64,000 bases of DNA, taken from contig JABAKD010000013.1 in assembly GCA_012845835.1 (NCBI GenBank), forward strand, positions 14,097,665 through 14,161,664. The letters are read 5' to 3'. Below the pieces are notes generated by a model, which saw only the letters and a program-made list of their open reading frames with translations, did no database searches and was not told the origin of the DNA. This document shows, piece after piece, positions 1 to 64,000 of this stretch (positions are counted from its first letter, which is position 1; every line of letters starts with the position of its first letter). Position numbers and translations under genes: made by a program. This DNA comes from Undaria pinnatifida. Lineage: Eukaryota; Sar; Phaeophyceae; Laminariales; Alariaceae.

Positions 1-51
1 GGGGAAAAGGGAGAAAGCAAGAGAGGGGGGGGGGGGGGAAGAGGGGGGCAT

Positions 52-1035
52 AATTCCCAAGAGACTATAGTCTGGGTCTGGCCATCATCTTTTTTTTTTT
101 TTTTTTCATCCTCCGGCGGATGGGGGAAAATATAGCTTTAGCTCACCACACTTCCACGTATTTTCATACGCGTCGTTTGTCGATTTAACTCAGTTGCTTT
201 CGCAGCCCAACGCTAGCTGGCGCACCCTTCGGGTCCCATTGTAGGTATAGCGTAAGCTGTCCTTATCAGTGGTCTTAGTTACAACCCCGGCAGCGCAAGC
301 TGCCGTTGTATACGGATGCGTGTGTATGTCGACCCGGCCTGTCCCCTGAGGGTCAGTTTCGGTGGAGATAGCCACCCGGAATGCCATCTTTCCGGGTAGT
401 GTGGGACTTACTTGCGCAAGCTCACCCACTAACAAAACCCCTGGCCATGGGAGATGGCCTTCCGCCGGACTTGGTCCAGTTACGGTCCACCCTACCCATT
501 CGGGCGTTGGTCCTCGAATCATCGTCTTGAAGTTTTTGGGCGTTCCAAAGGCCGTCACGAGATAGCACAAGACCGCCCTGACTTCTCCGTTATGTTGCGT
601 TCTCTCCCCAGTGCTATATTGATGATGCAACTGGTACCCTTTATGAGCCCATGCCGTTTGTAGTCAGTTCTTGTAGGGTCTGCTACTATGACATTTCTTC
701 TGTTTTCCTTTCCTTGCTCCCTTTTCTCGTCTTGTCTTTTCTTGTTTTTCTTGTCTTTGCATTTTTTCTTTCCTCCCCTTTTTCGTTTTTTCGTTTTCTT
801 GTATTTTCTTTCCCTTCACTTTATCTCCTTTCTGTTTTTTCCAATTGACTTGCTTCTGTCGTTTGTATGCGTAGTCTACGTGCAATATATACGTGGTAGT
901 AGTATGGACCTGGCACATCGTAGCAGGCTGACTCCCGATTTTACTTTCATGTGTTTCTGGTGGAGGCATGAATTGCGTCAGCTGTGATTGAGATATACGC
1001 GTGTACCACCACCTACCTTTGGTTTTTTGTGTTTT
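52..1035 (+). repeat. Family A copy 1, (CAA)-tail retroposon family, interrupted by family D
   Basis: The flanks 52-90 and 519-1035 match the full family A copy at 3060-3760. Order of blocks: a 5' segment about phrases CCTAGGGTCTGCTA, a polypyrimidine tract (about 690-845), then the segment with CAATTGACTTGC, GGACCTGGCACATCGTAG and GAATTGCGTCAGCTGTGA. The copy stops near GTTTTTTGTGTTTT without reaching the tail. Family D is inserted at 91-518. The polypyrimidine tract makes long Lys/Arg/Glu-rich open frames on the minus strand; these look like composition artefacts. Confidence 0.75.
91..518 (-). mobile_element. Family D retroposon, near full length, poly(A) tail at left
   Basis: The element reads right to left: it starts at CGAGGACCAACGCC (near 518) and ends at CATCCGCCGGAGGATG followed by poly(A), seen as poly(T) at about 91-106. 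The same 5' and 3' ends occur at 34905-35332. It is inserted in family A between CCATCATC and AATCATCG, consistent with a short target duplication. A minus-strand frame (about 190-520) is shared with the 34.9-kb copy, with a segment reading VDIHTHPYTT; its function is unknown. Whether D is a SINE or the 3' end of a LINE cannot be decided here. Confidence 0.75.
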
Positions 1036-1102
1036 GACTTGCTTCTGCCGTACGTGTGCGTAGTGAAAGGTACTACGTGCAATATAAACGTGGTGTAGTA
1101 AC

Positions 1103-1196
1103 ACGCGCGATCGGAGTATCACACACAGCTTGCAAAGATGAGTTTCGACAAAATATTCGATCTCACAGCTAGAGGAGTGTATTTCAATTTTTAAAA
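1103..1196 (+). mobile_element. B1 short retroposon
   Basis: Contains the B1 core: GATCGGAGTATCACACACAG, AGCTTGCAAAGATGAGTTTC, then TTCGATCTCACAGCT and the AT-rich 3' end TATTTCAATTTTTAAAAT. The family A segment AATATAAACGTGGTGTAG lies on the left and AATATACGTGTAGTAG on the right, which reads as a diverged target duplication. Confidence 0.7.
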
Positions 1197-1309
1197 TATA
1201 CGTGTAGTAGTATCGACCTGGCACATTGTAGACTGACTCCCGATTTTACTTTTGATATGTTTCTGGTGGAGGCATGAATTGCGTCAGCTGTGATTGATTT
1301 ACGCGTGTA

Positions 1310-2604
1310 CAGTAGGGGTCCCGGTTTAGCGGTTCCCTGTTTAGCGGTTGGACCCGATTTAGCGGTTCAAAATTCTGCTGACACCGCGGTACCCCGCTTT
1401 AGCGGTTGTACAACCGCTAAATCGGATTGTTACCGGTTTAGCGGTTGTTTGGGGTCATTTCGGCTGGAATAGCGGTTGTGTACATACCCCGGGGAACGAC
1501 GGGTCACTTTCTGCTGCAAACCTCGCCGGCACTCACACACACTTTCACAGCAGTATACAAACGGCCTACCCACTGCGGTTCGCAGCTACCCGTTCAGAAC
1601 CATGCCGTGCGCGGCGTTAGAATTCTGCAAGTTTCCGCACATGACACCGGGTGCAACCGATGGGCATCTGTGTCGCGGTGAGTGTGGAGGCCGCCTGCAC
1701 GGCGCTTGCGGCGAGGTAGAGGATCCTGACGGAAACGAGATGAACCGCATTTGCCAGTCTTGCTCTGGAAACGTGGTGAACGACACCTGCGGCAAGGACA
1801 AAGGTCCTTCTGAAGACGAGCTAGACGAGGGGTTCGAGAGTCCGGAAGAAGTTTCCTTGATGGCGCCACCGCCGTACTCGGAAATCTCGTCGCTTTTTGG
1901 GCAGCTAGAGCAGTACGCAGAGTCGTGTGGTATATCAGAGGCAGGGTGCTATCTTCGCAAGGCGAAGATGTCCTTTCTCGCAGCGCATGCCTCTAGGCCA
2001 GCAAGGCAGACGGATATCCGCGCCATGTTTTCTAAGACGTAGTCGAGTGTACAGCAGTACTCTCCGAGGTTCCTGTAGAGTACGAAGTGTGAAGTACGAG
2101 TACACCACACTTTTTTTGTTTTGTGTTTCCTTAGAGTGTTTCAAGTCCAAACTCCGGGGCACACGCTGCGGTTTGTAGCAAGACGAGCAGGAGCGTACAG
2201 CAGTAGAAGGGGGGTTCCAGCAGGTGTTATGTGCACGTACAGTATGTTACCCGGATGCGGGTACACACAGGTGGTGGTTCTCTTCGCGATGCTTGATACG
2301 TTTCACCTAAGTTTTAATGTCTATCCCGCACTACCGCTGCTGTATTCGTACTACTGGTCCCGCGGCAATCATGCTGTACTGCTATATTCAGCAGCCACAT
2401 ATGACGCTATCTAGTTTTGATCGCAATGGCAACGCTACTTTCATTCCCAGTATATGGGCTTTTACCCGGTTTAGCGGTTGTAAACCGCTAAATTGGGACC
2501 CAGAATAGCGGTTATTAACCGCTAAACCGGTTTACCGGGCGGTCCCGGTTTAGCGGTTATTTCGCCCTTTGGCACTAGGGACCGCTAAACCGGGACCCCT
2601 ACTG
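1310..2604. mobile_element. 1.3-kb DNA transposon with terminal inverted repeats
   Basis: The left end CAGTAGGGGTCCCGGTTTAG (1310-1329, extending through CGGT) is matched by the inverted right end at 2581-2604, giving a perfect inverted repeat of about 24 bp. Inside both ends are further copies of TTTAGCGGTT in both orientations (1325, 1340, 1358, 1398, 1436; 2470, about 2505-2530, 2548), some as local palindromes such as 1396-1425. CA..TG-type ends plus many subterminal repeats recall hAT-like elements, but no 8-bp target duplication is visible and no transposase catalytic domain is encoded. It carries one Cys-rich ORF. It is probably a non-autonomous element of unassigned superfamily. Confidence 0.8.
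1602..2042 (+). CDS. Cys-rich (zinc-binding-like) protein carried by the TIR element
   Basis: A 146-residue ORF from ATG 1602; the frame is open further upstream, but this ATG starts the Cys-rich part. Residues about 2-53 hold Cys and His in a treble-clef-like spacing (PCAALEFCKFPH, GHLCRGECGGRLHGACG, ICQSC). The middle is acidic, followed by a proline patch (MAPPPYSEISSLF), and the basic C-terminus ends in RQTDIRAMFSKT. Inference: a DNA- or protein-binding module, perhaps the N-terminal part of a longer transposase family. No catalytic motif is seen. It is the only sizeable ORF between the element's inverted repeats. Confidence 0.55.
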   Translation: MPCAALEFCKFPHMTPGATDGHLCRGECGGRLHGACGEVEDPDGNEMNRICQSCSGNVVNDTCGKDKGPSEDELDEGFESPEEVSLMAPPPYSEISSLFGQLEQYAESCGISEAGCYLRKAKMSFLAAHASRPARQTDIRAMFSKT

Positions 2605-2834
2605 GGCCACCTTTGGTTTGTGTTTTTCCATGGGGTATTCCTCAGCTCCAGGGTGACTGGAGCCTGTCCTGTGACCGCTGACTTGATCATGCGAGTTAAT
2701 GTGAGACAACGACAACAACAACAACAAATTGTATGGACCTGGGACATCGGAATAGGTTGACTTCCGATTTCACTTCTTAAGTTTATACCAACCAGGTAAA
2801 TATGACAGAAGTGGCGTGTCTTACGTCAGTCGTG

Positions 2835-3060
2835 TTGTTGTTGTCTCACATTAACTCCTGTCAAAAATATAGTCCGTGTGATCACATAGAAGAGGAGCTG
2901 AAGCCCTAGGAAGATCCGAAATCCAAATGAAATCAAACTCGTCCGGGAAATACTACGCTTTCCCGCCTAAAAACGCGCGATACGAAGAAGGCGCACAAGT
3001 GAAATGATCTAATGTGCAAACTGAACTCACATGGCCGCGGGTATCCACAATGCCGTCTTT
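2835..3060 (-). repeat. Family G 3'-end fragment
   Basis: Begins with GTTGTTGTTGTCTCACATTA and continues with AGTCCGTG, GGAGCTGAAGCCCTAGGAAG and GGGAAATACTACGCTTTCCC, ending at CACATGGCCGCGGGTATCCA. This is the (CAA)-tail end of family G in reverse, truncated compared with 21532-22800. Confidence 0.7.
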
Positions 3061-3760
3061 GGTCAGTTCCTAGGGTCTGCTAGGGGGAGCGTCATGCGCA
3101 AGAGACTGAAGTCTGGGTTTGGCTATCATCGTATTGAAAGTTGTGGGCCTTCTAATGGCGGTCACAAGATAGCATAAGACCGCTCTGACTTCTTCGCTCA
3201 TGGTTGCATTCTCTCCCAGTTGCCATTGATGATGAACGTGATACCCTCTGTTAGCTCAATGCCATCCTTCAAGCCTTAGCCAATTCCTAGGGTCTGCTAG
3301 TATGACATTTTTTTTTCTCTTCTTTTTGCTTTCTTCTCTTCTTGTTTCTCCCTTGCCTTGCTTCCTCTTCTTGTCTTGTCTTTTCCTGCTTTTCTTGTCA
3401 TTTTCTTCTCTTTTCTTGCCTTTTTCGTTTTTGTTTCGTTTTTTTTCCCTTTCTTTCCTTTCCTTTATCTTATTTCCTTTTCTTTTCTTTGTTTCTTTTT
3501 TTTCAATTGACCTACGCCTGTCGTGCGTATGCGTAATGATAGATACTACGTGTAATATTCTACGTGGTAGTCTTCCTTGGGTGGCAATCGGAATAGTTGG
3601 TTTCTCCAGGCGTGAGTAATGAGACGTAAGCACCGGCATGGACCTGGCACATCGTAGACTGACTCCCGATTTCACTTGTATAAGTTTCTGGTGGAGGCAT
3701 GAATTGCGTCAGCTGTGATATATGCATATGTACCATTTTGTTTTTTTTGCCTAGTCCGTC
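3060..3760 (+). repeat. Family A copy 3, long copy
   Basis: One of the two longest family A copies; the reverse-strand partner is 9995-10770. It carries the 5' segment, a polypyrimidine tract of about 200 bp (about 3302-3510), and the 3' half up to GCGTCAGCTGTGATATATGC, but lacks the (CAA) tail, diverging near 3725-3760. The 105-139-residue open frames on both strands of the pyrimidine tract are low-complexity artefacts. Confidence 0.75.
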
Positions 3761-4820
3761 CCTTTTTCTCCGCCGGCGCAGAGTTTTTTTGGTGTGCTTT
3801 CTTCTGCAATGCGATCAGACTACCCGTCGGTATATTATCAGCCGTGTGCCGGGCTCATGGGACGTCCGTGGCGCGAGCTATGGCCGCGGAAAGCCGCCGA
3901 GACTGGCTCTATTTTGCGGGGTACGAGACACTTCTGTCCCCGGGCAACCACACACTAGACGTATTTAAGCCTCGAGGTTAGGTCTTAAGTACTTCCAACT
4001 GGAAGAGCTAGGCCATTCGATATTTCGACCTTAAACGCAGAAATAGTGGTCTCTTTCAGTACGCATAAAAAGAAAAGCCGAGGAAAGATCAAACTACTTG
4101 AAAATAGACTATGATATTTCTGCACTACTCCAGACGCAGATGGCAAGACGAGGATTTATGTCCTGAGTCAGCACATGAGTGGGTGGAAACTTCGAGAAAG
4201 ACCCTCCCCTGCCCATGCTGTGCGAGCTTGAACAAACGGCCAAAACAAATAACTGGTGCCTGGCAAAAACATTGAGTGCTTCGTACTCCATACTCGCTTC
4301 ATATGTAGGATACCTCGCAGGCGTCTGCCGCCTTCGGTGTGCCTCAGTGTGGCAGTCAGTACAGCAGCACAGCAGGACTGGCCCTCAACCCGGTTCAATT
4401 TCCACCCTCGAAATGTAGGCATCCGTCTGATGTTTCCTCGAGCTTTTGTCGTCTGAAATGCTGTTGTTTGCTGGAAAATACTCGGAAAATTGCTTCAAAT
4501 ATGCACTTGGGCCAAAATGTGCCCAAGTGCATATTTTGGGAAAATCCATATCTCGCCGTGGTCTGCCGTGGTCGTTAGGTCGATAAAATAGACCTATTTT
4601 GTAGACATTTAAGACACGATAGGGCTTAATTTGGTTTAGAGCCTAAAATATAGGCATATCGTCAGGCTTAAATACGTCTACTACACACACGGCGCGGTGG
4701 AACTTTAGTACTCGCACGTACATCGGGGTGGCATCAAAATGTATTTGCGAGAGAATTTTCCCGCACTGCTAGACGCGGGCGCGGTGTATATGTACCCGCT
4801 GCAACGACGTGAACTATGTC
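3760..4820. other. Region without a recognised gene; contains a perfect hairpin
   Basis: An 88-residue plus-strand frame (3715-3981) ends in a non-repetitive stretch (residues RAMAAESRRDWLYF onward) and might be part of an exon, but I do not recognise it and no splice context could be defended. The hairpin at 4497-4536 is listed separately. Confidence 0.4.
4497..4536. repeat. Perfect 16-bp-stem hairpin
   Basis: AAATATGCACTTGGGC at 4497-4512 is followed by an 8-base spacer and its exact reverse complement at 4521-4536. RNA from either strand could fold into it. No link to a gene is visible. Confidence 0.8.
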
Positions 4821-4827
4821 ATTACTG

Positions 4828-5026
4828 TGAGTTCTCCCTCACAATTGACACGGTGGATACCATACAGCAGTAGCGAAACCTGTATAAAGAGATATAAAGT
4901 AGCAACACAACCCAAGCAAAAGTAAAGATGTGCACACAACAGACCATATCGGCAACAAACATCGGTATGAACTGTCTACGATCACAGCAGCAGCAAGCAA
5001 CCGCAGAGAGCGGCAATAATATATAG
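4828..5026 (+). pseudogene. First partial duplicate of the OTU gene's 5' region
   Basis: Repeats the block starting GAGTTCTCCCTCACAATTGA, including an ATG at 4928 that begins the same 13 residues (MCTQQTISATNIG) as the copy at 5290. It then diverges into a Gln-rich tail and stops at 5026. It has no OTU domain. It is one of three nested partial duplications at 4.8-5.9 kb. Confidence 0.65.
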
Positions 5027-5289
5027 ATCATAAAAAATCAAATTTTATTGAGAACGGGATTTTTTTCTGGATGGACCGAGGAGAATAAATACACAAGACG
5101 TTTACTCTCATCAAAAGAACATACACAGCGGTTTTACAATAGAGCACCACCAGCAAGCAGCACGTAGTCCATAGACTCTAAGTTTACTGCGAGTTCTCCC
5201 TCACAATTGACACGGTGGATACCATACAGCAGTAGCGAAACCTGTGTAAAGAGATATAAAGTAGCAACACAACTCAAGCAAAAGTAACG

Positions 5290-5727
5290 ATGTGCACACA
5301 ACAGACCATATCGGCAACAAACATCGGTATAAGCACGCGGGGAAAAATACTGGACACAGAAAACACACAACAAATTGACACCAATGATTCCTCTAACAGC
5401 AGCGACAGCAGTACAAACCCATCACACAGCGAAAATGATCAAGACAACAATAGCGGCAACAATAACAATTCTGGTCAATGGTCCATTATTCCCGAGATTG
5501 GTGATGGTGCATGTTTATTAAGATGTATCTCGCGTCGTGTGCACAACAACCCAGCTTTACATCACATCGTCCGTGCACATATTATTGCCCACATCAAAAC
5601 CAATTTGTACACCGTTATCCCAGGATCAGGTTTCAACACCTTCCACGACAGCATCTTAGCTGGAGCAAATCAAGGTCATGTAGATAATAAAGAATCATTT
5701 GTCGGTGTAAACAAGATATTTTTCTGA
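5290..5727 (+). pseudogene. Truncated OTU-like cysteine protease, copy 1
   Basis: A 145-residue ORF. Residues 19-62 are Asn/Ser/Asp-rich low complexity, then comes the OTU N-terminal half with GDGACLLRCISRR (Cys at residue 75). The sequence matches the copy at 5836-6492 almost exactly up to ILAGANQ, then switches to an unrelated 17-residue tail and stops. The half carrying the catalytic His is missing, so it should not be an active protease. The shared block CACCACCAGCAAGCAGCACG before this copy (5143 on) and before the next (5791 on) shows that the pair arose by local duplication. Confidence 0.75.
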
Positions 5728-5835
5728 ACGGAACAAACAACGCCAACGTGCCCGAAAAAGTTCCGTTTGTCTTGCAAAGTTCCGTCAGCAGCACCACCAG
5801 CAAGCAGCACGTAGTCCATAGACTCTAAGTTTACT

Positions 5836-6492
5836 GTGAGTTCTCCCTCACAATTGACACGGTGGTTACCATACAGCAGTAGCGAATTAAGCGCGCGGGG
5901 AAAAATACTGGACACAGAAAACACACAACAAATTGACACCAATGATTCCTCTAACAGCAGCGACAGCAGTACAAACCCATCACACAGCGAAAATGATCAA
6001 GACAACAACAGCGGCAACAATAACAATTCTGGTCAATGGTCCATTATTCCCGATAATGGTGATGGTGCATGTTTATTAAGATGTATCTCGCGTCGTGTGC
6101 ACAACAACCCAGCTTTACATCACATCGTCCGTGCACATATCATTGCCCACATCACAACCAATTTGTACACCGTTATCCCAGGATCAGGTTTCAACACTTT
6201 CCACGACAGCATCTTAGCTGGAGCAAATCAAGAACTTGTGGAAGTCGCTGGATCTCAACCTACTACATATTCGAGTGTCGAAGAGTATCTCCACTTCATG
6301 TCACAGCCTTACGCATATGCTACAAACGTAGAATTAATTGCTGCCACGCAGTTATACGGAGTGGACTTTCGAATAACTTATCACACCGAGCCTCAGCAAT
6401 ATCCCAACCCTCCTCCTCCAAATGTCTGTGATATCTTATATTATCCACATTCTTTCCACTACGCATCCCTCCGATATACACCTTCTGCATAA
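5836..6492 (+). CDS. OTU-domain cysteine protease (deubiquitinase-like), copy 2
   Basis: A 218-residue ORF. The OTU family cleaves ubiquitin chains with a Cys-His-(Asp/Asn) triad. Seen here: a low-complexity Asn/Ser/Asp-rich N-terminal region (residues about 25-62), the Cys loop DNGDGACLLRC (Cys79), helices matching the family pattern (HHIVRAHIIAHI), a TYSSVEEYLHFMS segment, and the C-terminal SFHYASLRY with His208 where OTU proteins carry HY(D/N)S. Length suits a minimal OTU domain. The first 20 residues come from duplicated flanking DNA, and the MCTQQTISATNIG leader of copy 1 is gone, so the true start could be later, near residue 21, or the gene could use an upstream exon. OTU genes occur as host genes and in large mobile elements or DNA viruses; the surroundings do not decide between these. 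Confidence 0.8.
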   Translation: MSSPSQLTRWLPYSSSELSARGKILDTENTQQIDTNDSSNSSDSSTNPSHSENDQDNNSGNNNNSGQWSIIPDNGDGACLLRCISRRVHNNPALHHIVRAHIIAHITTNLYTVIPGSGFNTFHDSILAGANQELVEVAGSQPTTYSSVEEYLHFMSQPYAYATNVELIAATQLYGVDFRITYHTEPQQYPNPPPPNVCDILYYPHSFHYASLRYTPSA

Positions 6493-6574
6493 ATACTTCA
6501 TCATCAGTTGTAGTCATTCGACTTGCGTCGCCCCCGGGAGGCACGTGTCCACCTCCCGAAGGGGAACCTTGTAT

Positions 6575-6745
6575 GCGTGTACCATCTTGGGTTGTGTGTG
6601 TGTGTTTTTCCCTGGGGTATTCCTCAGCTCCAGAGTGACTGGAGCCTGTCCTGTGACCACGGACTTGATTATGCGAGTTAATGTGAGAACAACAACAACA
6701 ACACCAACACCAACACCACCACCACCAACAACAACAACAACAACA
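6575..6745 (+). repeat. Family A 3' end with CAA/CCA tail
   Basis: 5'-truncated family A: starts at GCGTGTACCATCTTGGG, passes GGGGTATTCCTCAGCTCCAG and GACTTGATTATGCGAGTTAA, and ends in a (CAA/CCA)n tail at about 6687-6745. Confidence 0.8.
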
Positions 6746-7812
6746 ACTCAACCCCGGCATAGAGTTCCCCCGCTCTCGCAACTAGCCAACTCGCGACTAC
6801 AAACTACAGCAGCGGTTAGGCTGCCTGCACCGTGCGAACCGCGTGGTAATCGTGAGCATAGACGAACGCGCCTGCTGTCTGGAGTGCTGTCAGAGTGACG
6901 ACCCGCGGGAATGCAGTGAAGAAAGATCAATCGAACAAAAAAAACACCTCACGAATAGCAATGACCGCCCCGTCTTCCCGAGTTATCTGACAGGTTGCTT
7001 GCGCAGCTACGACGCCCGTGCCTGAAAAATTGAAAATTGCGGGGGGTCGTTCCCCATGAAGGTATAGACTACAACTCTACCAAATCTACAAAAATCAGTG
7101 ACGTACGTAACATGTTGTACTACTGGTTCGCAAAAAAAAACTAAAAAAAGACGATCGCTGCCCTCGTGGTGATGGTGTGCATGCGGGTCGTGGGTCTCAG
7201 TGTGCCATCCTCCTGCTGTGGTTCTCCATGGCCGCCTCATTGCCTTAGCTCACTCGGCTCGCTCATTCGCACTTGCTCTCGTTGACACTCAGTTCCAATC
7301 GGTTCCCCTTCTCCCATGTCCCTAAAACAATGCTCCTCGCAGCTTGCGGTGCTGACCTGAAAAACGAAAGTTCTCGTTCAGGGAGAGTTCAATCCGTCTA
7401 CTCTCCGCCCGTCGACGCTCAGTCGCCCTCCTCCTTCGTCGTCGAATCCAGCCCCCTGCCGGCGCAGTTCCTTCCACTTGACCTAAGACTGCGCCGTACT
7501 GTGGCTCGTGGTGGCGCCTGCCTCCGCGCACGAGCATTCCGGTTATGCATTGCTGCTCCGCCGCTGCTGCCTAACAAGACGGGCGAATCGTAGGTGACCA
7601 TGCCTAACGCACCACGTACGACCCAACTCTACCGCCACGCGTGAGCCTCGCGGCCACACGCAGCAGCAAGAAGCTATCACTCCTTGAGAGTGAGTCCGGC
7701 CTTACACCCACCACAAAGACCCCCCCCACTCGCTACAAGCCTGCTAGGGCATTCCTCGCAGCATGCCTTGCCGAGGCGGCAACGGGAACGGAGGTCGAGT
7801 GATACATCGATA
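6746..7812 (-). repeat. Family G copy 1
   Basis: Matches family G copies 2 (21532-22800) and 3 (28080-29358), but its (CAA)-tail end is replaced by the family A tail. Landmarks are GCATAGAGTTCCCCC, CGACGCCCGTGCCTGAAAAA, CTGTGGTTCTCCATGGCCGC and CACGTACGACCCAAC. The frame at 7273-7593 (+) corresponds to the open frames of the other copies but lacks their N-terminus (MAASSPKL in copies 2 and 3). Confidence 0.75.
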
Positions 7813-7814
7813 CG

Positions 7815-7945
7815 CGTGTTAGACCTTTGGATTGTCTGTGTTTTTTATCTGGGGTATTCCTCAGCTCCAAAGTGACCGGAGCCTGTCTGGTTACCACTTG
7901 ATTATGCGAGTTACTATACTGTGAGAACAACGACAACGATACCCC
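7815..7945 (+). repeat. Family A 3'-end fragment
   Basis: Contains GGGGTATTCCTCAGCTCC and CTTGATTATGCGAGTTA, ending in a short degenerate CAA tail (ACAACGACAACG). Confidence 0.7.
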
Positions 7946-8450
7946 CCCCTGCAATTTTCTAGCACGGGCGTCGTAGCTGCGATGTCAACTGCTGTGAGGT
8001 AGTTCGAGAAGACGTGGCGATCCTCGATATTTGCATTATGGTTTTTGGTCTGCGATCAAGGTTCGATTGCTCTTGTTTGACTGCATGCCCCGCGGGTCTT
8101 CACTCTGACAGCACTCCAGGCAGCAGGCAGCCGTGTTCGTCTGTGCTCACGATTACCGTGCGGTTCGTACGGTGCAGGCAGCACTCCAGACAGCAACCGC
8201 TCGCTGTAATTTGTAGCCGCAAGTTAGTTGTTGGAACGGGGGAACATTACATGTAGTCTATTCTGTATTTGACTGGATACCCGCCGCTATGTGAGTTTCA
8301 GTTTGTACATTGGATAATTTCACTCGTGCGCCTTCTTCATATCGTGCGCTTTAGGTGCGCCAACGTAGTATTTTCCGGACGAATTTTTATTTCATTTGGA
8401 TTTGCGGATCTTTTCCATAATAGTTCTCAGCACCTCTGTGCTAAAGGGAC
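7945..8450 (+). repeat. Family G fragment, inverted relative to copy 1
   Basis: Runs from TGCAATTTTC and GCACGGGCGTCGTAGCTGCG through GACTGCATGC and CAACCGCTCGCTGTAATTTG to CTCAGCACCTCTGTG. This is the 3' half of family G in the opposite direction to 6746-7812, forming an inverted pair around a family A tail. Confidence 0.7.
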
Positions 8451-8490
8451 GGGTGTCGTACATTATTTTGTTTTTCGCCATGGATGGAAC

Positions 8491-8541
8491 TAACCCTCAT
8501 CCTAACCCTAGCCCTAACTGATAACCAACCTTAACCCATAC
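8491..8541 (+). repeat. Interstitial telomere-like CCCTAA motifs
   Basis: Degenerate run: CTAACCCTCATCCTAACCCT, then AGCCCTAACTG and CCTTAACCC. It lies between two family G fragments. Confidence 0.6.
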
Positions 8542-8544
8542 CAG

Positions 8545-8816
8545 GTTGTTGTTGTTGTTGTTGTTTTCTCACATTAACTCTTGTCAAACATCCAGAGTCC
8601 GTGGTCACACAAAGGTGCTGGAGCCCTAGGAAGATCCGAAAAACCAAGTGAAATCAAAATTCGTCAGGGAAATACTACGCTTTCCCGCCTAAAAACGCAC
8701 GATACGGAAAAAGGCGCACAAGTGAAAAGGTCAAATGTGCCAACTGAACTCACATGGCCGCGGGTATCCACTCAACTACAGCATAGAGTTCCCCCGTTCC
8801 CACAACTAACCTGGTG
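8545..8816 (-). repeat. Family G 3'-end fragment
   Basis: Starts with (GTT)n and CTCACATTAACTCTTGTCAA, then AGTCCGTGGTCACACAAAGG and TGCTGGAGCCCTAGG, ending at CCCCGTTCCCACAACTAAC. Same part of the family as 2835-3060 and the left end of 21532-22800. Confidence 0.75.
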
Positions 8817-8904
8817 TACCAAATAAATACCGAACGGAGTGCCTCACTGAGGTGAAATGGTTGAAAAAACACAATAAAAATGTGTATCACCGCCCACGGA
8901 CTAG

Positions 8905-9404
8905 ACTATAGATTTTTTACGAGAGTTAATGTAAGACAGCAACAACATAGACTATACGTAGTAGCTACATGCGTATCATGGCAGATGTTGACATCGGCTG
9001 TGGACGTCACTATTACGACTACTTGCTGTAGTACTACTACAGCTACTACTGCTGCATACAAAGATGCGCTGCTACATACACACGCAAGCGTCTTGCCGCC
9101 TAACGTGCAGAGGTCCCTGCACCTGCTCTTACTACTCTCTTCTCGCACTTGTAGTTGACCTCTGTTGGAGTTCGGTTACCGTGACGACTATCACAATGTT
9201 TGAGTATCTTCATATTTGAGCAGACTATTTGGTATTCCATATGACCCTGGAAGCCCAATGAACGAGCCCGGCCTGTCTGTTAGTCGTGTGTGTTTTTGCG
9301 TCATCAAAGCAAATAACCCGTGTGGCTTACGTATCACGTGTCACACCAGGATAATACGCGTAGATGTTGATGCCCAATGCCGGTTGTGTGCGTCAGTGAA
9401 CTAT
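8905..9404. repeat. Family E copy 1
   Basis: About 500 bp matching 11655-12175: GCAGATGTTGACATCGGCTG, a region rich in TACTAC, CGCAAGCGTCTTGCCGCC, CGTGCAGAGGTC, then CCAATGAACGAGC and ATACGCGTAGATGTTGATG. The left end carries GAGAGTTAATGTAAGACAGC and CAACAACAT, recalling the tails of families A and G. Short ORFs inside are not conserved. Confidence 0.7.
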
Positions 9405-9709
9405 CATCGCCCTGGTGGCGACTCAGGTTATCCTCGAGGCTGGTATTATAGGTCAGTTTCGTGAGTTCGAGCCCCCCCGAGTGCATACTCGTATAAATTT
9501 GGGGGGACTTTTTCTTGTACATAAGTTGACTTGCGGAAAGGATGAGAGCTGGAGTTAGCAACACTCGATGAAAAATCGACGAGCAGTGGGATTGCTGAAC
9601 CCTATTGGCTACAAAGATTGATGGCAAGAACACGGGAAGGGACGACACCTGTGACAACGGCTTGTTGTCCAGATGCTGGAAAGTAGAAGTGTTGAAAAAA
9701 AAAAAAAAA
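9405..9709 (+). mobile_element. Family C tRNA-headed SINE with poly(A)
   Basis: The head has TGGCGACTCAGG (A-box-like) and GTGAGTTCGAGCCC (B-box-like). The body includes GGGACTTTTTCTTGTACATA, CGATGAAAAATCGACGAGC and TGACAACGGCTTGTTGTCC, and it ends in poly(A) (about 9695-9709). It matches the reverse-strand copy at 15083-15405. Confidence 0.8.
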
Positions 9710-9715
9710 CTGTTA

Positions 9716-9965
9716 TTTCCCCTTTGGCGTGTCAGGTTATCATCGAGCCTGGTATATTTGGCAAATGTACGACCTACAGGATATATCACACACAGCTTTT
9801 GAGTGACGACAAAATCTTCGATCTCAAAGCTGGTGTTTATTTTCATTTTTGTACTGTAATAAACCATAAACTGATGATTTCCTTCCACAACCGTCAGGTT
9901 TGTATTTATAGTTTCCTCCCTCAACCGTCAGGTTTGTATTTATAGTTTCCGCGCACAGATTGAGG
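9716..9965 (+). repeat. B1-type core plus tandem CCGTCAGGTTTGTATTTATAG units
   Basis: Begins TTGGCGTGTCAGGTTATCAT, then a degenerate B1 core (ATCACACACAGCTTTTGAGT to TTTATTTTCATTTTTG, 9779-9850), followed by two tandem copies of a 31-base unit and TTTCCGCGCACAGATTGAGG, which also occurs in the long B copy at 13.1-13.2 kb. Confidence 0.6.
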
Positions 9966-9994
9966 TCCACCCCCCCCCCTCCCCCCCAGATCCT

Positions 9995-10770
9995 CAGAGA
10001 TGTTGTTGTTGTTCTCACATTAACTCGCATAATCAATCCGTGGTCGCAGGACAGGCTCCAGTCACTCTGGAGCTGAGGAATACCCCAAGAAAAAACACAC
10101 ACAACCCAAGGTGGTACACGCATATATCACAGCTGACGCAATTCATGCCTTCACCAGAAACATATAAAAGTGAAATCGGGAGTTAGTCTACGATGTGCCA
10201 GGCCCAGGCTGGTGCATACGTCTCACTACCCACGCCTGGAGAAACCAACTATTCCGATTGCCACCCAAGGAAGACTACCACGTGTATACTACGCGCAGTA
10301 TCTATCACTCCGCATACGCACGACAGGCATAATAAGTCAACTGGAGAAAAAGAAACAAAGAGAAAAAAAGAAGATAAAGAAAAGGAAAAAAAAAGAGAAG
10401 AAAAACGAAACAAACGAAACAAAACGAAAAAGGCAAGCAAAGGGAAGAAAAATACGAGAAAAGCAAGAAAAGACAAGACAAGAAAACAACGAAAAAAGAA
10501 GAGCGAAAAAAAAAAAAGAAGCAAAAGAAAATAAAGAAAAATGTACACTAGCAGACCCTAGGAACTGGCTAAGGATGGCATTGGGCTAACAGAGGGTATC
10601 ACGTCCATCATCAATGGCACCTGGGAGAGAACGCAACATGGCGTAGTCAGGGCGGTTTTATGCTATCTTGTGACGGCCATTGAAAGGCCCACAACTTTCA
10701 ATACGATGATGGCCAAACCCAGACTTCAGTCTCTTGGGCATGACGCTCCCCCTTCCCCCCCTGAGATACA
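9995..10770 (-). repeat. Family A copy 4, most complete copy
   Basis: Reverse-strand copy reading from the (GTT)n tail (about 10003-10017) through CTCACATTAACTCGCATAAT, CTCTGGAGCTGAGGAATACC, ATTCATGCCTTCACCAGAAA, a purine tract (about 10345-10535), CTAGCAGACCCTAGGAACTG and the 5' segment ending near TCTTGGGCATGACGCTCCCC. It links the 3' half with the 5' segment and defines the family order. Confidence 0.8.
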
Positions 10771-10904
10771 CATTATTGTGTTTTTTCAACCAAATGTTTC
10801 ACCCCAATGACGTCATCAGGGGGCAGTCATCGGTATATTTCCTATGGGTTAGGTTCGAGGTAGAGTTTTAGTTCCATCTATTAGAGAAAAACACAAAAAT
10901 GTTG

Positions 10905-11515
10905 TTCTCTCACATTAACTCGCATCATCAAGTCCGTGGTCACAGGACAGGCTTCAGTCACTCTGGAGCTGAGGAATACCCCAGGAAAAGGCACAAACAA
11001 CCGAAGGTGGTACACGCTTTACCAGTATATATCACAGCTGACGCAATTCATGCCTCCACCAGAAACATATAAAAGTGAAGTCTGGAGTCAGTCTACGATG
11101 TGCCAGGTCCATGCCGGTGCATACCGTACGCTCATTGTTGTTGTTGTTGTTCTCACATTAACTCGCATAATCAAGTCCGTGGTCACAGGACAGGCTCCAG
11201 TCATTACTCACGCCTGGAGAAACCGACTATGAATTCCGATTGACACCCAAGGAAGACTACCACGTATATATTACACGTAGTATCTATCACTACGCATACG
11301 CACGACAGGCGTAAGTCAATTGGAGAAAAGAAACAAAGAAAAGAAAAAAAGATAGAGGAAAGGACAGGAAAGAGAAGAAAGCGAAACAAAACGAAAGAGA
11401 AAAGAAAAGACAAGAAAAATACAAGAAAAGCATGAAAACACAAGACAAGAAGAGGAAGCAAGGCAAGGAAAAAGAAGAAGAGAAAATAGAAAAATGAAAA
11501 AGAAAGGAAAGAAAA
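10905..11515 (-). repeat. Family A copy 5, with a second truncated A inserted
   Basis: Runs from TTGTTCTCTCACATTAACTC to the purine tract at about 11325-11515. A separate 64-bp family A tail sits at 11137-11200. Confidence 0.75.
11137..11200 (-). mobile_element. 5'-truncated family A insertion with target duplication
   Basis: (GTT)5 then TCTCACATTAACTCGCATAA up to GGACAGGCTCCAG. TCATT flanks it on both sides (11132-11136 and 11201-11205), and the interrupted host is another family A copy. This supports copying of A by a target-primed mechanism with 5' truncation. Confidence 0.7.
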
Positions 11516-11654
11516 ATGTAGGACACCCCAGATCCTTCTTGTTCAAACCCAGGCCCCCACGCCCTTAAAAACTCCGCCTTCCCCTCACCGGTTACACGAC
11601 TTAGAGGGTACTACACTTGTTCAACTAACTGATGCGACATTCTGGACTACAGAT

Positions 11655-12175
11655 TTTTGACAAGTGTTGATGTGTGACGACAACATCATAGACTATATAC
11701 GGGTATGTTATCATAGCAGATGTTGACATCGGCTGCGGACGTCAGTGCACTACTACTACTACTGTATGTAGTACTACTCATACTACTACGACTGAACGCA
11801 ACGATGCCCTGCTACATACACCCGCAAGCGTCTTGCCGCCTAACGTGCAGAGGTCTCTCCACCACCTGCGTTTGCTACTATTTTCTCGCACTTCGAGTTG
11901 ACCCGTGTTGGAGCTCAGTTCCCGTGACGACGATGTTTTTTTACAATGTTTTGAGTATCTGTATATTCCTGCACGCCTTTTCGTCTGCCACGTGATCCTG
12001 GAAACGCAATGAACGAGCGCCACCTGTCTTTTGGTCGTGTTTTTTTTGCGTTACCAAAGCAAAATATCCAGCAAAATATCCTGTGTGCGGAAGGATGTTA
12101 CGTATCAATCATACCAGGATGATACGCGTAGATGTTGATATCGGTTGTGGACGTCAGTGCGTCAGTGAATTATTT
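11655..12175. repeat. Family E copy 2
   Basis: Matches 8905-9404 in the same orientation over most of its length, including GCAGATGTTGACATCGGCTG, GCAAGCGTCTTGCCGCC, AATGAACGAGCGCC and GATACGCGTAGATGTTGATA. Confidence 0.7.
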
Positions 12176-12179
12176 TACT

Positions 12180-12480
12180 CTACACCCCCGTTGGCGTGTC
12201 GGGTTTTCCTCGAGCCAGGTACATTTATTTGACAAATAAAAAAAGCATTATTAAGCTCTGATATCGACCAAAAGTTTTTTTTTACCAAAACTCAGCTTTG
12301 CAAGCTGCGTGTGATACTTTGATCGCGTGTATTACGGGGTATGTATACCCTCGTGAAGGATACAGGTCGGTGACTCCCCTGCTAATAATGCCAGGGTCAA
12401 CAGGACTAAGACGTTGAACCTTGTTCATCGCACGGAAACTGTATAACCCGCATTGAGGGGGACAAAACCAGACACATACC
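12180..12480 (-). repeat. Degenerate B1 copy with upstream extension
   Basis: TTGGCGTGTCGGGTTTTCCT and CGAGCCAGG are followed by a B1 core in reverse (CAGCTTTGCAAGCTGCGTGT, GATCGCGTGTATTACGGG) and the extension TCGGTGACTCCCCT, AGGGTCAACAGG and TGAGGGGGACAAAA, as in 17119-17375 and 20405-20640. Confidence 0.65.
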
Positions 12481-12489
12481 TGTGGAATT

Positions 12490-13490
12490 CACAGTATGCA
12501 TGAAACAATGAGTGTTACGATGTGTGAGTTACCTTTTGGAGAGTGTACAGTATTTGGTATATCATAGAGGTCTCCCCCTTCCCCCCGGATCACTCTTCTT
12601 CAAACGCCCCACACCTACAATCAAAATCTGCCAGACAGAGTAATAAACACTGCCAGGCAGCTGATATCACCTCATTACAATATTTCTAGCAATCCATGCC
12701 GTAGCTCTAATTCATTCCTTCCCCCCCCCCCTCCCTTTTCCCCCGCTCCCTCTTGTTCAAAATGCCCCACCTGAAATCAAAAGTTGCCAGAGTAATAAAC
12801 ACTACCAGGCAGTTGATATCACCTCATCATCTTTATAGCCATCCATGCCGCAGCTCCAATTCACCCCCCACCCCCCGCCCCAACACCCCCACCTTCTCCA
12901 CCACCCGCATCATCGCCTAGACGTAGCACCATGCGTATAGCAAGCCCCTACATCTATGCGACCTAAAGCTGTTGGACAAGCCCCCCCCCCCCCCCCCCCC
13001 ACCTCCAACCCCCCCCACCTCTTCGGACACTCCGCCCTCTCTTCACCGATTGTATATACGACCTACAGGATACATGATAAACTGATGCATTCCTTCCACA
13101 ACCAACCATGAGATGTGTCCCTTTGAAAGGCCTTATGGTTTCCGCGCACAGATTGAGTTGCCCTTGGCTCCCTCCCTCACCGGTTACACGACTTGCAGGA
13201 TACACTTGATAAACTGATGCTTTTCCTTTCACAGCTAGCTGTCAGAATTTGTCCCCCTTAAAAACGGGGTTTTTTGTTTACGCGCACAGACATACTAACA
13301 TCTCCCGGTTGACCCTCTGGTACAAGCTAAACTGTAGTTCCAAGGGGAGTCATCGTCATATATCCTTAACGAGGACACACCCAGTAATGCGCGCGATCGG
13401 AGTACCGCACACACCATGCAAAGATGAGTTTCGACGAAGTCTTCGATCTCACAGCTGGAGTGTATTTCATTTTTAGAATACTACAAGGGC
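12490..13490 (+). repeat. Long B element, plus orientation, with C-rich tracts
   Basis: The B1 core and 3' end lie at 13385-13490. Upstream is GTTGACCCTCTGG and CAAGGGGAGTCATCG, then two units containing AAACTGATGC and TTTCCGCGCACAGA, then two about 155-bp units sharing AGAGTAATAAACACTGCC, and C tracts (C20 near 12980-12999). 20405-21300 is the same series on the opposite strand with G tracts. Confidence 0.6.
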
Positions 13491-13800
13491 TTCGCATGGG
13501 TGCCGGCGAATGCCGGCGCCAATACTTCGGGTAGGGCAGGGCAGCACTCGGACGAGGAAAAGGGGAAAAAGTTGTAGCTGTTCGATTCGACATTATTGGA
13601 AGTTTAAAGTAATGCCGAGTGTTTAATACGAATATGAGGTTCTAAATATCATAATTTGACATTCCATGGCGCTTATTCTTTGGGCAAGAAAGGGCAGCAC
13701 TCCACGAAATATGTTGTAGTTATTTATAAAAAAATTCAAGCTTAAAGTAGTGCCAAGGGCTTAATACGAACGTGAGGTTCTGAAGGTTTGCTTTGATGGA
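13485..13800. repeat. Two diverged units of a GGGCAGGGCAGCAC repeat
   Basis: Units share GGGCAG, AGCACTC, GTTGTAG, TTAAAGTA(A/G)TGCC and TTAATACGAA.GTGAGGTTCT. A third relative lies at 49125-49265 (GGTAGGGCAGGGCAGCACTT, AAAGTAATGCCAAGAG). Confidence 0.55.
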
Positions 13801-14240
13801 AGGAAAGCATATAAACAAAGGAAGCAAACTAGTACATAGATAGGCGAAACACACTGTTGTTACTAAAACCGCCGCGAAGTAAAAGTTGGCCAGAAATGCC
13901 GGAAAGAGAATTGATAACCTGCTTCGCTTCGAGGCTTTGGGGCGAAAGGACAGAAGACATGGCATCAATAAAAAAGGTATCGGACGGAATATTGGTTGAA
14001 AATGTTTAATTTACGGAATCGAAAAAAGAAAGCGCCGTTGATCGTGCCTTGAAAACCCCCTCGGTGTATACTCCCACAGTAGACGAAGAACTTACCTACG
14101 ATAGATCCTCCATGTTTGTCTCCAAAACATACTAAGAAGAGTCACTCACAGAGAAGAACTAAAGACGACACTGTATCCCTCATTTCAATTAGCTACTTCA
14201 ATGTACGCGGCACTTAAACTGTGGTGAATATATACAAAAA
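13800..14240. other. No recognised feature
   Basis: I see no repeat from the named families and no ORF with a recognisable motif. The 82-residue minus frame at 13720-13968 is hydrophobic but unsupported. Confidence 0.4.
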
Positions 14241-14244
14241 TGAA

Positions 14245-14640
14245 GAACGAATTATGCAGACATAACACAAGGCAAACAGAAGAATCCGTATGACAGATCA
14301 GTATTTGATCGCGTACCATAGTCACTAAACAGCTTTCCGACTCGGCGTAAGATACGTGATGGGTCCTCCGGGCTTACTTGCACAATGTACGAAGAACTCA
14401 CTTGGAGGGGAGCCCTAAAGGGGATATGGAATGCCCTCGATCCAATTGGTACTTTTAACGTAGAGAACTTGCACCAGAGAAAAGGCACGCTAAACGGGAA
14501 AAGAGGGATAATCGAGCCTCACACAACAAGGCAAGAAAAAATAATCCTAGACCGGTATGAAATCGTACCATTATCACTAACAGCCCCCGACTCTGTGGAA
14601 GGTAGGCCCCAAAACAACTTATTACTTCAATATACTGTAT
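14245..14640. repeat. Diverged tandem duplication, period about 250 bp
   Basis: ACACAAGGCAAACAGAAGAA to CCGACTCGGCG (14267 on) is echoed by ACACAACAAGGCAAGAAAAA to CCGACTCTGTGG (14519 on), with shared CGTACCAT and TCACTAACAGC motifs between. Coding potential is not apparent. Confidence 0.5.
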
Positions 14641-14940
14641 ATATGTTGAACGGCACATATGTATGTTCATGCAGACGAATGCATGCCACCCACTAGTTTC
14701 TTCCGTGGATACTGTCGACTTGTACTAAGACCTTTACCTGGCGCAAGGAAATATCGCGATATTGGTCGTTTAGAGCCCAATTTTGTGCGTCTGGACTTTT
14801 GTTGTTGTTGTTGTTGTTGTTGTTCTCACATTAACTCGCATAATCAAGTCCGTGGTCACAGGACAGGCTCCAGTCACTCTGGAGCTGAGGAATACCCCAG
14901 GGAAAAACACACACAACCCAAGGTGGTACACGCATATATA

Positions 14941-14969
14941 TTATAAAAAATGAAAATACACTCCAGCAG
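14941..14969 (-). mobile_element. 29-bp B1 micro-insertion with 11-bp target duplication
   Basis: TTATAAAAAATGAAAATACA plus CTCCAGCAG is flanked by ACGCATATATA at 14930-14940 and 14970-14980. It holds only the 3' end of B1, so it is a severely 5'-truncated copy in minus orientation. Confidence 0.75.
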
Positions 14970-15080
14970 ACGCATATATATATCACAGCTGACGCAATTC
15001 ATGCCTCCACCAGAAATATATAAAAGTGAAATCGGGAGTCAGTCTACGATGTGCCAGGTCCAGGCCGGTGCATACGTCTC

Positions 15081-15082
<2 letters not shown>

Positions 15083-15113
<31 letters not shown>

Positions 15114-15405
15114 CACACTTTCACTTTCCAGCTTCTGGACAAGCCGTGGTCACAGGTGTCATCCCTTCTCCTCCCCGGTTCTTGCCTTCAATTTTTATCG
15201 CGCAGAGGGTTCAGCAATCCCACTGCTCGTCGATTCTTCATCGAATGTTGCTAACTCACGCTCTCGCGCTTTCCGCAAGTCAATTTGTCCACAAGAAAAA
15301 GTCCCAACGAATTTATACGAGTGTGCACTCGGCGGGGCTCGAACTCACGAAACTGACTTATACCAGGCTCGAGGATAACCTGATACGCCACCGGGGCGAC
15401 CGGTT
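15083..15405 (-). mobile_element. Family C tRNA-derived SINE, full length
   Basis: A poly(T) of about 28 at 15083-15110 marks the 3' end. The 5' end (right side) reads on the minus strand GGTGGCGTATCAGG (A-box-like) and CGTGAGTTCGAGCCCC (B-box-like), then the family body. The 11-bp target duplication ATACGTCTCAC flanks it (15072-15082 and 15406-15416) within family A. Pol III boxes, poly(A) and target duplication are the hallmarks of a SINE; its LINE partner is not identified. Confidence 0.88.
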
Positions 15406-15510
15406 ATACGTCTCACTACTCACGCCTGGAGAAACCAAATATTCCGACTTTTAGACGACCTGGGACTGTTGGGATATTTTCGCCGTACAATACGTGGTCC
15501 GCACATACCG

Positions 15511-15555
15511 AAATATCGCGTAGGAGGTGGGAATTCCCGCCTTCGCGATATTTTG
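15511..15555. repeat. Near-perfect palindrome centred on GGGAATTCCC
   Basis: AAATATCGCG, two bases, GGAGGTGGG are mirrored by CCCGCC, two bases, CGCGATATTT around GAATTC. No neighbouring gene explains it. Confidence 0.65.
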
Positions 15556-15559
15556 TTTT

Positions 15560-16220
15560 TTTTTTTTCAGACAAGATGCGGTTTGCTTGTTGTTCGTGCC
15601 TGCTGGCCTGGTAGAGACCCACCTGCAGCCACATACTCCATACATGTCATATGACCAGCACGCACACAGCACATGACTGCCCAGCAGCACACACAACCGA
15701 CCGCTGCACGTATGAAGCCTCCAGCGCGGCACCATGAATAACGAACGACAGCGACAGCTGGATTAGCCCTTTGACAGACTCGGCGTCCCTTCTCTCGGGC
15801 CCGGGCAAGATGTGTGTCTGTTTGCTTGGTTTCAGTTGATGAGGGCACACCACAGTAGTAGCTAGCTGGAGCACAGCAGTCAGTCATTCCTCTGCTGTAA
15901 ACCCCCTCCAAACCCCTAACCCTTTGTCTGCGTTCGTTCCTCGGCATCGATCGCACTTAGACTGTGTCTTTCCCCAAGCTACCTCAAAAGTAGTAACCAC
16001 GTAAAGCAAAACTCAAAGCATGACCCATCGCGGCTTCAGCGCGTGTATACTGTGGCGGGCAGTTGTTGCAGGCAACGTTTTCTAGCCCATGCCGTGCACG
16101 CCTCGTCTCATACCCCTGGCAGCTGATGCCCTACGCTGCTCTGGGTCTCGAACGGGACGGGGCAAATAACCTTGCTTCGTCTCGTCTCGAGTCTTGGGCC
16201 CTTAATGACTCGAGTGTGGA
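15560..16220. other. No recognised gene
   Basis: Overlapping 70-130-residue frames on the minus strand (15567-15956) show no known motif and no splice support. Confidence 0.4.
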
Positions 16221-16224
16221 GAAA

Positions 16225-17070
16225 ACGCCATATTCAGTTTTAGACAGCACAAAGTGGTCGCTGGTCTCGTCTCTTTTCTGTTGGTCTCTGGTCTGTTTTC
16301 TTGTGTTCTCGTACCTGGTACTGTACGTACGACGTATGCTCTAGCAGTTTACTTGCTTCATACCGATTGTTTGGTATACTCTGTCTCACAATCTGGGGCT
16401 CCCGTGAAATTGCACGTACGTGCAAGGTTTTTTAGATTTGCGCGAAATTCAATAGCGATTTACGTATGTCGGCTCCCTATGTTCAGGTCCGCATAAAACG
16501 ACGGTTGCGCTGCCCAGACCAACCTCACCCCCTCTGGAAACACGACCCTAACCCTCACCGTAACCCCAACCCAACCCTTTTTGAACCTCGAGATCTGCTC
16601 TCGAGGTCGGCAGGGGCAGTACCTAGCTTACGTGCAAATCTGAAAACCTTGCACGTACGCACGTGCAATTAAACGCCTGGTGCGCAATTTGTGACCAAAC
16701 AAAAAAAAGTTGTACATACGCCACCGCAAAAATGCAAACACTATCAAGTACCGTTTGGAGATGATGCCGAACTTGTAAATCATCCAGGCGCTGCAGACAA
16801 AAAGATTCAACCAAAAACTCCGCCGAAATTGCTCCTTGACATGCGGTATTTTTGCAACTTCTCGCTTGTCTCGCTCGGCATCCGTCCGCGTTCACGTCGA
16901 TGTGCGGAACGGACACGGCAGGGCGAGCGGCTTTGGAGCCGCCCCCCGAAGGCCGCGCTCGAACGAAGCTATTCGACCGAGAATTCCAGTTCCGCGAATC
17001 GCATACTTGGGCCGAGACAAAAAAAACACTCCTGACCAAATCCCTGACACCAAAAAATGATTTTATATAG
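16225..17070. repeat. Family F copy 1, split by a MITE-like element
   Basis: Matches 51370-52112: CTGGTCTGTTTTCTTGTGTT, TCTCGTACCTGG, TGTCTCACA.TCTG, later CACTTCTCGC or ACTTCTCGCTTGTCTCGCTC, GTGCGGAACGGA, GGCAGGGCGAG and GAATTCCAGTTCCG, ending in AAAAAATGATTTTATA. The piece between the two halves (16410-16668) is a separate inverted-repeat element absent from copy 2. Confidence 0.65.
16410..16668. mobile_element. 259-bp MITE-like element with about 35-bp imperfect TIRs and internal CCCTAA motifs
   Basis: The left end TTGCACGTACGTGCAAGGTT continues TTTTAGATTTGCGCG. The right end is its imperfect inverse (CGTGCAAATCTGAAAACCTT then GCACGTACGCACGTGCAA). Each end is itself palindromic. The interior has CACGACCCTAACCCTCACCG, a telomere-like stretch, and CTCGAG...CTCGAG. 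No ORF and no clear target duplication. Confidence 0.65.
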
Positions 17071-17071
17071 A

Positions 17072-17560
17072 TGTATATCAGGTCAGAGTTTCGTGTGTTC
17101 GAGCCCCCTCGAGTGCATATATATTATAAAAAATGAAAATACACTCCAGCTGTGAGATCGAAGATTTCGTCGAAACTCATCTTTGCAAGCTGCTGTGTGT
17201 GATACTCCGATCGCGCGCATTACGAGTTGTGTGTCCTCATTAAGGATATAGGTCGGCGACTCCCCTTACAACTACAGTGTAGCTATCAGGGTCAACAGGA
17301 TGATTTTAGTCAGTCTGTGCGCGAAAACTATAAAACCCGTTTCTGAGGGGGACATATATATATCCGTACAAATTCGTAGGGACTGTGCTTGTGCACAAAG
17401 TTAATGGCGGAAAGCGCGAGAGCGTGAGTTAGTACCACGGGATAAAAAATCGACGAGCAGTGGGATTATTGCTGAACCCCATATCGCGATAAAAAACGAA
17501 GGCAAGAACCGCGGGGGGAGAAGGGACGACACCAACCTGTGACCACGGCTTGTCTAAATA
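17072..17560 (+). mobile_element. Family C SINE split by a B1 insertion
   Basis: The head piece GTTTCGTGTGTTCGAGCCCC and CGAGTGCATATATA lies left of B1; the body TCGTAGGGACTGTGCTTGTG, GGCGGAAAGCGCGAGAGCG, TCGACGAGCAGTGGGATTA and GTGACCACGGCTTGTC lies right of it. No poly(A) is seen at the right end. Confidence 0.7.
17119..17375 (-). mobile_element. B1 copy inserted in a family C SINE
   Basis: Begins TTATAAAAAATGAAAATACA, core CTCATCTTTGCAAGCTGC, extension GGTCGGCGACTCCCCTT, GGGTCAACAGG and TGAGGGGGACA. CATATATA flanks both sides (about 17111-17118 and 17353-17360), the same kind of target used at 14930 and 27150; the exact right edge is uncertain. Confidence 0.7.
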
Positions 17561-17836
17561 TGGCCGACCTGTTCGATCTCGGTTACCGCGACGTTTTTTG
17601 TCGTGCAGCAGTAACTGAGAATCTCATTTTTTTGTCTGGTTCAACTTCAAGTCATTTCTTGAATAGTATGTTCGGGTCCCTTTTTGAAAAAAAAAAAGTC
17701 GAAGGCTGGTTATGTTTAGTAGGGTTTGTGGGTTCCGTGTGAGGGTATAGGAGTCTTACAGAACTCCCAGAAGTTGGGGTACAGATATAGAAGTGTTACA
17801 GAACTCAGGGTATTGCGGCACAGGCACACAGCACTC

Positions 17837-18496
17837 TGTTATAAGGCTTAGTTTGGGTAAGCTATTGGTTAACCTTTTGCAAGTGGTCAAACGGACTAAT
17901 ACCCCACAAAGTCCTTAACAAATGGCGTCGTCGACAGACCATGGGTTTTTGGGTCGTGGGTTCGATCCCCACATCCACCATAATAAACTTTTTCAGATTT
18001 TCCCCATGGCGAACTTGAAAATACTCTCCCGGGTATACCTAGGAAATGAAACGGCTTGGATATTGACAGAGGTCCGCCGTATATCCGGCCGATCTGCTAT
18101 CCCGCCGTTTCAGGGGGGGAGAGTGTTATAAGGCTTAGTTTGGGTAAGCTATTGGTTAACCTTTTGCAAGTGGTCAAACGGACTAATACCCCACTAAAGT
18201 CCTTAACAAATGGCGTCGTCGACAGACCATGGGTTTTTGGGTCGTGGGTTCAATCCCCACATCCACCATAATAAACTTTTTCAGATTTTCCCATGGCGAA
18301 CTTGAAAAATACTCTTCCTGGTATCCCCAGGAAATGAAACGGCTTGGATATTGACAGAGGTCCGCCGTATATCCGGCCGACCTGCTATCCCGCCGTTTCA
18401 GGGGGGGAGAGTGTTATAAGGCTTAGTTTGGGTAAGCTATTGGTTAACCTTTTGCAAGTGGTCAAACGGACTAATACCCCACTAAATTCCTTAACA
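17837..18496 (+). mobile_element. TRIM-like miniature LTR element, LTR-internal-LTR-internal-LTR
   Basis: Three direct repeats of 84-85 bp (17837-17920, 18124-18208, 18412-18496) begin TGTTATAAGGCTTAG and end CCTTAACA, i.e. 5'-TG...CA-3'. Two internal segments of about 203 bp separate them. Each starts, two bases after the LTR, with TGGCGTCGTCGACAGACC, suitable as a tRNA primer-binding site, and ends in a purine tract (GGGGGGGAGAG) just before the next LTR. ACTC flanks the whole unit (17833-17836 and 18497-18500). There is no coding capacity. The internal part also contains GTGGGTTCGATCCCCAC then ATCCACCA, which looks like the T-arm and 3' end of a tRNA in sense orientation. Tandem TRIMs sharing LTRs are known from plants and arise by recombination. 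Confidence 0.75.
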
Positions 18497-18790
18497 ACTC
18501 ACAGAAGTTCCGAGCGGGTACAAAACATGCTGTACCCGTACCCGTACCCCGAGTCTTCTGGCACGGGTCGTCCGTCGCTCACAGAAGTTCCGCGTACGGG
18601 TATGAAAGTCTTCCAGAAGTTCCGGGTACAGGTATGAAAACCTTATGGAAGTTACTTCTAGAAGTTCCATTTCTTATGGCACGGGGGTGCAGAAATTACA
18701 AAAGTTCCGGGGACAGGTATGAATGTCCGGGGACAGGTATGAATGTCCTGCAGAACTTACAGAAGCTCCGGGTACTGGTAAACACCGAGT
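18497..18790. repeat. Degenerate minisatellite with ACAGAAGTTCCGGGTAC units
   Basis: Irregular repeats of CAGAAGTTCCG, GGGTACAGGTATGAA and GTCCGGGGACAGGTATGAA. Related units (ACAGAACTCCCAGAAGTTGG) lie just left of the TRIM at 17757-17815, so the TRIM appears inserted within this array. Confidence 0.6.
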
Positions 18791-19280
18791 TAAATATACG
18801 GCCTGGGGGGAAGAGTTCGATTTGAATAGGAGGATTCCATCGAGCTTGCATGGCGTGCTCTCACTATGGCCCAACGTCCCCGCGGCAATCCGTTGTAGCT
18901 TTAAGACCTACCGACAACCATCACCGAGACGATAAATCGTGCACCCCGACGGGTGAGTGCCGACGGGGGCAACAGCCGCGGTCACGTCTACTGATCTGCA
19001 ACAAATCATACCGTAGCGTACCCCCGCTCTTAGGCCTGAAAACAAGTAATGGCGGTCACAAGCCCAATTTTTCCACCAACTCGGTAAGCCAAGTGCCACG
19101 ACAAAGAAGCGAAGGCACCGAAAACAGAGGATAGTTCAAGACTTCGATGATAGCGAAATCTGCATTATTCTGAGAGTCGTTCCACACAGTAGTGGTAGGC
19201 CCCCCAGCATTTCTTCAACGGAGAAGCCGGTTTTGGCACGAGCTCCCGGTCGTATCTCCTGAAATGCGTCGCCCCTCGTC
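18790..19280. other. No recognised gene
   Basis: Short frames on both strands (60-94 residues) have no recognisable motif. Confidence 0.4.
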
Positions 19281-19282
19281 AC

Positions 19283-19412
19283 CTTGGGTTGTGTGTGTGT
19301 TTTCCGTGGGGTATTGCAACCTCAGCTCTAGAGTGACTGGAGCCTGTCCTGTGACCACGGACTTGATTATGCGAGTCAATGTGAGAACAACATACAACAA
19401 CACCGACGTCAT
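19283..19412 (+). repeat. Family A 3' end
   Basis: CCTTGGGTTGTGTGTGTTTT, GAGTGACTGGAGCCTGTCC, GACTTGATTATGCGAGTCAA and a short CAA tail. Confidence 0.75.
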
Positions 19413-19472
19413 CGTTCGGTACTACTAGCAGTCCTTTGCAAACAAGAACATTTGGGAGGATATTTTTTGGTG

Positions 19473-19546
19473 GCATCTTTTTTTTTTTTTTTTTCTTCAT
19501 CCTCCGGCGGATGGGGAAAAATAAAGCTTTAGCTCACCACACTTGC
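19473..19546 (-). mobile_element. 5'-truncated family D end
   Basis: Poly(T), CATCCTCCGGCGGATGGGG, AAAAATAAAGCTTTAGCTCA and CCACACTTG, then unrelated sequence. Confidence 0.75.
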
Positions 19547-19654
19547 GTCATTCCTCGTGTCGAGCAGCCGTGAAAAGTTCGTTTGAGAATCGCTGGTTTT
19601 GCGGGGGGATATCGTGGAATCAGTCCTGATCGAGAAAAAAAACATTGACAATGC

Positions 19655-20205
19655 GCAATGCGTCAGTTCCTAGGGTCTGCTAGTGTGGCGCTTTTTCTCT
19701 TCCCCTTTCCTTGCTTCCTCTTCTCTTCTTGTCTCTTATCTCCTTGTCCTTTCCTTTTTCGCTCTCCTTTTTTTATTATTTTCTTTCCTTTCTTTCCTTT
19801 CCTTTCTCGTCTTTTCTTTTCTGTTTCTTTTTTCCAATATTGACTTGCTCTGACGTGCGTATGCGTAATTATAGATGCAAGTACCACGTGTAATTTATAT
19901 GTGGTAGTCTTTCTTGGGTGGCAAGCTTATAGTCGGTTTTTCCAGGCGCGAGTAGTGAAACGTATGCACCAATATGGACCTGGCACATGGTAGACTGACT
20001 CCCGATTTCGTTTTTTACATGTTGCTGGCAGAGAAATGAATTGCGTCAGCTGTGATATATGCGTGTACCTCCTTTGGTTTGTTTGTGTTTTCTCTCTAAG
20101 GTATTCCTCAGCTCCAGAGTGACTGCAGCCTGTCCTGTGACCACGTACTTCATTACGCGAGTTAATGCGGGAACAGCAATAACAACAACAACTACAACGA
20201 CAACG

Positions 20206-20261
<56 letters not shown>

Positions 20262-20266
20262 CTCTG
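19655..20266 (+). repeat. Family A copy 7 with long (CAA)n tail
   Basis: Begins GTTCCTAGGGTCTGCTAGTG, has a pyrimidine tract (about 19690-19835), the 3' half, and ends GCGAGTTAATGCGGGAACAG followed by a (CAA/CGA)n tract from about 20178 to 20261. This is the longest tail in the window and fits a terminal simple repeat made at insertion. Confidence 0.8.
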
Positions 20267-20404
20267 TTTAATACGTAGAATACGAAATTGCAATATATAT
20301 GCGAAGTTGAACTGCCTGTGGGTTCATCAATCGTGTTCTTCCCAAAATTACGTGTCACGGGTTAGGTTGGCTCGTAAACACGTGAACCACGTGAAACACT
20401 TAGT

Positions 20405-21300
20405 TTATATGATGAAAAATAAAAATATACTCCAGCTGTGAGATCGAAGGTTTTGTCGACACTCATCTTTGCAAGCTGTGTGTGATACTCCGATCGCGCG
20501 TATTGCGGGTTGTGTGTCCTCATTAAGGATATAGGTCGGCGACTCCCCTTGAACTACAGTGTAGCTATCAGGGTCAACAGGGTGATGTTAGTCAGTCTGT
20601 GCTCCCGGAAACTATATAACCCGTTTTTGAGGGGGACAAAATATGACAGCTGTAGAAAGAAAAGCATCACTTTATCAGGTGAATCCTGTGAGTCGATTAA
20701 CGGCAGAGTTTATAAGGCCGTGGGGGCCTGGGTTTGATGAAGAGGGAGCGGGGAAGGGGGGGGGGGGGCGAGACGGGCGGGGCCGCTCAATCTGTGCGTG
20801 GAAACTAGGAATCTTTGAAGGGGATAGATCTGACAGTTTTGGAAACAATGCACCAGCTTATCGTGTATAGTCTATTCTGTACGTCGTGCAACCAGTGAGG
20901 AGAGGCTTGAGCGTTCATGGGGGTGGGGGTGGGAGTGGGGAAGGCGAGGGGTTGGGTGGGGAGGGCGAAAAGGTTTTTTCCACAACATGTTTAGGTCGCA
21001 TAGATGTAAGGGTTTGCTATACGCGTGATGCTAAGTTTAGGCGATGGTGCGGGTGGTGGGGAAGTAGGGGGCACTGGGCGGGGGGGGAGAGGGAGAGGGG
21101 GGGGGGGGGGGGGGGGGGGGTGAATGGCAGCAGGGCGGCAAGGATGGCTCTAGAAAGAAAATGAGGGGATATCAAGTGCTTAGAAGTGTTTATTTCTATG
21201 GCCAATTTCGATGTTAGGTAGGGCGTTTGAGCAAGAGGGAGCGGGAAAAGAAGAATGAAAAAAAACTAGGGGGGGTGGGGGGGTTCAGGGCGGGGGGGGG
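20405..21300 (-). repeat. Long B element, minus orientation, with G-rich tracts
   Basis: B1 3' end and core at 20405-20515, then GGTCGGCGACTCCCCTTGAA, GGGTCAACAGGGTGATGTTA and TTGAGGGGGACAAAATATGA, followed by G-rich segments (including the long G tract near 21095-21120). It mirrors 12490-13490. Gly/Arg-rich ORFs here reflect the G tracts. Confidence 0.6.
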
Positions 21301-21324
21301 AGGGCTTTCAAAAGGTTTAGGTCA

Positions 21325-21430
21325 CATATAATACAAAAGTACTCTCCAGCTGTGAGATCGAAGATTTGGTCGAAACTCATCTTTGCAAGCTTGTGTGTTA
21401 TACTCCGATCGCGCGTATTACGCATATATG
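21325..21430 (-). mobile_element. B1 copy
   Basis: AATACAAAAGTACTCTCCAG, CTGTGAGATCGAAGATTTGG, AACTCATCTTTGCAAGCTTG and TACTCCGATCGCGCGTATTA. Confidence 0.75.
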
Positions 21431-21531
21431 TAGCCAGTGTTGCTAGCGTAGCTAGTGTACCTAGTTTATACCTGGTATATAATATACTGCGTATTCTAGA
21501 TAGTGCGCACATACTGCAGTTGTATTATTGG

Positions 21532-22800
21532 TGTTGTTGCTGCCTCACATTACCTCTTCTTGTCAAACATTTAGTCTAGAGTCCGTGGTCAAACAAAGGT
21601 GCTGGAGCCCTAGAAAGATCCGGAAAAACGAATGAGGTCAAAACTCGTCCGGCAAATACCACGTTTCCCCTCTTGAAAACGCACGATACGAAGAAGGCTT
21701 TCAAATGGAAAGGTCCAATGCGCAAACTGATCTCACATGTCCGCGGGTATCCACTCAACTACAGCATAGAGTTCCCCCGTTCCCGCAACTAATCAACTCG
21801 CGGCTACAAACGGCAGCGGTTGGGCTGCCTGCACCGTACGAACCGCACGGTAATCGTGATCACAGACGAACGCGCCTGCTGTCTGGAAGGCTGTCAGAGT
21901 GATGACCCGCGGGCCTGCATGCAGTGAAACAAGAGCAATCGAACCAAAGGTCACAATACAAATATCAATGATCGCCCCGTTTTCCCGAGTTATCTGACAG
22001 GTTGCAGCGCAGCTACGACGCCCGTGCCTGAAAAATTGAAAATTGCGGGGGGTCGTTCCCCGTGAAGGGTATACAACTCTAACAACTCTACAAAAATCGG
22101 TGACGTAAGTGACATGTTGTACTACGCCCGCGTAATAAAACAGAAAAAAGACGATCGCTGCTCTCATGATGACGGTGTGCGTGCGGGTCATTGGTCTCCG
22201 TGTGCCATCCTCCTGCTGTGGTTCTCCATGGCCGCCTCATCGCCTAAGCTCACTCGGCCCGCTCATTCGCACTTGCTCTCGTTGACACTCAATTCCAATC
22301 GGTTCCCCTTCTCCGCCGTCCCAAATAAGAAAATGCTCCTCGCAGCTTGCGGTGCTGATTTGAAAAACAAAAGTTCTCGTTCAGGGAGAGTTCAATCCGT
22401 CTCTTCCCCGCCCGTCGACGGCCAACCGCCCTCCTCCTTCGTCGTCGGATCCAGCCTCCTGCCGGCGCAGTTCCCTCCACGAAAACCGAGACTGCGCCGT
22501 AGTGTGGCTCGTGGTGGCGCCTGCCTCCTCGCACGAGCATTCCGATTAAGCATTGCTGCTCCGCCGCTGCTGCCTAAAAAGACGCGCGAATCGTAAATAA
22601 CCATGCCTAACGCACCACGTACGACCCAACTTTACCGCCACGCGTAAGCCTCGCGGCCACACGCAGCAGCAAGAAGGTATCACTCCTTGAGGGTGAGTTC
22701 GGCCTTACACCCGCGAGAAAGACCCCCCCCAATCGCTACAAGTCTGCTAGGGCATGCTTCGCAGCATGCCTTACCGAGGCGGCAACGGGAAGGGAGGAGT
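21532..22800 (-). repeat. Family G copy 2, near full length
   Basis: About 1.25 kb, in the opposite orientation to copy 3 (28080-29358), which it matches closely throughout. The (CAA)-type tail is at the left (GTTGTTGCTGCCTCACATTA). On the plus strand, the part of the 22114-22596 frame from MAASSPKLTRPAHSHLLSLT onward recurs in copy 3 with about six residue changes in 122, and an opposite-strand frame is also open. Differences include both silent and replacement changes, so coding is not demonstrated. Confidence 0.75.
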
Positions 22801-23436
22801 ATTACGAGTACATTGTATTGAGTACGCACACCTACCTGGCAAGAGGAATAATATAAGTGTGTGTACAATAGGTGTATTATCTTGTCGTTACTTTAAACAG
22901 TACTTGGTCGTTCTACTCAACCACATCATCATCAGTACACCCAGAGTCCGTGTTGATTCATCCTACAAGTAAGTAGAGATGATCTAATTTTGTGGTCACA
23001 AACTCCGAAACAGAGTAAATAAACCAATCAGTCGTACAATCAATCAAGGTAGAGCAAATGAAGTGCTACTATAGCGAACCGGTAACGAAAACACAACAGA
23101 ACACGCCAGACCATAAAAAAAGAGGGAAATGAAGAAAATAACAAAACAAAACAAAACAAAACAAAACAAAAAAACAACCAAATACAACACAGAAGCCAGA
23201 AAACGAAGCAAAACAAAGGACAGGTGTTCTGAAGAATCTGATGCAAGAATATCGGAAAGGAAAAGAATGGCTGCACTTACTTGCCAGACGAGCACCGTAC
23301 GGGCTGAAGAGGAACACATACCTGTTGCTCGGGCAAAACAACACAAAGAAGATAACTTCTGTTGCACGGGCTAAACAACATGGAGAAGATGACTGCTATT
23401 TCACGGACGAGACCAACACGAAGAAGATACCGGCAT
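22800..23436. other. No recognised gene; short (AAAAC)n tract
   Basis: Holds (ACAAA)n at about 23140-23172, which creates hydrophobic Phe/Cys/Leu-rich frames on the minus strand. Nothing else was recognised. Confidence 0.4.
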
Positions 23437-23540
23437 AAGGCATATTAAGGCATGATGAGGCATAATAAGGCATGATGAGGCATGATAAGGCATGATAAGG
23501 CACAATAAGGCATAATAAGGCATAACAATGCATGATAAGG
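23437..23540 (+). repeat. 10-bp tandem repeat (AAGGCATRAT)n
   Basis: About nine units of AAGGCATGAT / AAGGCATAAT / GAGGCATGAT in direct array. Confidence 0.8.
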
Positions 23541-23826
23541 TTTCTCTTGGTTGTTGCTCTTGGCGTCCTCTGCTGTGTGGCGCTGCCGGCTCTTCTCCGC
23601 CTCGCCCGTGTGCCATCTCGTCACGAAATGGTCCGCCGCGTCGACGATCCCCCGGTGCCAGCTCCCACTCTCCTTAGCCGTCCTCGGCTATTGCACAACC
23701 TCTACTCCGAACTGTAAATGGTGGTTGTCCCTGGACCCCTCGGTTGCTTAAAACACCCTGATGTCGTCTACCAGACACTGCGCCCAGTTCTTCTTTTTAG
23801 TCGGCCTCGGGTCCCGGGTTCACCCT

Positions 23827-24345
23827 ATTGGTTATGTAGAACTACCCACTGAGCTACGTAGTCACGTGACTCCGTGGTTCAGTGGGTATTTTTATATAAC
23901 CAACGAAAGCTATGTTTGCGAGTCCGCCAATAGACTCTCGCCGACTCCGTGACAGGGATCTCTGGCGCTCTCTCCCTTCGCCACGCACTACCGTAGTACT
24001 CAGGGGCAAACTGTCATAACCACTCACGTCTCCAGCGCGCACGCTCGCAAAGACGTTATTTCGTTTCGCCCTTCCCGGAAAAAAGCGGAAATTTGAAGTC
24101 GGTGGGATTCGAACCCATGACATTCTTTTGTTGGTCATTTATAACTACCCACTGATCTACGTAGTTTTTGAGTGGCTATAACAGTTTGCCCCTGAGTACT
24201 ACGGTAGTGCGGGGCGAGGGGAGAGAGCCCCGGAGATCCCAGTTACGAAGTCGGTGAGAGTCAATTTGCGGACTCCCACACATATCTTTTGTTGGTTATA
24301 TACGTGACTTCGTAGCTCAGTGGGTAGTTCTATATAACCAACACA
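23827..24345. repeat. Large inverted repeat with tRNA-like segments
   Basis: The right arm (about 24182-24345) is the inverse of the left arm (about 23827-24013): CAGTTTGCCCCTGAGTACTA with CGGTAGTGCG occurs in both directions, as do GAACTACCCACTGAGCTACG and its inverse. The spacer and arm parts resemble tRNA: on the minus strand GTAGATCAGTGGGTAGTTAT (A-box-like) and CATGGGTTCGAATCCCACCG (T-arm) at about 24090-24165, and on the plus strand GACTTCGTAGCTCAGTGGGT at 24305. No complete cloverleaf could be folded by hand, so these are probably tRNA-derived repeat pieces. Confidence 0.6.
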
Positions 24346-24462
24346 CCCCACCAGTCATCGTGCGGAACATCACGGGGTGGGTCAGTCGCTCATTGCTCGT
24401 CTATATGTACGGCTCCCGCAAGAAGGAGGCGTCGTCGTTTGCGGATAGTCGTCTCGACGCTC

Positions 24463-25829
24463 TCACATAGTGCCTTCTTGAGAGTCTTGGCGTCGACATG
24501 AGGTGGTCGGTGCTCTGTCGGCGCTGAAAGCCAATGATCCTTGGGAGTAGGTTGTGGTGTGCCGTTCGGAGTTAGCGAAGTGCTCCAGGCCGAGAGCCCA
24601 GGTCACACACCGTAAAGCAGAATCTTCCATCACCACGGTCTTTAGCAGGCGCACCTTCAAAATGATCGGGGCATCCTCAAATGCGTGTAGTTCGGGCTCA
24701 AAGCAGTCGTAGCATGCCCACGCGAGTCGAATCCGTCGTTTCGATCTCTGACATGATATCGGCGTATGCATCGAGGAGACCGCCCAGGTACAGAAACTGC
24801 ATTGTCTGCATGTACCTCTGGCCCGCTGCTTCGACGACGAGCGATGATGTCGGGGGCACCTGGTTGAGTGTGCGCAGCAGCATTGTCCCCGCTTTTGTTT
24901 CCGACGCACGGTGAGTCCTGCTGCTTCGTGAATGATCACAATGACGGCCATCGTCTTCGCAAGGTCTTCCCATGACTTGGACACAATGCCTGCATTGTCG
25001 GCGTACATCATGCCCCAGACTGATCTTCGCACGCATGCTAGCAGTTCAACCTCCACCCCGTCCTCTCCGAGGTCCTCCTCGATGTGAACTAAGTCCCTCA
25101 AAATGTCTGGGTCCTCACTGAAGCGTACCAGGACGGCATGTATCGAAGTGGCGAAAAATACATTGAAAAGAAGGAGCGATAATACACGTCCTTGCCACAG
25201 TCCCTGGGTGACGTCAAACCATTCAGATTGCTCACCGTCATCCGTGCGCACGCGAGCTCGCATGCCTTCGCGGAACTAGCGGACAATGGTCAACATTTTC
25301 TCTGGTACGCCGAAGCGTGCGAGCACTACCCACAGCACAGCTCTCGGTCGACGGAGTAATTTGCTATTTGGAGATCGATGAAGCAGACGTACAGAGGGAT
25401 TCCCCTAGCTCGTCCGAGTTCTTGCAATGGGCGCACGACGAACAGCATGTCCACTGTTGATCGGGCGGGGCGAAAGCCGCACTGTTCTCCGGGGAGTATT
25501 CCTTCGGGCTCACAGTAGCTGATCAGGCGGGACGCGACAATTTTTACCAGTACGTTGCCTGAATGGGCAACGATCGCAATCCCTCGGCAGTTGTTGCAAT
25601 CAGATCGATCCCTCCTTGTATGAAGGACCTTAATGGTTGCATATTTCCACTTGCATATTTCCACCGCTGGGGGACGTCTACCGTTCTCCACGCATCGACA
25701 AACAGGTTGTGGGAGTAAGTAGCTCATAAATTGGGGGTGGAAAAATTCCGGTAGCTCGGACGGCGGGGAGTCTGTCCCCACATCTTTCCGGTTTGGCATA
25801 CCCCGTATTGCGGCAGCGATTTCATCCAT
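24463..25829 (-). pseudogene. Decayed non-LTR (LINE) reverse transcriptase
   Basis: The minus strand reads, in frames broken by at least three shifts, an RT of the endonuclease-RT type. The N-part (25829-25326) has GEQCGFRPARSTVDMLFVVR (finger/palm) and YVCFIDLQIA. The middle (from 25263) has [16 protein letters not shown] and [10 protein letters not shown], where the family has YADD, so the second catalytic Asp is Asn (about 24995-25006). The next part in another frame has [20 protein letters not shown], and the end has [11 protein letters not shown] and [11 protein letters not shown]. Family knowledge: this domain copies LINE RNA by target priming. The frameshifts and changed active site mark it as dead. 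Confidence 0.88.
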
Positions 25830-25837
25830 GGCCAGTT

Positions 25838-26110
25838 AATATTTGTTCACTTTTATCCTCAGGGGAGTGGGGACAAAAAAGGCTTGGAGCTCACCACACT
25901 TCCACGTTTTTTCACGCGCGTTAGTATGTCTTCTTTAACTAAATTGCTTTTGCGATCGAGATCTAGCTGGCGTGTCCTCCCGTTTCCGTGATAGCGACAG
26001 CGCGAGTTGTCCCTACCGGCGGTGACCGTTACTACTACTACTCCAGCAGCGCAAGCTGGCGTTGTATACGGTTGCGTGAGTATGTCGGCCCAACCTGACC
26101 CTGGGGATCA
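25838..26110 (-). repeat. Diverged family D copy
   Basis: CTTTTATCCTCAGGGGA, GGAGCTCACCACACTTCCAC, TTAACTAAATTGCTTTTGCG, AGCGCAAGCTGGCGTTGTAT and GGTTGCGTGAGTATGTCGGC follow the order of D with many substitutions. It abuts the 5' side of the RT pseudogene. Confidence 0.6.
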
Positions 26111-27030
26111 TGTCCTCTAATTTGAAACTCTTTGATCATAACATCCACTGTCTTGAGCAATTTATTTCTCCTCCTCCCTACCTCTACGTACGGAACTCAG
26201 ATCCGGGGGTACTAAGCAGGCTATTCTTCCTCGTCCCCATTACGTACGGCACACGCCTTCTTCGTGCCTTCCTCTTTATCGCGACGATAATTCCGCATTT
26301 TCTTCCCTCTTGACTCGCGTCTAATCTTGCCTACTACTCGCACCTACAACGTAAAGCACTAGCACTCTAAAGCACTCTCGGCAGCAAAGATGTCAGGAGA
26401 CGGGCAACGGATCAAGCAGTCAGTCAGGCAAGGGCGTTCATCAAGGCATTACCATCCGTCTAGACAGATTCTCCCCTATGCCCGCTAGAAAAACGCCTCA
26501 TTGTCTGCTTGGAAGCCCCTACTTTTATTTTTATGTTGGCTGCTGGCTGCTAGCTGCTGTATAATGGGTACCAGCAGCAGAGCACCAACACAGCAGCAGC
26601 AACGGCAGCGCTGCCGAGCCAGGCACAGACAGCCTGCAGCTAGTGAGCAGAAGCATCAACTCCAGAACGAGCAACCAATCATTTTTTGTTTTTTACGCGG
26701 CGATCGGCAGGAAATCGGCTAGTAGTAGTGAAAAGTGGAAAGATTGGTGCATGCAAATACCGATCAACACAACCAACACATCCATGAAGGGGTAGTGCAA
26801 TTTATCATGCCCCCCGATTTATCGGGTCCTTTCCACAATATTCAGACCCCACTTCCAAGTATCATCCCCCCGATAATCGCAACACAATAATATTAGGAAA
26901 GAGAAAATCAAAGGGCAAATCACAAGTAAGCAAGATGTGGATGCGATCCTAACAGAATCTCACCTTGACACAGGAAAAAAATATGTGTTCGGATAAGAAT
27001 GTGATTGCACCAAAGTTAGAGTATGCAGGA
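26110..27030. other. No recognised gene
   Basis: A 73-residue frame (26501-26722) opens with a hydrophobic stretch (LLLFLCWLLAASCC) followed by a Gln/Arg-rich part, but it has no homolog I recognise. Confidence 0.35.
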
Positions 27031-27157
27031 AAAGTTGTTGTTGTTCTCACATTAACTCGCGTAACCAAGTCCGTGGTCACAGGACAGGCTCCATTCACTC
27101 TGGAGCTGAGGAATACCCCAGGGAAAACACACACAATCCAAGGTGGTACACGCATAT

Positions 27158-27259
27158 TATAAAAATTAAAATACACTCCAGCTGTGAGATCGAAGATTTC
27201 GTCGAAACTCATCTTTGCAAGCTGTGTGTGATACTCCGATCGCGCGCATTACGAGTTGT
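27158..27259 (-). mobile_element. B1 insertion with 8-bp target duplication
   Basis: TATAAAAATTAAAATACACTCC to GCGCGCATTACGAGTTGT, flanked by ACGCATAT at 27150-27157 and 27260-27267, the same family A target site as the micro-insertion at 14941. Base T at the junction is ambiguous. Confidence 0.8.
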
Positions 27260-27324
27260 ACGCATATATCACAGCTGACGCACTTCATGCCTCCACCAGA
27301 AACGTATAAAACTGAAATCGGGAG

Positions 27325-27384
27325 GTGAGCTCAAGCTTTATTTTTCCCCACCCGCCGGAGGATAAAAAAAAAAAAAAAAAAAAA
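27325..27384 (+). mobile_element. 60-bp family D insertion with poly(A) and target duplication of 14-17 bp
   Basis: Starts GTGAGCTCAAGCTTTATTTT, then CCCCACCCGCCGGAGGAT and about 22 A. ACTGAAATCGGGAG precedes (27311-27324) and follows (27385-27398) it; up to three more A residues on each side may belong to the duplication. A textbook 5'-truncated target-primed insertion. Confidence 0.9.
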
Positions 27385-27639
27385 ACTGAAATCGGGAGTC
27401 AGTCTACGATGTGCCAGGTCCATGCCGGTGCATACGTCTCATTACTCACGCCTGGAGACACCGACTATTCCGATTCCCACCCAAGGAAGACTACCACGTA
27501 TACCACGTATATATTACACCTTGTATCTATCACTACGCATACGCACGACAGGCGTAAGTCAATCGGATGAAAGAAACCAAGAAAAGAAAAGAATATAAAG
27601 GAAAAGAAAGAGAAAAGAATAAAACGAAACAAAAAGTAT

Positions 27640-28080
27640 GGGAAGGGAAAGCGAAGTTCGTAAAGCAACTGGAAACAGTGCAGATGACAGCAGCAGTAGT
27701 AGCTCAAAATATACTACGAGTATTATAAACAGGGTGCTCAAGAAATAAGAGTAATAGACTACATACAGTATATAGAGCGGAACTAGGAATGTACCCACTT
27801 GAATCAAATAGAGACGTGCGAAGTTGAAATGGCAATATAAAGTCAAGAATATGCCAGAACAGAGGTTGCCAGCCTCACGTACTTTATAGGGCTGTACGGG
27901 AGAAAGTAACGAAAAGGCGAGCTGAAATAATAAGGCGCCTTTACCGAGTTTGACCCACAAATCGTACCACAAAAATTACCAAATATATTTCACTTTATAG
28001 ACTACCAGGTAGAGGCTTTAAGGCAGTTATTGTGTTGATTTTTTTCTTTTTCGTCAAACCGCGAGAGGGCGTCAACCCAT
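27640..28080. other. No recognised gene
   Basis: A 137-residue hydrophobic minus frame (27559-27972) overlaps the family A purine tract and has no recognised motif. Confidence 0.35.
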
Positions 28081-29358
28081 CCTAACCCTTCCTCCGTTCC
28101 CCTTGTCGCTTCGGTAAGGCATGCTGCAAGGCATGCCCTAGCAGACTTGTAGCGATTGGGGAGGGTCTTTCTCGCGGGTGTAAGGCCGAACTCACCCTCA
28201 ATGAGTGATACCTTCTTGCTGCTGCGTGTGGCCGCGAGGCTCACGCGTGGCGGTAAATTTGGGTCGTACGTGGTGCGTTAGGCATGGTTATTTACGATTC
28301 GCGCGTCTTTTTAGGCATCAGCGGCGGAGCAGCAACGCTTAATCGGAATGCTCGTGCGAGGAGGCAGGCGCCACCACGAGCCACGCTACGGGGCAGTCTC
28401 GGTTTGCGTGGAGGGAACTGCGCCGGCGGGAGGCTGGATCCGACGACGAAGGAGGAGGGCGGTTGGCCGTCGACGGGCGGGGAAGAGACGGATTGAACTC
28501 TCCCTGAACGAGAACTTTTGTTTTCCAAATCAGCACCGCAAGCTGCGAGGAGCATTTTCTTGTTTGGGACGGCGGAGAAGGGGAACCGATTGGAATTGAG
28601 TGTCAACGAGAGCAAGTGCGAATGAGCGGGCCGAGTGAGCTTAGGCGATGAGGCGGCCATGGAGAATCACAGCAGGAGGATGGCACACGAGACTAATGAC
28701 CCGCACGCACACCGTCATCACGAGAGCAGCGATCGTCTTTTTTTCAGGGTTTTCTTACGAGGCAGTAGTAGTACAAAATGTTACTTACGTCACTGATTTT
28801 TGTAGAGTTGGTAGAGTTGTATACCCTTTATGGGGAGCGACCCCCCGCAATTTTCAATTTTCAGGCACGGGCGTCGTAGCTACGCTGCAACCTGTCAGAT
28901 AACTCGGGAAGACGGGGCGATCATTGATATTTGTAAGGTGTTTTTTTGGTTCGATTGCTTTGTTTCACTGCATGCGGCCCGCGTGTCGTCACTCTGACAG
29001 CACTCCAGACAGCAGGCGCGTTTGTTTGTGCTCACGATTTCCGTGCGGTTCGTATGGGGTAGGCAGCCCAACCGCTGTAGTTTGTAGCCATGGGTTGGTT
29101 AGTTGTGGGAACGGGGGAACTCTATGCTGTAGTTGAGTGGATACCCGCACACATGTGAGTTGAGGTTGCGCATTGGACCTTTTCATTTGTGCGCCTCCTT
29201 CGTATCGTGCGTTTTAGGCGGCAAAGCGTAGTATTTGCCGGACGAGGTTTGATTTCACTTGGTTTTTTCGGATCTCCCTAGGGCTCCAGCACCTTTGTGT
29301 GACCACGGACTCTAGATGTTTGACAAGAGTTAATGTGAGGCAACAGCAACAACAACAA
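28080..29358 (+). repeat. Family G copy 3, near full length
   Basis: Ends at right with TTGACAAGAGTTAATGTGAG and a (CAA)n tail (29340-29358), defining the 3' end of the family. Landmarks in order: GGCATGCCCTAGCAGACTTG, CGTACGTGGTGCGTTAGGC, the paired open frames 28292-28660 (-) and 28348-28599 (+), CGGGCGTCGTAGCTACGCTG, GAACTCTATGCTGTAGTTGA and CACCTTTGTGTGACCACGGA. The tail shared with family A suggests the same copying machinery. Confidence 0.75.
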
Positions 29359-29642
29359 CCCTAACCCAGGCTAAGGCTCCGACCCGGGCACGTCTTAGCC
29401 GCGCGCTTTGGAAAATGACAAAGAAAGGCTACTGAGAATAACGATCGGGGTGTTAACGGTACGTACGTACGTACAGCATTTCAGTTTTTTATGAAAATTC
29501 GACATTTATTTACCGGAATCTGCGAAGTTTGGATCTTCACGAGTACGAGTTTCAGTTGGCTCCCAAAACAATCGTCCACCCGGCACAGAACCGTCACTAC
29601 AGCAGCAACGCTCGTGGACGACACCCACGTGGTTGTCCCAAT
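29359..29642. other. No recognised gene
   Basis: Includes a short (GTAC)n run (29458-29474) and CCCTAACCC directly after the family G tail. Confidence 0.35.
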
Positions 29643-29863
29643 GAAGTCGGCCTTACTCGTAGGCAGGTGTCGGTGCCTTGGGGGTGAAATCCATCACCAA
29701 CTCGTCCCGCCACACCGCGCAACGTGACAAACGTCTCAGCTATTGCCATCACTGAAGTCGGCCTTACTCGTAGGCAGGTGTCGGTGCCTTGGGGGGTGAA
29801 ATCCATCACTAACTCGTCCCGCCACAACGCGCAACGTGACAAACGTCTCAGCTATTGCCATCA
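29643..29863. repeat. Recent 111-bp tandem duplication
   Basis: GAAGTCGGCCTTACTCGTAG starts both units (29643 and 29754). The two differ at only a few positions, including a G5/G6 run, up to CAGCTATTGCCATCA. Frames on both strands are shifted by that extra G, which argues against coding. Confidence 0.85.
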
Positions 29864-30404
29864 GAGAGCTCGTTCGGTCGGCCGGCTCGCTTGGGTCAAT
29901 TTGTCAACTCGACGGCGAAAGCTCAGAAGCTAACTGCGCCTTGCTCGATCAGCCATGACCTGTCGATGACCTTGGGAACGACCCTGCTCAGTCTCGTGCG
30001 CTCGCGAGTGGTGGCACAGCTCGAGCGGTTCGGCTGCCCGATCCTCCACACCCTTGTACCTAATGTTTTTGTTTGTTTTCCAAACAAAGTCTGAATACCT
30101 TGAAGGCCAGTTTTTCCGGGGGTGACATAATTTCGCGAAAAACCGAACTTTTGGTAAAAACCGAAATATTAGCTTCGTTGGGAACCATCCCAAGATGGGA
30201 AAACGTAGTCGAGGAAGCATGGAAGGATTTAGGTCGGGGACAATAAGAGGTACTATTAATACTCTCTATGACATGAGGCGTTTGGCGGGTACAAGATAGG
30301 AGTAAAAGAAACAATAGTTGAAAATAGAAACGCAAGCGCGAAGAAATGAGGTGAAAGAGGAGAAGCACTTAAGAGATATACGGGGGGTTGAGGGAAAATG
30401 TTAC

Positions 30405-30512
30405 AAAAATAGAAATACAATCCAGCTGTAATATCGAAGATTTTGTCGAAATCCGTCTTTGAAGGCTGTGTGTGATACTCCGATCGCGCGTATTACTGGG
30501 TGTATGTCCTCA
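30405..30512 (-). mobile_element. B1 copy
   Basis: AAAAATAGAAATACAATCCA, GCTGTAATATCGAAGATTTT, TCTTTGAAGGCTGTGTGTGA and CTCCGATCGCGCGTATTAC. Confidence 0.7.
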
Positions 30513-31045
30513 TAGGTATGTCTCATAGATCAATGTTGGGAATGAAAACGTATCTGCACGGCCGAATGGACTACGCGAAAAAGCTGAAACCGCGATTTAG
30601 TGTAGGGCACCTAGATCTACCAGGAAGAAGAAAGATAGTCGCGAGGAGAAGGACGTGGATACAACTATGTGCCCGTGTGGCGCCAAAATAGAGAGCAGGA
30701 CTCACATAGTAGTAATATGTGAAATGTACAAGGAGGAACGGAATGCGTTAGAGGAGGAGATGAGGAACTAGACTTATTGTATGTGACATGGAAGAGTTCG
30801 GTAGACTAGATAGAGAGTAGCGCGAAAACGTTCGCTATCCTAGGAGATAGACGGTGGCCGAAGACGGCGAAACAAAACGAGGGTAGGATAAGCAAACAGT
30901 TTTTATGTAGTGTCGTCTATGGAAGGAGCGTTATGAGCGCCCAAATGTTGGAGGTGTCTCTTCTAACTAAGAGCAGAAACGGTGCTCCGTCTCGAAAGAA
31001 AGGGATGCGTGGTCAGTGGTAAAATGACTAACGCAAGCAACAAAT
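30513..31045 (+). pseudogene. C-terminal remnant of a non-LTR retroelement polyprotein
   Basis: Pieces in shifting frames: RFSVGHLDLPGRRK, EDVDTTMCPCGAKIESRTH and CEMYKEERNALEEEMRN (a Cys/His pattern common at the C-terminus of LINE RT proteins), and near 30900-31020 ERPNVGGVSL and GAPSRKGCVV. The match is to stramenopile LINE-type proteins from memory, so the family is fairly sure and the exact clade is not. Several stops and frameshifts mean it is non-functional. It could belong to the same family as the RT domain at 24.5-25.8 kb, but they are 5 kb apart in opposite orientation. Confidence 0.65.
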
Positions 31046-34000
31046 GAGTACTCCCCCACTCCCGCCCCCTCTCCCCCTCGGGTACTGACTGCCATTGTTG
31101 TAGCTCTCAGCGCCTGTGGCATTTGCCGCTAACATCTGCCACATGGCCCTGTGTATAGTTCAGTTATCTCTTTCCTAATACTTTTTGGCTTTTATTTTTT
31201 CGCCCCCGCGCGCTTGCCCTCGCCGCTATTATTGTTATAGCGATCAGCGTTTGTGGCATTTAGCTCTTCTTCTAACATCAACACGACGCCCCCCCGTTTA
31301 TTTGCTCGTAACTTGCTCGTAATTCACGTATAAAGGGACAACCTGTAGATGCTGATGGGGGCATATTCGGGTATGTAACAGTTATCGCAGGATAGGGTAA
31401 ATCATACTATCACCATTGAGGTGCTTATTCCAGGAAACTAACTGTCGCGGAGGCGTTGTATGGCGTCGGTCTTTATCACCGTCGTTGCATCGTCATGGCT
31501 AACGCTTCGCTGATGGAAACCACTTTTTATTCATCTACTTCATTCAGTTAAAGCTGATTGTTTGCGTCAGCGATCCATCGAACATTGCGTTAAGGATCCA
31601 TGGAACATTTCATCGAACATTTTGAACAAACTTGACATCAATGCTTGCCCTCCAATGTATTACCGTCGTATTGCATTACCGCCGAAAAATACCATGTTTA
31701 GGTTTTACCACTACTTCCGTCAAAATCGCCACCGTCACCGTCAAAAAAGGAATAAACCGCCTATCGCCAAAAAATACCGCTATACCTGGTATGGCAACAC
31801 CGCCCCACCTGTGTCCACCTCAACAGCCGTTTACGAGGACTGTCCTGAATTTTTGCCTCAAAGTTCGAAAAACGGCGTGAGGGTTCCAACTAAAAAGAAA
31901 AGATGATATTTGCCAGCCCAGCGCGAAGACAGAAATTCAAATTCGACGGTGATCGAAGAGGGCTACTAATAATAATATGGTACTTTACAGGGTTGTCACC
32001 AACCTCCCCAAGCAGCGCACGCAGCCCAAAACAATCTCCGAAATGACTTTGAGTCGTACACGAAAACTCTTCTTCATGCAGTACAGGCAGCCGCACCACA
32101 TCCGCCAAGTCCCAATCCAAAGCACGATTGGTGCGAGTCCACGGGAGCATTTCACGCGCCTTTGATAAGGCATGGTCAACCATGGTCAACCACGGGCCAT
32201 GCCTATGACTCAGCAATGTATGTGTCGACGATGGGATCATGCCATGGTCAAACCGCGTCCATGTCAACAGCCCTTTCACGTGTATGCGCTAAATATGCGA
32301 CCTGTACGAAGCCGCTGCTGATGACACCACAACTGCTCAGCAACCGCAGCCAAAACGTTGGTGGGCGTCATGAAGCGATATACCTGGTAGATGGTACTGT
32401 TGACGTTTCTTGACGATATGGCAACACTGTTAAGTATCACAAATTATACCTATATCAACAACCGACCCACAACAACCGCATGCGCAAGCAATACAAGACT
32501 GCTGAACAAGCAGCAGCTGTATTTTGTTTTCCAACGCCTAGCCGCTCAGCGGGTGGAGCGTGCGTGCTATTTTAGTATGCTTGAGACGCATGCTACGATA
32601 GAAGTAGCAGTTTTCGTGTGAAAAAAATGGTTTTCTGAATGACGGGGCTCTTTAACCTACTAATAATACAATCGTCGGAAAAAAAAATGATAAGATATTT
32701 TTTTGTACGGTTCATGTTTTGTACCTAGCTAGGCTATACTATGGGATTGTTCATCCGGTAGCACTTTTATGTTTCTCTTGTGAGTCAGTTTTTGGGAGAG
32801 GTCTTAAGCTCTCAAATTGACGAGTAGTGTTGGAAAAAAAAGTGGCGGCACCTCTATTATATGATACGTAGCACGCGTCTTCACCGGCATTTGACGGTGG
32901 ATGCTGAAACGAGAAAAGGTACATACGTTCGCCACGTCGTCGACTTGGTACACGTAGCCGTTCCGGACACACGCAGCTCCAGGCTATCCTTTAAAACCTT
33001 TGCTTTTTCGTTCGTCGGTGATTATCGCTGCCTAAACCGTTTCGAATACTCACCATGCGCGAACGACCCCGTGCTTTCCTAGCTTGGCAATTGCCTCCTC
33101 TCGTGCAAGGAACCCGTTTCGGCACACCCATTAAACACTATTGCGAGGCCACTGATTGTTTATGTTACGAGAGTTTAGACCTATTCTCTACCGCGCACAA
33201 CGCACAATTTCAAATACGCCCCGCGTTTACGATGAACATTTGCCGCGGCGTGATGCCCCGGTCGTGTCCTAAGACCATCTACCTCTCAAGAATCTCTACG
33301 GGCGTTTAAGTGATTGTACCAGGTACGATGATAGCCCCCTCCAAGAAACCAGCGATTGATTGTCGTCTTTAACGAACGTTTCATGGCTGCTCGACACGAG
33401 GAAGGATTATATGAAAAAAAAATCCTCATCATGTATTTTCTTGTTTGTTGGCCCCAAAGAATATCGAACAGTGACATCGGGGTGGCAAGGGCGACCGTAT
33501 ATCAGGAGATAAGGCCGGAAGCTGGTTTCAAAACCGGCCATTCCGTTAAAGCAAAGTCGGGGGCGGTATCCCGTATAACGACTCGTTTGGTGAAACGAAC
33601 AAGTCGCAACCGAAAATAGCTTCAAACCGTTTTGTGCGGGTGCTGTATGAGCCAAACATTCAAAACACTTACCCACTTGTTCGAACCAAAATTTCGCCGC
33701 TCTCTTCAGCGAAAGAGTGCGGGCGGGCGTGTGTGGCATTAAATATCAATATATAAACCCAAATGATTTTTCTCTTACAACATCCCTACGTTCCATAAAT
33801 CGGCTTCACCGTGACGAAGATACGCCCGGCTCATTTTGTGCGGGCCCATTTAGTCGCAAGCTCCCGTAAGGCGACCTGAATGAAACAAAAGGAGCGGTCC
33901 CGTGCTCGAACCTTCCGTTCTTTCGCGAGTGCCGCGAAGATCTAAGCAGCCTCTTCCCCTGCCTACATTACATATTTGATAAGCAATACGTCGCCGTTCG

Positions 34001-34904
34001 ACCCCCTGCGCTGATAACGTTTGATACGCTTAGACCAGTTCCCAAACGGGCGAAAGGCCACCAACGCGGGATGACACGCCCGCATAAATCGATCGATCTC
34101 TGAAGAACACCTCCAAAATATCATGAAACATCCTTGCCCGAAATGAAGAATACATTTGATACGGTAGTGTAAGGCATGACCACTTGTACTCAATCAGGCC
34201 CTCCCGCTTTTACTCGTACGTGTGTCCTGCCTCGCACTACCGTACGTAAGTGACACTGCGAGGTATTACATGAATCACACGGTGATGGGCACATCATATA
34301 GGCCTTACGCTTTTAGTTATTTTGTTTTTCTTATCCCTTCAATTTCTTTCCTTTTCTCCCTCCCTGGTGCGGTAGATGTAACTCGGGTCCAGGGTCACTA
34401 ATCAGGCTCTTCTCCCCCTTCCCACTACTGTACGAGCCATGAGTTTTTCGCGAAAATACTCCACCCCTTTCTTTCCTCGTCGATTCGCATCAGACTGTGC
34501 CTACCCACGCTGCTTGCCGCTCTCAGGAGTTGATTCCTTTGAGTTGATTCCCCTAAAACGCTCGAAAGTCCGACCCACGTGGAATTCGAACCCCAGAACC
34601 AACTATTGCAATAATGGCAGTTGAGGTCAATCACGCTCCCGCCGGGGTGACCCACTCGCTTTGGGATTAAATTGCTACACCTAGAACAACCTTTTTTTTT
34701 ACCTTGTTCTGTCAGTCAGGGTTTGACCACGTCGTCCAGAAGATGCCCCGAGTGCTGTACTAGTTCGTGCTAACACTGAACATCCTTCCTTGTCCGCAAT
34801 GAACATCCTTCCTTGTTAGCCGAAGTGCTACTAATACTATTGAAGCACCTATCAGTCGACGCCTGAGTAAACTGCCTTTTCCGCGGTACTGGGTCTCCCG
34901 CACT
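31046..34904. other. 3.9 kb without recognised genes or named repeats
   Basis: Relatively unique sequence compared with the flanks. ORFs such as 31562-31906 (+, 114 residues, Tyr/Arg/His-rich), 31890-32279 (-, 129 residues), 33356-33619 (+, 87) and 33407-33739 (-, 110) match nothing I know. On the minus strand about 34562-34660, GGTTCTGGGGTTCGAATTCC resembles a tRNA T-arm, but no cloverleaf was found. Confidence 0.4.
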
Positions 34905-35332
34905 GTCTTTTTTTTTCTTCTTTTATCCTCCGGCGGATGGGGGAAAATAAATCTTTAGCTCACCACACTTCCACGCATTTTCATACGCGTCGCGTGTCGA
35001 TTTAACTCAGTTGCTTTCGCAGCCCAACGCTAGCTGGCGCACCCTTCGGGTCCCATTGTAGGTATAGCGTAAGCTGTCCCTATCAGTGGTCTTCGTTACA
35101 ACCCCGGCAGCGCAAGCTGTCGTTGTATACGGATGCGTGTGTATGTCGACCCGGCCTGTCCCCTGAGGGTCGGTTTCGGTAGAGATAGCCACCCGGAATG
35201 TCATCTTTCCGGGTAGCGTGGAACTTGCGTAAGCTCACCCACTAACAAAACCCCTGGCCATGGGAGATGGCCTTCCGCCGGACTTGGTCCAGTTACGGTC
35301 CACCCTACCCATTCGGGCGTTGGTCCTCGTTA
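34905..35332 (-). mobile_element. Family D retroposon, near full length
   Basis: Poly(T) interrupted by C at left, then TATCCTCCGGCGGATGGGGG and the whole family to GCGTTGGTCCTCG, the same 5' end as 91-518. The minus frame 35007-35204 matches that of the first copy with few residue changes, again of unknown function. Confidence 0.8.
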
Positions 35333-35407
35333 AAAAGTGTTCAGTTTTGCTCAGTTGTAGTTGTTCAGGTCAAACCCGTGCGATGGAGTGGTCTCAGCCG
35401 ACTTTGT

Positions 35408-35620
35408 TGCGAATAATATATTATAAAAAATGAAAATACACCCCAGCTGTGAGATCGAAGATTTCGTCGAAACTCATCTCTGCAAGCTGTGTGTGATACT
35501 CCGATCGCACGTATTACGAGTTGTGTGTCCTTATTAAGGATATAGGTCGGCGACTCCCCTTACAACTACAGTGTAGCTATCAGGGTCAACAGGGTGATGT
35601 TAGTTATATTATACTTAGTA
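35408..35620 (-). mobile_element. B1 copy with extension
   Basis: TATTATAAAAAATGAAAATA, CAGCTGTGAGATCGAAGATT, CATCTCTGCAAGCTGTGTGT, GGATATAGGTCGGCGACTCC and CAGGGTCAACAGGGTGATGT. Confidence 0.75.
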
Positions 35621-36640
35621 ATAAATATCGTGTTTTCTGGGTCTGCGGCGTGTATGTGCTGGTAGGTGTCGCACGCTCACGGAGACCTGATCGAATTTAA
35701 GACTATGATGAAGAAACCCGGGCTGTGTTTCATTTCAGCAACATTTTTGAAGGAGACACAAACACTCTCCGCACGGCAAAAGTACCCACCCTCCTCTCCT
35801 GCAGATGCATAGATGCATACCACTCCATTGCGCTGTTGAAGAAAGCCACAACGTGAGAGTGGTGCGATTTGGTTTCGTCGCCGTAGCAGCACGAAGAACG
35901 ATAAAGAGCTGGCAGTCTACTGCCATGGTGAACCTCGAACCTGCTGCGACAATAGCAAATGAGTCTTCCGCTATGAAATGGTTTCTGTAGCTTATCCTGA
36001 TGTTGTGTCAACAGGATCATTCAAACTTAACAGGTGCCTGATAAACGTTTTTTAAATATAATCATTCTAACGTCAGCTGTGAGTTCGACAAATCTAGGGC
36101 CGATACTCGTATTTGCAGGTTGCAATATTAAACATTCGCAGTGTGCAGCAATAAAACCAGTAAAATCTTATCAATAGTAATAATGGTGGTAAGCCTGCAC
36201 TTCACCATGATGATGACATCAACGCGTTTGTTGTTCGGATGCTCTTTTATTTTGCAGGATAGCTCAAAGGGTGCACGCGTAAACGCCACAAATCAACAGC
36301 ATGTCCTCGGAAAGCAACGCCTTCGTTGGAGCTGCGAAAAGTACTGCAGCGAGAGGGTGCTTCATATACGAGGGAGACCGGGCCGTGAACGAATACCTGC
36401 AGTTCCATTTCGGAAGGTGACGCTGGTCGATCGTCTGAACGAGTACGCCAGACCTCTACAACACCCGCCGTACACAAGAATAGCAGCATCGTCACCCTTC
36501 TTTTGTGTGACACAACTTGGTCGGTCCGTTCGTTCCTCAAGCATGTATGCTTTTTAACCCTTTTAGAGCCCCAAAATCACCCCTATACTAACTCCAAAGT
36601 GACTATGTCCCCAAAAGGACTTCCAGTTGGAAAAGCGTTA
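35621..36640. other. No recognised gene; contains a B2 core
   Basis: Overlapping frames on both strands (up to 138 residues, 36141-36557) lack known motifs. The B2 core lies at 36045-36130. Confidence 0.4.
36045..36130 (-). repeat. B2 element (relative of B1)
   Basis: The minus strand reads GCAACCTGCAAATACGAGTA then TTGTCGAACTCACAGCTGAC, matching the two tandem elements at 39.5-39.8 kb and, more distantly, the B1 core. Confidence 0.6.
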
Positions 36641-36659
36641 AGCGGAGCCACCTGCACTA

Positions 36660-38355
36660 TCTGCACTTTTGGTAGAAGCTCATGAAAGCTTCCATGGAAG
36701 CGATGGAAGCTTCCATGTAAGCATAGAAGCTTCAGCATGGAAGCTTCCATGGAAGCTTTCACACTTGCATGCCGTGGAAGCTTCCACGGAAACTTCTGTG
36801 GAAGCTTCCACAGAAACTTCCGTGGAAGTAACTTCCACGGAAGTTTTTCGTGGGAGCTAGAGAATTTACTTCCACGGAAGCTTCCATGAAAGCTTCCATG
36901 GAAGCTGCCACGAAAGTTACATTCACGGAAGCTTTCGTGGAAGTAAATTGCTTTCACGGAAGCTTTCGTGGAATAACAATAGCTCCCACGGAAGCTTTCA
37001 TGGACGTAAATTTGCTTCTACCGAAGCTTCCAGACTGGAGTAAATTTGCTTCCACGAAAGTTTTCACGAAACCTTTCACGGAACCTAGCCTTAACCCTTA
37101 ACCCTAACCCTTCGTTGTAGCTTTCGTGGAAGCTTTTTACCGAAGCTTTCTACCGAAGCTTTCAAACTGGAGTAAAATTGCTTCCACGAACGGTTTCATA
37201 GAAGCTTTCACGGAAGCTTTCACGGAAGCTATCGTGGAAGTAAATTGCTTTAATCGAAGCTTTCGCGGAAGTAACTATACTTCCACGGAAGCTTTCACGG
37301 AAGCTTTCACGAAACCTAACCCTAACCCCTATTCCTTCGTGGAAGCTTTCGTGGAAGCTTTCGTGGAAGTTACTTCCATGGAGGCTTTGGTGGAAGCTTT
37401 CGTGAAAGTTGTTTCCATGGGAGCTTTCGTGGAAATTACTTCCATGGGAGCTTTCGTGGAAGTTACTTCCATGGAAGCTTCCGTGGAAGCTTTCGTGGAA
37501 TCTCCCGTGGAAGTGCTACCGTGGAATCTTCCACTACTTCTATAGAAGCTTCCGTGGAAGCTTTCGTGGAAGCTACTTCCATGGAAGCTTTCGCGAAAGT
37601 TTCCGTGGAAGCTTGCGGGGTTGTTTTTGCGGTGAAGCTTCCATATCTTCCATGATAGCTTCCACGGAAGCTTTCATGAGCTACGCAAAACGGGCCACCT
37701 TCACTATCTGCATTTTTGGTGGAAGCTCGTGAAAGCTTTCATGGCGCTTCCGTGAAGGTCGTGGAAGCTTCCATGGAAGCGATGGAAGCTTCCATGGAAG
37801 CGATGGAAGCTTCCACGGAAGCAACTGCCACGGAAGCTTCCACATGAAAGCTTCCACGGAAGTTTCTATGGAAGAAACTCCCACGGAAGCTTCCACGAAA
37901 TCCTCCACGGAATCAACTTCCACGAAAGATTCCACGGGAGCAACTTCCACGGAGGCTTCCGTGAAAGCTTCTACGGAAGCAACCTAACGCTAACCCTAAC
38001 CCTAAGCTTCCATGGAAGTTACTTCCATGGAAGCTTTCATGACTTCCACGAAAGCTTCCTTTACTTCCATGGAAGCTTTCGTGGAAGCTTTCGTGGAAGC
38101 TCCCGTGGAATCTACCTCCACGGAAGCTTTCATATCTTCTATATCTTTCACGGAAGCTTCCACGGAAGCTTGCGGAAGCTCCCATGAAAGCTTCCGTGGA
38201 AGTTACTTCCATGGAAGCTTTCGTGGAAGCTTTCGTGGAAACTCCCGTGGAAGTTACTTCCGTCAAAGCTTTCATATCTTCCATATCTTCCATGGAATCT
38301 TTCATGAAAGCGGTGAAAGCTTCCACGGAAGCTTTCATGAGCTTCCACGCAAAAT
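36660..38355. repeat. Palindromic 12-bp satellite (AAGCTTYCRYGG)n with foldback-like ends
   Basis: Nearly 1.7 kb built from AAGCTT alternating with CCATGG, CCACGG or CCGTGG, so the unit is two adjacent (near-)palindromes. Because 12 bp is four codons and the unit contains no stop, frames on both strands encode tetrapeptide repeats (EAFV, KLPW, SFRG and similar) for up to 155 residues. Telomere-like motifs interrupt it near 37091-37112, 37316-37330 and 37982-38005. The segment GCCACCT.CACTATCTGCA..TTTTGGT precedes two blocks (about 36648 and 37694), and each block ends GGAAGCTTTCATGAGCT (37668 and 38328), the inverse of its start AGCTC.TGAAAGCTT. Two tandem foldback units are the simplest reading. 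I do not regard the ORFs as genes. Confidence 0.9.
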
Positions 38356-39481
38356 ACAAGTAGTGCCGGAGACCGCTCAAAAATCAAGTTGTGCAGGACA
38401 CCGTTGCAGCGAGGCAATGGTGCCCCTGGGATCTATTCGAGGGTTTACTACTGGTGTGTATGCATGAATGATTTTCCTCGAATCGTAACCTGCAACCGAC
38501 ATAGAGACCGTCACCACCTACGATGTGCGCGTTGGTATCACGCTGGTTCTCGATTTATTATTTATGTGGGTCCGTCTGCCGAGCTGGGTGTAGTCGCAGG
38601 CTCCTCAAAGCTCAGGGGTAAATATGTGGCGGTGCGTGTTTCTCGCTTAACCGCGAAAAAATACATGTCTACTTCGGTTACCTGGTAGCAGTACGTTTTA
38701 CAGTTCGAGCTAAAAGCATGCATGCTTGCATGTTAGTAACGAGTCCGAGAATATCGCAGAATGCCCTTAGACGTTTCAGGGCGATTTGCAGGAGAGCGGG
38801 CTACGGAAGCGATCCGTGTCGTACTTACTCGAGCAGTGCTGTTCATGGGTGTACAGTTAATGTAGCTGCAGGCAAGATCGCCCACATGATTGTAGCCGTT
38901 TCCGTTCAGAAACATGAGAATGCCCCCCCCCCAGCTTCTAGGCGTCATAACTATTGAAACTGGGCCAGTGTAGAGTGTGTGACCTCGGCAGAGGTGTACC
39001 TCTTTATGCTCGGAATAACCTTTGAACCGACCGTGGATCCACACGAGCAAGAGGAGAAGGTCAAGTTTATTAGCTTTCCTTGTAGGCAATTCGGGCGGTC
39101 GCCCAACACAATCAGGTGCCGAGTCCCAAACCAAACGCAATATCGACCGTGTTGCACAGCAGTAGAATCTTGGCGCCCGCCTGTTGATTCCGGTACACAT
39201 ACACATGTAATGTACGAAGCAATATTAAGAGTACAGGATACTTGTACATGATAGTCCGAAAGCGGTCACTAACAACGAAAGACTAACTTCCATTCGAGAG
39301 CGTCAGAAATCCTTACGCGGATACGCCGCCGTAACTATGAAACAAAATAAACCGCCTACCATACATACGACAGAGAAGTATACTGGAAACTACAGTAACA
39401 AATTTATAAAGCAGATGTGATGTTAGACGTAGCTCGAAATTCCCCACCTAAAGTAAAAATACCAACACTTTTACCATTATA
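38356..39481. other. No recognised gene
   Basis: Frames of 70-157 residues on both strands (e.g. 38733-39206 minus) have no motif I recognise. The missing 5' exons of the methyltransferase gene could lie here, but none could be picked. Confidence 0.35.
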
Positions 39482-39830
39482 GTGAACAAAAAATAGGACC
39501 CCTCCCAATAAAAACCTCACCCATATAGTATATTACAAGTACCAACAACGCAGCTTGCAAATATGAATATTCACCTGAAAATCGTCGAACTCACGTCTGA
39601 CGTCCTTGAAATATTTTTTATAAAATATGTAGACTATAGTCTATAGTCTACTCGTATAGTCTATATATGTGTTTGCCTTTTAACAGAACAATATGACCCC
39701 TCCCATTATGAAAAAAACTCACCCACATAGTATATAACGAGTACCAACAACGCAGCTTGCAAAGATGAGTATTAACCTGAAGTTCGTCGAACTCACGGCT
39801 GACGTCCTTGAAATATGTTTATAAATAAAT
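39482..39830 (+). repeat. Two tandem B2 elements, period about 205 bp
   Basis: Both units have ATAGGACCCCTCCCA or ATATGACCCCTCCCA, then CTCACCCA.ATAGTATAT, CAACAACGCAGCTTGCAAA and TCGTCGAACTCACG.CTGACG, ending CTTGAAATAT and TATAAA. Cores at about 39545-39620 and 39749-39826. Confidence 0.75.
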
Positions 39831-39988
39831 GTAAAGCAGACCTTTTTCTTAGCTGGAATCCCAGGCAGGGGCAGCATTCTTGCGTATCCTCCGTGCCGCC
39901 CTCTTCTACACGCACCTTGCGTCACTGCATGCCACTGATATGTAATAAGAATGCCATGCGAAACCTTAACCGCTTCCTTCTTGCCCAG

Positions 39989-42900
39989 GCCTGAAGAAGT
40001 AATGCCCTTCAAATGTGGCCCAATGGCGGACTTAGAGTTCACGAAGCGCGGGGCCGACCTCTGCATCAAGGCGATGGGGAGCAGCGAGGCAGTGACCGAG
40101 GGGCCGGCCAACGGACGTACCAAGGTACAGGCCAACAAACACTCCGAAGGACCGACCAACGGACAGTTCGAGGGACATGCTAACGGGCATACCGAAGGTC
40201 ACGCCAACGGGCATACCGAGGGACAAACCAATGGACACGCCGAGGGACACGCCAACGGTCATACCGAGGTGTCAAAACCGACGTCAAAGCAGCCCCTCCG
40301 TGCCCTGGATGTCGGGTGCTCTGTTGGAGGGGTCACGTTCGAGCTGACGAAAGGGTTTGAGGAGGTAAGTGACGGGGAGGGGGGGAGGGGGGGATTTTGA
40401 CTTAGTCTGATGGTGACTCAACCGGGTGAACATCTGAGGAAAACCCGCAGCCTGAAGTGGCGCCTACGGTGATTTCACTCGCCTCTTGCGGGTTGTCGCG
40501 TTTGTATCGCCGCGTCCGCGTGGGAGGAGGTCGAGGAGCATCCATATTGTTCGTTGTTGCTCGAGACGGCTGGATTCCTTGAGCGTCTTTTATTGAGTCC
40601 TCGGGTAGGACGAGGCCTCTCCCAAACAGATGGCACAATACCCTTGATAAGAAAGGCCTCTGCTGAAGTATTTTTGGTGTTGGTTAATAAATCACAAGCA
40701 CCTCGTGGCGTAGATATAACCTCTCATATATCGCCGTGGTCCATGCCGCGACATTGCTGTCTCTTTGACCATGATACCGCCCGCAGGTGGTGGGCGTGGA
40801 TTACTCAGCTAGGTTCGTCGAGACTGCCGAAACCATGAGAGTCAAGGGAAGGTACGATGCTGGAAAACCGCGTCGCCTTTCATACACGCTTGATCAGGAG
40901 AGAATCGAACTCATCCTACATCGTGTTATAACTCTCACGACCATCGCCTGTGAGCGTCTCCTAAAGAATCAGTGTACACCCTCCCCGTCTGACGCAGGCT
41001 CTCTTGGGGCTCGGTCTTTATGTCGACACCAAAACTAGCCGTAGAAGCATCAAACAAAACTCAGACTGCGCCTATGTACGCGCTGAGTCGGGCCGGTAGC
41101 CGTGCCTGTCGAGGTCGGAGACGCTCCCAGAAACTAGCACGTCCCCTCGCTTTTTCGATTATTGGTTTGGTTTGTGGAAACTTTGTCGGGAACACGCAGC
41201 GGGCTAATTAGTAAGAAGGGTGAACAACGCGTCGCGCGAAGCGTTCGGTCAACCTCTGCGAACGCCATGCTGTGGTGATGCTGTCCCTCAAGTTACGGAG
41301 TCTGCGCCCGCCCCGATTCGTCCCAGTTTCAATCTGCCCGGACCTTGTTCATTTTTTTGTGGAACACCCCTTACAGGATGGAGTACCAGTGCCTAGAGCA
41401 GGGATCAGCGACTCTGCGTAGGGAGGCGGTTCTTCCCGCCGGTGCGATTCCCTCTCGAGCTCGGTTTGAGCTAGGGGACGCCTGCGCTCTGGACGTGGAG
41501 ACCCTAGGGTCATTTGACGCCGTCATCGCCAGCAACATTCTCTGTCGGTGCGTGGCACAACAACATACATGTGTATAGCCTGAACCCGGTGACATATACC
41601 TGTAGACTACGTACACATGTGCTTGATTACCGCTGGGCCTTTCAACCCCTGCTGCCGCTGCTAACGAACGAACAACTGCACGTAGTAGTAGGCGAACCAA
41701 TTTTAGCGTTATGGAATGAAATTTAACCAAGATGGATATTCGGTTTCGTCTCACAGCCATGTCCGTGGTGTGTCCTCGCTACGCTGTCGGCTGGCGTGAG
41801 TTCGAGCGCCCTTCGTCTTCGGGAGCACGTTTCACACACGATAAGTGGTGGGATCTGTCACATGGGTAATTATGACGAATGCATCCTGCACTTCCTTGAG
41901 TGCACGCTCAGACTCTCCTATAGACGCTGTTGCTGCTAGTGGTGGGGATATTTGCAAGAATGATGATGGTGAGTATGATGGTAATGATGCTGCTGTTGAT
42001 TATAATGATGATGAAGATGAAGACAACAATCTGATAATGATGATGAGCATGATGATGACAAGGACGATCATGCTGTTATGTTCCGGCGTGTTCTTGCCCC
42101 AGGCTCCAGAAACCTCGGGCGTTTCTGGTGGATCTTGCCGCGCTTGTCAAGCCCGGCGGAGTGGCGGTGGTAATATCGCCGTATTCATGGCAAGCCGAGT
42201 ACACCGACCCCTCTGTAAGAATGGTGGCAGCGATGCGGCGGTAGTTAAGTTGGGCTTGTTAGACCGGTTATGATATGCGCGCCGTGATAGACTGCAAGTT
42301 CCTTCGAGTTGACGAATGACAGGGCGAACAGGTCGGGGGGGGCGGGGGGCGGGGCACCTAGCGGTGTGTTGGAACGAGTGGAAAAGGGAGACGTTTCTGG
42401 GTTATTTTTTAGTGTGGGTGCACCCAAAACGTGACACAAATTACGGACGATATCCAACAACTTCATGACACAAGTTACCGACGGCAAGGGGATTCGTGAC
42501 AAAAAACTCCTAAAACATGATATGTTCACCTGACAGAATCTCGAGACAAAACCAAGCAATAGAGCCTTCTATTCGGCCTTTGGCTTTTTTTTTTTTTTTT
42601 TTTTAATCCTCCGGCGGATGGGGAAAAATAAAGCTTTAGCTCACCACACTTCCGCGTATTTTCATACGCGTCGTGTGTCGATTTAACTCAGTTGCTTTCG
42701 CAGCCCAACGCTAGCTGGCGCACCCTTCGAATCCCATTGTAGCCTTTGGCGCTGGCTTTAGCACGGTCGCTGACACTCAGGCAGCCTCTGCTGCAGGCAT
42801 AGACGAGTGCGGTTGATCCGCATCGAACTATTTCGCTGTGCTCGCTTCTCTGTGGCCATAGTCCATGTCATTTCATGTCACCTTCTTTTTTCCCAAGGGA

Positions 42901-44602
42901 AAGTCGAAAGTCGTCGTACGTTTGGTACGAGGAAACCCGTACGAATGGGCTGAGAACAGCAGTATGTACGACGAGCATGGACACCAACCGACGACATTGG
43001 CAAAACACACAACAGCAGGTGTAGCAGCAGTAGCCTAAGGGCGTAACTTCTAGTACATGCTGCAGCTACCAGTAGCAACAAGAACTACAGCAGATGGCTC
43101 AAAGTGCAGTACGAGCGCCGTTGGCAAGTTAGTCGTACTCGCATCACTCTGTCCAATTTGTAACGACCGATTTATGTTCATGGTAATACAGAAAAAATAT
43201 TACTTTTTCTGTAAGAATGATACGTCGTACGCGCGGAAATTCTGGTGTGCTGCTAGACCGTCGAGCATACCGCAGGTTTACATAAACAAGAGCGAACACA
43301 AGTGCAGGGCACATGGGCCCCCAACACAGAGACACGTGACAACCACGGTCAGCTGTCGAACGCGCAATTGGCCGGTAGGCCGTGTTTTGGTGGGTGTATC
43401 GGAAGTCGGTCATAGTACTCTAGACCGTCGAAAAGCCACGTGACATTTCGTTCTGGTGGCAGACTCGCAAGTAGACTCCCGATTTTTCTTTTTCTTTTCT
43501 TTTTCTTGGCCCCGTGCACCCCTACTACAGAAATGCCCGTTTCCGTAAAAGTGGGTAGATTCGGTTCCCTCAGCAGGGGCACGTAAAACCATCTCCAGCA
43601 AGTACAAGGGTCCAGCGCGGAATCCCTAGAGTGTGCGTCGTTGCCAGACGCGGTGATAATGTTTTACTCTATGTAATGGTGAAATTCCGGCACGGCACCC
43701 TGGAGGAGAGATGCCCGAGTTATGTTGTTACTCTCGACGTCGGGTGTTATTGTGAATGCCTGGTGTTGATCTTCCGTTGACGTACATTTGTTTATTGAAA
43801 ATGGCTCTCTTTCGCGTTTCAGCACTGCAGCTTATGCGAGTTCTGACATTACTTAGCATGGTTGTTAATATTCCCAATACGTCGCATCACGACCCTCTCT
43901 TTAACCGCACCTTGTGCCCGCAACCAGTTTTCGTGTTAAATTAGGTCTCTTCGCCTCTCTCACCGCAACTGCTGGCCGTCCTGAATGCCTTCGCCTGCTT
44001 ATGTTTCGTTGTTTAAAATCCTGCCGTTCTCTAAATTTCAGGAATGGTTGGGAGGTCGTCGAGAGCCCACGAACGGGAACGGAGACAAACAGGGAGCGTT
44101 TATCGACAGCTTCGACGCTGTAAGTGCCATGCCTACACGTTCAGAGAACGGACTGTGCGACAAAGGTTACCTCTTGAATGCTGCAGGGAGCTCTAGCTGC
44201 GATTGTGCTTGGCGTCCCTTGATGAGCAAAGCCTGGCTGTGCTTGTGTCGTATTAGAAGTTCGCTGCTTGTAGTCTCCGGGTTTTGTGCATGCTTCACTT
44301 AAAAACACACTGAAACCAAATCACACGCCACACAGTACGTAACTGGCGCCGGTAAGATTTATGCGGACCCTTCTGGCCTATACCCCCTTCAGTAGCTCAC
44401 CGTAATATATGAAGCAGCCCCCTTCCACCCCCCTCCCTCACTATTGGCTACCTCCGCCGACTGCCAGATTCGGATCATCATGGAAGCCGATGGCAATTTT
44501 CAGCTGGAAGAGCGCTTGCCGATGCCCTTCCTCATTCGCGAACACGCGCGAGAGTTTCAGTGGGGGTGTTCGGACGGATTAGTGTGGCGAAGGATGTCGT
44601 GA
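39989..44602 (+). CDS. OvoA C-terminal-type methyltransferase (4-mercaptohistidine N1-methyltransferase), six exons, 5' partial
   Basis: Exons: 39989-40364, 40787-40851, 41377-41547, 42103-42214, 44042-44119, 44468-44602 (stop TGA). All introns are GT-AG and phases fit (0, 2, 2, 0, 0), giving about 312 residues without a stop. In order: PEEVMPFKCGP; a low-complexity insert of five 8-residue EGHANGHT-type repeats; SAM motif I RALDVGCSVGGVTFEL; VVGVDYSARFVETA; ARFELGDACAL; FDAVIASNILCR; LVKPGGVAVVISPYSWQAEY; EWLGG; and MPFLIREHAREFQWGCSDGL then VWRR at the C-terminus. This motif series is that of the domain that methylates 5-thiohistidine to ovothiol A, an antioxidant; in OvoA it is fused to a sulfoxide synthase. 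Here the upstream exon(s) were not found, so a fused or a stand-alone form are both possible. The acceptor before 39989 (CTTCTTGCCCAG) implies an earlier exon; alternatively translation starts at the in-frame ATG at 39951. Intron 4 carries a family D insertion. Confidence 0.88.
40146..40265 (+). repeat. In-frame 24-bp coding minisatellite, five units
   Basis: Units such as GAGGGACACGCCAACGGTCA plus TACC encode EGHANGHT-like octapeptides. 120 bp is exactly five units, so the frame is kept. It lies between the N-terminal segment and SAM motif I of the methyltransferase. Confidence 0.9.
41958..42080 (+). repeat. GAT-rich microsatellite in intron 3
   Basis: Interrupted GATGATGGTGA / GATGATGAAGAT / ATGATGATGAGC repeats just upstream of the exon 4 acceptor (42102). 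They create an Asp/Asn-rich frame that is intronic. Confidence 0.7.
42576..42745 (-). mobile_element. 5'-truncated family D insertion in intron 4
   Basis: Poly(T) about 42585-42604, AATCCTCCGGCGGATGGGG, then the family sequence to GGCGCACCCTTCGAATCCCA and TTGTAG. It is antisense to the gene and avoids both splice sites. Confidence 0.8.
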
Positions 44603-44995
44603 TTGCGCCCGAGCTTCGCTGGCTATTGCTGCGACGTTAGGAGTGCCGGCAGGCAGGGCGGGTTTCAGGTTCCGCTGTTGCGTTGTGCTGTCATGTGGTT
44701 TACATCTGTTCTAACCGTAGCGAGAAGTCATACCGTGGCACACGGAGATGAGGGGCTCTGGTCATGTCAGTTTCCGCAACTCGCCGTTGGTATTTTAGTG
44801 GGATTTTCGTGTGGAAATGCTGCTGTTGGCAGAAGTGCCCTATTATCCCCTTTACAACTGAAAACCCGTTTTGGGGGGCAAAATTACTTGGATTTAGTAT
44901 AGAGAGGGGTTTGGGGGCTCTAAAGGGGTTAATTAAGGAGAACAGAAAACTATGGAGAGCCCGCGGTTTTCTGGTATATGAAGCTTTTAAAGGGA
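44603..44995. other. 3' flank of the methyltransferase gene
   Basis: No second gene recognised. No clear AATAAA signal was found close to the stop. Confidence 0.4.
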
Positions 44996-45480
44996 CGTTT
45001 CAATTGGTGGAAAATCCCTGTATGATGCGTGAAGTCATCCACGTTGACGTAACTTTTTGTTCGAAGACGTTTCGACGTGGTTGACGCCATCGCAGTTTAG
45101 TACTACACCACGTGGTATGGAAGGGTTTAGATGAGTGAAAAATCTCCGGGGGACACGCGATATCGTCCACGGTGACGTCACTGTCTGTCCATGGAGGGTT
45201 TTTGCCATGGATGACAGTAGATAATTTTACGTCCGTAGGTTCTCATTGACTCAGTTTTTTTAATGAGATTAGTACCTTCAATAGCGGAAAGTCAGATGGC
45301 ACGTGACGCCATGCAGGGTGACGTCACTCTCTACTCGTGGATGACGTCAACGAAGTTTTATGGCTGGTCGACTCTTTATAGGAGGGTTGAGCTTTGTGAA
45401 ATATCCCTGGATGGCACGTGATATCATCCTCCGGGACGTCACGTTCTGTTCATGGAGTTTTTGTGGACTTGGATGACATA
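44996..45480. repeat. Diverged tandem units rich in CACGTG and TGACGTCA palindromes
   Basis: About four units share TGGATGGCACGTGATATCAT, GTGACGTCACT.TCTGT and CATGGA.GTTTTTG. A related unit lies at 47450-47535 (CCTGGATGACCCGTGATGTC, GTGGCGTCACATTCTGTTCG). The palindromes resemble bZIP/bHLH sites but are part of the repeat unit. Confidence 0.65.
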
Positions 45481-45574
45481 CAAACTTATTTGCCCGCAAT
45501 TGGCTGGTCTGTCTGTAACTGATAAGTGATAATGCTGGAAAATTCCAGGACTTCATATGGGCCAGGTGAAACTC

Positions 45575-45800
45575 GCGGGTCGGTTGGGGTCCAGCTGACC
45601 GGAACCGACCCGCGAAAATTTCGAGGCGTCTTGACCAGACTCGCCCCGACTCGTGACATTTTGAAAGCTTCCTGACCCGACCCGACCCGCGAGATTTAGA
45701 AAGTAAAGCTTGTTGACCCGACCCGACTCATCACACCCCGAATGACCCGTGAGGTGCGGATTTCATGCGGATCGGGTCGACTGGACCCTTGATATGTCTC
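45575..45800. repeat. GACCCGACCCG-rich array 1
   Basis: Repeated TTGACCCGACCCGAC, CTGACCCGACCCGACCCGCG and AGATTTAGAAAG, spaced about 40 bp. It resembles the array at 47230-47440. Confidence 0.7.
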
Positions 45801-46059
45801 ACGGGTCAAAGTCGAAAAGTCACGGCGCAAACACGTCTGGATATATGTGTACCTTGGTCGGTTGGTTGGTCCTTGGTCCCTCATACTTTTCCCAGGATGT
45901 CGTGCTCTCTGGGTTTTCACCGGCTTTGTTTGCAGCATTATTATGTGGTGTGCACGCCAATTATGATAAAGAGACCGCAACCCACGAATGGGCAATCAGT
46001 CACGCCCGTAGCGTTAGACCACCGGGTCCACGCGACGAGCAACCCGATGAGTAAGCTAG

Positions 46060-46790
46060 TTTCTATGCAGTCTCCGGCCCCGGCAAGCAGCCTAGCTGAG
46101 CCGCCTCCGGCAAGCCCACAACTGGGGCGGTGGATCTGTCGGCAGGGGCTGCGATCTGCGAGGGTGCGTTGTCTGCTGCTGGTGCTTGCTGCTGCTGTGA
46201 TGCTGCTGCTGCTGCTGCTTCGACGACGACTGCTCCTAACCCACGCTACGGCAGGGGGGTTCACCTATGGCGGCTTTGTTTGCAGTGGCTCGATGCTGTT
46301 CGCACGAGTGACCACCCTGTTTCTTTGTGATGTTAGGTATCCATGTATGTGGTTAGACTTCGCGATATTGACCAGGATCATATTTGTAATTCACGTTGAG
46401 CTCAAAAAGGAGCCTAAAGTTTATTATCCGTGAAGTACAGAGCCACTCGAGTGCGAGTATGGTAACATAGCTCAAACCCGGCATTGAAAATGCGTGTACC
46501 CCGCCTATAGCGTAGCGTTGACCTCTTGCTTTTTTACGTTTGGTCACATTTCGTATTTGGTGTGATTCTTGAGCCAGCTACGAGCACTGTCTCTATCTAC
46601 GCAGTCTCCGGCAAGCAGCCTAGCTGGGCCGCCTCCGGCGGCAAGCCCACGACTGGGACGGTGGATCTGTCAGCAGGGGCTGAGATCCGCGAGGATCCGG
46701 GGTCTGCTGTTGGTGCTTGCTGCTGACAGTGCTGCTGCCGCTGCAACTGCTGCTTCGACGGCGACTGCCCTTGCCTTTTTACGTTTGGTC
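46060..46790 (+). repeat. Direct duplication of a GCTGCTGCT-rich segment
   Basis: GCAGTCTCCGG, CCCGGCAAGCAGCCTAGCTG, GGGCGGTGGATCTGTCGGCA and GGTGCTTGCTGCTG occur at about 46068-46230 and again at 46598-46760. The second copy is bracketed by TTTTTACGTTTGGTCACATT at 46531 and 46776. Short frames translate as an Ala/Gly/Ser-rich peptide (KPTTG.VDLSAGA) in both copies; it could be exonic but is unrecognised. Confidence 0.65.
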
Positions 46791-47109
46791 ACATTTCAAA
46801 ATTCTTACTGGGTATCCAATGTGTACGTCTACGTCGTACATGGGTTCTTATGCCGCGGTTTGTCGCATTCATTGTTGCACCTTGCAATACAGCAAGAGTT
46901 TGTGGCGTGGCTTGTTTTAGTGGACTTGAAAGAATTACAATATATACAATATACCTGGTGGTACCTGAATAATACTCACTACGGCTTCATCAGACACGGG
47001 TATTCGCGTAGTAATAGTAATCATTTATGCCTGGTACGAGAAGTTGCTGTCTGTAGTTGGTGTTTCTGGAGGCTATGATTACCTACGATCGGAGTATCGG
47101 GACGAGAGG

Positions 47110-47470
47110 CTTTCATGCAGGTAGCGGCAAGTTAAGCGGGTCGGATACGCGTCTCCGACCCGCGAGGCGCCGGCACGACAAGGACCCTCCAGCAGGCAGC
47201 TGCAAGTTTGAAAAATGTGAATCCGCAAACCAGAGCCGCGGGTCCGACCCGCGGGTCAGCCGAAAAAAAACTCGCTGCTCATGGTGACTTGATCCGCGAG
47301 TGACCCGTATCTGGCGGGTCGTGACCCGGCCCGACCCGCAAGATTTTAAAATCCCTTGACCCGACCCCACCCGTGAGATTTAAAACACAATGACCCGACC
47401 CGCAACACTTTGAAAAAACCCTGACCCGTGAAAAGCCCTGGAAAATTCCTGGATGACCCGTGATGTCGCC
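47110..47470. repeat. GACCCGACCCG-rich array 2
   Basis: CGGGTCCGACCCGCGGGTC, CGTGACCCGGCCCGACCCGC, AAGATTTTAAAATCC, TTGACCCGACCCCACCCGTG and AGATTTAAAACACAATGACC. Same unit as array 1. Confidence 0.7.
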
Positions 47471-47539
47471 TTCCAAAGTGGCGTCACATTCTGTTCGTGG
47501 ACGTTTGGCCGTAGATTATGTCATAGCAGTTTAGTTGGT

Positions 47540-49120
47540 GATTATGTCAAGCGCGCCCCGAGGGAGACGCAGGGTTGTCGGTGTTGGGAAGCGCTCTCTT
47601 CGTAAGTTTGAAGGTCGGATGGCCTGGCCACCCCGCGGTTGAATGATACTATTTTTATCGTTGTGTTAAGAGCGCAGATCAAGGGCTTTATTAAAAATTT
47701 TGTCGTCCCAAATCACGAAACATTAAACTAAACCATAAGAACTCCTGAGGTCTGCGCAAACCCTCTACAACATTAAACTTTTTTTACTGTTCAGGCCAAA
47801 CTAGCATCCTCCCCGGTTCTGCACAGCGATGCCGAGCCTCGAGGTCAGAATAGCACCATGCCAAGACAGGACCAAATATCAAACAGTAGTTACAGTTTCA
47901 GAGGAAACCTCGACGTCGGGCAATAAAGAGCAAAAAAACACATATACTCCAAACCATTCCAATCCAAGCAAAGGCCGCATTTCAAACCGTACCACATTCC
48001 AGACCAGATCACACCATGCCGGCATATAATATTATACCAAACCATCTCGTTTCCCGCACGATACTGGACAACACCATACTAATGCACACCATCTCATTTC
48101 CCGCACGATACCGGATCATACCATGATATACCGCACCATCTGGCTTCCCGCCCGGGTTGCTCTGCATAAGACTAAACCACTTCTCACCAACTCCAGCTTC
48201 GACATAATTAAGGTCACTTGTGATAAGAAAGAAAAAGGATAGTTTGGAAAGGTCGCTTGAGGCCCAAGAGAGAAGAAGAAGGGAAAGAAGGGAGAGAAGG
48301 GAGAGTGACCATGGTGGGTTGCATCACCACTTGATCATCACGGAACAATGCCCATAGTCCTGTAGAATACCGGGACGACAACGGGGCAACCTTAACATAC
48401 TCAAATCTACGTTTATATTTAAGTTCCACCGAAGATTCAACGTAAGATTCAACTGCATAAATATCTTATTCGTGCGAATACACGGCTCGAATAGACTGCG
48501 CATTAACATATATTTGAATCCAATGCCCATACTCTCAACAAACTGTAGCTCTCTAACGACGTGGTTCGCGCACGAATGTTCTTGTGTTTCGATAAGAGCT
48601 ACGAGTGTTCCCAGCCAAAGCCATTGCCCCTTCGTAATCTTCGCGGCCGCGTGATCCGTGTAGTAACGGGCAGATAAAGGATAACACTGTCCCCGTGAAC
48701 AAGACCTCCTTCACCTTGGGTGACGTACTCTGCCTCTGCGTGCTACTTGCCCAAGGCACGGCCGCATTCCCCAGGATAGCTGCCGTCCCCGATACCAAAC
48801 ACCTGTCGTTAGACTCGTCGGCGTGGCTGGCATCACTCTATGCAGTCGAAACCAATCCTGAAACCCGGTCAGTCCTCATTCCCAAGTTCCGCGAAGGCAT
48901 GCCATAATCTTGATGTCATATGACTGTTTCTTTTTTTGAGTGGCGTGCGACAGCCAGAGCACGTCGCACAGCTTGCGAGATGTCTAGCCCCTACTGTATT
49001 CACGGTCGACAAACACATTGATAAGGAGCCGCGCACCGTTTTTTTATGCGTTTTTTGTTTGCTCGAGCAAAAATAGCAGTAAAAAATATGTATATCAGCA
49101 GAAGCCATGCCAATTCTAGG
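47540..49120. other. Mostly unrecognised; short tandem repeat and a possible secreted-peptide ORF
   Basis: 48040-48150 holds three units of ACCATCTCRTTTCCCGCACG plus ATAC. The 70-residue frame 48695-48907 (+) has an N-terminal hydrophobic stretch (DVLCLCVLLAQGTAAFP) like a signal peptide, but it has no homolog I know. Confidence 0.4.
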
Positions 49121-49124
49121 ATAT

Positions 49125-49265
49125 ACAAGGGTTCCGCATGGGTAGGGCAGGGCAGCACTTCGACTTGTTCGATTCAATATTCGATAGAGTAAAATCCGTT
49201 ACCACACAACACATAGTCTACGCATGTAGAACGTAAAGTAATGCCAAGAGATTGATATAGACCAA
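49125..49265. repeat. GGGCAGGGCAGCAC repeat, third unit
   Basis: GGGTTCCGCATGGGTAGGGC, AGGGCAGCACTTC, GTTCGATTCAATATT and AAAGTAATGCCAAGAG match the units at 13485-13800. Confidence 0.55.
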
Positions 49266-49269
49266 CAGT

Positions 49270-49870
49270 GGACTACTTTCTTCTTCTGTCGTTTCCTCCG
49301 TTTCTCCGTTCTTACGTGAATCCGATTCCGAGCTTCATATATATTTCGATTGGATAAATCCGAGCCCACGCAGACTACCCCTCTAGTCTGGGCACGAAGA
49401 GACGTCCCGAGTGCGTTTCTTGACGTTTCGACTCAACCAAGCATCCAGGGCCAGCAGAGGGATGGCCAAATGTTTGCTGCATGTTCCCAAAATACTGACA
49501 GGCGCGCACTGAGCCAGCTTCTGCTACTACATGCATGATACAATGGTACCATAACATCTAGATCCGAGGCTCGCAGACCGCCTGTGTCTCTATGTGTATA
49601 GTGATCGCGGAGAGACTTGCTGGCGGTAGTCTAGGTGTGAAGCACGGTGTCGCTGCCTTCGTCAGTCAATTCCTCGAATGCTATTATAATAATGCTGTTA
49701 CTTGTTGCTGTAGACCACTCTCGTCTGATCGATGCAATATTAGTAGTATGCGATAGCTCTGATTTAAGGATTTGGGTAGTTGAGAATTTCAGGCTCGATC
49801 GAGTTTTAGGCGGAAACAAAAACATATAATACCTGGTGTGGCCTTTTCGTCTGATTGCTGGTCGCTCACT
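49270..49870. other. No recognised feature
   Basis: Short frames only (60-64 residues), without motifs. Confidence 0.35.
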
Positions 49871-49879
49871 GGCCAGAGA

Positions 49880-50480
49880 TCGTGCAAAAAGTAACCGTCA
49901 TCTGGGGACAATAGGGTCCATTCCCAGCATCATAATCCATTCACATATATCAAACTCCGACAACCCGGGAACGAACACGGATATATCACCAGGATTGATA
50001 CCTCCCCGCACAGTGTGCAAATCCCCAGTGTCACCAACCGACCGATCTCTATTGGTTGGGGTTCGCATATTGTAGAGCCAGCTCCACCCGGAGACGACAG
50101 GGTCCCATCCCCGGCCCAGGGGTCATACAAAATTAGACAAACGCGGGAAGAAAACCGAGTTCTCTCGGGTCGACACCGCCCCCAAAGGTGTGGAAACCCC
50201 AGTTCTATTGGCTGGAATCGCCGATTGGTTCCAGATCCACAGCGGCCTCCCACCCTAGTAGGAGGATGATAGAGGCTCACCAACCGATTGGGGGCAGTTT
50301 GGTCGCACACGGGCGAGATTGGGCCCCATCCGAGGTTCAGAAATCCTCCGAATCTCTACAGCTCCGACAACGCGGAAACTATAACGATGATCTCCCAGGA
50401 CCTCTCCACACGGTGTGTCAACCCCGACTCCATTGGCTTGTTTCTCGTGATTGGCTGGTGGGCTTTGACCCAATAAGCTC
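49880..50480 (-). repeat. Family H array, about 170-230-bp units
   Basis: Units share CACACGGTGTG or CACAGTGTGCAAA, then CCCCAGT, C(T/C)ATTGG.T(G/T), GATTGG and a GACAGGGTCCCATCCCC-type block. They repeat at about 50008, 50176 and 50402. The same family runs on the plus strand at 60590-61110. Confidence 0.6.
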
Positions 50481-50559
50481 ACAATTATTTCGACCGAGTC
50501 GGGTTTTCCCGCATACTTCTCGCATACGGCAAACGTTTGCAATGCGAGCGCAGTTCAAT

Positions 50560-51369
50560 GAGTTATTTACATAATAGGTCGCACAAAAAGACGATTTTGA
50601 GCCTATATATATGAGGTTGGCGTGCCGAGCAAGCACGCTCAAAGTGAGGATGAGAAACACTTGAACAGCAACAACATCACCAAACGCAATATAAATGGGC
50701 GAATTAGAGCCATTTGTATGCAGGATTCAGGCCCCCCCCGGTTATAAGCACAATTAATTTCAAACAGAAATGGGGTGTTGAAAGAAAAACGGCATAATAG
50801 TATGTGGAACTAAGCCTGGCACGACTTGAGCATAATATAATACCCCTTTTGTTTCTTCTCTGTCTTTTCTTTTGATTGTTTCTTTTTTCCAATTGACTTT
50901 CGTCTGACGTGCGTATGCGTCGTGATGGGTACCACGAGATATTTGTGCAGAAGATCCTTATTTTTATGATACTGCTATATCGTCTATTGCTGTGGCGCAC
51001 AGGAGATATTGCCTATTACTCTGTATCATCGGCTAATTCCTGGCGAACACGAGATGACATTTTCAAGAAGATCTTTATATTTTACTATGCTGTCACCAAT
51101 TAATTCCCGGCGCACACGATGTATTGACCAGCAACAACAACAGTCAGTAGCCAGCGCAATTCTTGCAACCACACAACAAAGCGTTCGAAATTCTACTACC
51201 TTGAGAATCACACGTACCTTTAGAACAGAAGCGCATCCACCTTTCGTTTGTGGGGATAAATACACATGGAATTAGTGTGGGATATTTATTGTGCGGCCCT
51301 GAAAGATAAATCGTGGATTGTGGACCAATATATAAGGAACATTTCTTTGGGGTGGCGATGAAAAAGACT
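50560..51369. other. Unrecognised sequence with a small family A fragment
   Basis: TTTTTTCCAATTGACTTTCG and CGTGCGTATGCGTCGTGATG at 50880-50926 match family A. Two units sharing CAGAAGATC, TTTATATT, GCTGT and CCTGGCG.ACACGA lie at about 50945-51115. Confidence 0.4.
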
Positions 51370-52111
51370 GACAAAACATTGTTTCTCTGCGATTTTAAAA
51401 GCGACTCCGTTCGTTGTGTTTATTTTCTATTTTCATGGTCTGGCCTGTCTTGTCGTGTTTTCGTACCCGGTACGCTAGCGTTGCACTTGCTTTATACCTT
51501 AATTAATTGCGACTGTTCAGTTTACTTTGTCTCACAGTCTGTGGCTAAAAAATAATACTGTTCATCTATCTAAAATGAAAAATCAGCACAGACACTGGGT
51601 GTCATGATGTTGTTGGGTAGGGAACGCCCCCCCTCGAAGACAACGAACGTTCGAACAATGGTATTTAACCGTGAAATCCGATATCGAAAAGCAACGACAC
51701 AGCAGTCGTACGACCATAGGCCAAACGCTTCGAGGTATGGCCATGAAAAAAGTGTGGTGAGGACGAAATAAGAAACCAATTTGGAAATGATGCCAACTTG
51801 GAAATAAATGTTTTCCGTTATGTTTTTTTCGTTCAAGCCCTGCATATGCCAAGATCCAAGAATGGCTCGGGCGTATACCGCCCAAAATACAAAAACCTGT
51901 GCACTTCTCGCTTGTCTCGCTCAGCTCACTTAGACGATCTCGGCCAGGTGCGGAACGGATACGGCAGGGCGAGGGGCGTTTGAGCCGCCCTCAGAAGACT
52001 GCGCTCGAACAAAGCGATTTGACCGAGAAATTCCAGTTCCGAGACCCCATACTGAGGCCGACACGAAAAAACTCCTGGCCGAATCCCCCAAAAAAGAATG
52101 ATCATATATAA

Positions 52112-52112
<1 letters not shown>
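51370..52112. repeat. Family F copy 2
   Basis: GGTCTGGCCTGTCTTGTCGT, TTTCGTACCCGGTACG, TTTGTCTCACAGTCTGTGGC, later GCACTTCTCGCTTGTCTCGC, GTGCGGAACGGATACGGCAG, AATTCCAGTTCCGAGA and AAAGAATGATCATATATAAA. It lacks the MITE of copy 1. An AT dinucleotide run follows at 52117-52141. Confidence 0.65.
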
Positions 52113-52141
<29 letters not shown>

Positions 52142-52143
<2 letters not shown>

Positions 52144-52514
52144 GCGGTAGGAATAACGCCTTACAGAGGACGTGATGATTCTTCGATGACCAGACCTTCG
52201 ATTGTTGCGATATTTTCAATAACAGGACGACAATGTCATCGGCAATCTTTCTTGCATTGGAGCCAGATCATTAGGACGTATGGATCAACCCGAAAAACGC
52301 CGTAAGGAGACTATCGCTATAGTCTAAATAGCACCCTCCCGTATATTGGCCACCCTGAAATACGTACAAGTTCTCGCGCCACGGTTGTGGTTTAACATTG
52401 GACTTCGGCGACAATGCAACCACTAGCATGCCGACCGATGCCAGCCTCTAACGGAGCTCCGCGTTCCTTACAGCGAGCACAGCAATGCAGCAGAGCTAGC
52501 TGCAAAATACATGA
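52142..52514. other. No recognised feature
   Basis: Nothing recognised. Confidence 0.35.
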
Positions 52515-52910
52515 ATTCAGGGAACTCTGTACCGGATGAAAACACACCGAGGATTACACTTTTGGGTTGCGAGCATGTTAGACAATCAGGTTACGCTAAA
52601 ACGATTCAGCATGCTCTCAATGAACGCCGTCTCCGTGGGTTCCAATGTTCCCAGTTCCCGGTCGCGTTTGAAAGCGCAACACGTGCACCAAGCTAGTTCT
52701 CCGAGGTCATTCGTGGGGAATTTCGCAACTAACCCGGCATGAAAATATTTGCACCTCTCGCACGAGCCTGTAATCACGATATAGTTTACGTGAACAGACA
52801 TGACTAGTTCTACCTTGCCGTCGACAACCATGAGAAAAACACACGGATCAGTCCTAGACTGCTCCATGCCATACTCGACCACTGTTTTTACCAGTAGTCC
52901 GGCCCACTGA
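52515..52910 (-). pseudogene. Old Copia reverse transcriptase fragment
   Basis: The minus frame reads VVEYGMEQSRTDPCVFLMVV, then GKVELVMSVHVNYIVITGS where Copia RTs have a VDD motif (here VNY), then VAKFPTNDLGELAWCTCCAF and a segment ending FIESMLNRFSVT. The active-site aspartates are lost. It belongs to a different, much older Copia copy than the element starting 116 bp to its right. Confidence 0.82.
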
Positions 52911-53025
52911 CATCCGCACTATTATAGACCATACGATGATATATTTATGCGCACAGTCTTTCCTGACATGTCGCCACAACCATCGGGTAGTTTCGTGTAT
53001 ATGCTGTGTTAAATTCCGCACGTAC

Positions 53026-53557
53026 TGTTCGTGATAGCGGCATGTATGTATCAACTGTACTGCGGTGAAACTCTGATTGGTTGGTTTGAATAGCAGAACT
53101 GTTGATTGTATGTTGTTGTACCAGAATACTCTTCTTGTGGTGCTACGGTACTTCGGTAGATTGTACATGTGCACGAGTTATACATCGGACCGTAGTGGTG
53201 TGTACGGTACGTTGGTATGTCGGTACGTTGGACACATTGACGAATAGGAACATTCCTGTAGTGTTGCTAACACGATATAGCTTGTCTCAACGAACAGCCT
53301 AGCAATAAGTTACAGTTACATACGTTGTGTCACGGAGGTAAGTTACAGGGATCGTCTCGTGGTATCACCCACGAGCAGTCCCACGGGTATGTACGAGTAG
53401 GCACTATGCGAGGAGGTTTAGGTATTCGACTACGAGCGGTTGTTACTGGGCTGTGGAGAGTTGGCCCACATGACCCACTCCACTTTCTGACCTGTCTCTC
53501 CAGACATTGGTCTCTCTAATATAATACCTTTCTCCAGAAGCCACTGATTTACCAACA
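53026..53557 (+). repeat. Copia 5' LTR
   Basis: Begins TGTTCGTGATAGCGG and ends GATTTACCAACA. 532 bp, identical by eye to 58917-59448. The 60-70-residue ORFs in it are duplicated in the other LTR only because the LTRs are identical. Confidence 0.95.
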
Positions 53558-53645
53558 CGCTATAGCGCTATCGGTCGACTGCTGTACGTCCCCCTGGACT
53601 GTGTGCGACGAGACTGTGAGGGCGGCTTGATCAACCGGCCTCGTC

Positions 53646-54287
53646 ATGGCTGAACAGGAGGGAGGTGACCCTGCGGCAAACCAACAGGGTGACCCGCAGG
53701 GCTTTGGTGAGAGAATGGATTCCTTAGAGTCTCGAGTGTCTCAAATGCTGGATATGTTTTCTAACCAGCAGCAGATGCTCCAGACAGTTGTTGAGACACA
53801 CCAGAGGGAGAATGTGGAATCCTCTAGTTCGCGTGCTGCGCCGCGAGGCATCGAACTAGATTCTGGTGTGCACCAATCGGGTGCTGCCGGTAGGACCGCG
53901 GGGAGTACGGGAGGCGATACCCTAGGCTTTGGCGTGTCCGACATGAGGGTTGGGAGTAGGGGTGTTGTAGACCCAGGCTTGAACCCGCGTGTTTCTGATG
54001 AGAATCGTTCCTCTGTTCCTGCAGTAAACTTTGGTTCAGTTGACGGGACTGTTGGTGGGGCTTTAGGTAGCCAGTCCTCTGTTCCGCCCACTACCTCAGC
54101 AAGTGAGTGGTGGGGAAAAGTCGCTAGTGGGAACACACTGATCCCAGCGGCTGACAGTAGTTCGGGGGGGAGCTTGGGTGGGGTCTTTTCAAGAAAGTTC
54201 CCAAGGCTCCTGAATTTATCGGTACTGATGTATCGTATCCTTCATGGTCGCAGAATTTTCTGCTCAAAGCTCGTCACTACAATCTGA
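53646..54287 (+). pseudogene. Copia gag, N-terminal part, ends after a frame change
   Basis: ATG at 53646 opens a Gly/Ser-rich gag start (EGGDPAANQQGDPQGFGERM, then a coiled region LESRVSQMLDMFSNQQQML). Near the G7 run at 54164-54170 the sensible frame moves by one base: the downstream frame reads FKKVPKAPEFIGTDVSYPSW, while this frame runs on to a spurious stop at 54287. Loss or gain of one G, true or a sequencing error, would explain it; ribosomal slippage on the G run is less likely but possible. Confidence 0.8.
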
Positions 54288-57200
54288 GCGAGTCGTTCAC
54301 CTGTGATATCGACATTAAAATCGCCGACGTTAATTTCGACTTGACCCCTCGGGTAGAGAAGGGATACAGCGTTGGTGTACTGCGTCAGCATGAGATTGCT
54401 TGGTGGTTTCTGTTCGACTGCTTGAAGAAAGACAGCCACAAAAACATGGCAAGGCAAGCTGGTTCCCCGTATAAGGCTTTTCGCGCGCTCAAGGATCACT
54501 TTCTACCGTTGAGTCAGAGTCAAATTCGAGTGCAGGAAGAAAAACTGAAGTCTCTGCGCATGCGTCCCCACGAGAATCCCACAACTTTCTTTTCATCCAT
54601 CAGAGAGACGCTTGGTGTGTTGACCATGCTTGAAGTAACGAAGGATGATCATGAAGTGTGCAATCTCATGCTGGAAGGACTGTCCCCCGAGTACAAGACT
54701 TTACGTGAGACTCTTGTGGTGTTCTGTTCGAATGACCCCTCTTTCATCGAGACCAAAGTGCGTGAGCGGTACCTAGACTTGCAAGCACAGGGTGGTTCTA
54801 AGAAGCAAAATAGTGTTGCTCTGGTGTCTAGGCCTGCGAAGAAGAAGAGTAACTTCAAGAAGCACAACAAGCAGAAGTCTAACTCTGAGTCTGATTCCTC
54901 GAAGAAGTCTTTTCAGGGGAGGTGTCGCAAGTGTGGGGAGGTGGGTCACATGAAGCTCGACTGCAAGGCTCGCGTCATCCCTCATCCTTCGCAGACTGGA
55001 AAGCCCGAGGCCGACGAGAATGAGAGCGGTGAGCAGTGTGCTATTCCTGATTCGGATCTGGTGTGCAGAAATGGTAGTTACCGCATGAGTGATGACTGCC
55101 AAAAGGTGTTGCTTGCAGCATGTCGTAAGGAAGTGGTCTTGAAGGCGTGTGATGATTTGAGTAGGATGTGGTATGATGTCTCTGGTCTGAAGTGTCTGAT
55201 GACGTCCCGTGATGATCTGATTATGAGCGCCGTCAGTAATGATATGATCCTGAAAGCTGTCAACAAGGATAGATATGTCGAGGATTGGTATGCTGACACA
55301 GGCACTTCATATCACATGACTGATTCCCTGTCTTGCATGAGAGACTTGAAGCCTTGCCACAGAAGTGTGAATGGAATTGGTGGCGTGTCTTGTGAAGTAG
55401 CTTACTCCGGAACGCTAGACTTGGTATTTGTGACTGCCGACAGTGAGTTCTCCGTGGAATTGAAGAACGTATTGTACTCTCCCAACTTGGGGTATAATCT
55501 CTTTTCTCCGAGTGCTGAGTTTGATGGTGAGTCATGGAATGGTCTTGGTGGTCCTAATGGTGTTATGACTGCATTCAATGGACAAGTAACTTTTCAGAAC
55601 TTCGATGGCATGCTGATTGCGTCTGCGTATCGCCTAGGAGAAGCCTGTGTTGGTACGGTGTTGGCTGCTCTCACTCCCGCCAACCCCAAGCATGAAACTA
55701 CGATGGATATCAACAATTTCCACAATATTTATGCACATTCGCACGAGGGTCTGCTTCGCACTACTGCAAAGCGATTAGATACCAAGTTGGTTGGTGACAT
55801 GCATGCTTGTTCAGGGTGTTCGATGTCGAAGGCTATTCGGAAAGGAATCGTTCGGGAAACTAAACCTCGATCGGATAAAAAGTTGGGCAGAGTTTTTGTT
55901 GACCTGGGAGGAAGGAAGGACATTGCGTCCGTAGGGGGAAAACATTACCCCATGATTGTGAAGGATGATTTCACGAGACGTGCATGGCTGTATTTCCTGA
56001 AAAATAAATCAGACGCTGGCAGTGCTTTCCGGAGTTTTCTTGCGAGTGTGCGTGCTGATGGTGTCCCGTCATTGGTTGAGATTGTTAGGTCTGACAATGG
56101 TGGGGAGTTTTTCGGGGGGGGGTTTGCATCTGTGTGCAACGAGCTTTTGATCAAACAAGAGTTCACACCGGCTTATAGTCCGCAATATAATGGTGTTGCA
56201 GAGCGTGGGCTGGGATTGATAGAGGAGGCCGCGATGGCGGCTCGTATTCAAGCTTAAGTTCTTTTTGGGCATGTACATTTACCTAAGACTGATAAACTCT
56301 GGGCTGAGGCTATGCACTGGGCTTGCGAAGCGATGAACCACACTGCGTGTTCTGCTAACCCTGAATCCAAATCGCCGTATGAAATGTGGTATGGTGAACC
56401 TCGTCCCGCTAGACCGTATCCGTTTTTGAAGCCCGCCTACTGTAGGTGGCAGCGACCGTCAAAGCTGCTGCCGAAGGGTGAGAGTTGTTTCTATGTCGGT
56501 CCTTCGAGAGACCACCCGCGTGATTGTCATAGAGTACTTACGAGGGCTGGTACTATTCAAGAAACGAGGGATGTGACGTGGGAGGTGCTGCCGTCACAGC
56601 TCCCTCTGCTGCAACCTTCTTTGCCGATAGAGGTAGCAGAGGAGGGAGGGGAGGATAGTGACGACGATGTTGAAACCGAGATATGGCCGCTTGTGGGAAG
56701 AGGAGTCGCTCACACACTTTTGAAACGTGATGCCGTGCCCTCTGGTGCGGGAGTCGAGGAGGTTGAGAGTGTTGGCGCAGGTAGTATAGGCCCGTCCTTT
56801 TCTGTTCCATCTTCCCCTGCTGAACCGTCTGCCCCCGTGAACATTTCTTCTGGTAGTGTAGCTCCTTCTGTGTCTTCGCCTGTGAATGACGGGGAGGGCC
56901 AGGGAGGGCAGGAATCAGGAGAGGTAGAGATGGGGGATCTGGGAGGGGATGATGAGGTAGAGTCGATGGGGCAGGGAGGGCATGATGATGAAGAGTCGAT
57001 TGGGTCGGGAGGACTGGTAGAGGCGGAGGCATCCCCTCCAGCCGCTCGTCGTCCGCGGCATGTGGCCGAGCTTGCTGACTTTAATACTTCCGCGCGTGAA
57101 AATGATGAAGTGAGAGAAGGTAGGACTCGCGCGCAAACTCGTGCAGTCAACCAGCAGAGTGTACCCGGCCTCATGGCCACCCTAGGACCCATCTTCGCGA

Positions 57201-58831
57201 CAGAGGTCGTGTACTCATTGTTGTCGGAGCAGAGAGCAGGTGATGAGACGGAATTGCCGAAAGAACTGGTTCAGGATGTAGAATCGGAGCCTGGTAGTTA
57301 TCAGGAAGCCCCGCGTTCGAAGTACGCTGAGATTTGGGAAGGAGCCAGGTCTGCCGAAATTGAAGGCTTGATAAGAGCAGGAACGTTCACGTTGGCAGTA
57401 AAAGTCCCGATAGGCTGTAATGTGATTGATGCTAGATGGGTTTTCTAGTGGAAAGCAGACGAAACAGGAAAGATAGTGAAGGCCAAGGCTAGGCTTGTAG
57501 CGAAGGGCTTCAAGCAGAAGTATGGTGTGGATTATCTTGAGACATTCTCGCCTACCGCAAATGCTGCATCTTTACGATTGCTGATAGTGTTGGCGTGTTT
57601 GTACAATTTGGAATTACTCCACTGGGATATTGAGCAAGCATTTGTTCAGTCGGAATTGGATCACGAGGTGTTCATGAAGTTGCCTCCTGGCTGCGGGTCG
57701 ATGTCAGGAAAGGTTGTCCGTTTGAACAAGAGTTTGTACGGATTGAAGCAGGCTTCTAGGACATTTTACAAGAGGCTGGTGTCGGAACTGAAGAGGACTG
57801 GTTTTGAGCAGTCAATGTCTGACCCCTGTGTCCTGCGTTTCATGATGGGAGACGAGGTATTGGGGATGGTCGCGATCGACGTGGATGACATTCTGTATGC
57901 AGGAAGTAACAGCCTTGCCAAGGTGGTTGTGGCAGCACTAGGTGACTCTCTTCCTACGAAGGACTTGGGGGAGATCAAGTTCTTTCTAGGTTGTGAATAT
58001 ATTCGCGACCGTGAGGCTGGTACGATTGAGATTTCTCAGGAAAGTTATATCAGGAGTGTTCTCGAGAGATTCAATATATGTCGCACCAGCTCGATCCCTG
58101 CTTCCCTTGCCAATGATAACAGGTCCGTGATGGAGGATGAGGGGGCAGGAGATGTGCCGTTCCGAGTGGTGGTGGGGAGCCTGATGTGGATTGCCAGCCA
58201 GACAAGGCCCGACATCGCGAATGCTGTGCGGGCGGTGGCGAGGCACTCTGACGAACCAAAGAGGAGCCACTGGAAGGCAGCTCAGAAGATTCTCAATTAT
58301 CTTCTGGAAACGGCGCATCTGACTTTGAAGTTCAAGCAGGATAGTTCGGTAGACGCAGGCACGGTGGTGTATGTAGATGCTGACTTTGCAAGTAGGGCCA
58401 CTGACCGTAGATCAGTTTCGGGTGCGATGGTTTTCGTGGCGGCGATGCTTGTAGTTTGGATTTCTAGGACGCAGAAATGCGTTTCACAGTCAACTTCAGA
58501 AGCAGAGTATCTTGCGATGGGAGATGGTGTAAAGGAGGCTCTGTTTGTAAACGGAATGCTTCAGTTCCTGAGGCCTAGTGCGAAGCCTCGTAAGATAGAT
58601 GTCCTTGAAGACAACGAGGGAGCGATTGCGCTCGCAGAGAACCCGCTGAGCTCTAGTAGGAGTAAGCACATCGATGTGAGGCACCACTTTCTTAGGAATC
58701 TGACCGAGGAGGGTGTGATCGAAGTCACCCACGTCCCCAGCGAGAAACAACACGCGGACATCCTCACGAAGGCGTTGCCGAGAGATCTTTTTGAAGTTCA
58801 CCGCGACTTTGCACTTGGTATCAAGAAGTAG
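54188..58831 (+). pseudogene. Copia gag-pol polyprotein with two in-frame stops
   Basis: One frame carries the rest of gag (RVEKGYSVGVLRQHEIAWWF), the zinc knuckle CRKCGEVGHMKLDC (54923-54964), protease WYADTGTSYHMT (about 55285), integrase with an H/H/C/C segment (55730-55830), FVDLGG, VRSDNGGEF and YNGVAERG (D, D, E), RT with AKARLVAKGFKQKYGVDYLE, LNKSLYGLKQASRTFY and IDVDDILYA (about 57872-57898), and RNase H with VDADFASRATDRRSVSG and SEAEYLA, stop at 58829-58831. TAA (56255) cuts at the end of the integrase core; TAG (57446) cuts just before the RT. Catalytic residues look intact, so only these lesions prevent expression. Confidence 0.92.
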
Positions 58832-58916
58832 AAGTCTGAGTCGTTTTGTTTTTGTTTTTGTTTGATATGTATTTGGTCTGGTAGATACAACAGCCCCGAG
58901 GGAGGGTGTTCGTGAT

Positions 58917-59448
58917 AGCGGCATGTATGTATCAACTGTACTGCGGTGAAACTCTGATTGGTTGGTTTGAATAGCAGAACTGTTGATTGTATGTTGTTGT
59001 ACCAGAATACTCTTCTTGTGGTGCTACGGTACTTCGGTAGATTGTACATGTGCACGAGTTATACATCGGACCGTAGTGGTGTGTACGGTACGTTGGTATG
59101 TCGGTACGTTGGACACATTGACGAATAGGAACATTCCTGTAGTGTTGCTAACACGATATAGCTTGTCTCAACGAACAGCCTAGCAATAAGTTACAGTTAC
59201 ATACGTTGTGTCACGGAGGTAAGTTACAGGGATCGTCTCGTGGTATCACCCACGAGCAGTCCCACGGGTATGTACGAGTAGGCACTATGCGAGGAGGTTT
59301 AGGTATTCGACTACGAGCGGTTGTTACTGGGCTGTGGAGAGTTGGCCCACATGACCCACTCCACTTTCTGACCTGTCTCTCCAGACATTGGTCTCTCTAA
59401 TATAATACCTTTCTCCAGAAGCCACTGATTTACCAACACGTACAAAAG
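58917..59448 (+). repeat. Copia 3' LTR
   Basis: Same 532 bp as the 5' LTR, directly after the polypurine tract and followed by the target duplication CGTAC. Confidence 0.95.
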
Positions 59449-59453
59449 ATCGC

Positions 59454-60589
59454 GTGACGTCGAAATAAAACATGTTTAATCCCTTCTCATTTGTAACAGC
59501 GGCCAGAACTACTCTATGTACTACACTACAACTCTACAACTGACGCTGAACATAGAGTTGGTGCGATCGTCTCAAAGTAATCGACGTCCTGAACCTGGCT
59601 AAACCCCTTACCCACAACTCTAACCTTTAGCTTCGCTATGAAGCAATCTTAATATTTATTGTAGGAAAATGCCCTATTTGCTCCTACAGATCTCTGCCCC
59701 TTCGTCGATCCCGCGGCTTTGCACGCTCCGGCCGTGGTGTGACCGTTAAGCTATAGGGCCATCGCATCATGCCACGCCGTTTTACGCCCGCTACGGACTG
59801 CAGTAGCAGCAGCAGCAGCAGACCTTGTCGTGCAGCAGTGCGTTCAGCCCCTCGCCGGCTCACCCTTACAGCAGCGCTGTCGGACATGATCTCCCTCATC
59901 TCTTGCATCATCGATGCTTGCTTATTCTCCATCATCAGCTGAAGCTAGATCTTCAACTGCTGAAACTCCTATTTGGAGTCTCACTCCTATGAAGATATCC
60001 TCGCCTTCTGGTACCAGAACTCCCACGTTCAAGACACCAGTGTTGTCGTAGAGTCCGAGCCCGGATGCCCTGACCGACGACTTTTACTATCTCCGTTGTA
60101 TAAGAGGACAGAGAACAGAAAGAGAGCAGGGAGCGGAGAGCGGAAAGGGAGAGCGGAGAGCGGAGAGCGGGAGAGCGGAGTGCTCGAGCCCTCCTTCCAC
60201 GAGAAATTTGCAAACAAAACGACGACGAACATATACGCAGCCCTCTGCAACTTTTATAACCGTCGTGCTGTGACGATTCAAATTAACAAGACATGCCATG
60301 ACATGCACAATAAGCAGCTCCAACTCAGGCTGTGACGCTTCGGTTTGCGCAACACGCGTAGAAAGCACCCGCACCGCAGTGCGCCGTCGCGACAAGGACG
60401 CCGCTTCATCGGCATAGGATACGGGGGATACACCCACAGCCCCGGGCAGAAACGCCCAGAAAATACTTTGAAAAACGTTCCTTTTGATATGCGCCGCTAC
60501 TATAAATGACCTCCGGATGCCACAGGCCCTCGACTTCGACTAAATTGGTAACTCTCCCCGCACGCCTCTATGACTCCCAGATAATCACC
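59454..60589. other. Unrecognised, with a tRNA-like segment and an AGAGCGG microsatellite
   Basis: On the minus strand at about 59695-59765, GCCCTATAGCTTAACGGTCA and later GCGGGATCGACG resemble A- and B-box regions, but the T-stem does not pair well, so it is at best tRNA-derived. 60115-60182 is (AGAGCGGAG)n. No gene recognised; a 120-residue plus frame (59973-60335) runs through the microsatellite. Confidence 0.4.
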
Positions 60590-61110
60590 GATCAGCCAAT
60601 GGGGGGTAAGCTTTCCACACCGTGCGGGTCGGTATCGACCTAGGAGAACGCTTTTTCGTCCCCGTGTTGCTGGGGTTGTAGACGTATGTAGTGGTTTCTG
60701 GTCCGGGGATGAGACATTATCATTATCCTCTGGCGGAACCTCGGTGTTGATCTGAGGGGCAATTCTCCTCTCGCGCTGACTCTATGGTCCTCATTCAATC
60801 AGTAATCAGCCGATGGGCGGTGGGTTTTACACAACGTGCGAGGCGGTATCGACCCTGGAGATCGCTGGTTTCGTCTCCGAGTTGTTGGCGTCGCAAATCT
60901 TTGAGTTGACGTTTGATCCAGGGATGGAACGTCACCCTCCTCTGGCGTCGCTGGCTCCACAAGCCACAGCCAATCAGCAGCCAGCCGATAGAGCCGGAGT
61001 TTCCACGCCGTGCGGGGCGATATCAACGCGGTAGATCACCGTTTTCGAGCCCGGTTTGTCAGAGTTGTTTTGATATGGAGAGATTCCTGGATCGTCGATG
61101 GGACCTTATC
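60590..61110 (+). repeat. Family H array, plus orientation
   Basis: Three units: CCACACCGTGCGGGTCGGTA (60618), ACACAACGTGCGAGGCGGTA (60830) and CCACGCCGTGCGGGGCGATA (61003), each followed by TCGACC or TCAACG, a TTTTCGTC-type block and CTTATCCTCC-like sequence. Spacing about 212 and 173 bp. Inverse relative of 49880-50480. Confidence 0.6.
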
Positions 61111-61182
61111 CTCCCCGCCTGCGGCGAAAAATCGATTGCTCTGTGGCTGGAATATTCTTGTTCTCAGCAGCTACTTTCTGTA

Positions 61183-61960
61183 TCAAAACGAGGGGCCGAA
61201 CGGAAAACCCTTGAAGGGGTCGGTCCAGTTGAGCGATAGCGTCACCTTGAGAACATTGGCGACCGTGCAAGATTTGGCACCCTTGCGAGTGGTATCGGTG
61301 GTGTTGCAGATCCGTACCCAGCCACCGGCGGTGTTGGTAGGGGCTTGCTTGAGTGCGTTGAAGAGCGGCGAATTTTTGCGCTCCATGTGGGAGACGGCGA
61401 GGGCGTGCTGCTCGCACACCAGCTCGTTCGATCACCTGCAAGATGGTAGTATTCTGGGTGGTTGCGGGCGGGGTTCTGATAACCTACCGGAGCTGGCGAT
61501 GGCGAGGGTAGGTACGGGAGGTGGTTCATGCGCACCTCTTTTGGGGCTATATCTGGTAGAGATGTAGATCGGGCTGCTGTAGGCAGCTTCCAGGTGCGGC
61601 AAGTGTAGGTTCCAGTCATCCAGTCTTTCGTTGACGATGATCGCGACCTTCTGAGCCACGGTGTGGCTTACTTGCTCGACGCCATCGTTGCCGTCTGGGT
61701 GGTGGGTGCCTGTCGCGATTTTCCGCATGTCTAACCGCTTGTACACATCAAGTGACAGCTTGAAGCATAATAGATGACCGTGATTGGAAAGGAGGCTGAT
61801 CGGAAGCCTCCATAGAGGGAGATGTCTGTTGACCAGGATGTCGGCGATTTCTTCAGCCGTGAATTTTGCAACAGAAACGGCATACATGTCAGCGAGTCGG
61901 CTGCAAAGCTCCGCGGAGGGTAGGATATAGGAGTTCCCTCGAGGTGTAATACGGAGGGTC
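61183..61960 (-). pseudogene. Ty3/Gypsy integrase remnant
   Basis: The minus strand reads, 5' to 3' with frameshifts, LADMYAV-type sequence, then KFTAEEIADILVNRHLPLWR, LPISLLSNHGHLLCFKLSLD, VYKRLDMRKIATGTHHPDGN, DGVEQVSHTVAQKVAIIVNE and HLPHLEAAYSS. Then, in another frame, KNSPLFNALKQAPTNTAGGW and NVLKVTLSLNWTDPFKGFPF, the C-terminal part typical of chromoviral-like integrases. The second catalytic Asp (family SDNG) is Asn here (SNHG); the Glu (DGVEQ) remains. At least two frameshifts, non-functional. Confidence 0.85.
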
Positions 61961-63230
61961 CGACGTAGTCACCGCAACAGCAGAGATAGATGGTGAGGAG
62001 GGAGAAAGGAGAGATTGGTGCACCGCCAGATGAGAGGGCCTGCGCTCGTCGTACTGTAAGCATCGACGACGCTGTCACTCTGTGAAGATGCGCATGTCAA
62101 TCCACAAGACAAGGTTCTCGAGCATAGAAGTTGTGAGAGCAACACCGAGGTGGCAGAACGCGTTGGCGCGGCAGGCCTGCATGCTCCACGGGTGTGTTAG
62201 CAGGGGAATGCAGCTTGGCGTGAGATCGGCATCTAAAAGGCGGGCCGTGGGGATCGTCTGGACAAGCCAGGGCGGAGGGCATTAGTTTCCGAACGAGGGA
62301 GACGCTTCCTATTTCGTCCGTGTAGAAACACCCTTGGTCGACTATAGAACGCACTTCCGATAGCGGTGTCCGTTTGTGAAACGGACTATAGAACGGAAAC
62401 TGCCTGGAAGAACCGAGCAACGTCAGCAGAGGTCGTGTAGGATGGTGGCGTCACAAACCGGTTCGGCGCGTTCTTCACGCGCCCAGTCGGTGTCCGAGAA
62501 TCTCTTGATAGATTCGAATAACTCGACTTCTGCCATATGTGGACTACTCGGGGAGAGTGACTGGAGTGCTGGCACGTGTCAGCCCGGGGGGGACTAACGA
62601 GGTCGCAGCAGGGTTGACCGCATCGGTGACGTGCTGAATCAGCAGAATAGAAACTGGGCCGACGAGGCGCGCGGGCGAAACGCCAAACGCCAAGGCGGTC
62701 CGAGGCTGGCGCGGCTGTTGCACCTTGGGAGTTGGTCGTGAGGCTGGGCGTGAGTTTGACGTTTGCGCAAGCTCCGACACCGACGTTTCTTAAGAGCTCC
62801 AACCCACCCTAGGTTCACAGTGTTCATGCGAAGGCAGGTGATACGCGGCGGGCGTCGGTCAGTTGTTTTTTTCAATATTCGCCGACTGGCGGGTGAAAAA
62901 CAGACGATAAGCAAACATCACTGTCGGATGCAACCATTGGTTGATGCCCGGGTAGGAGTAGGTTCACAGAAGGGCACTCATGATGTACAAGCAGAGAAAG
63001 GGAAATGTATAGAACATCGTTGCCCCGTGGGAGCTCGTAGAAGATGCGCCAGTCAAGCCACGACGGAATAGAAATCATCAATATAAAAACATCCATATTG
63101 TATCTGTGGAAACACCAACAAATACGGTTACATGAATATCTTGTCACCGAGTACGTGAGCATCCTCAACAGCCCCTCTGCTCCCTGCTCGGTGAACGGGT
63201 AACACAGCATTGCTCGTCATACCCCCGTGA
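61961..63230. other. Probable upstream debris of the Gypsy element; otherwise unrecognised
   Basis: Minus-strand frames 62097-62420 and 62872-63210 could be the integrase zinc region and earlier pol, but no motif is good enough to assign them. Confidence 0.35.
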
Positions 63231-63787
63231 TTTAAAACAAGATCATCATGCAATCAAATCCAACAGGATACTCAAAACCCAAATACCAGACAAAAATCGA
63301 ACCTCAGATTCAATCCAAATCAGTTGAATATAGTGGTGTTAACCCCAACATCAACCCGGTAATCATCACTCAGCTGCCGTAACTAGGGGCATCCACCCCA
63401 GTAATCAAACAGCCATCAGCTGCTGTTGAATGAAGTAGGGTTGAACCGAGCATATTCCCATAACTCCAACATCTTCTAATAATCAAACTCACACCTCAAA
63501 TATCAAAAACAGAATATCATATTCCGTAATAAGAATATCATAATCCAAAAATAGAATGTCAAATCTCAAAACAAATCTGAAAACTCAAAAATAGAGTCTA
63601 TTAACCTCAAAACCAGAACCTCGAAACTCAAAAATAGAATCTCAAATATGAAAAACAGAATTTGAAAACTCAAAAACAGAATCCCAAAGCTTAAAAATGG
63701 AATCTCCAGCTCAAATGCAGAAGCCATATATATATGTGTATAGTACGGCGATCTACCGACTCGAAAATCACCCTCTCAGTCCTAACT
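63231..63787 (-). repeat. A-rich degenerate repeat, possible Copia 3' LTR
   Basis: Repeated CTCAAAAATAGAATC-like units (about 63540-63710). On the minus strand it follows the stop of a Copia pol fragment, and TGTTGGAGTTATGGGAATAT (about 63460) resembles a Copia LTR start; the other LTR would be outside the window. Confidence 0.4.
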
Positions 63788-64000
63788 CAACTCATATTCA
63801 TGACAAAGTTCCCGTGCAAACGGAATGATTCCTTGCTAAGGGGTTTCGTCAAGAAATCAGTGTGCTGGAATTTCGACACACTCTCCCTTTTCGACAAGCT
63901 CTCGCAAGAAGTGGTGACGTACATGCATGTGCTTCAAATTAGAATATGTTACGGGGTTAACCCCCATCTGAATCGCACCGTTGTTGTCCTCAAAAACCTG
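63788..64000 (-). pseudogene. Copia RNase H C-terminus, cut by the window edge
   Basis: The minus strand reads VFEDNNGAIQMGVNPVTYSN, then LKHMHVRHHFLRELVEKGEC, then after a one-base frame change HTDFLTKPLSKESFR and FVMNMS with stop at 63788-63790. This is the conserved end of Copia pol. It continues beyond 64000, so the element lies mostly to the right. Confidence 0.85.

Follow-up and report, generated by a model that had tools for sequence, protein, structure and literature searches.

A palindromic 12-bp array in the Undaria pinnatifida genome as the arms of a probable non-autonomous foldback transposon family

Positions 36660–38355 of the window, as we call the whole 64,000-nucleotide stretch of Undaria pinnatifida contig JABAKD010000013.1 analysed here, carry a short-unit array that reads much the same on both strands. 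A first-pass annotation took it for a 12-bp satellite, open in most or all reading frames, and the question arises whether such a sequence is a satellite, a gene, or a component of something larger. We consider it very probable that the array belongs to a dispersed family of foldback DNA transposons, non-autonomous and MITE-like, that has opposed arms of 12-bp units around a telomere-repeat core and is presumably moved in trans. The family shows defined, sharply bounded ends, arms of opposite direction, and a conserved core, and its copies have target duplications as well as empty sites.

The repeat unit and its array

In the whole window, 89 matches to GGAAGCTTYCRYGGAAGC, a degenerate 18-base unit searched with at most two mismatches, were found, all of them at 36684–38336, compared with 0.03 in shuffled sequences; likewise, 54 of the 66 AAGCTT sites of the window fall within 36660–38355. 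The array unit combines the 10-bp palindrome GGAAGCTTCC with a dinucleotide, which is mostly AC, GT, or AT (24, 24, and 17 of the 67 strict GGAAGCTTCC sites, respectively, the other two having GC). This composition confirms the annotated 12-bp unit that is nearly identical to its own reverse complement, and because the units are almost self-complementary the array looks palindromic at every scale. A spacing of exactly 12 bp between AAGCTT sites is found in a minority of the intervals within 36660–38355 (11 of 53), TRF calls overlapping arrays by the dozen, whose periods range between 12 and over 100 bp, and the array contains internal direct duplications (families D4 and D8). That the array is an assembly artefact, a possibility raised in the first-pass annotation, is unlikely, since its longest exact direct repeat measures 38 bp and the family recurs genome-wide.

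Several other interpretations were abandoned. An origin of the AC, GT, and AT dinucleotides by CpG decay was unsupported (observed/expected CpG of 0.92 in the array vs. 0.98 in the window), and the idea of heat-shock-factor sites was dropped, as the triple site TTCnnGAAnnTTC or its reverse is absent from the array. A local search yielded no tRNA and no Rfam family at gathering score, and a 22-base search pattern had no match in viral contigs. The lone match to this pattern in a collection of genome contigs, located on a Verrucomicrobiales MAG contig without a tandem array, was taken as chance.

Family copies, ends, and target sites

A genome-wide search, conducted with the 18-mer GGAAGCTTCCATGGAAGC on 511,146,479 bp in 68 contigs, revealed a dispersed sequence with 490 + 498 exact places, compared with 2 + 2 for the reversed control. 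A query comprising 38320–38470, which covers the right end, had at least 41 matches of 91–100% identity, mostly starting at query positions 84–97 and thus at the end of the element, and the sequence beyond this end differs between the matches. This search scored 40 of 527 first-look candidates, and 30 loci were retrieved; as these are the best-scoring ones, young copies are over-represented among them. A left end was present in 28 of the 30 loci, in 15 cases within the first stretch retrieved and in 13 after longer stretches had been taken, and no left end was within reach at the remaining two (L048 and L055). Together with L005, which derives from the 18-mer search, these form a set of 29 two-ended copies of 587–2342 bp, including the element B of the window (L010). 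Within this set, L011 has two possible left ends, either of which was used across the analyses.

In this set, positional agreement over the first 20 bases is 0.90–1.00 at the left end and 0.79–1.00 at the right end, compared with 0.28–0.62 for the 20 bases outside, and conservation ends at one exact base on each side. The two ends form terminal inverted repeats, GGGCCACCTGCACTATCTGCATTTTTGGTGGAAGCTC and, inverted, CGGTCTCCGGCACTACTTGCATTTTGCGTGGAAGCTC, whose consensuses agree at 39 of 48 positions, so that inverted terminal repeats as in foldback-type elements are present at both ends. Exact 8-bp target duplications flank 15 of the 29 copies (shuffled partners: mean 0.52, maximum 5 in 5000), and the 8-bp flanks match at seven or more positions in 19 copies and at six or more in 24, leaving five below 6/8 (L011, L016, L019, L045, and L046). 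A maximal exact word of 6, 7, 9, or 10 bp was found for none of the 29 copies, and the duplications hence have the constant length seen in foldback-type elements. In one of the five poorly matching copies, the 2220-bp L046, the two flanks do not form a direct duplication; GAATTGTG is the exact reverse complement of CACAATTC, which may reflect chance or a rearranged insertion. Target duplications of about 8 bp are made by the hAT, P, KDZ, and Merlin superfamilies; the strictly 8-bp duplication found here agrees with this length and fits several superfamilies.

Filled and empty sites could be compared by means of paralogous sites for five of the 29 copies (L005, L015, L020, L045, and L047). For this purpose, the joined flanks minus one duplication were compared with element-free repeats at a cut-off of 75%, below which L034 (71%) remained. 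The joined flanks of L047 align over 299/300 nt at 88% to window positions 18152–18452, within a tandem repeat seen at 17865–18452. This part of the window belongs to a 288-bp tandem repeat (17837–18497, 2.3 copies, 97% matches), a relative of which elsewhere is the L047 landing site. With the joined flanks of L010 and L011, the match is to the locus of the copy itself, as is expected if each sits inside another copy.

The array is thus no satellite standing alone, as annotated, and mobile-element ends accompany it in the 29 copies; it represents the arms of a mobile element of the foldback type that has inverted ends and 8-bp duplications and for which paralogous empty sites exist. An ordinary mini- or other satellite that expanded locally by slippage and was then spread by duplications of larger segments would account for the many overlapping short-period arrays found by TRF, for the internal direct duplications, and for the arm lengths that vary between copies of 587–2342 bp, but is at odds with ends that stay constant while their flanks do not match, with the exact target duplications of 8 bp, and with the empty sites, and we regard it as very unlikely. 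To our knowledge, rolling-circle elements make no such target duplications. These, together with the paired inverted ends in the 29-copy set, leave next to no probability that the array is satellite cargo of a rolling-circle (Helitron/Helentron) element, a kind of carriage that is the topic of a Pacific oyster paper in the part covered here (PMC7492417).

The arms provide further support for a foldback element. The palindrome GGAAGCTTCC reads alike on both strands, whereas AC on one strand is GT on the other; it is therefore the dinucleotide that orients a unit. Summed over 25 copies, left arms contain 495 AC and 61 GT units and right arms 170 AC and 489 GT units, and all 25 copies show the same sense; this count excludes L049, in which the run has the other direction, and three copies that have no core run. 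Short-repeat arms in opposite orientation around a core, as in foldback-type elements, were thus found in every testable copy. At the turn between the arms, 26 of the 29 copies have a CCCTAA run, and telomere-like 9-mers occur 143 times in 44,919 bp inside the elements vs. five times in 134,107 bp outside. Most cores have the form ...CCACGGAAGCAACC(TAACCC)n...AAGCTTCC... (L032 and L034 differ), and this similar junction in most copies points to one capture. One contig (C32) starts with CCCTAA repeats, 42 in 300 bases, and the other three contig starts sampled are non-telomeric. In L049, some 900 bp of unrelated sequence lie close to the right end, and the core reads TTAGGG from left to right. 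That the core is a working part, which for instance draws telomere-binding proteins or telomerase, protects or heals a break at the hairpin tip, or lets the element seed new chromosome ends, appears unlikely.

In this reading, a copy is built from a 48-bp imperfect inverted end, a left arm, a host-type telomere-repeat core, an oppositely directed right arm, and a second inverted end. A transposase made elsewhere would bind these ends, excise the element, and reinsert it with an 8-bp staggered cut, and slippage together with unequal exchange would lengthen or shorten the arms. The element is most readily understood as a parasite that is presumably mobilised by such a transposase in trans.

Elements A and B within a probable intron

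With the family ends at hand, the window could be resolved into the following features:

36417–39988, forward strand: probable intron (GT...AG, 3572 bp) holding A and B; the exon junctions keep the frame
36637–36644, forward strand: GTTAAGCG, possibly the left copy of a target duplication of A; weak, 5/8 match by eye with 38404–38411 (TTGCAGCG)
36645–38403, forward strand: element A, apparently interrupted by B; assigned by its match to the family left end, with the right limit set by the likeness of 38376–38403 to the family right tip
36645–36692, forward strand: left terminal inverted repeat of A, from the family end consensus
36693–37313, forward strand: left arm of A, mostly AC units of the 12-bp type (19 AC, 8 GT for 36640–37313)
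37085–37112, forward strand: additional telomere-like run of A, in its left arm and within an internal direct duplication
37314–37335, forward strand: telomere-like CCCTAA core of A, site of the predicted-fold loop and of the best orientation split
37336–37667, forward strand: right arm of A, GT (14 GT, 1 AC for 37314–37690)
37668–37691, reverse strand: inner part of the right terminal inverted repeat of A, apparently cut by B
37684–37691, forward strand: left target-duplication copy of B, CGCAAAAC, 6/8 match to 38376–38383
37692–38375, forward strand: element B (684 bp; copy L010)
37981–38004, forward strand: telomere-like CCCTAA core of B
38328–38375, reverse strand: right terminal inverted repeat of B, within the query (38320–38470) that found other copies
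38376–38383, forward strand: right target-duplication copy of B, CTCAAAAA
38384–38403, reverse strand: probable outer tip of the right end of A, displaced by B; read by comparison with the right end of the family

The annotated array is real, but its bounds of 36660 and 38355 clip the elements on both sides. The left end of A differs from the family left end by two or three mismatches in a 47-mer, and both its start at 36645 and its right limit at 38403 are direct readings of the sequence. A first indication of two elements with inverted ends, obtained before the genome search, was the 14-mer AGCTCRTGAAAGCT, which occurs perfectly at four window sites in the order +,−,+,−, one at each end of A and of B. 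It was picked for its position, and 20 of the 58 14-mers with four occurrences alternate in this way, most of these 20 overlapping AGCTCRTGAAAGCT. An unguided search for duplications flanking the array retrieved none beyond chance, and those recognised in the window are degraded (B 6/8; A 5/8, by eye). In A, the best AC/GT split lies at 37305/37335, on the CCCTAA run (42 units; permutation p 0.0008, Fisher 7.5e-5); an orientation switch in B alone was not significant (27 units; Fisher 0.12, permutation 0.28).

The inner part of the right end of A precedes B and sequence like its outer tip (38376–38403) follows, which suggests that B inserted there, and joining the flanks of B gives a sequence that aligns to the right end of B itself (76%, 359 columns). 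Judged from this arrangement, A appears to be the older element, with a younger B nested in its right inverted end, and A itself would lie inside the intron of a gene. The exons at 36301–36416 and 39989–40364 join in frame across this intron, and the joined exons match TIGR04345 ovoA_Cterm with an E value of 1.1e-19 and 70.9 bits, short of the curated whole-protein value of 170. The match comprises residues 139–187 of the joined product, downstream of the intron. The upstream 39-aa exon alone gave no match, and it may be OvoA-like, judged by motif likeness. Introns are present in genes of the window, and A and B probably sit within one of an OvoA-like methyltransferase gene.

Further repeats occur nearby. 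A coding repeat with a 24-bp period (GHANGHTEG-like) in the OvoA-like exon at 40096–40269 causes spurious FliH model matches. A repeat that starts with TTAACCC(C/T)TTTAGAGCCCC is found at 36554–36641 and, on the reverse strand, at 44843–44932; the two are 76% alike, the first ends just left of A, and they possibly represent a piggyBac-type end. A piggyBac end was also considered for the element itself, since its left flank at 36554, TTAACCCTTTTAGAGCCCC, recurs at 44932 on the reverse strand; a matching inverted end was not found, and the idea was dropped in favour of the true ends. At 53026–59440 lies a Ty1/copia-like element with matches to Pfam rve, RVT_2, and gag, whose end repeats (53026–53559 and 58907–59440, 534 bp each) are 100% identical and hence indicate a recent insertion; a copia reverse transcriptase as query had no relative in viral contigs.

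The capacity for hairpins and self-pairing that the first-pass annotation had anticipated was recovered as predicted RNA folding, with z values of −29.8 (991 nt) and −20.0 (676 nt) relative to 20 dinucleotide shuffles each. Predicted energies are −564 kcal/mol for A and −366 kcal/mol for B, and in each of three designs 0 of 40 block permutations was as low as A or B. In the predicted fold, the CCCTAA core of A (37314–37335) occupies a hairpin loop and that of B is unpaired. The fold was rejected as proof of the boundaries, because sliding segments across the A/B junction surpass both elements (−396 vs. −366 kcal/mol at 676 nt; −611 vs. −564 kcal/mol at 1044 nt); pairing in the cell, where hairpins may form, thus need not respect element borders.

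As to the reading frames, the window copy was not open as annotated: 36660–38355 has 13–24 stops in each of the six frames, 105 in total vs. 173 in base-shuffled sequence, and its AAGCTT sites are spread over the three phases (19/18/17). Long open stretches do exist in less decayed copies (705 codons in L043, 587 in L046), and the view that frames of such a unit are easily open was correct, since arrays of 31% of random 12-mers and of 49% of random self-complementary 12-mers are open in all six frames. Over 24 copies, 966 of 1107 AAGCTT intervals are divisible by three; apart from 12 bp, lengths of 21, 27, 30, and 39 bp are frequent. These multiples of three and the open stretches of L043 and L046 would suit a low-complexity repeat protein encoded on one or both strands. 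However, blocks measuring 12, 9, and 15 bp preserve the phase in any case and explain such spacing without coding, the window copy is interrupted by the stops just mentioned, and, with frames numbered from the right end, the longest open one may fall in any of the six (forward 7, 5, and 3; reverse 3, 3, and 3 of 24 copies, counted manually). With no single frame conserved, a conserved protein is extremely unlikely, and the open frames are a by-product of the repeat structure.

Related elements and significance

The first-pass annotation knew of no family with this architecture. In the parts of the literature covered here this holds for the sequence and the telomere-like core, but not for the design, as foldback elements with short tandem-repeat arms are known (Tm1; PMC3169594). 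The text search of the open-licence literature found no description of the element sequence or telomere-like core, and an unpublished or database-only name is possible; the main text of a 2025 survey of Ectocarpus transposons does not contain the word "foldback". What is new is the sequence family, its arms of self-complementary 12-mers, and the telomere-type core; the foldback design was already known.

The nearest element in design is Tm1 of root-knot nematodes, a Mutator/Foldback element. According to the part of its description covered (PMC3169594), Tm1 resembles the Undaria family in being non-autonomous, in size (one copy has 1080 bp), in its inverted ends that consist mostly of short tandem repeats (13–15 bp vs. 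12 bp here), in variable repeat numbers, and in direct target duplications. The repeat itself is unrelated (Tm1 consensus CGATTCAGTATCCGC), one Tm1 group contains a histone-hairpin motif between the repeats where telomere-like repeats are found here, and Tm1 duplications are mostly 9 bp (8–10) in contrast to 8 bp. Mutator duplications measure 9 bp (8–10), and those of this family strictly 8 bp. Drosophila Tetris and Galileo share long inverted arms with tandem repeats and non-autonomous copies, but their repeats measure about 220 and 210 bp instead of 12 bp, their duplications are 8–10 bp in Tetris and 7 bp in Galileo, a member of the P superfamily, compared with 8 bp here, and a telomere-like core as in the Undaria family is unmentioned in the parts of these papers covered (PMC4079207; PMC3573991). 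Tetris arms can feed satellite-like arrays, as stated in the same part of that report (PMC4079207). Interstitial telomeric sequences likewise are short telomere-type runs away from chromosome ends; in the section covered (PMC7215372) these are inserted at break repair, whereas here the run is copied within a mobile element.

Taken as a mobile family, the apparent palindromic satellite finds an explanation, and tandem-repeat finders scatter such an element into many short arrays. Host-type telomere repeats inside a transposon, as in 26 of the 29 copies, provide a concrete route for the spreading of telomere sequence through chromosomes. Finally, the family offers a natural series of very strong predicted intronic hairpins that may bear on splicing, small RNAs, and genome stability.
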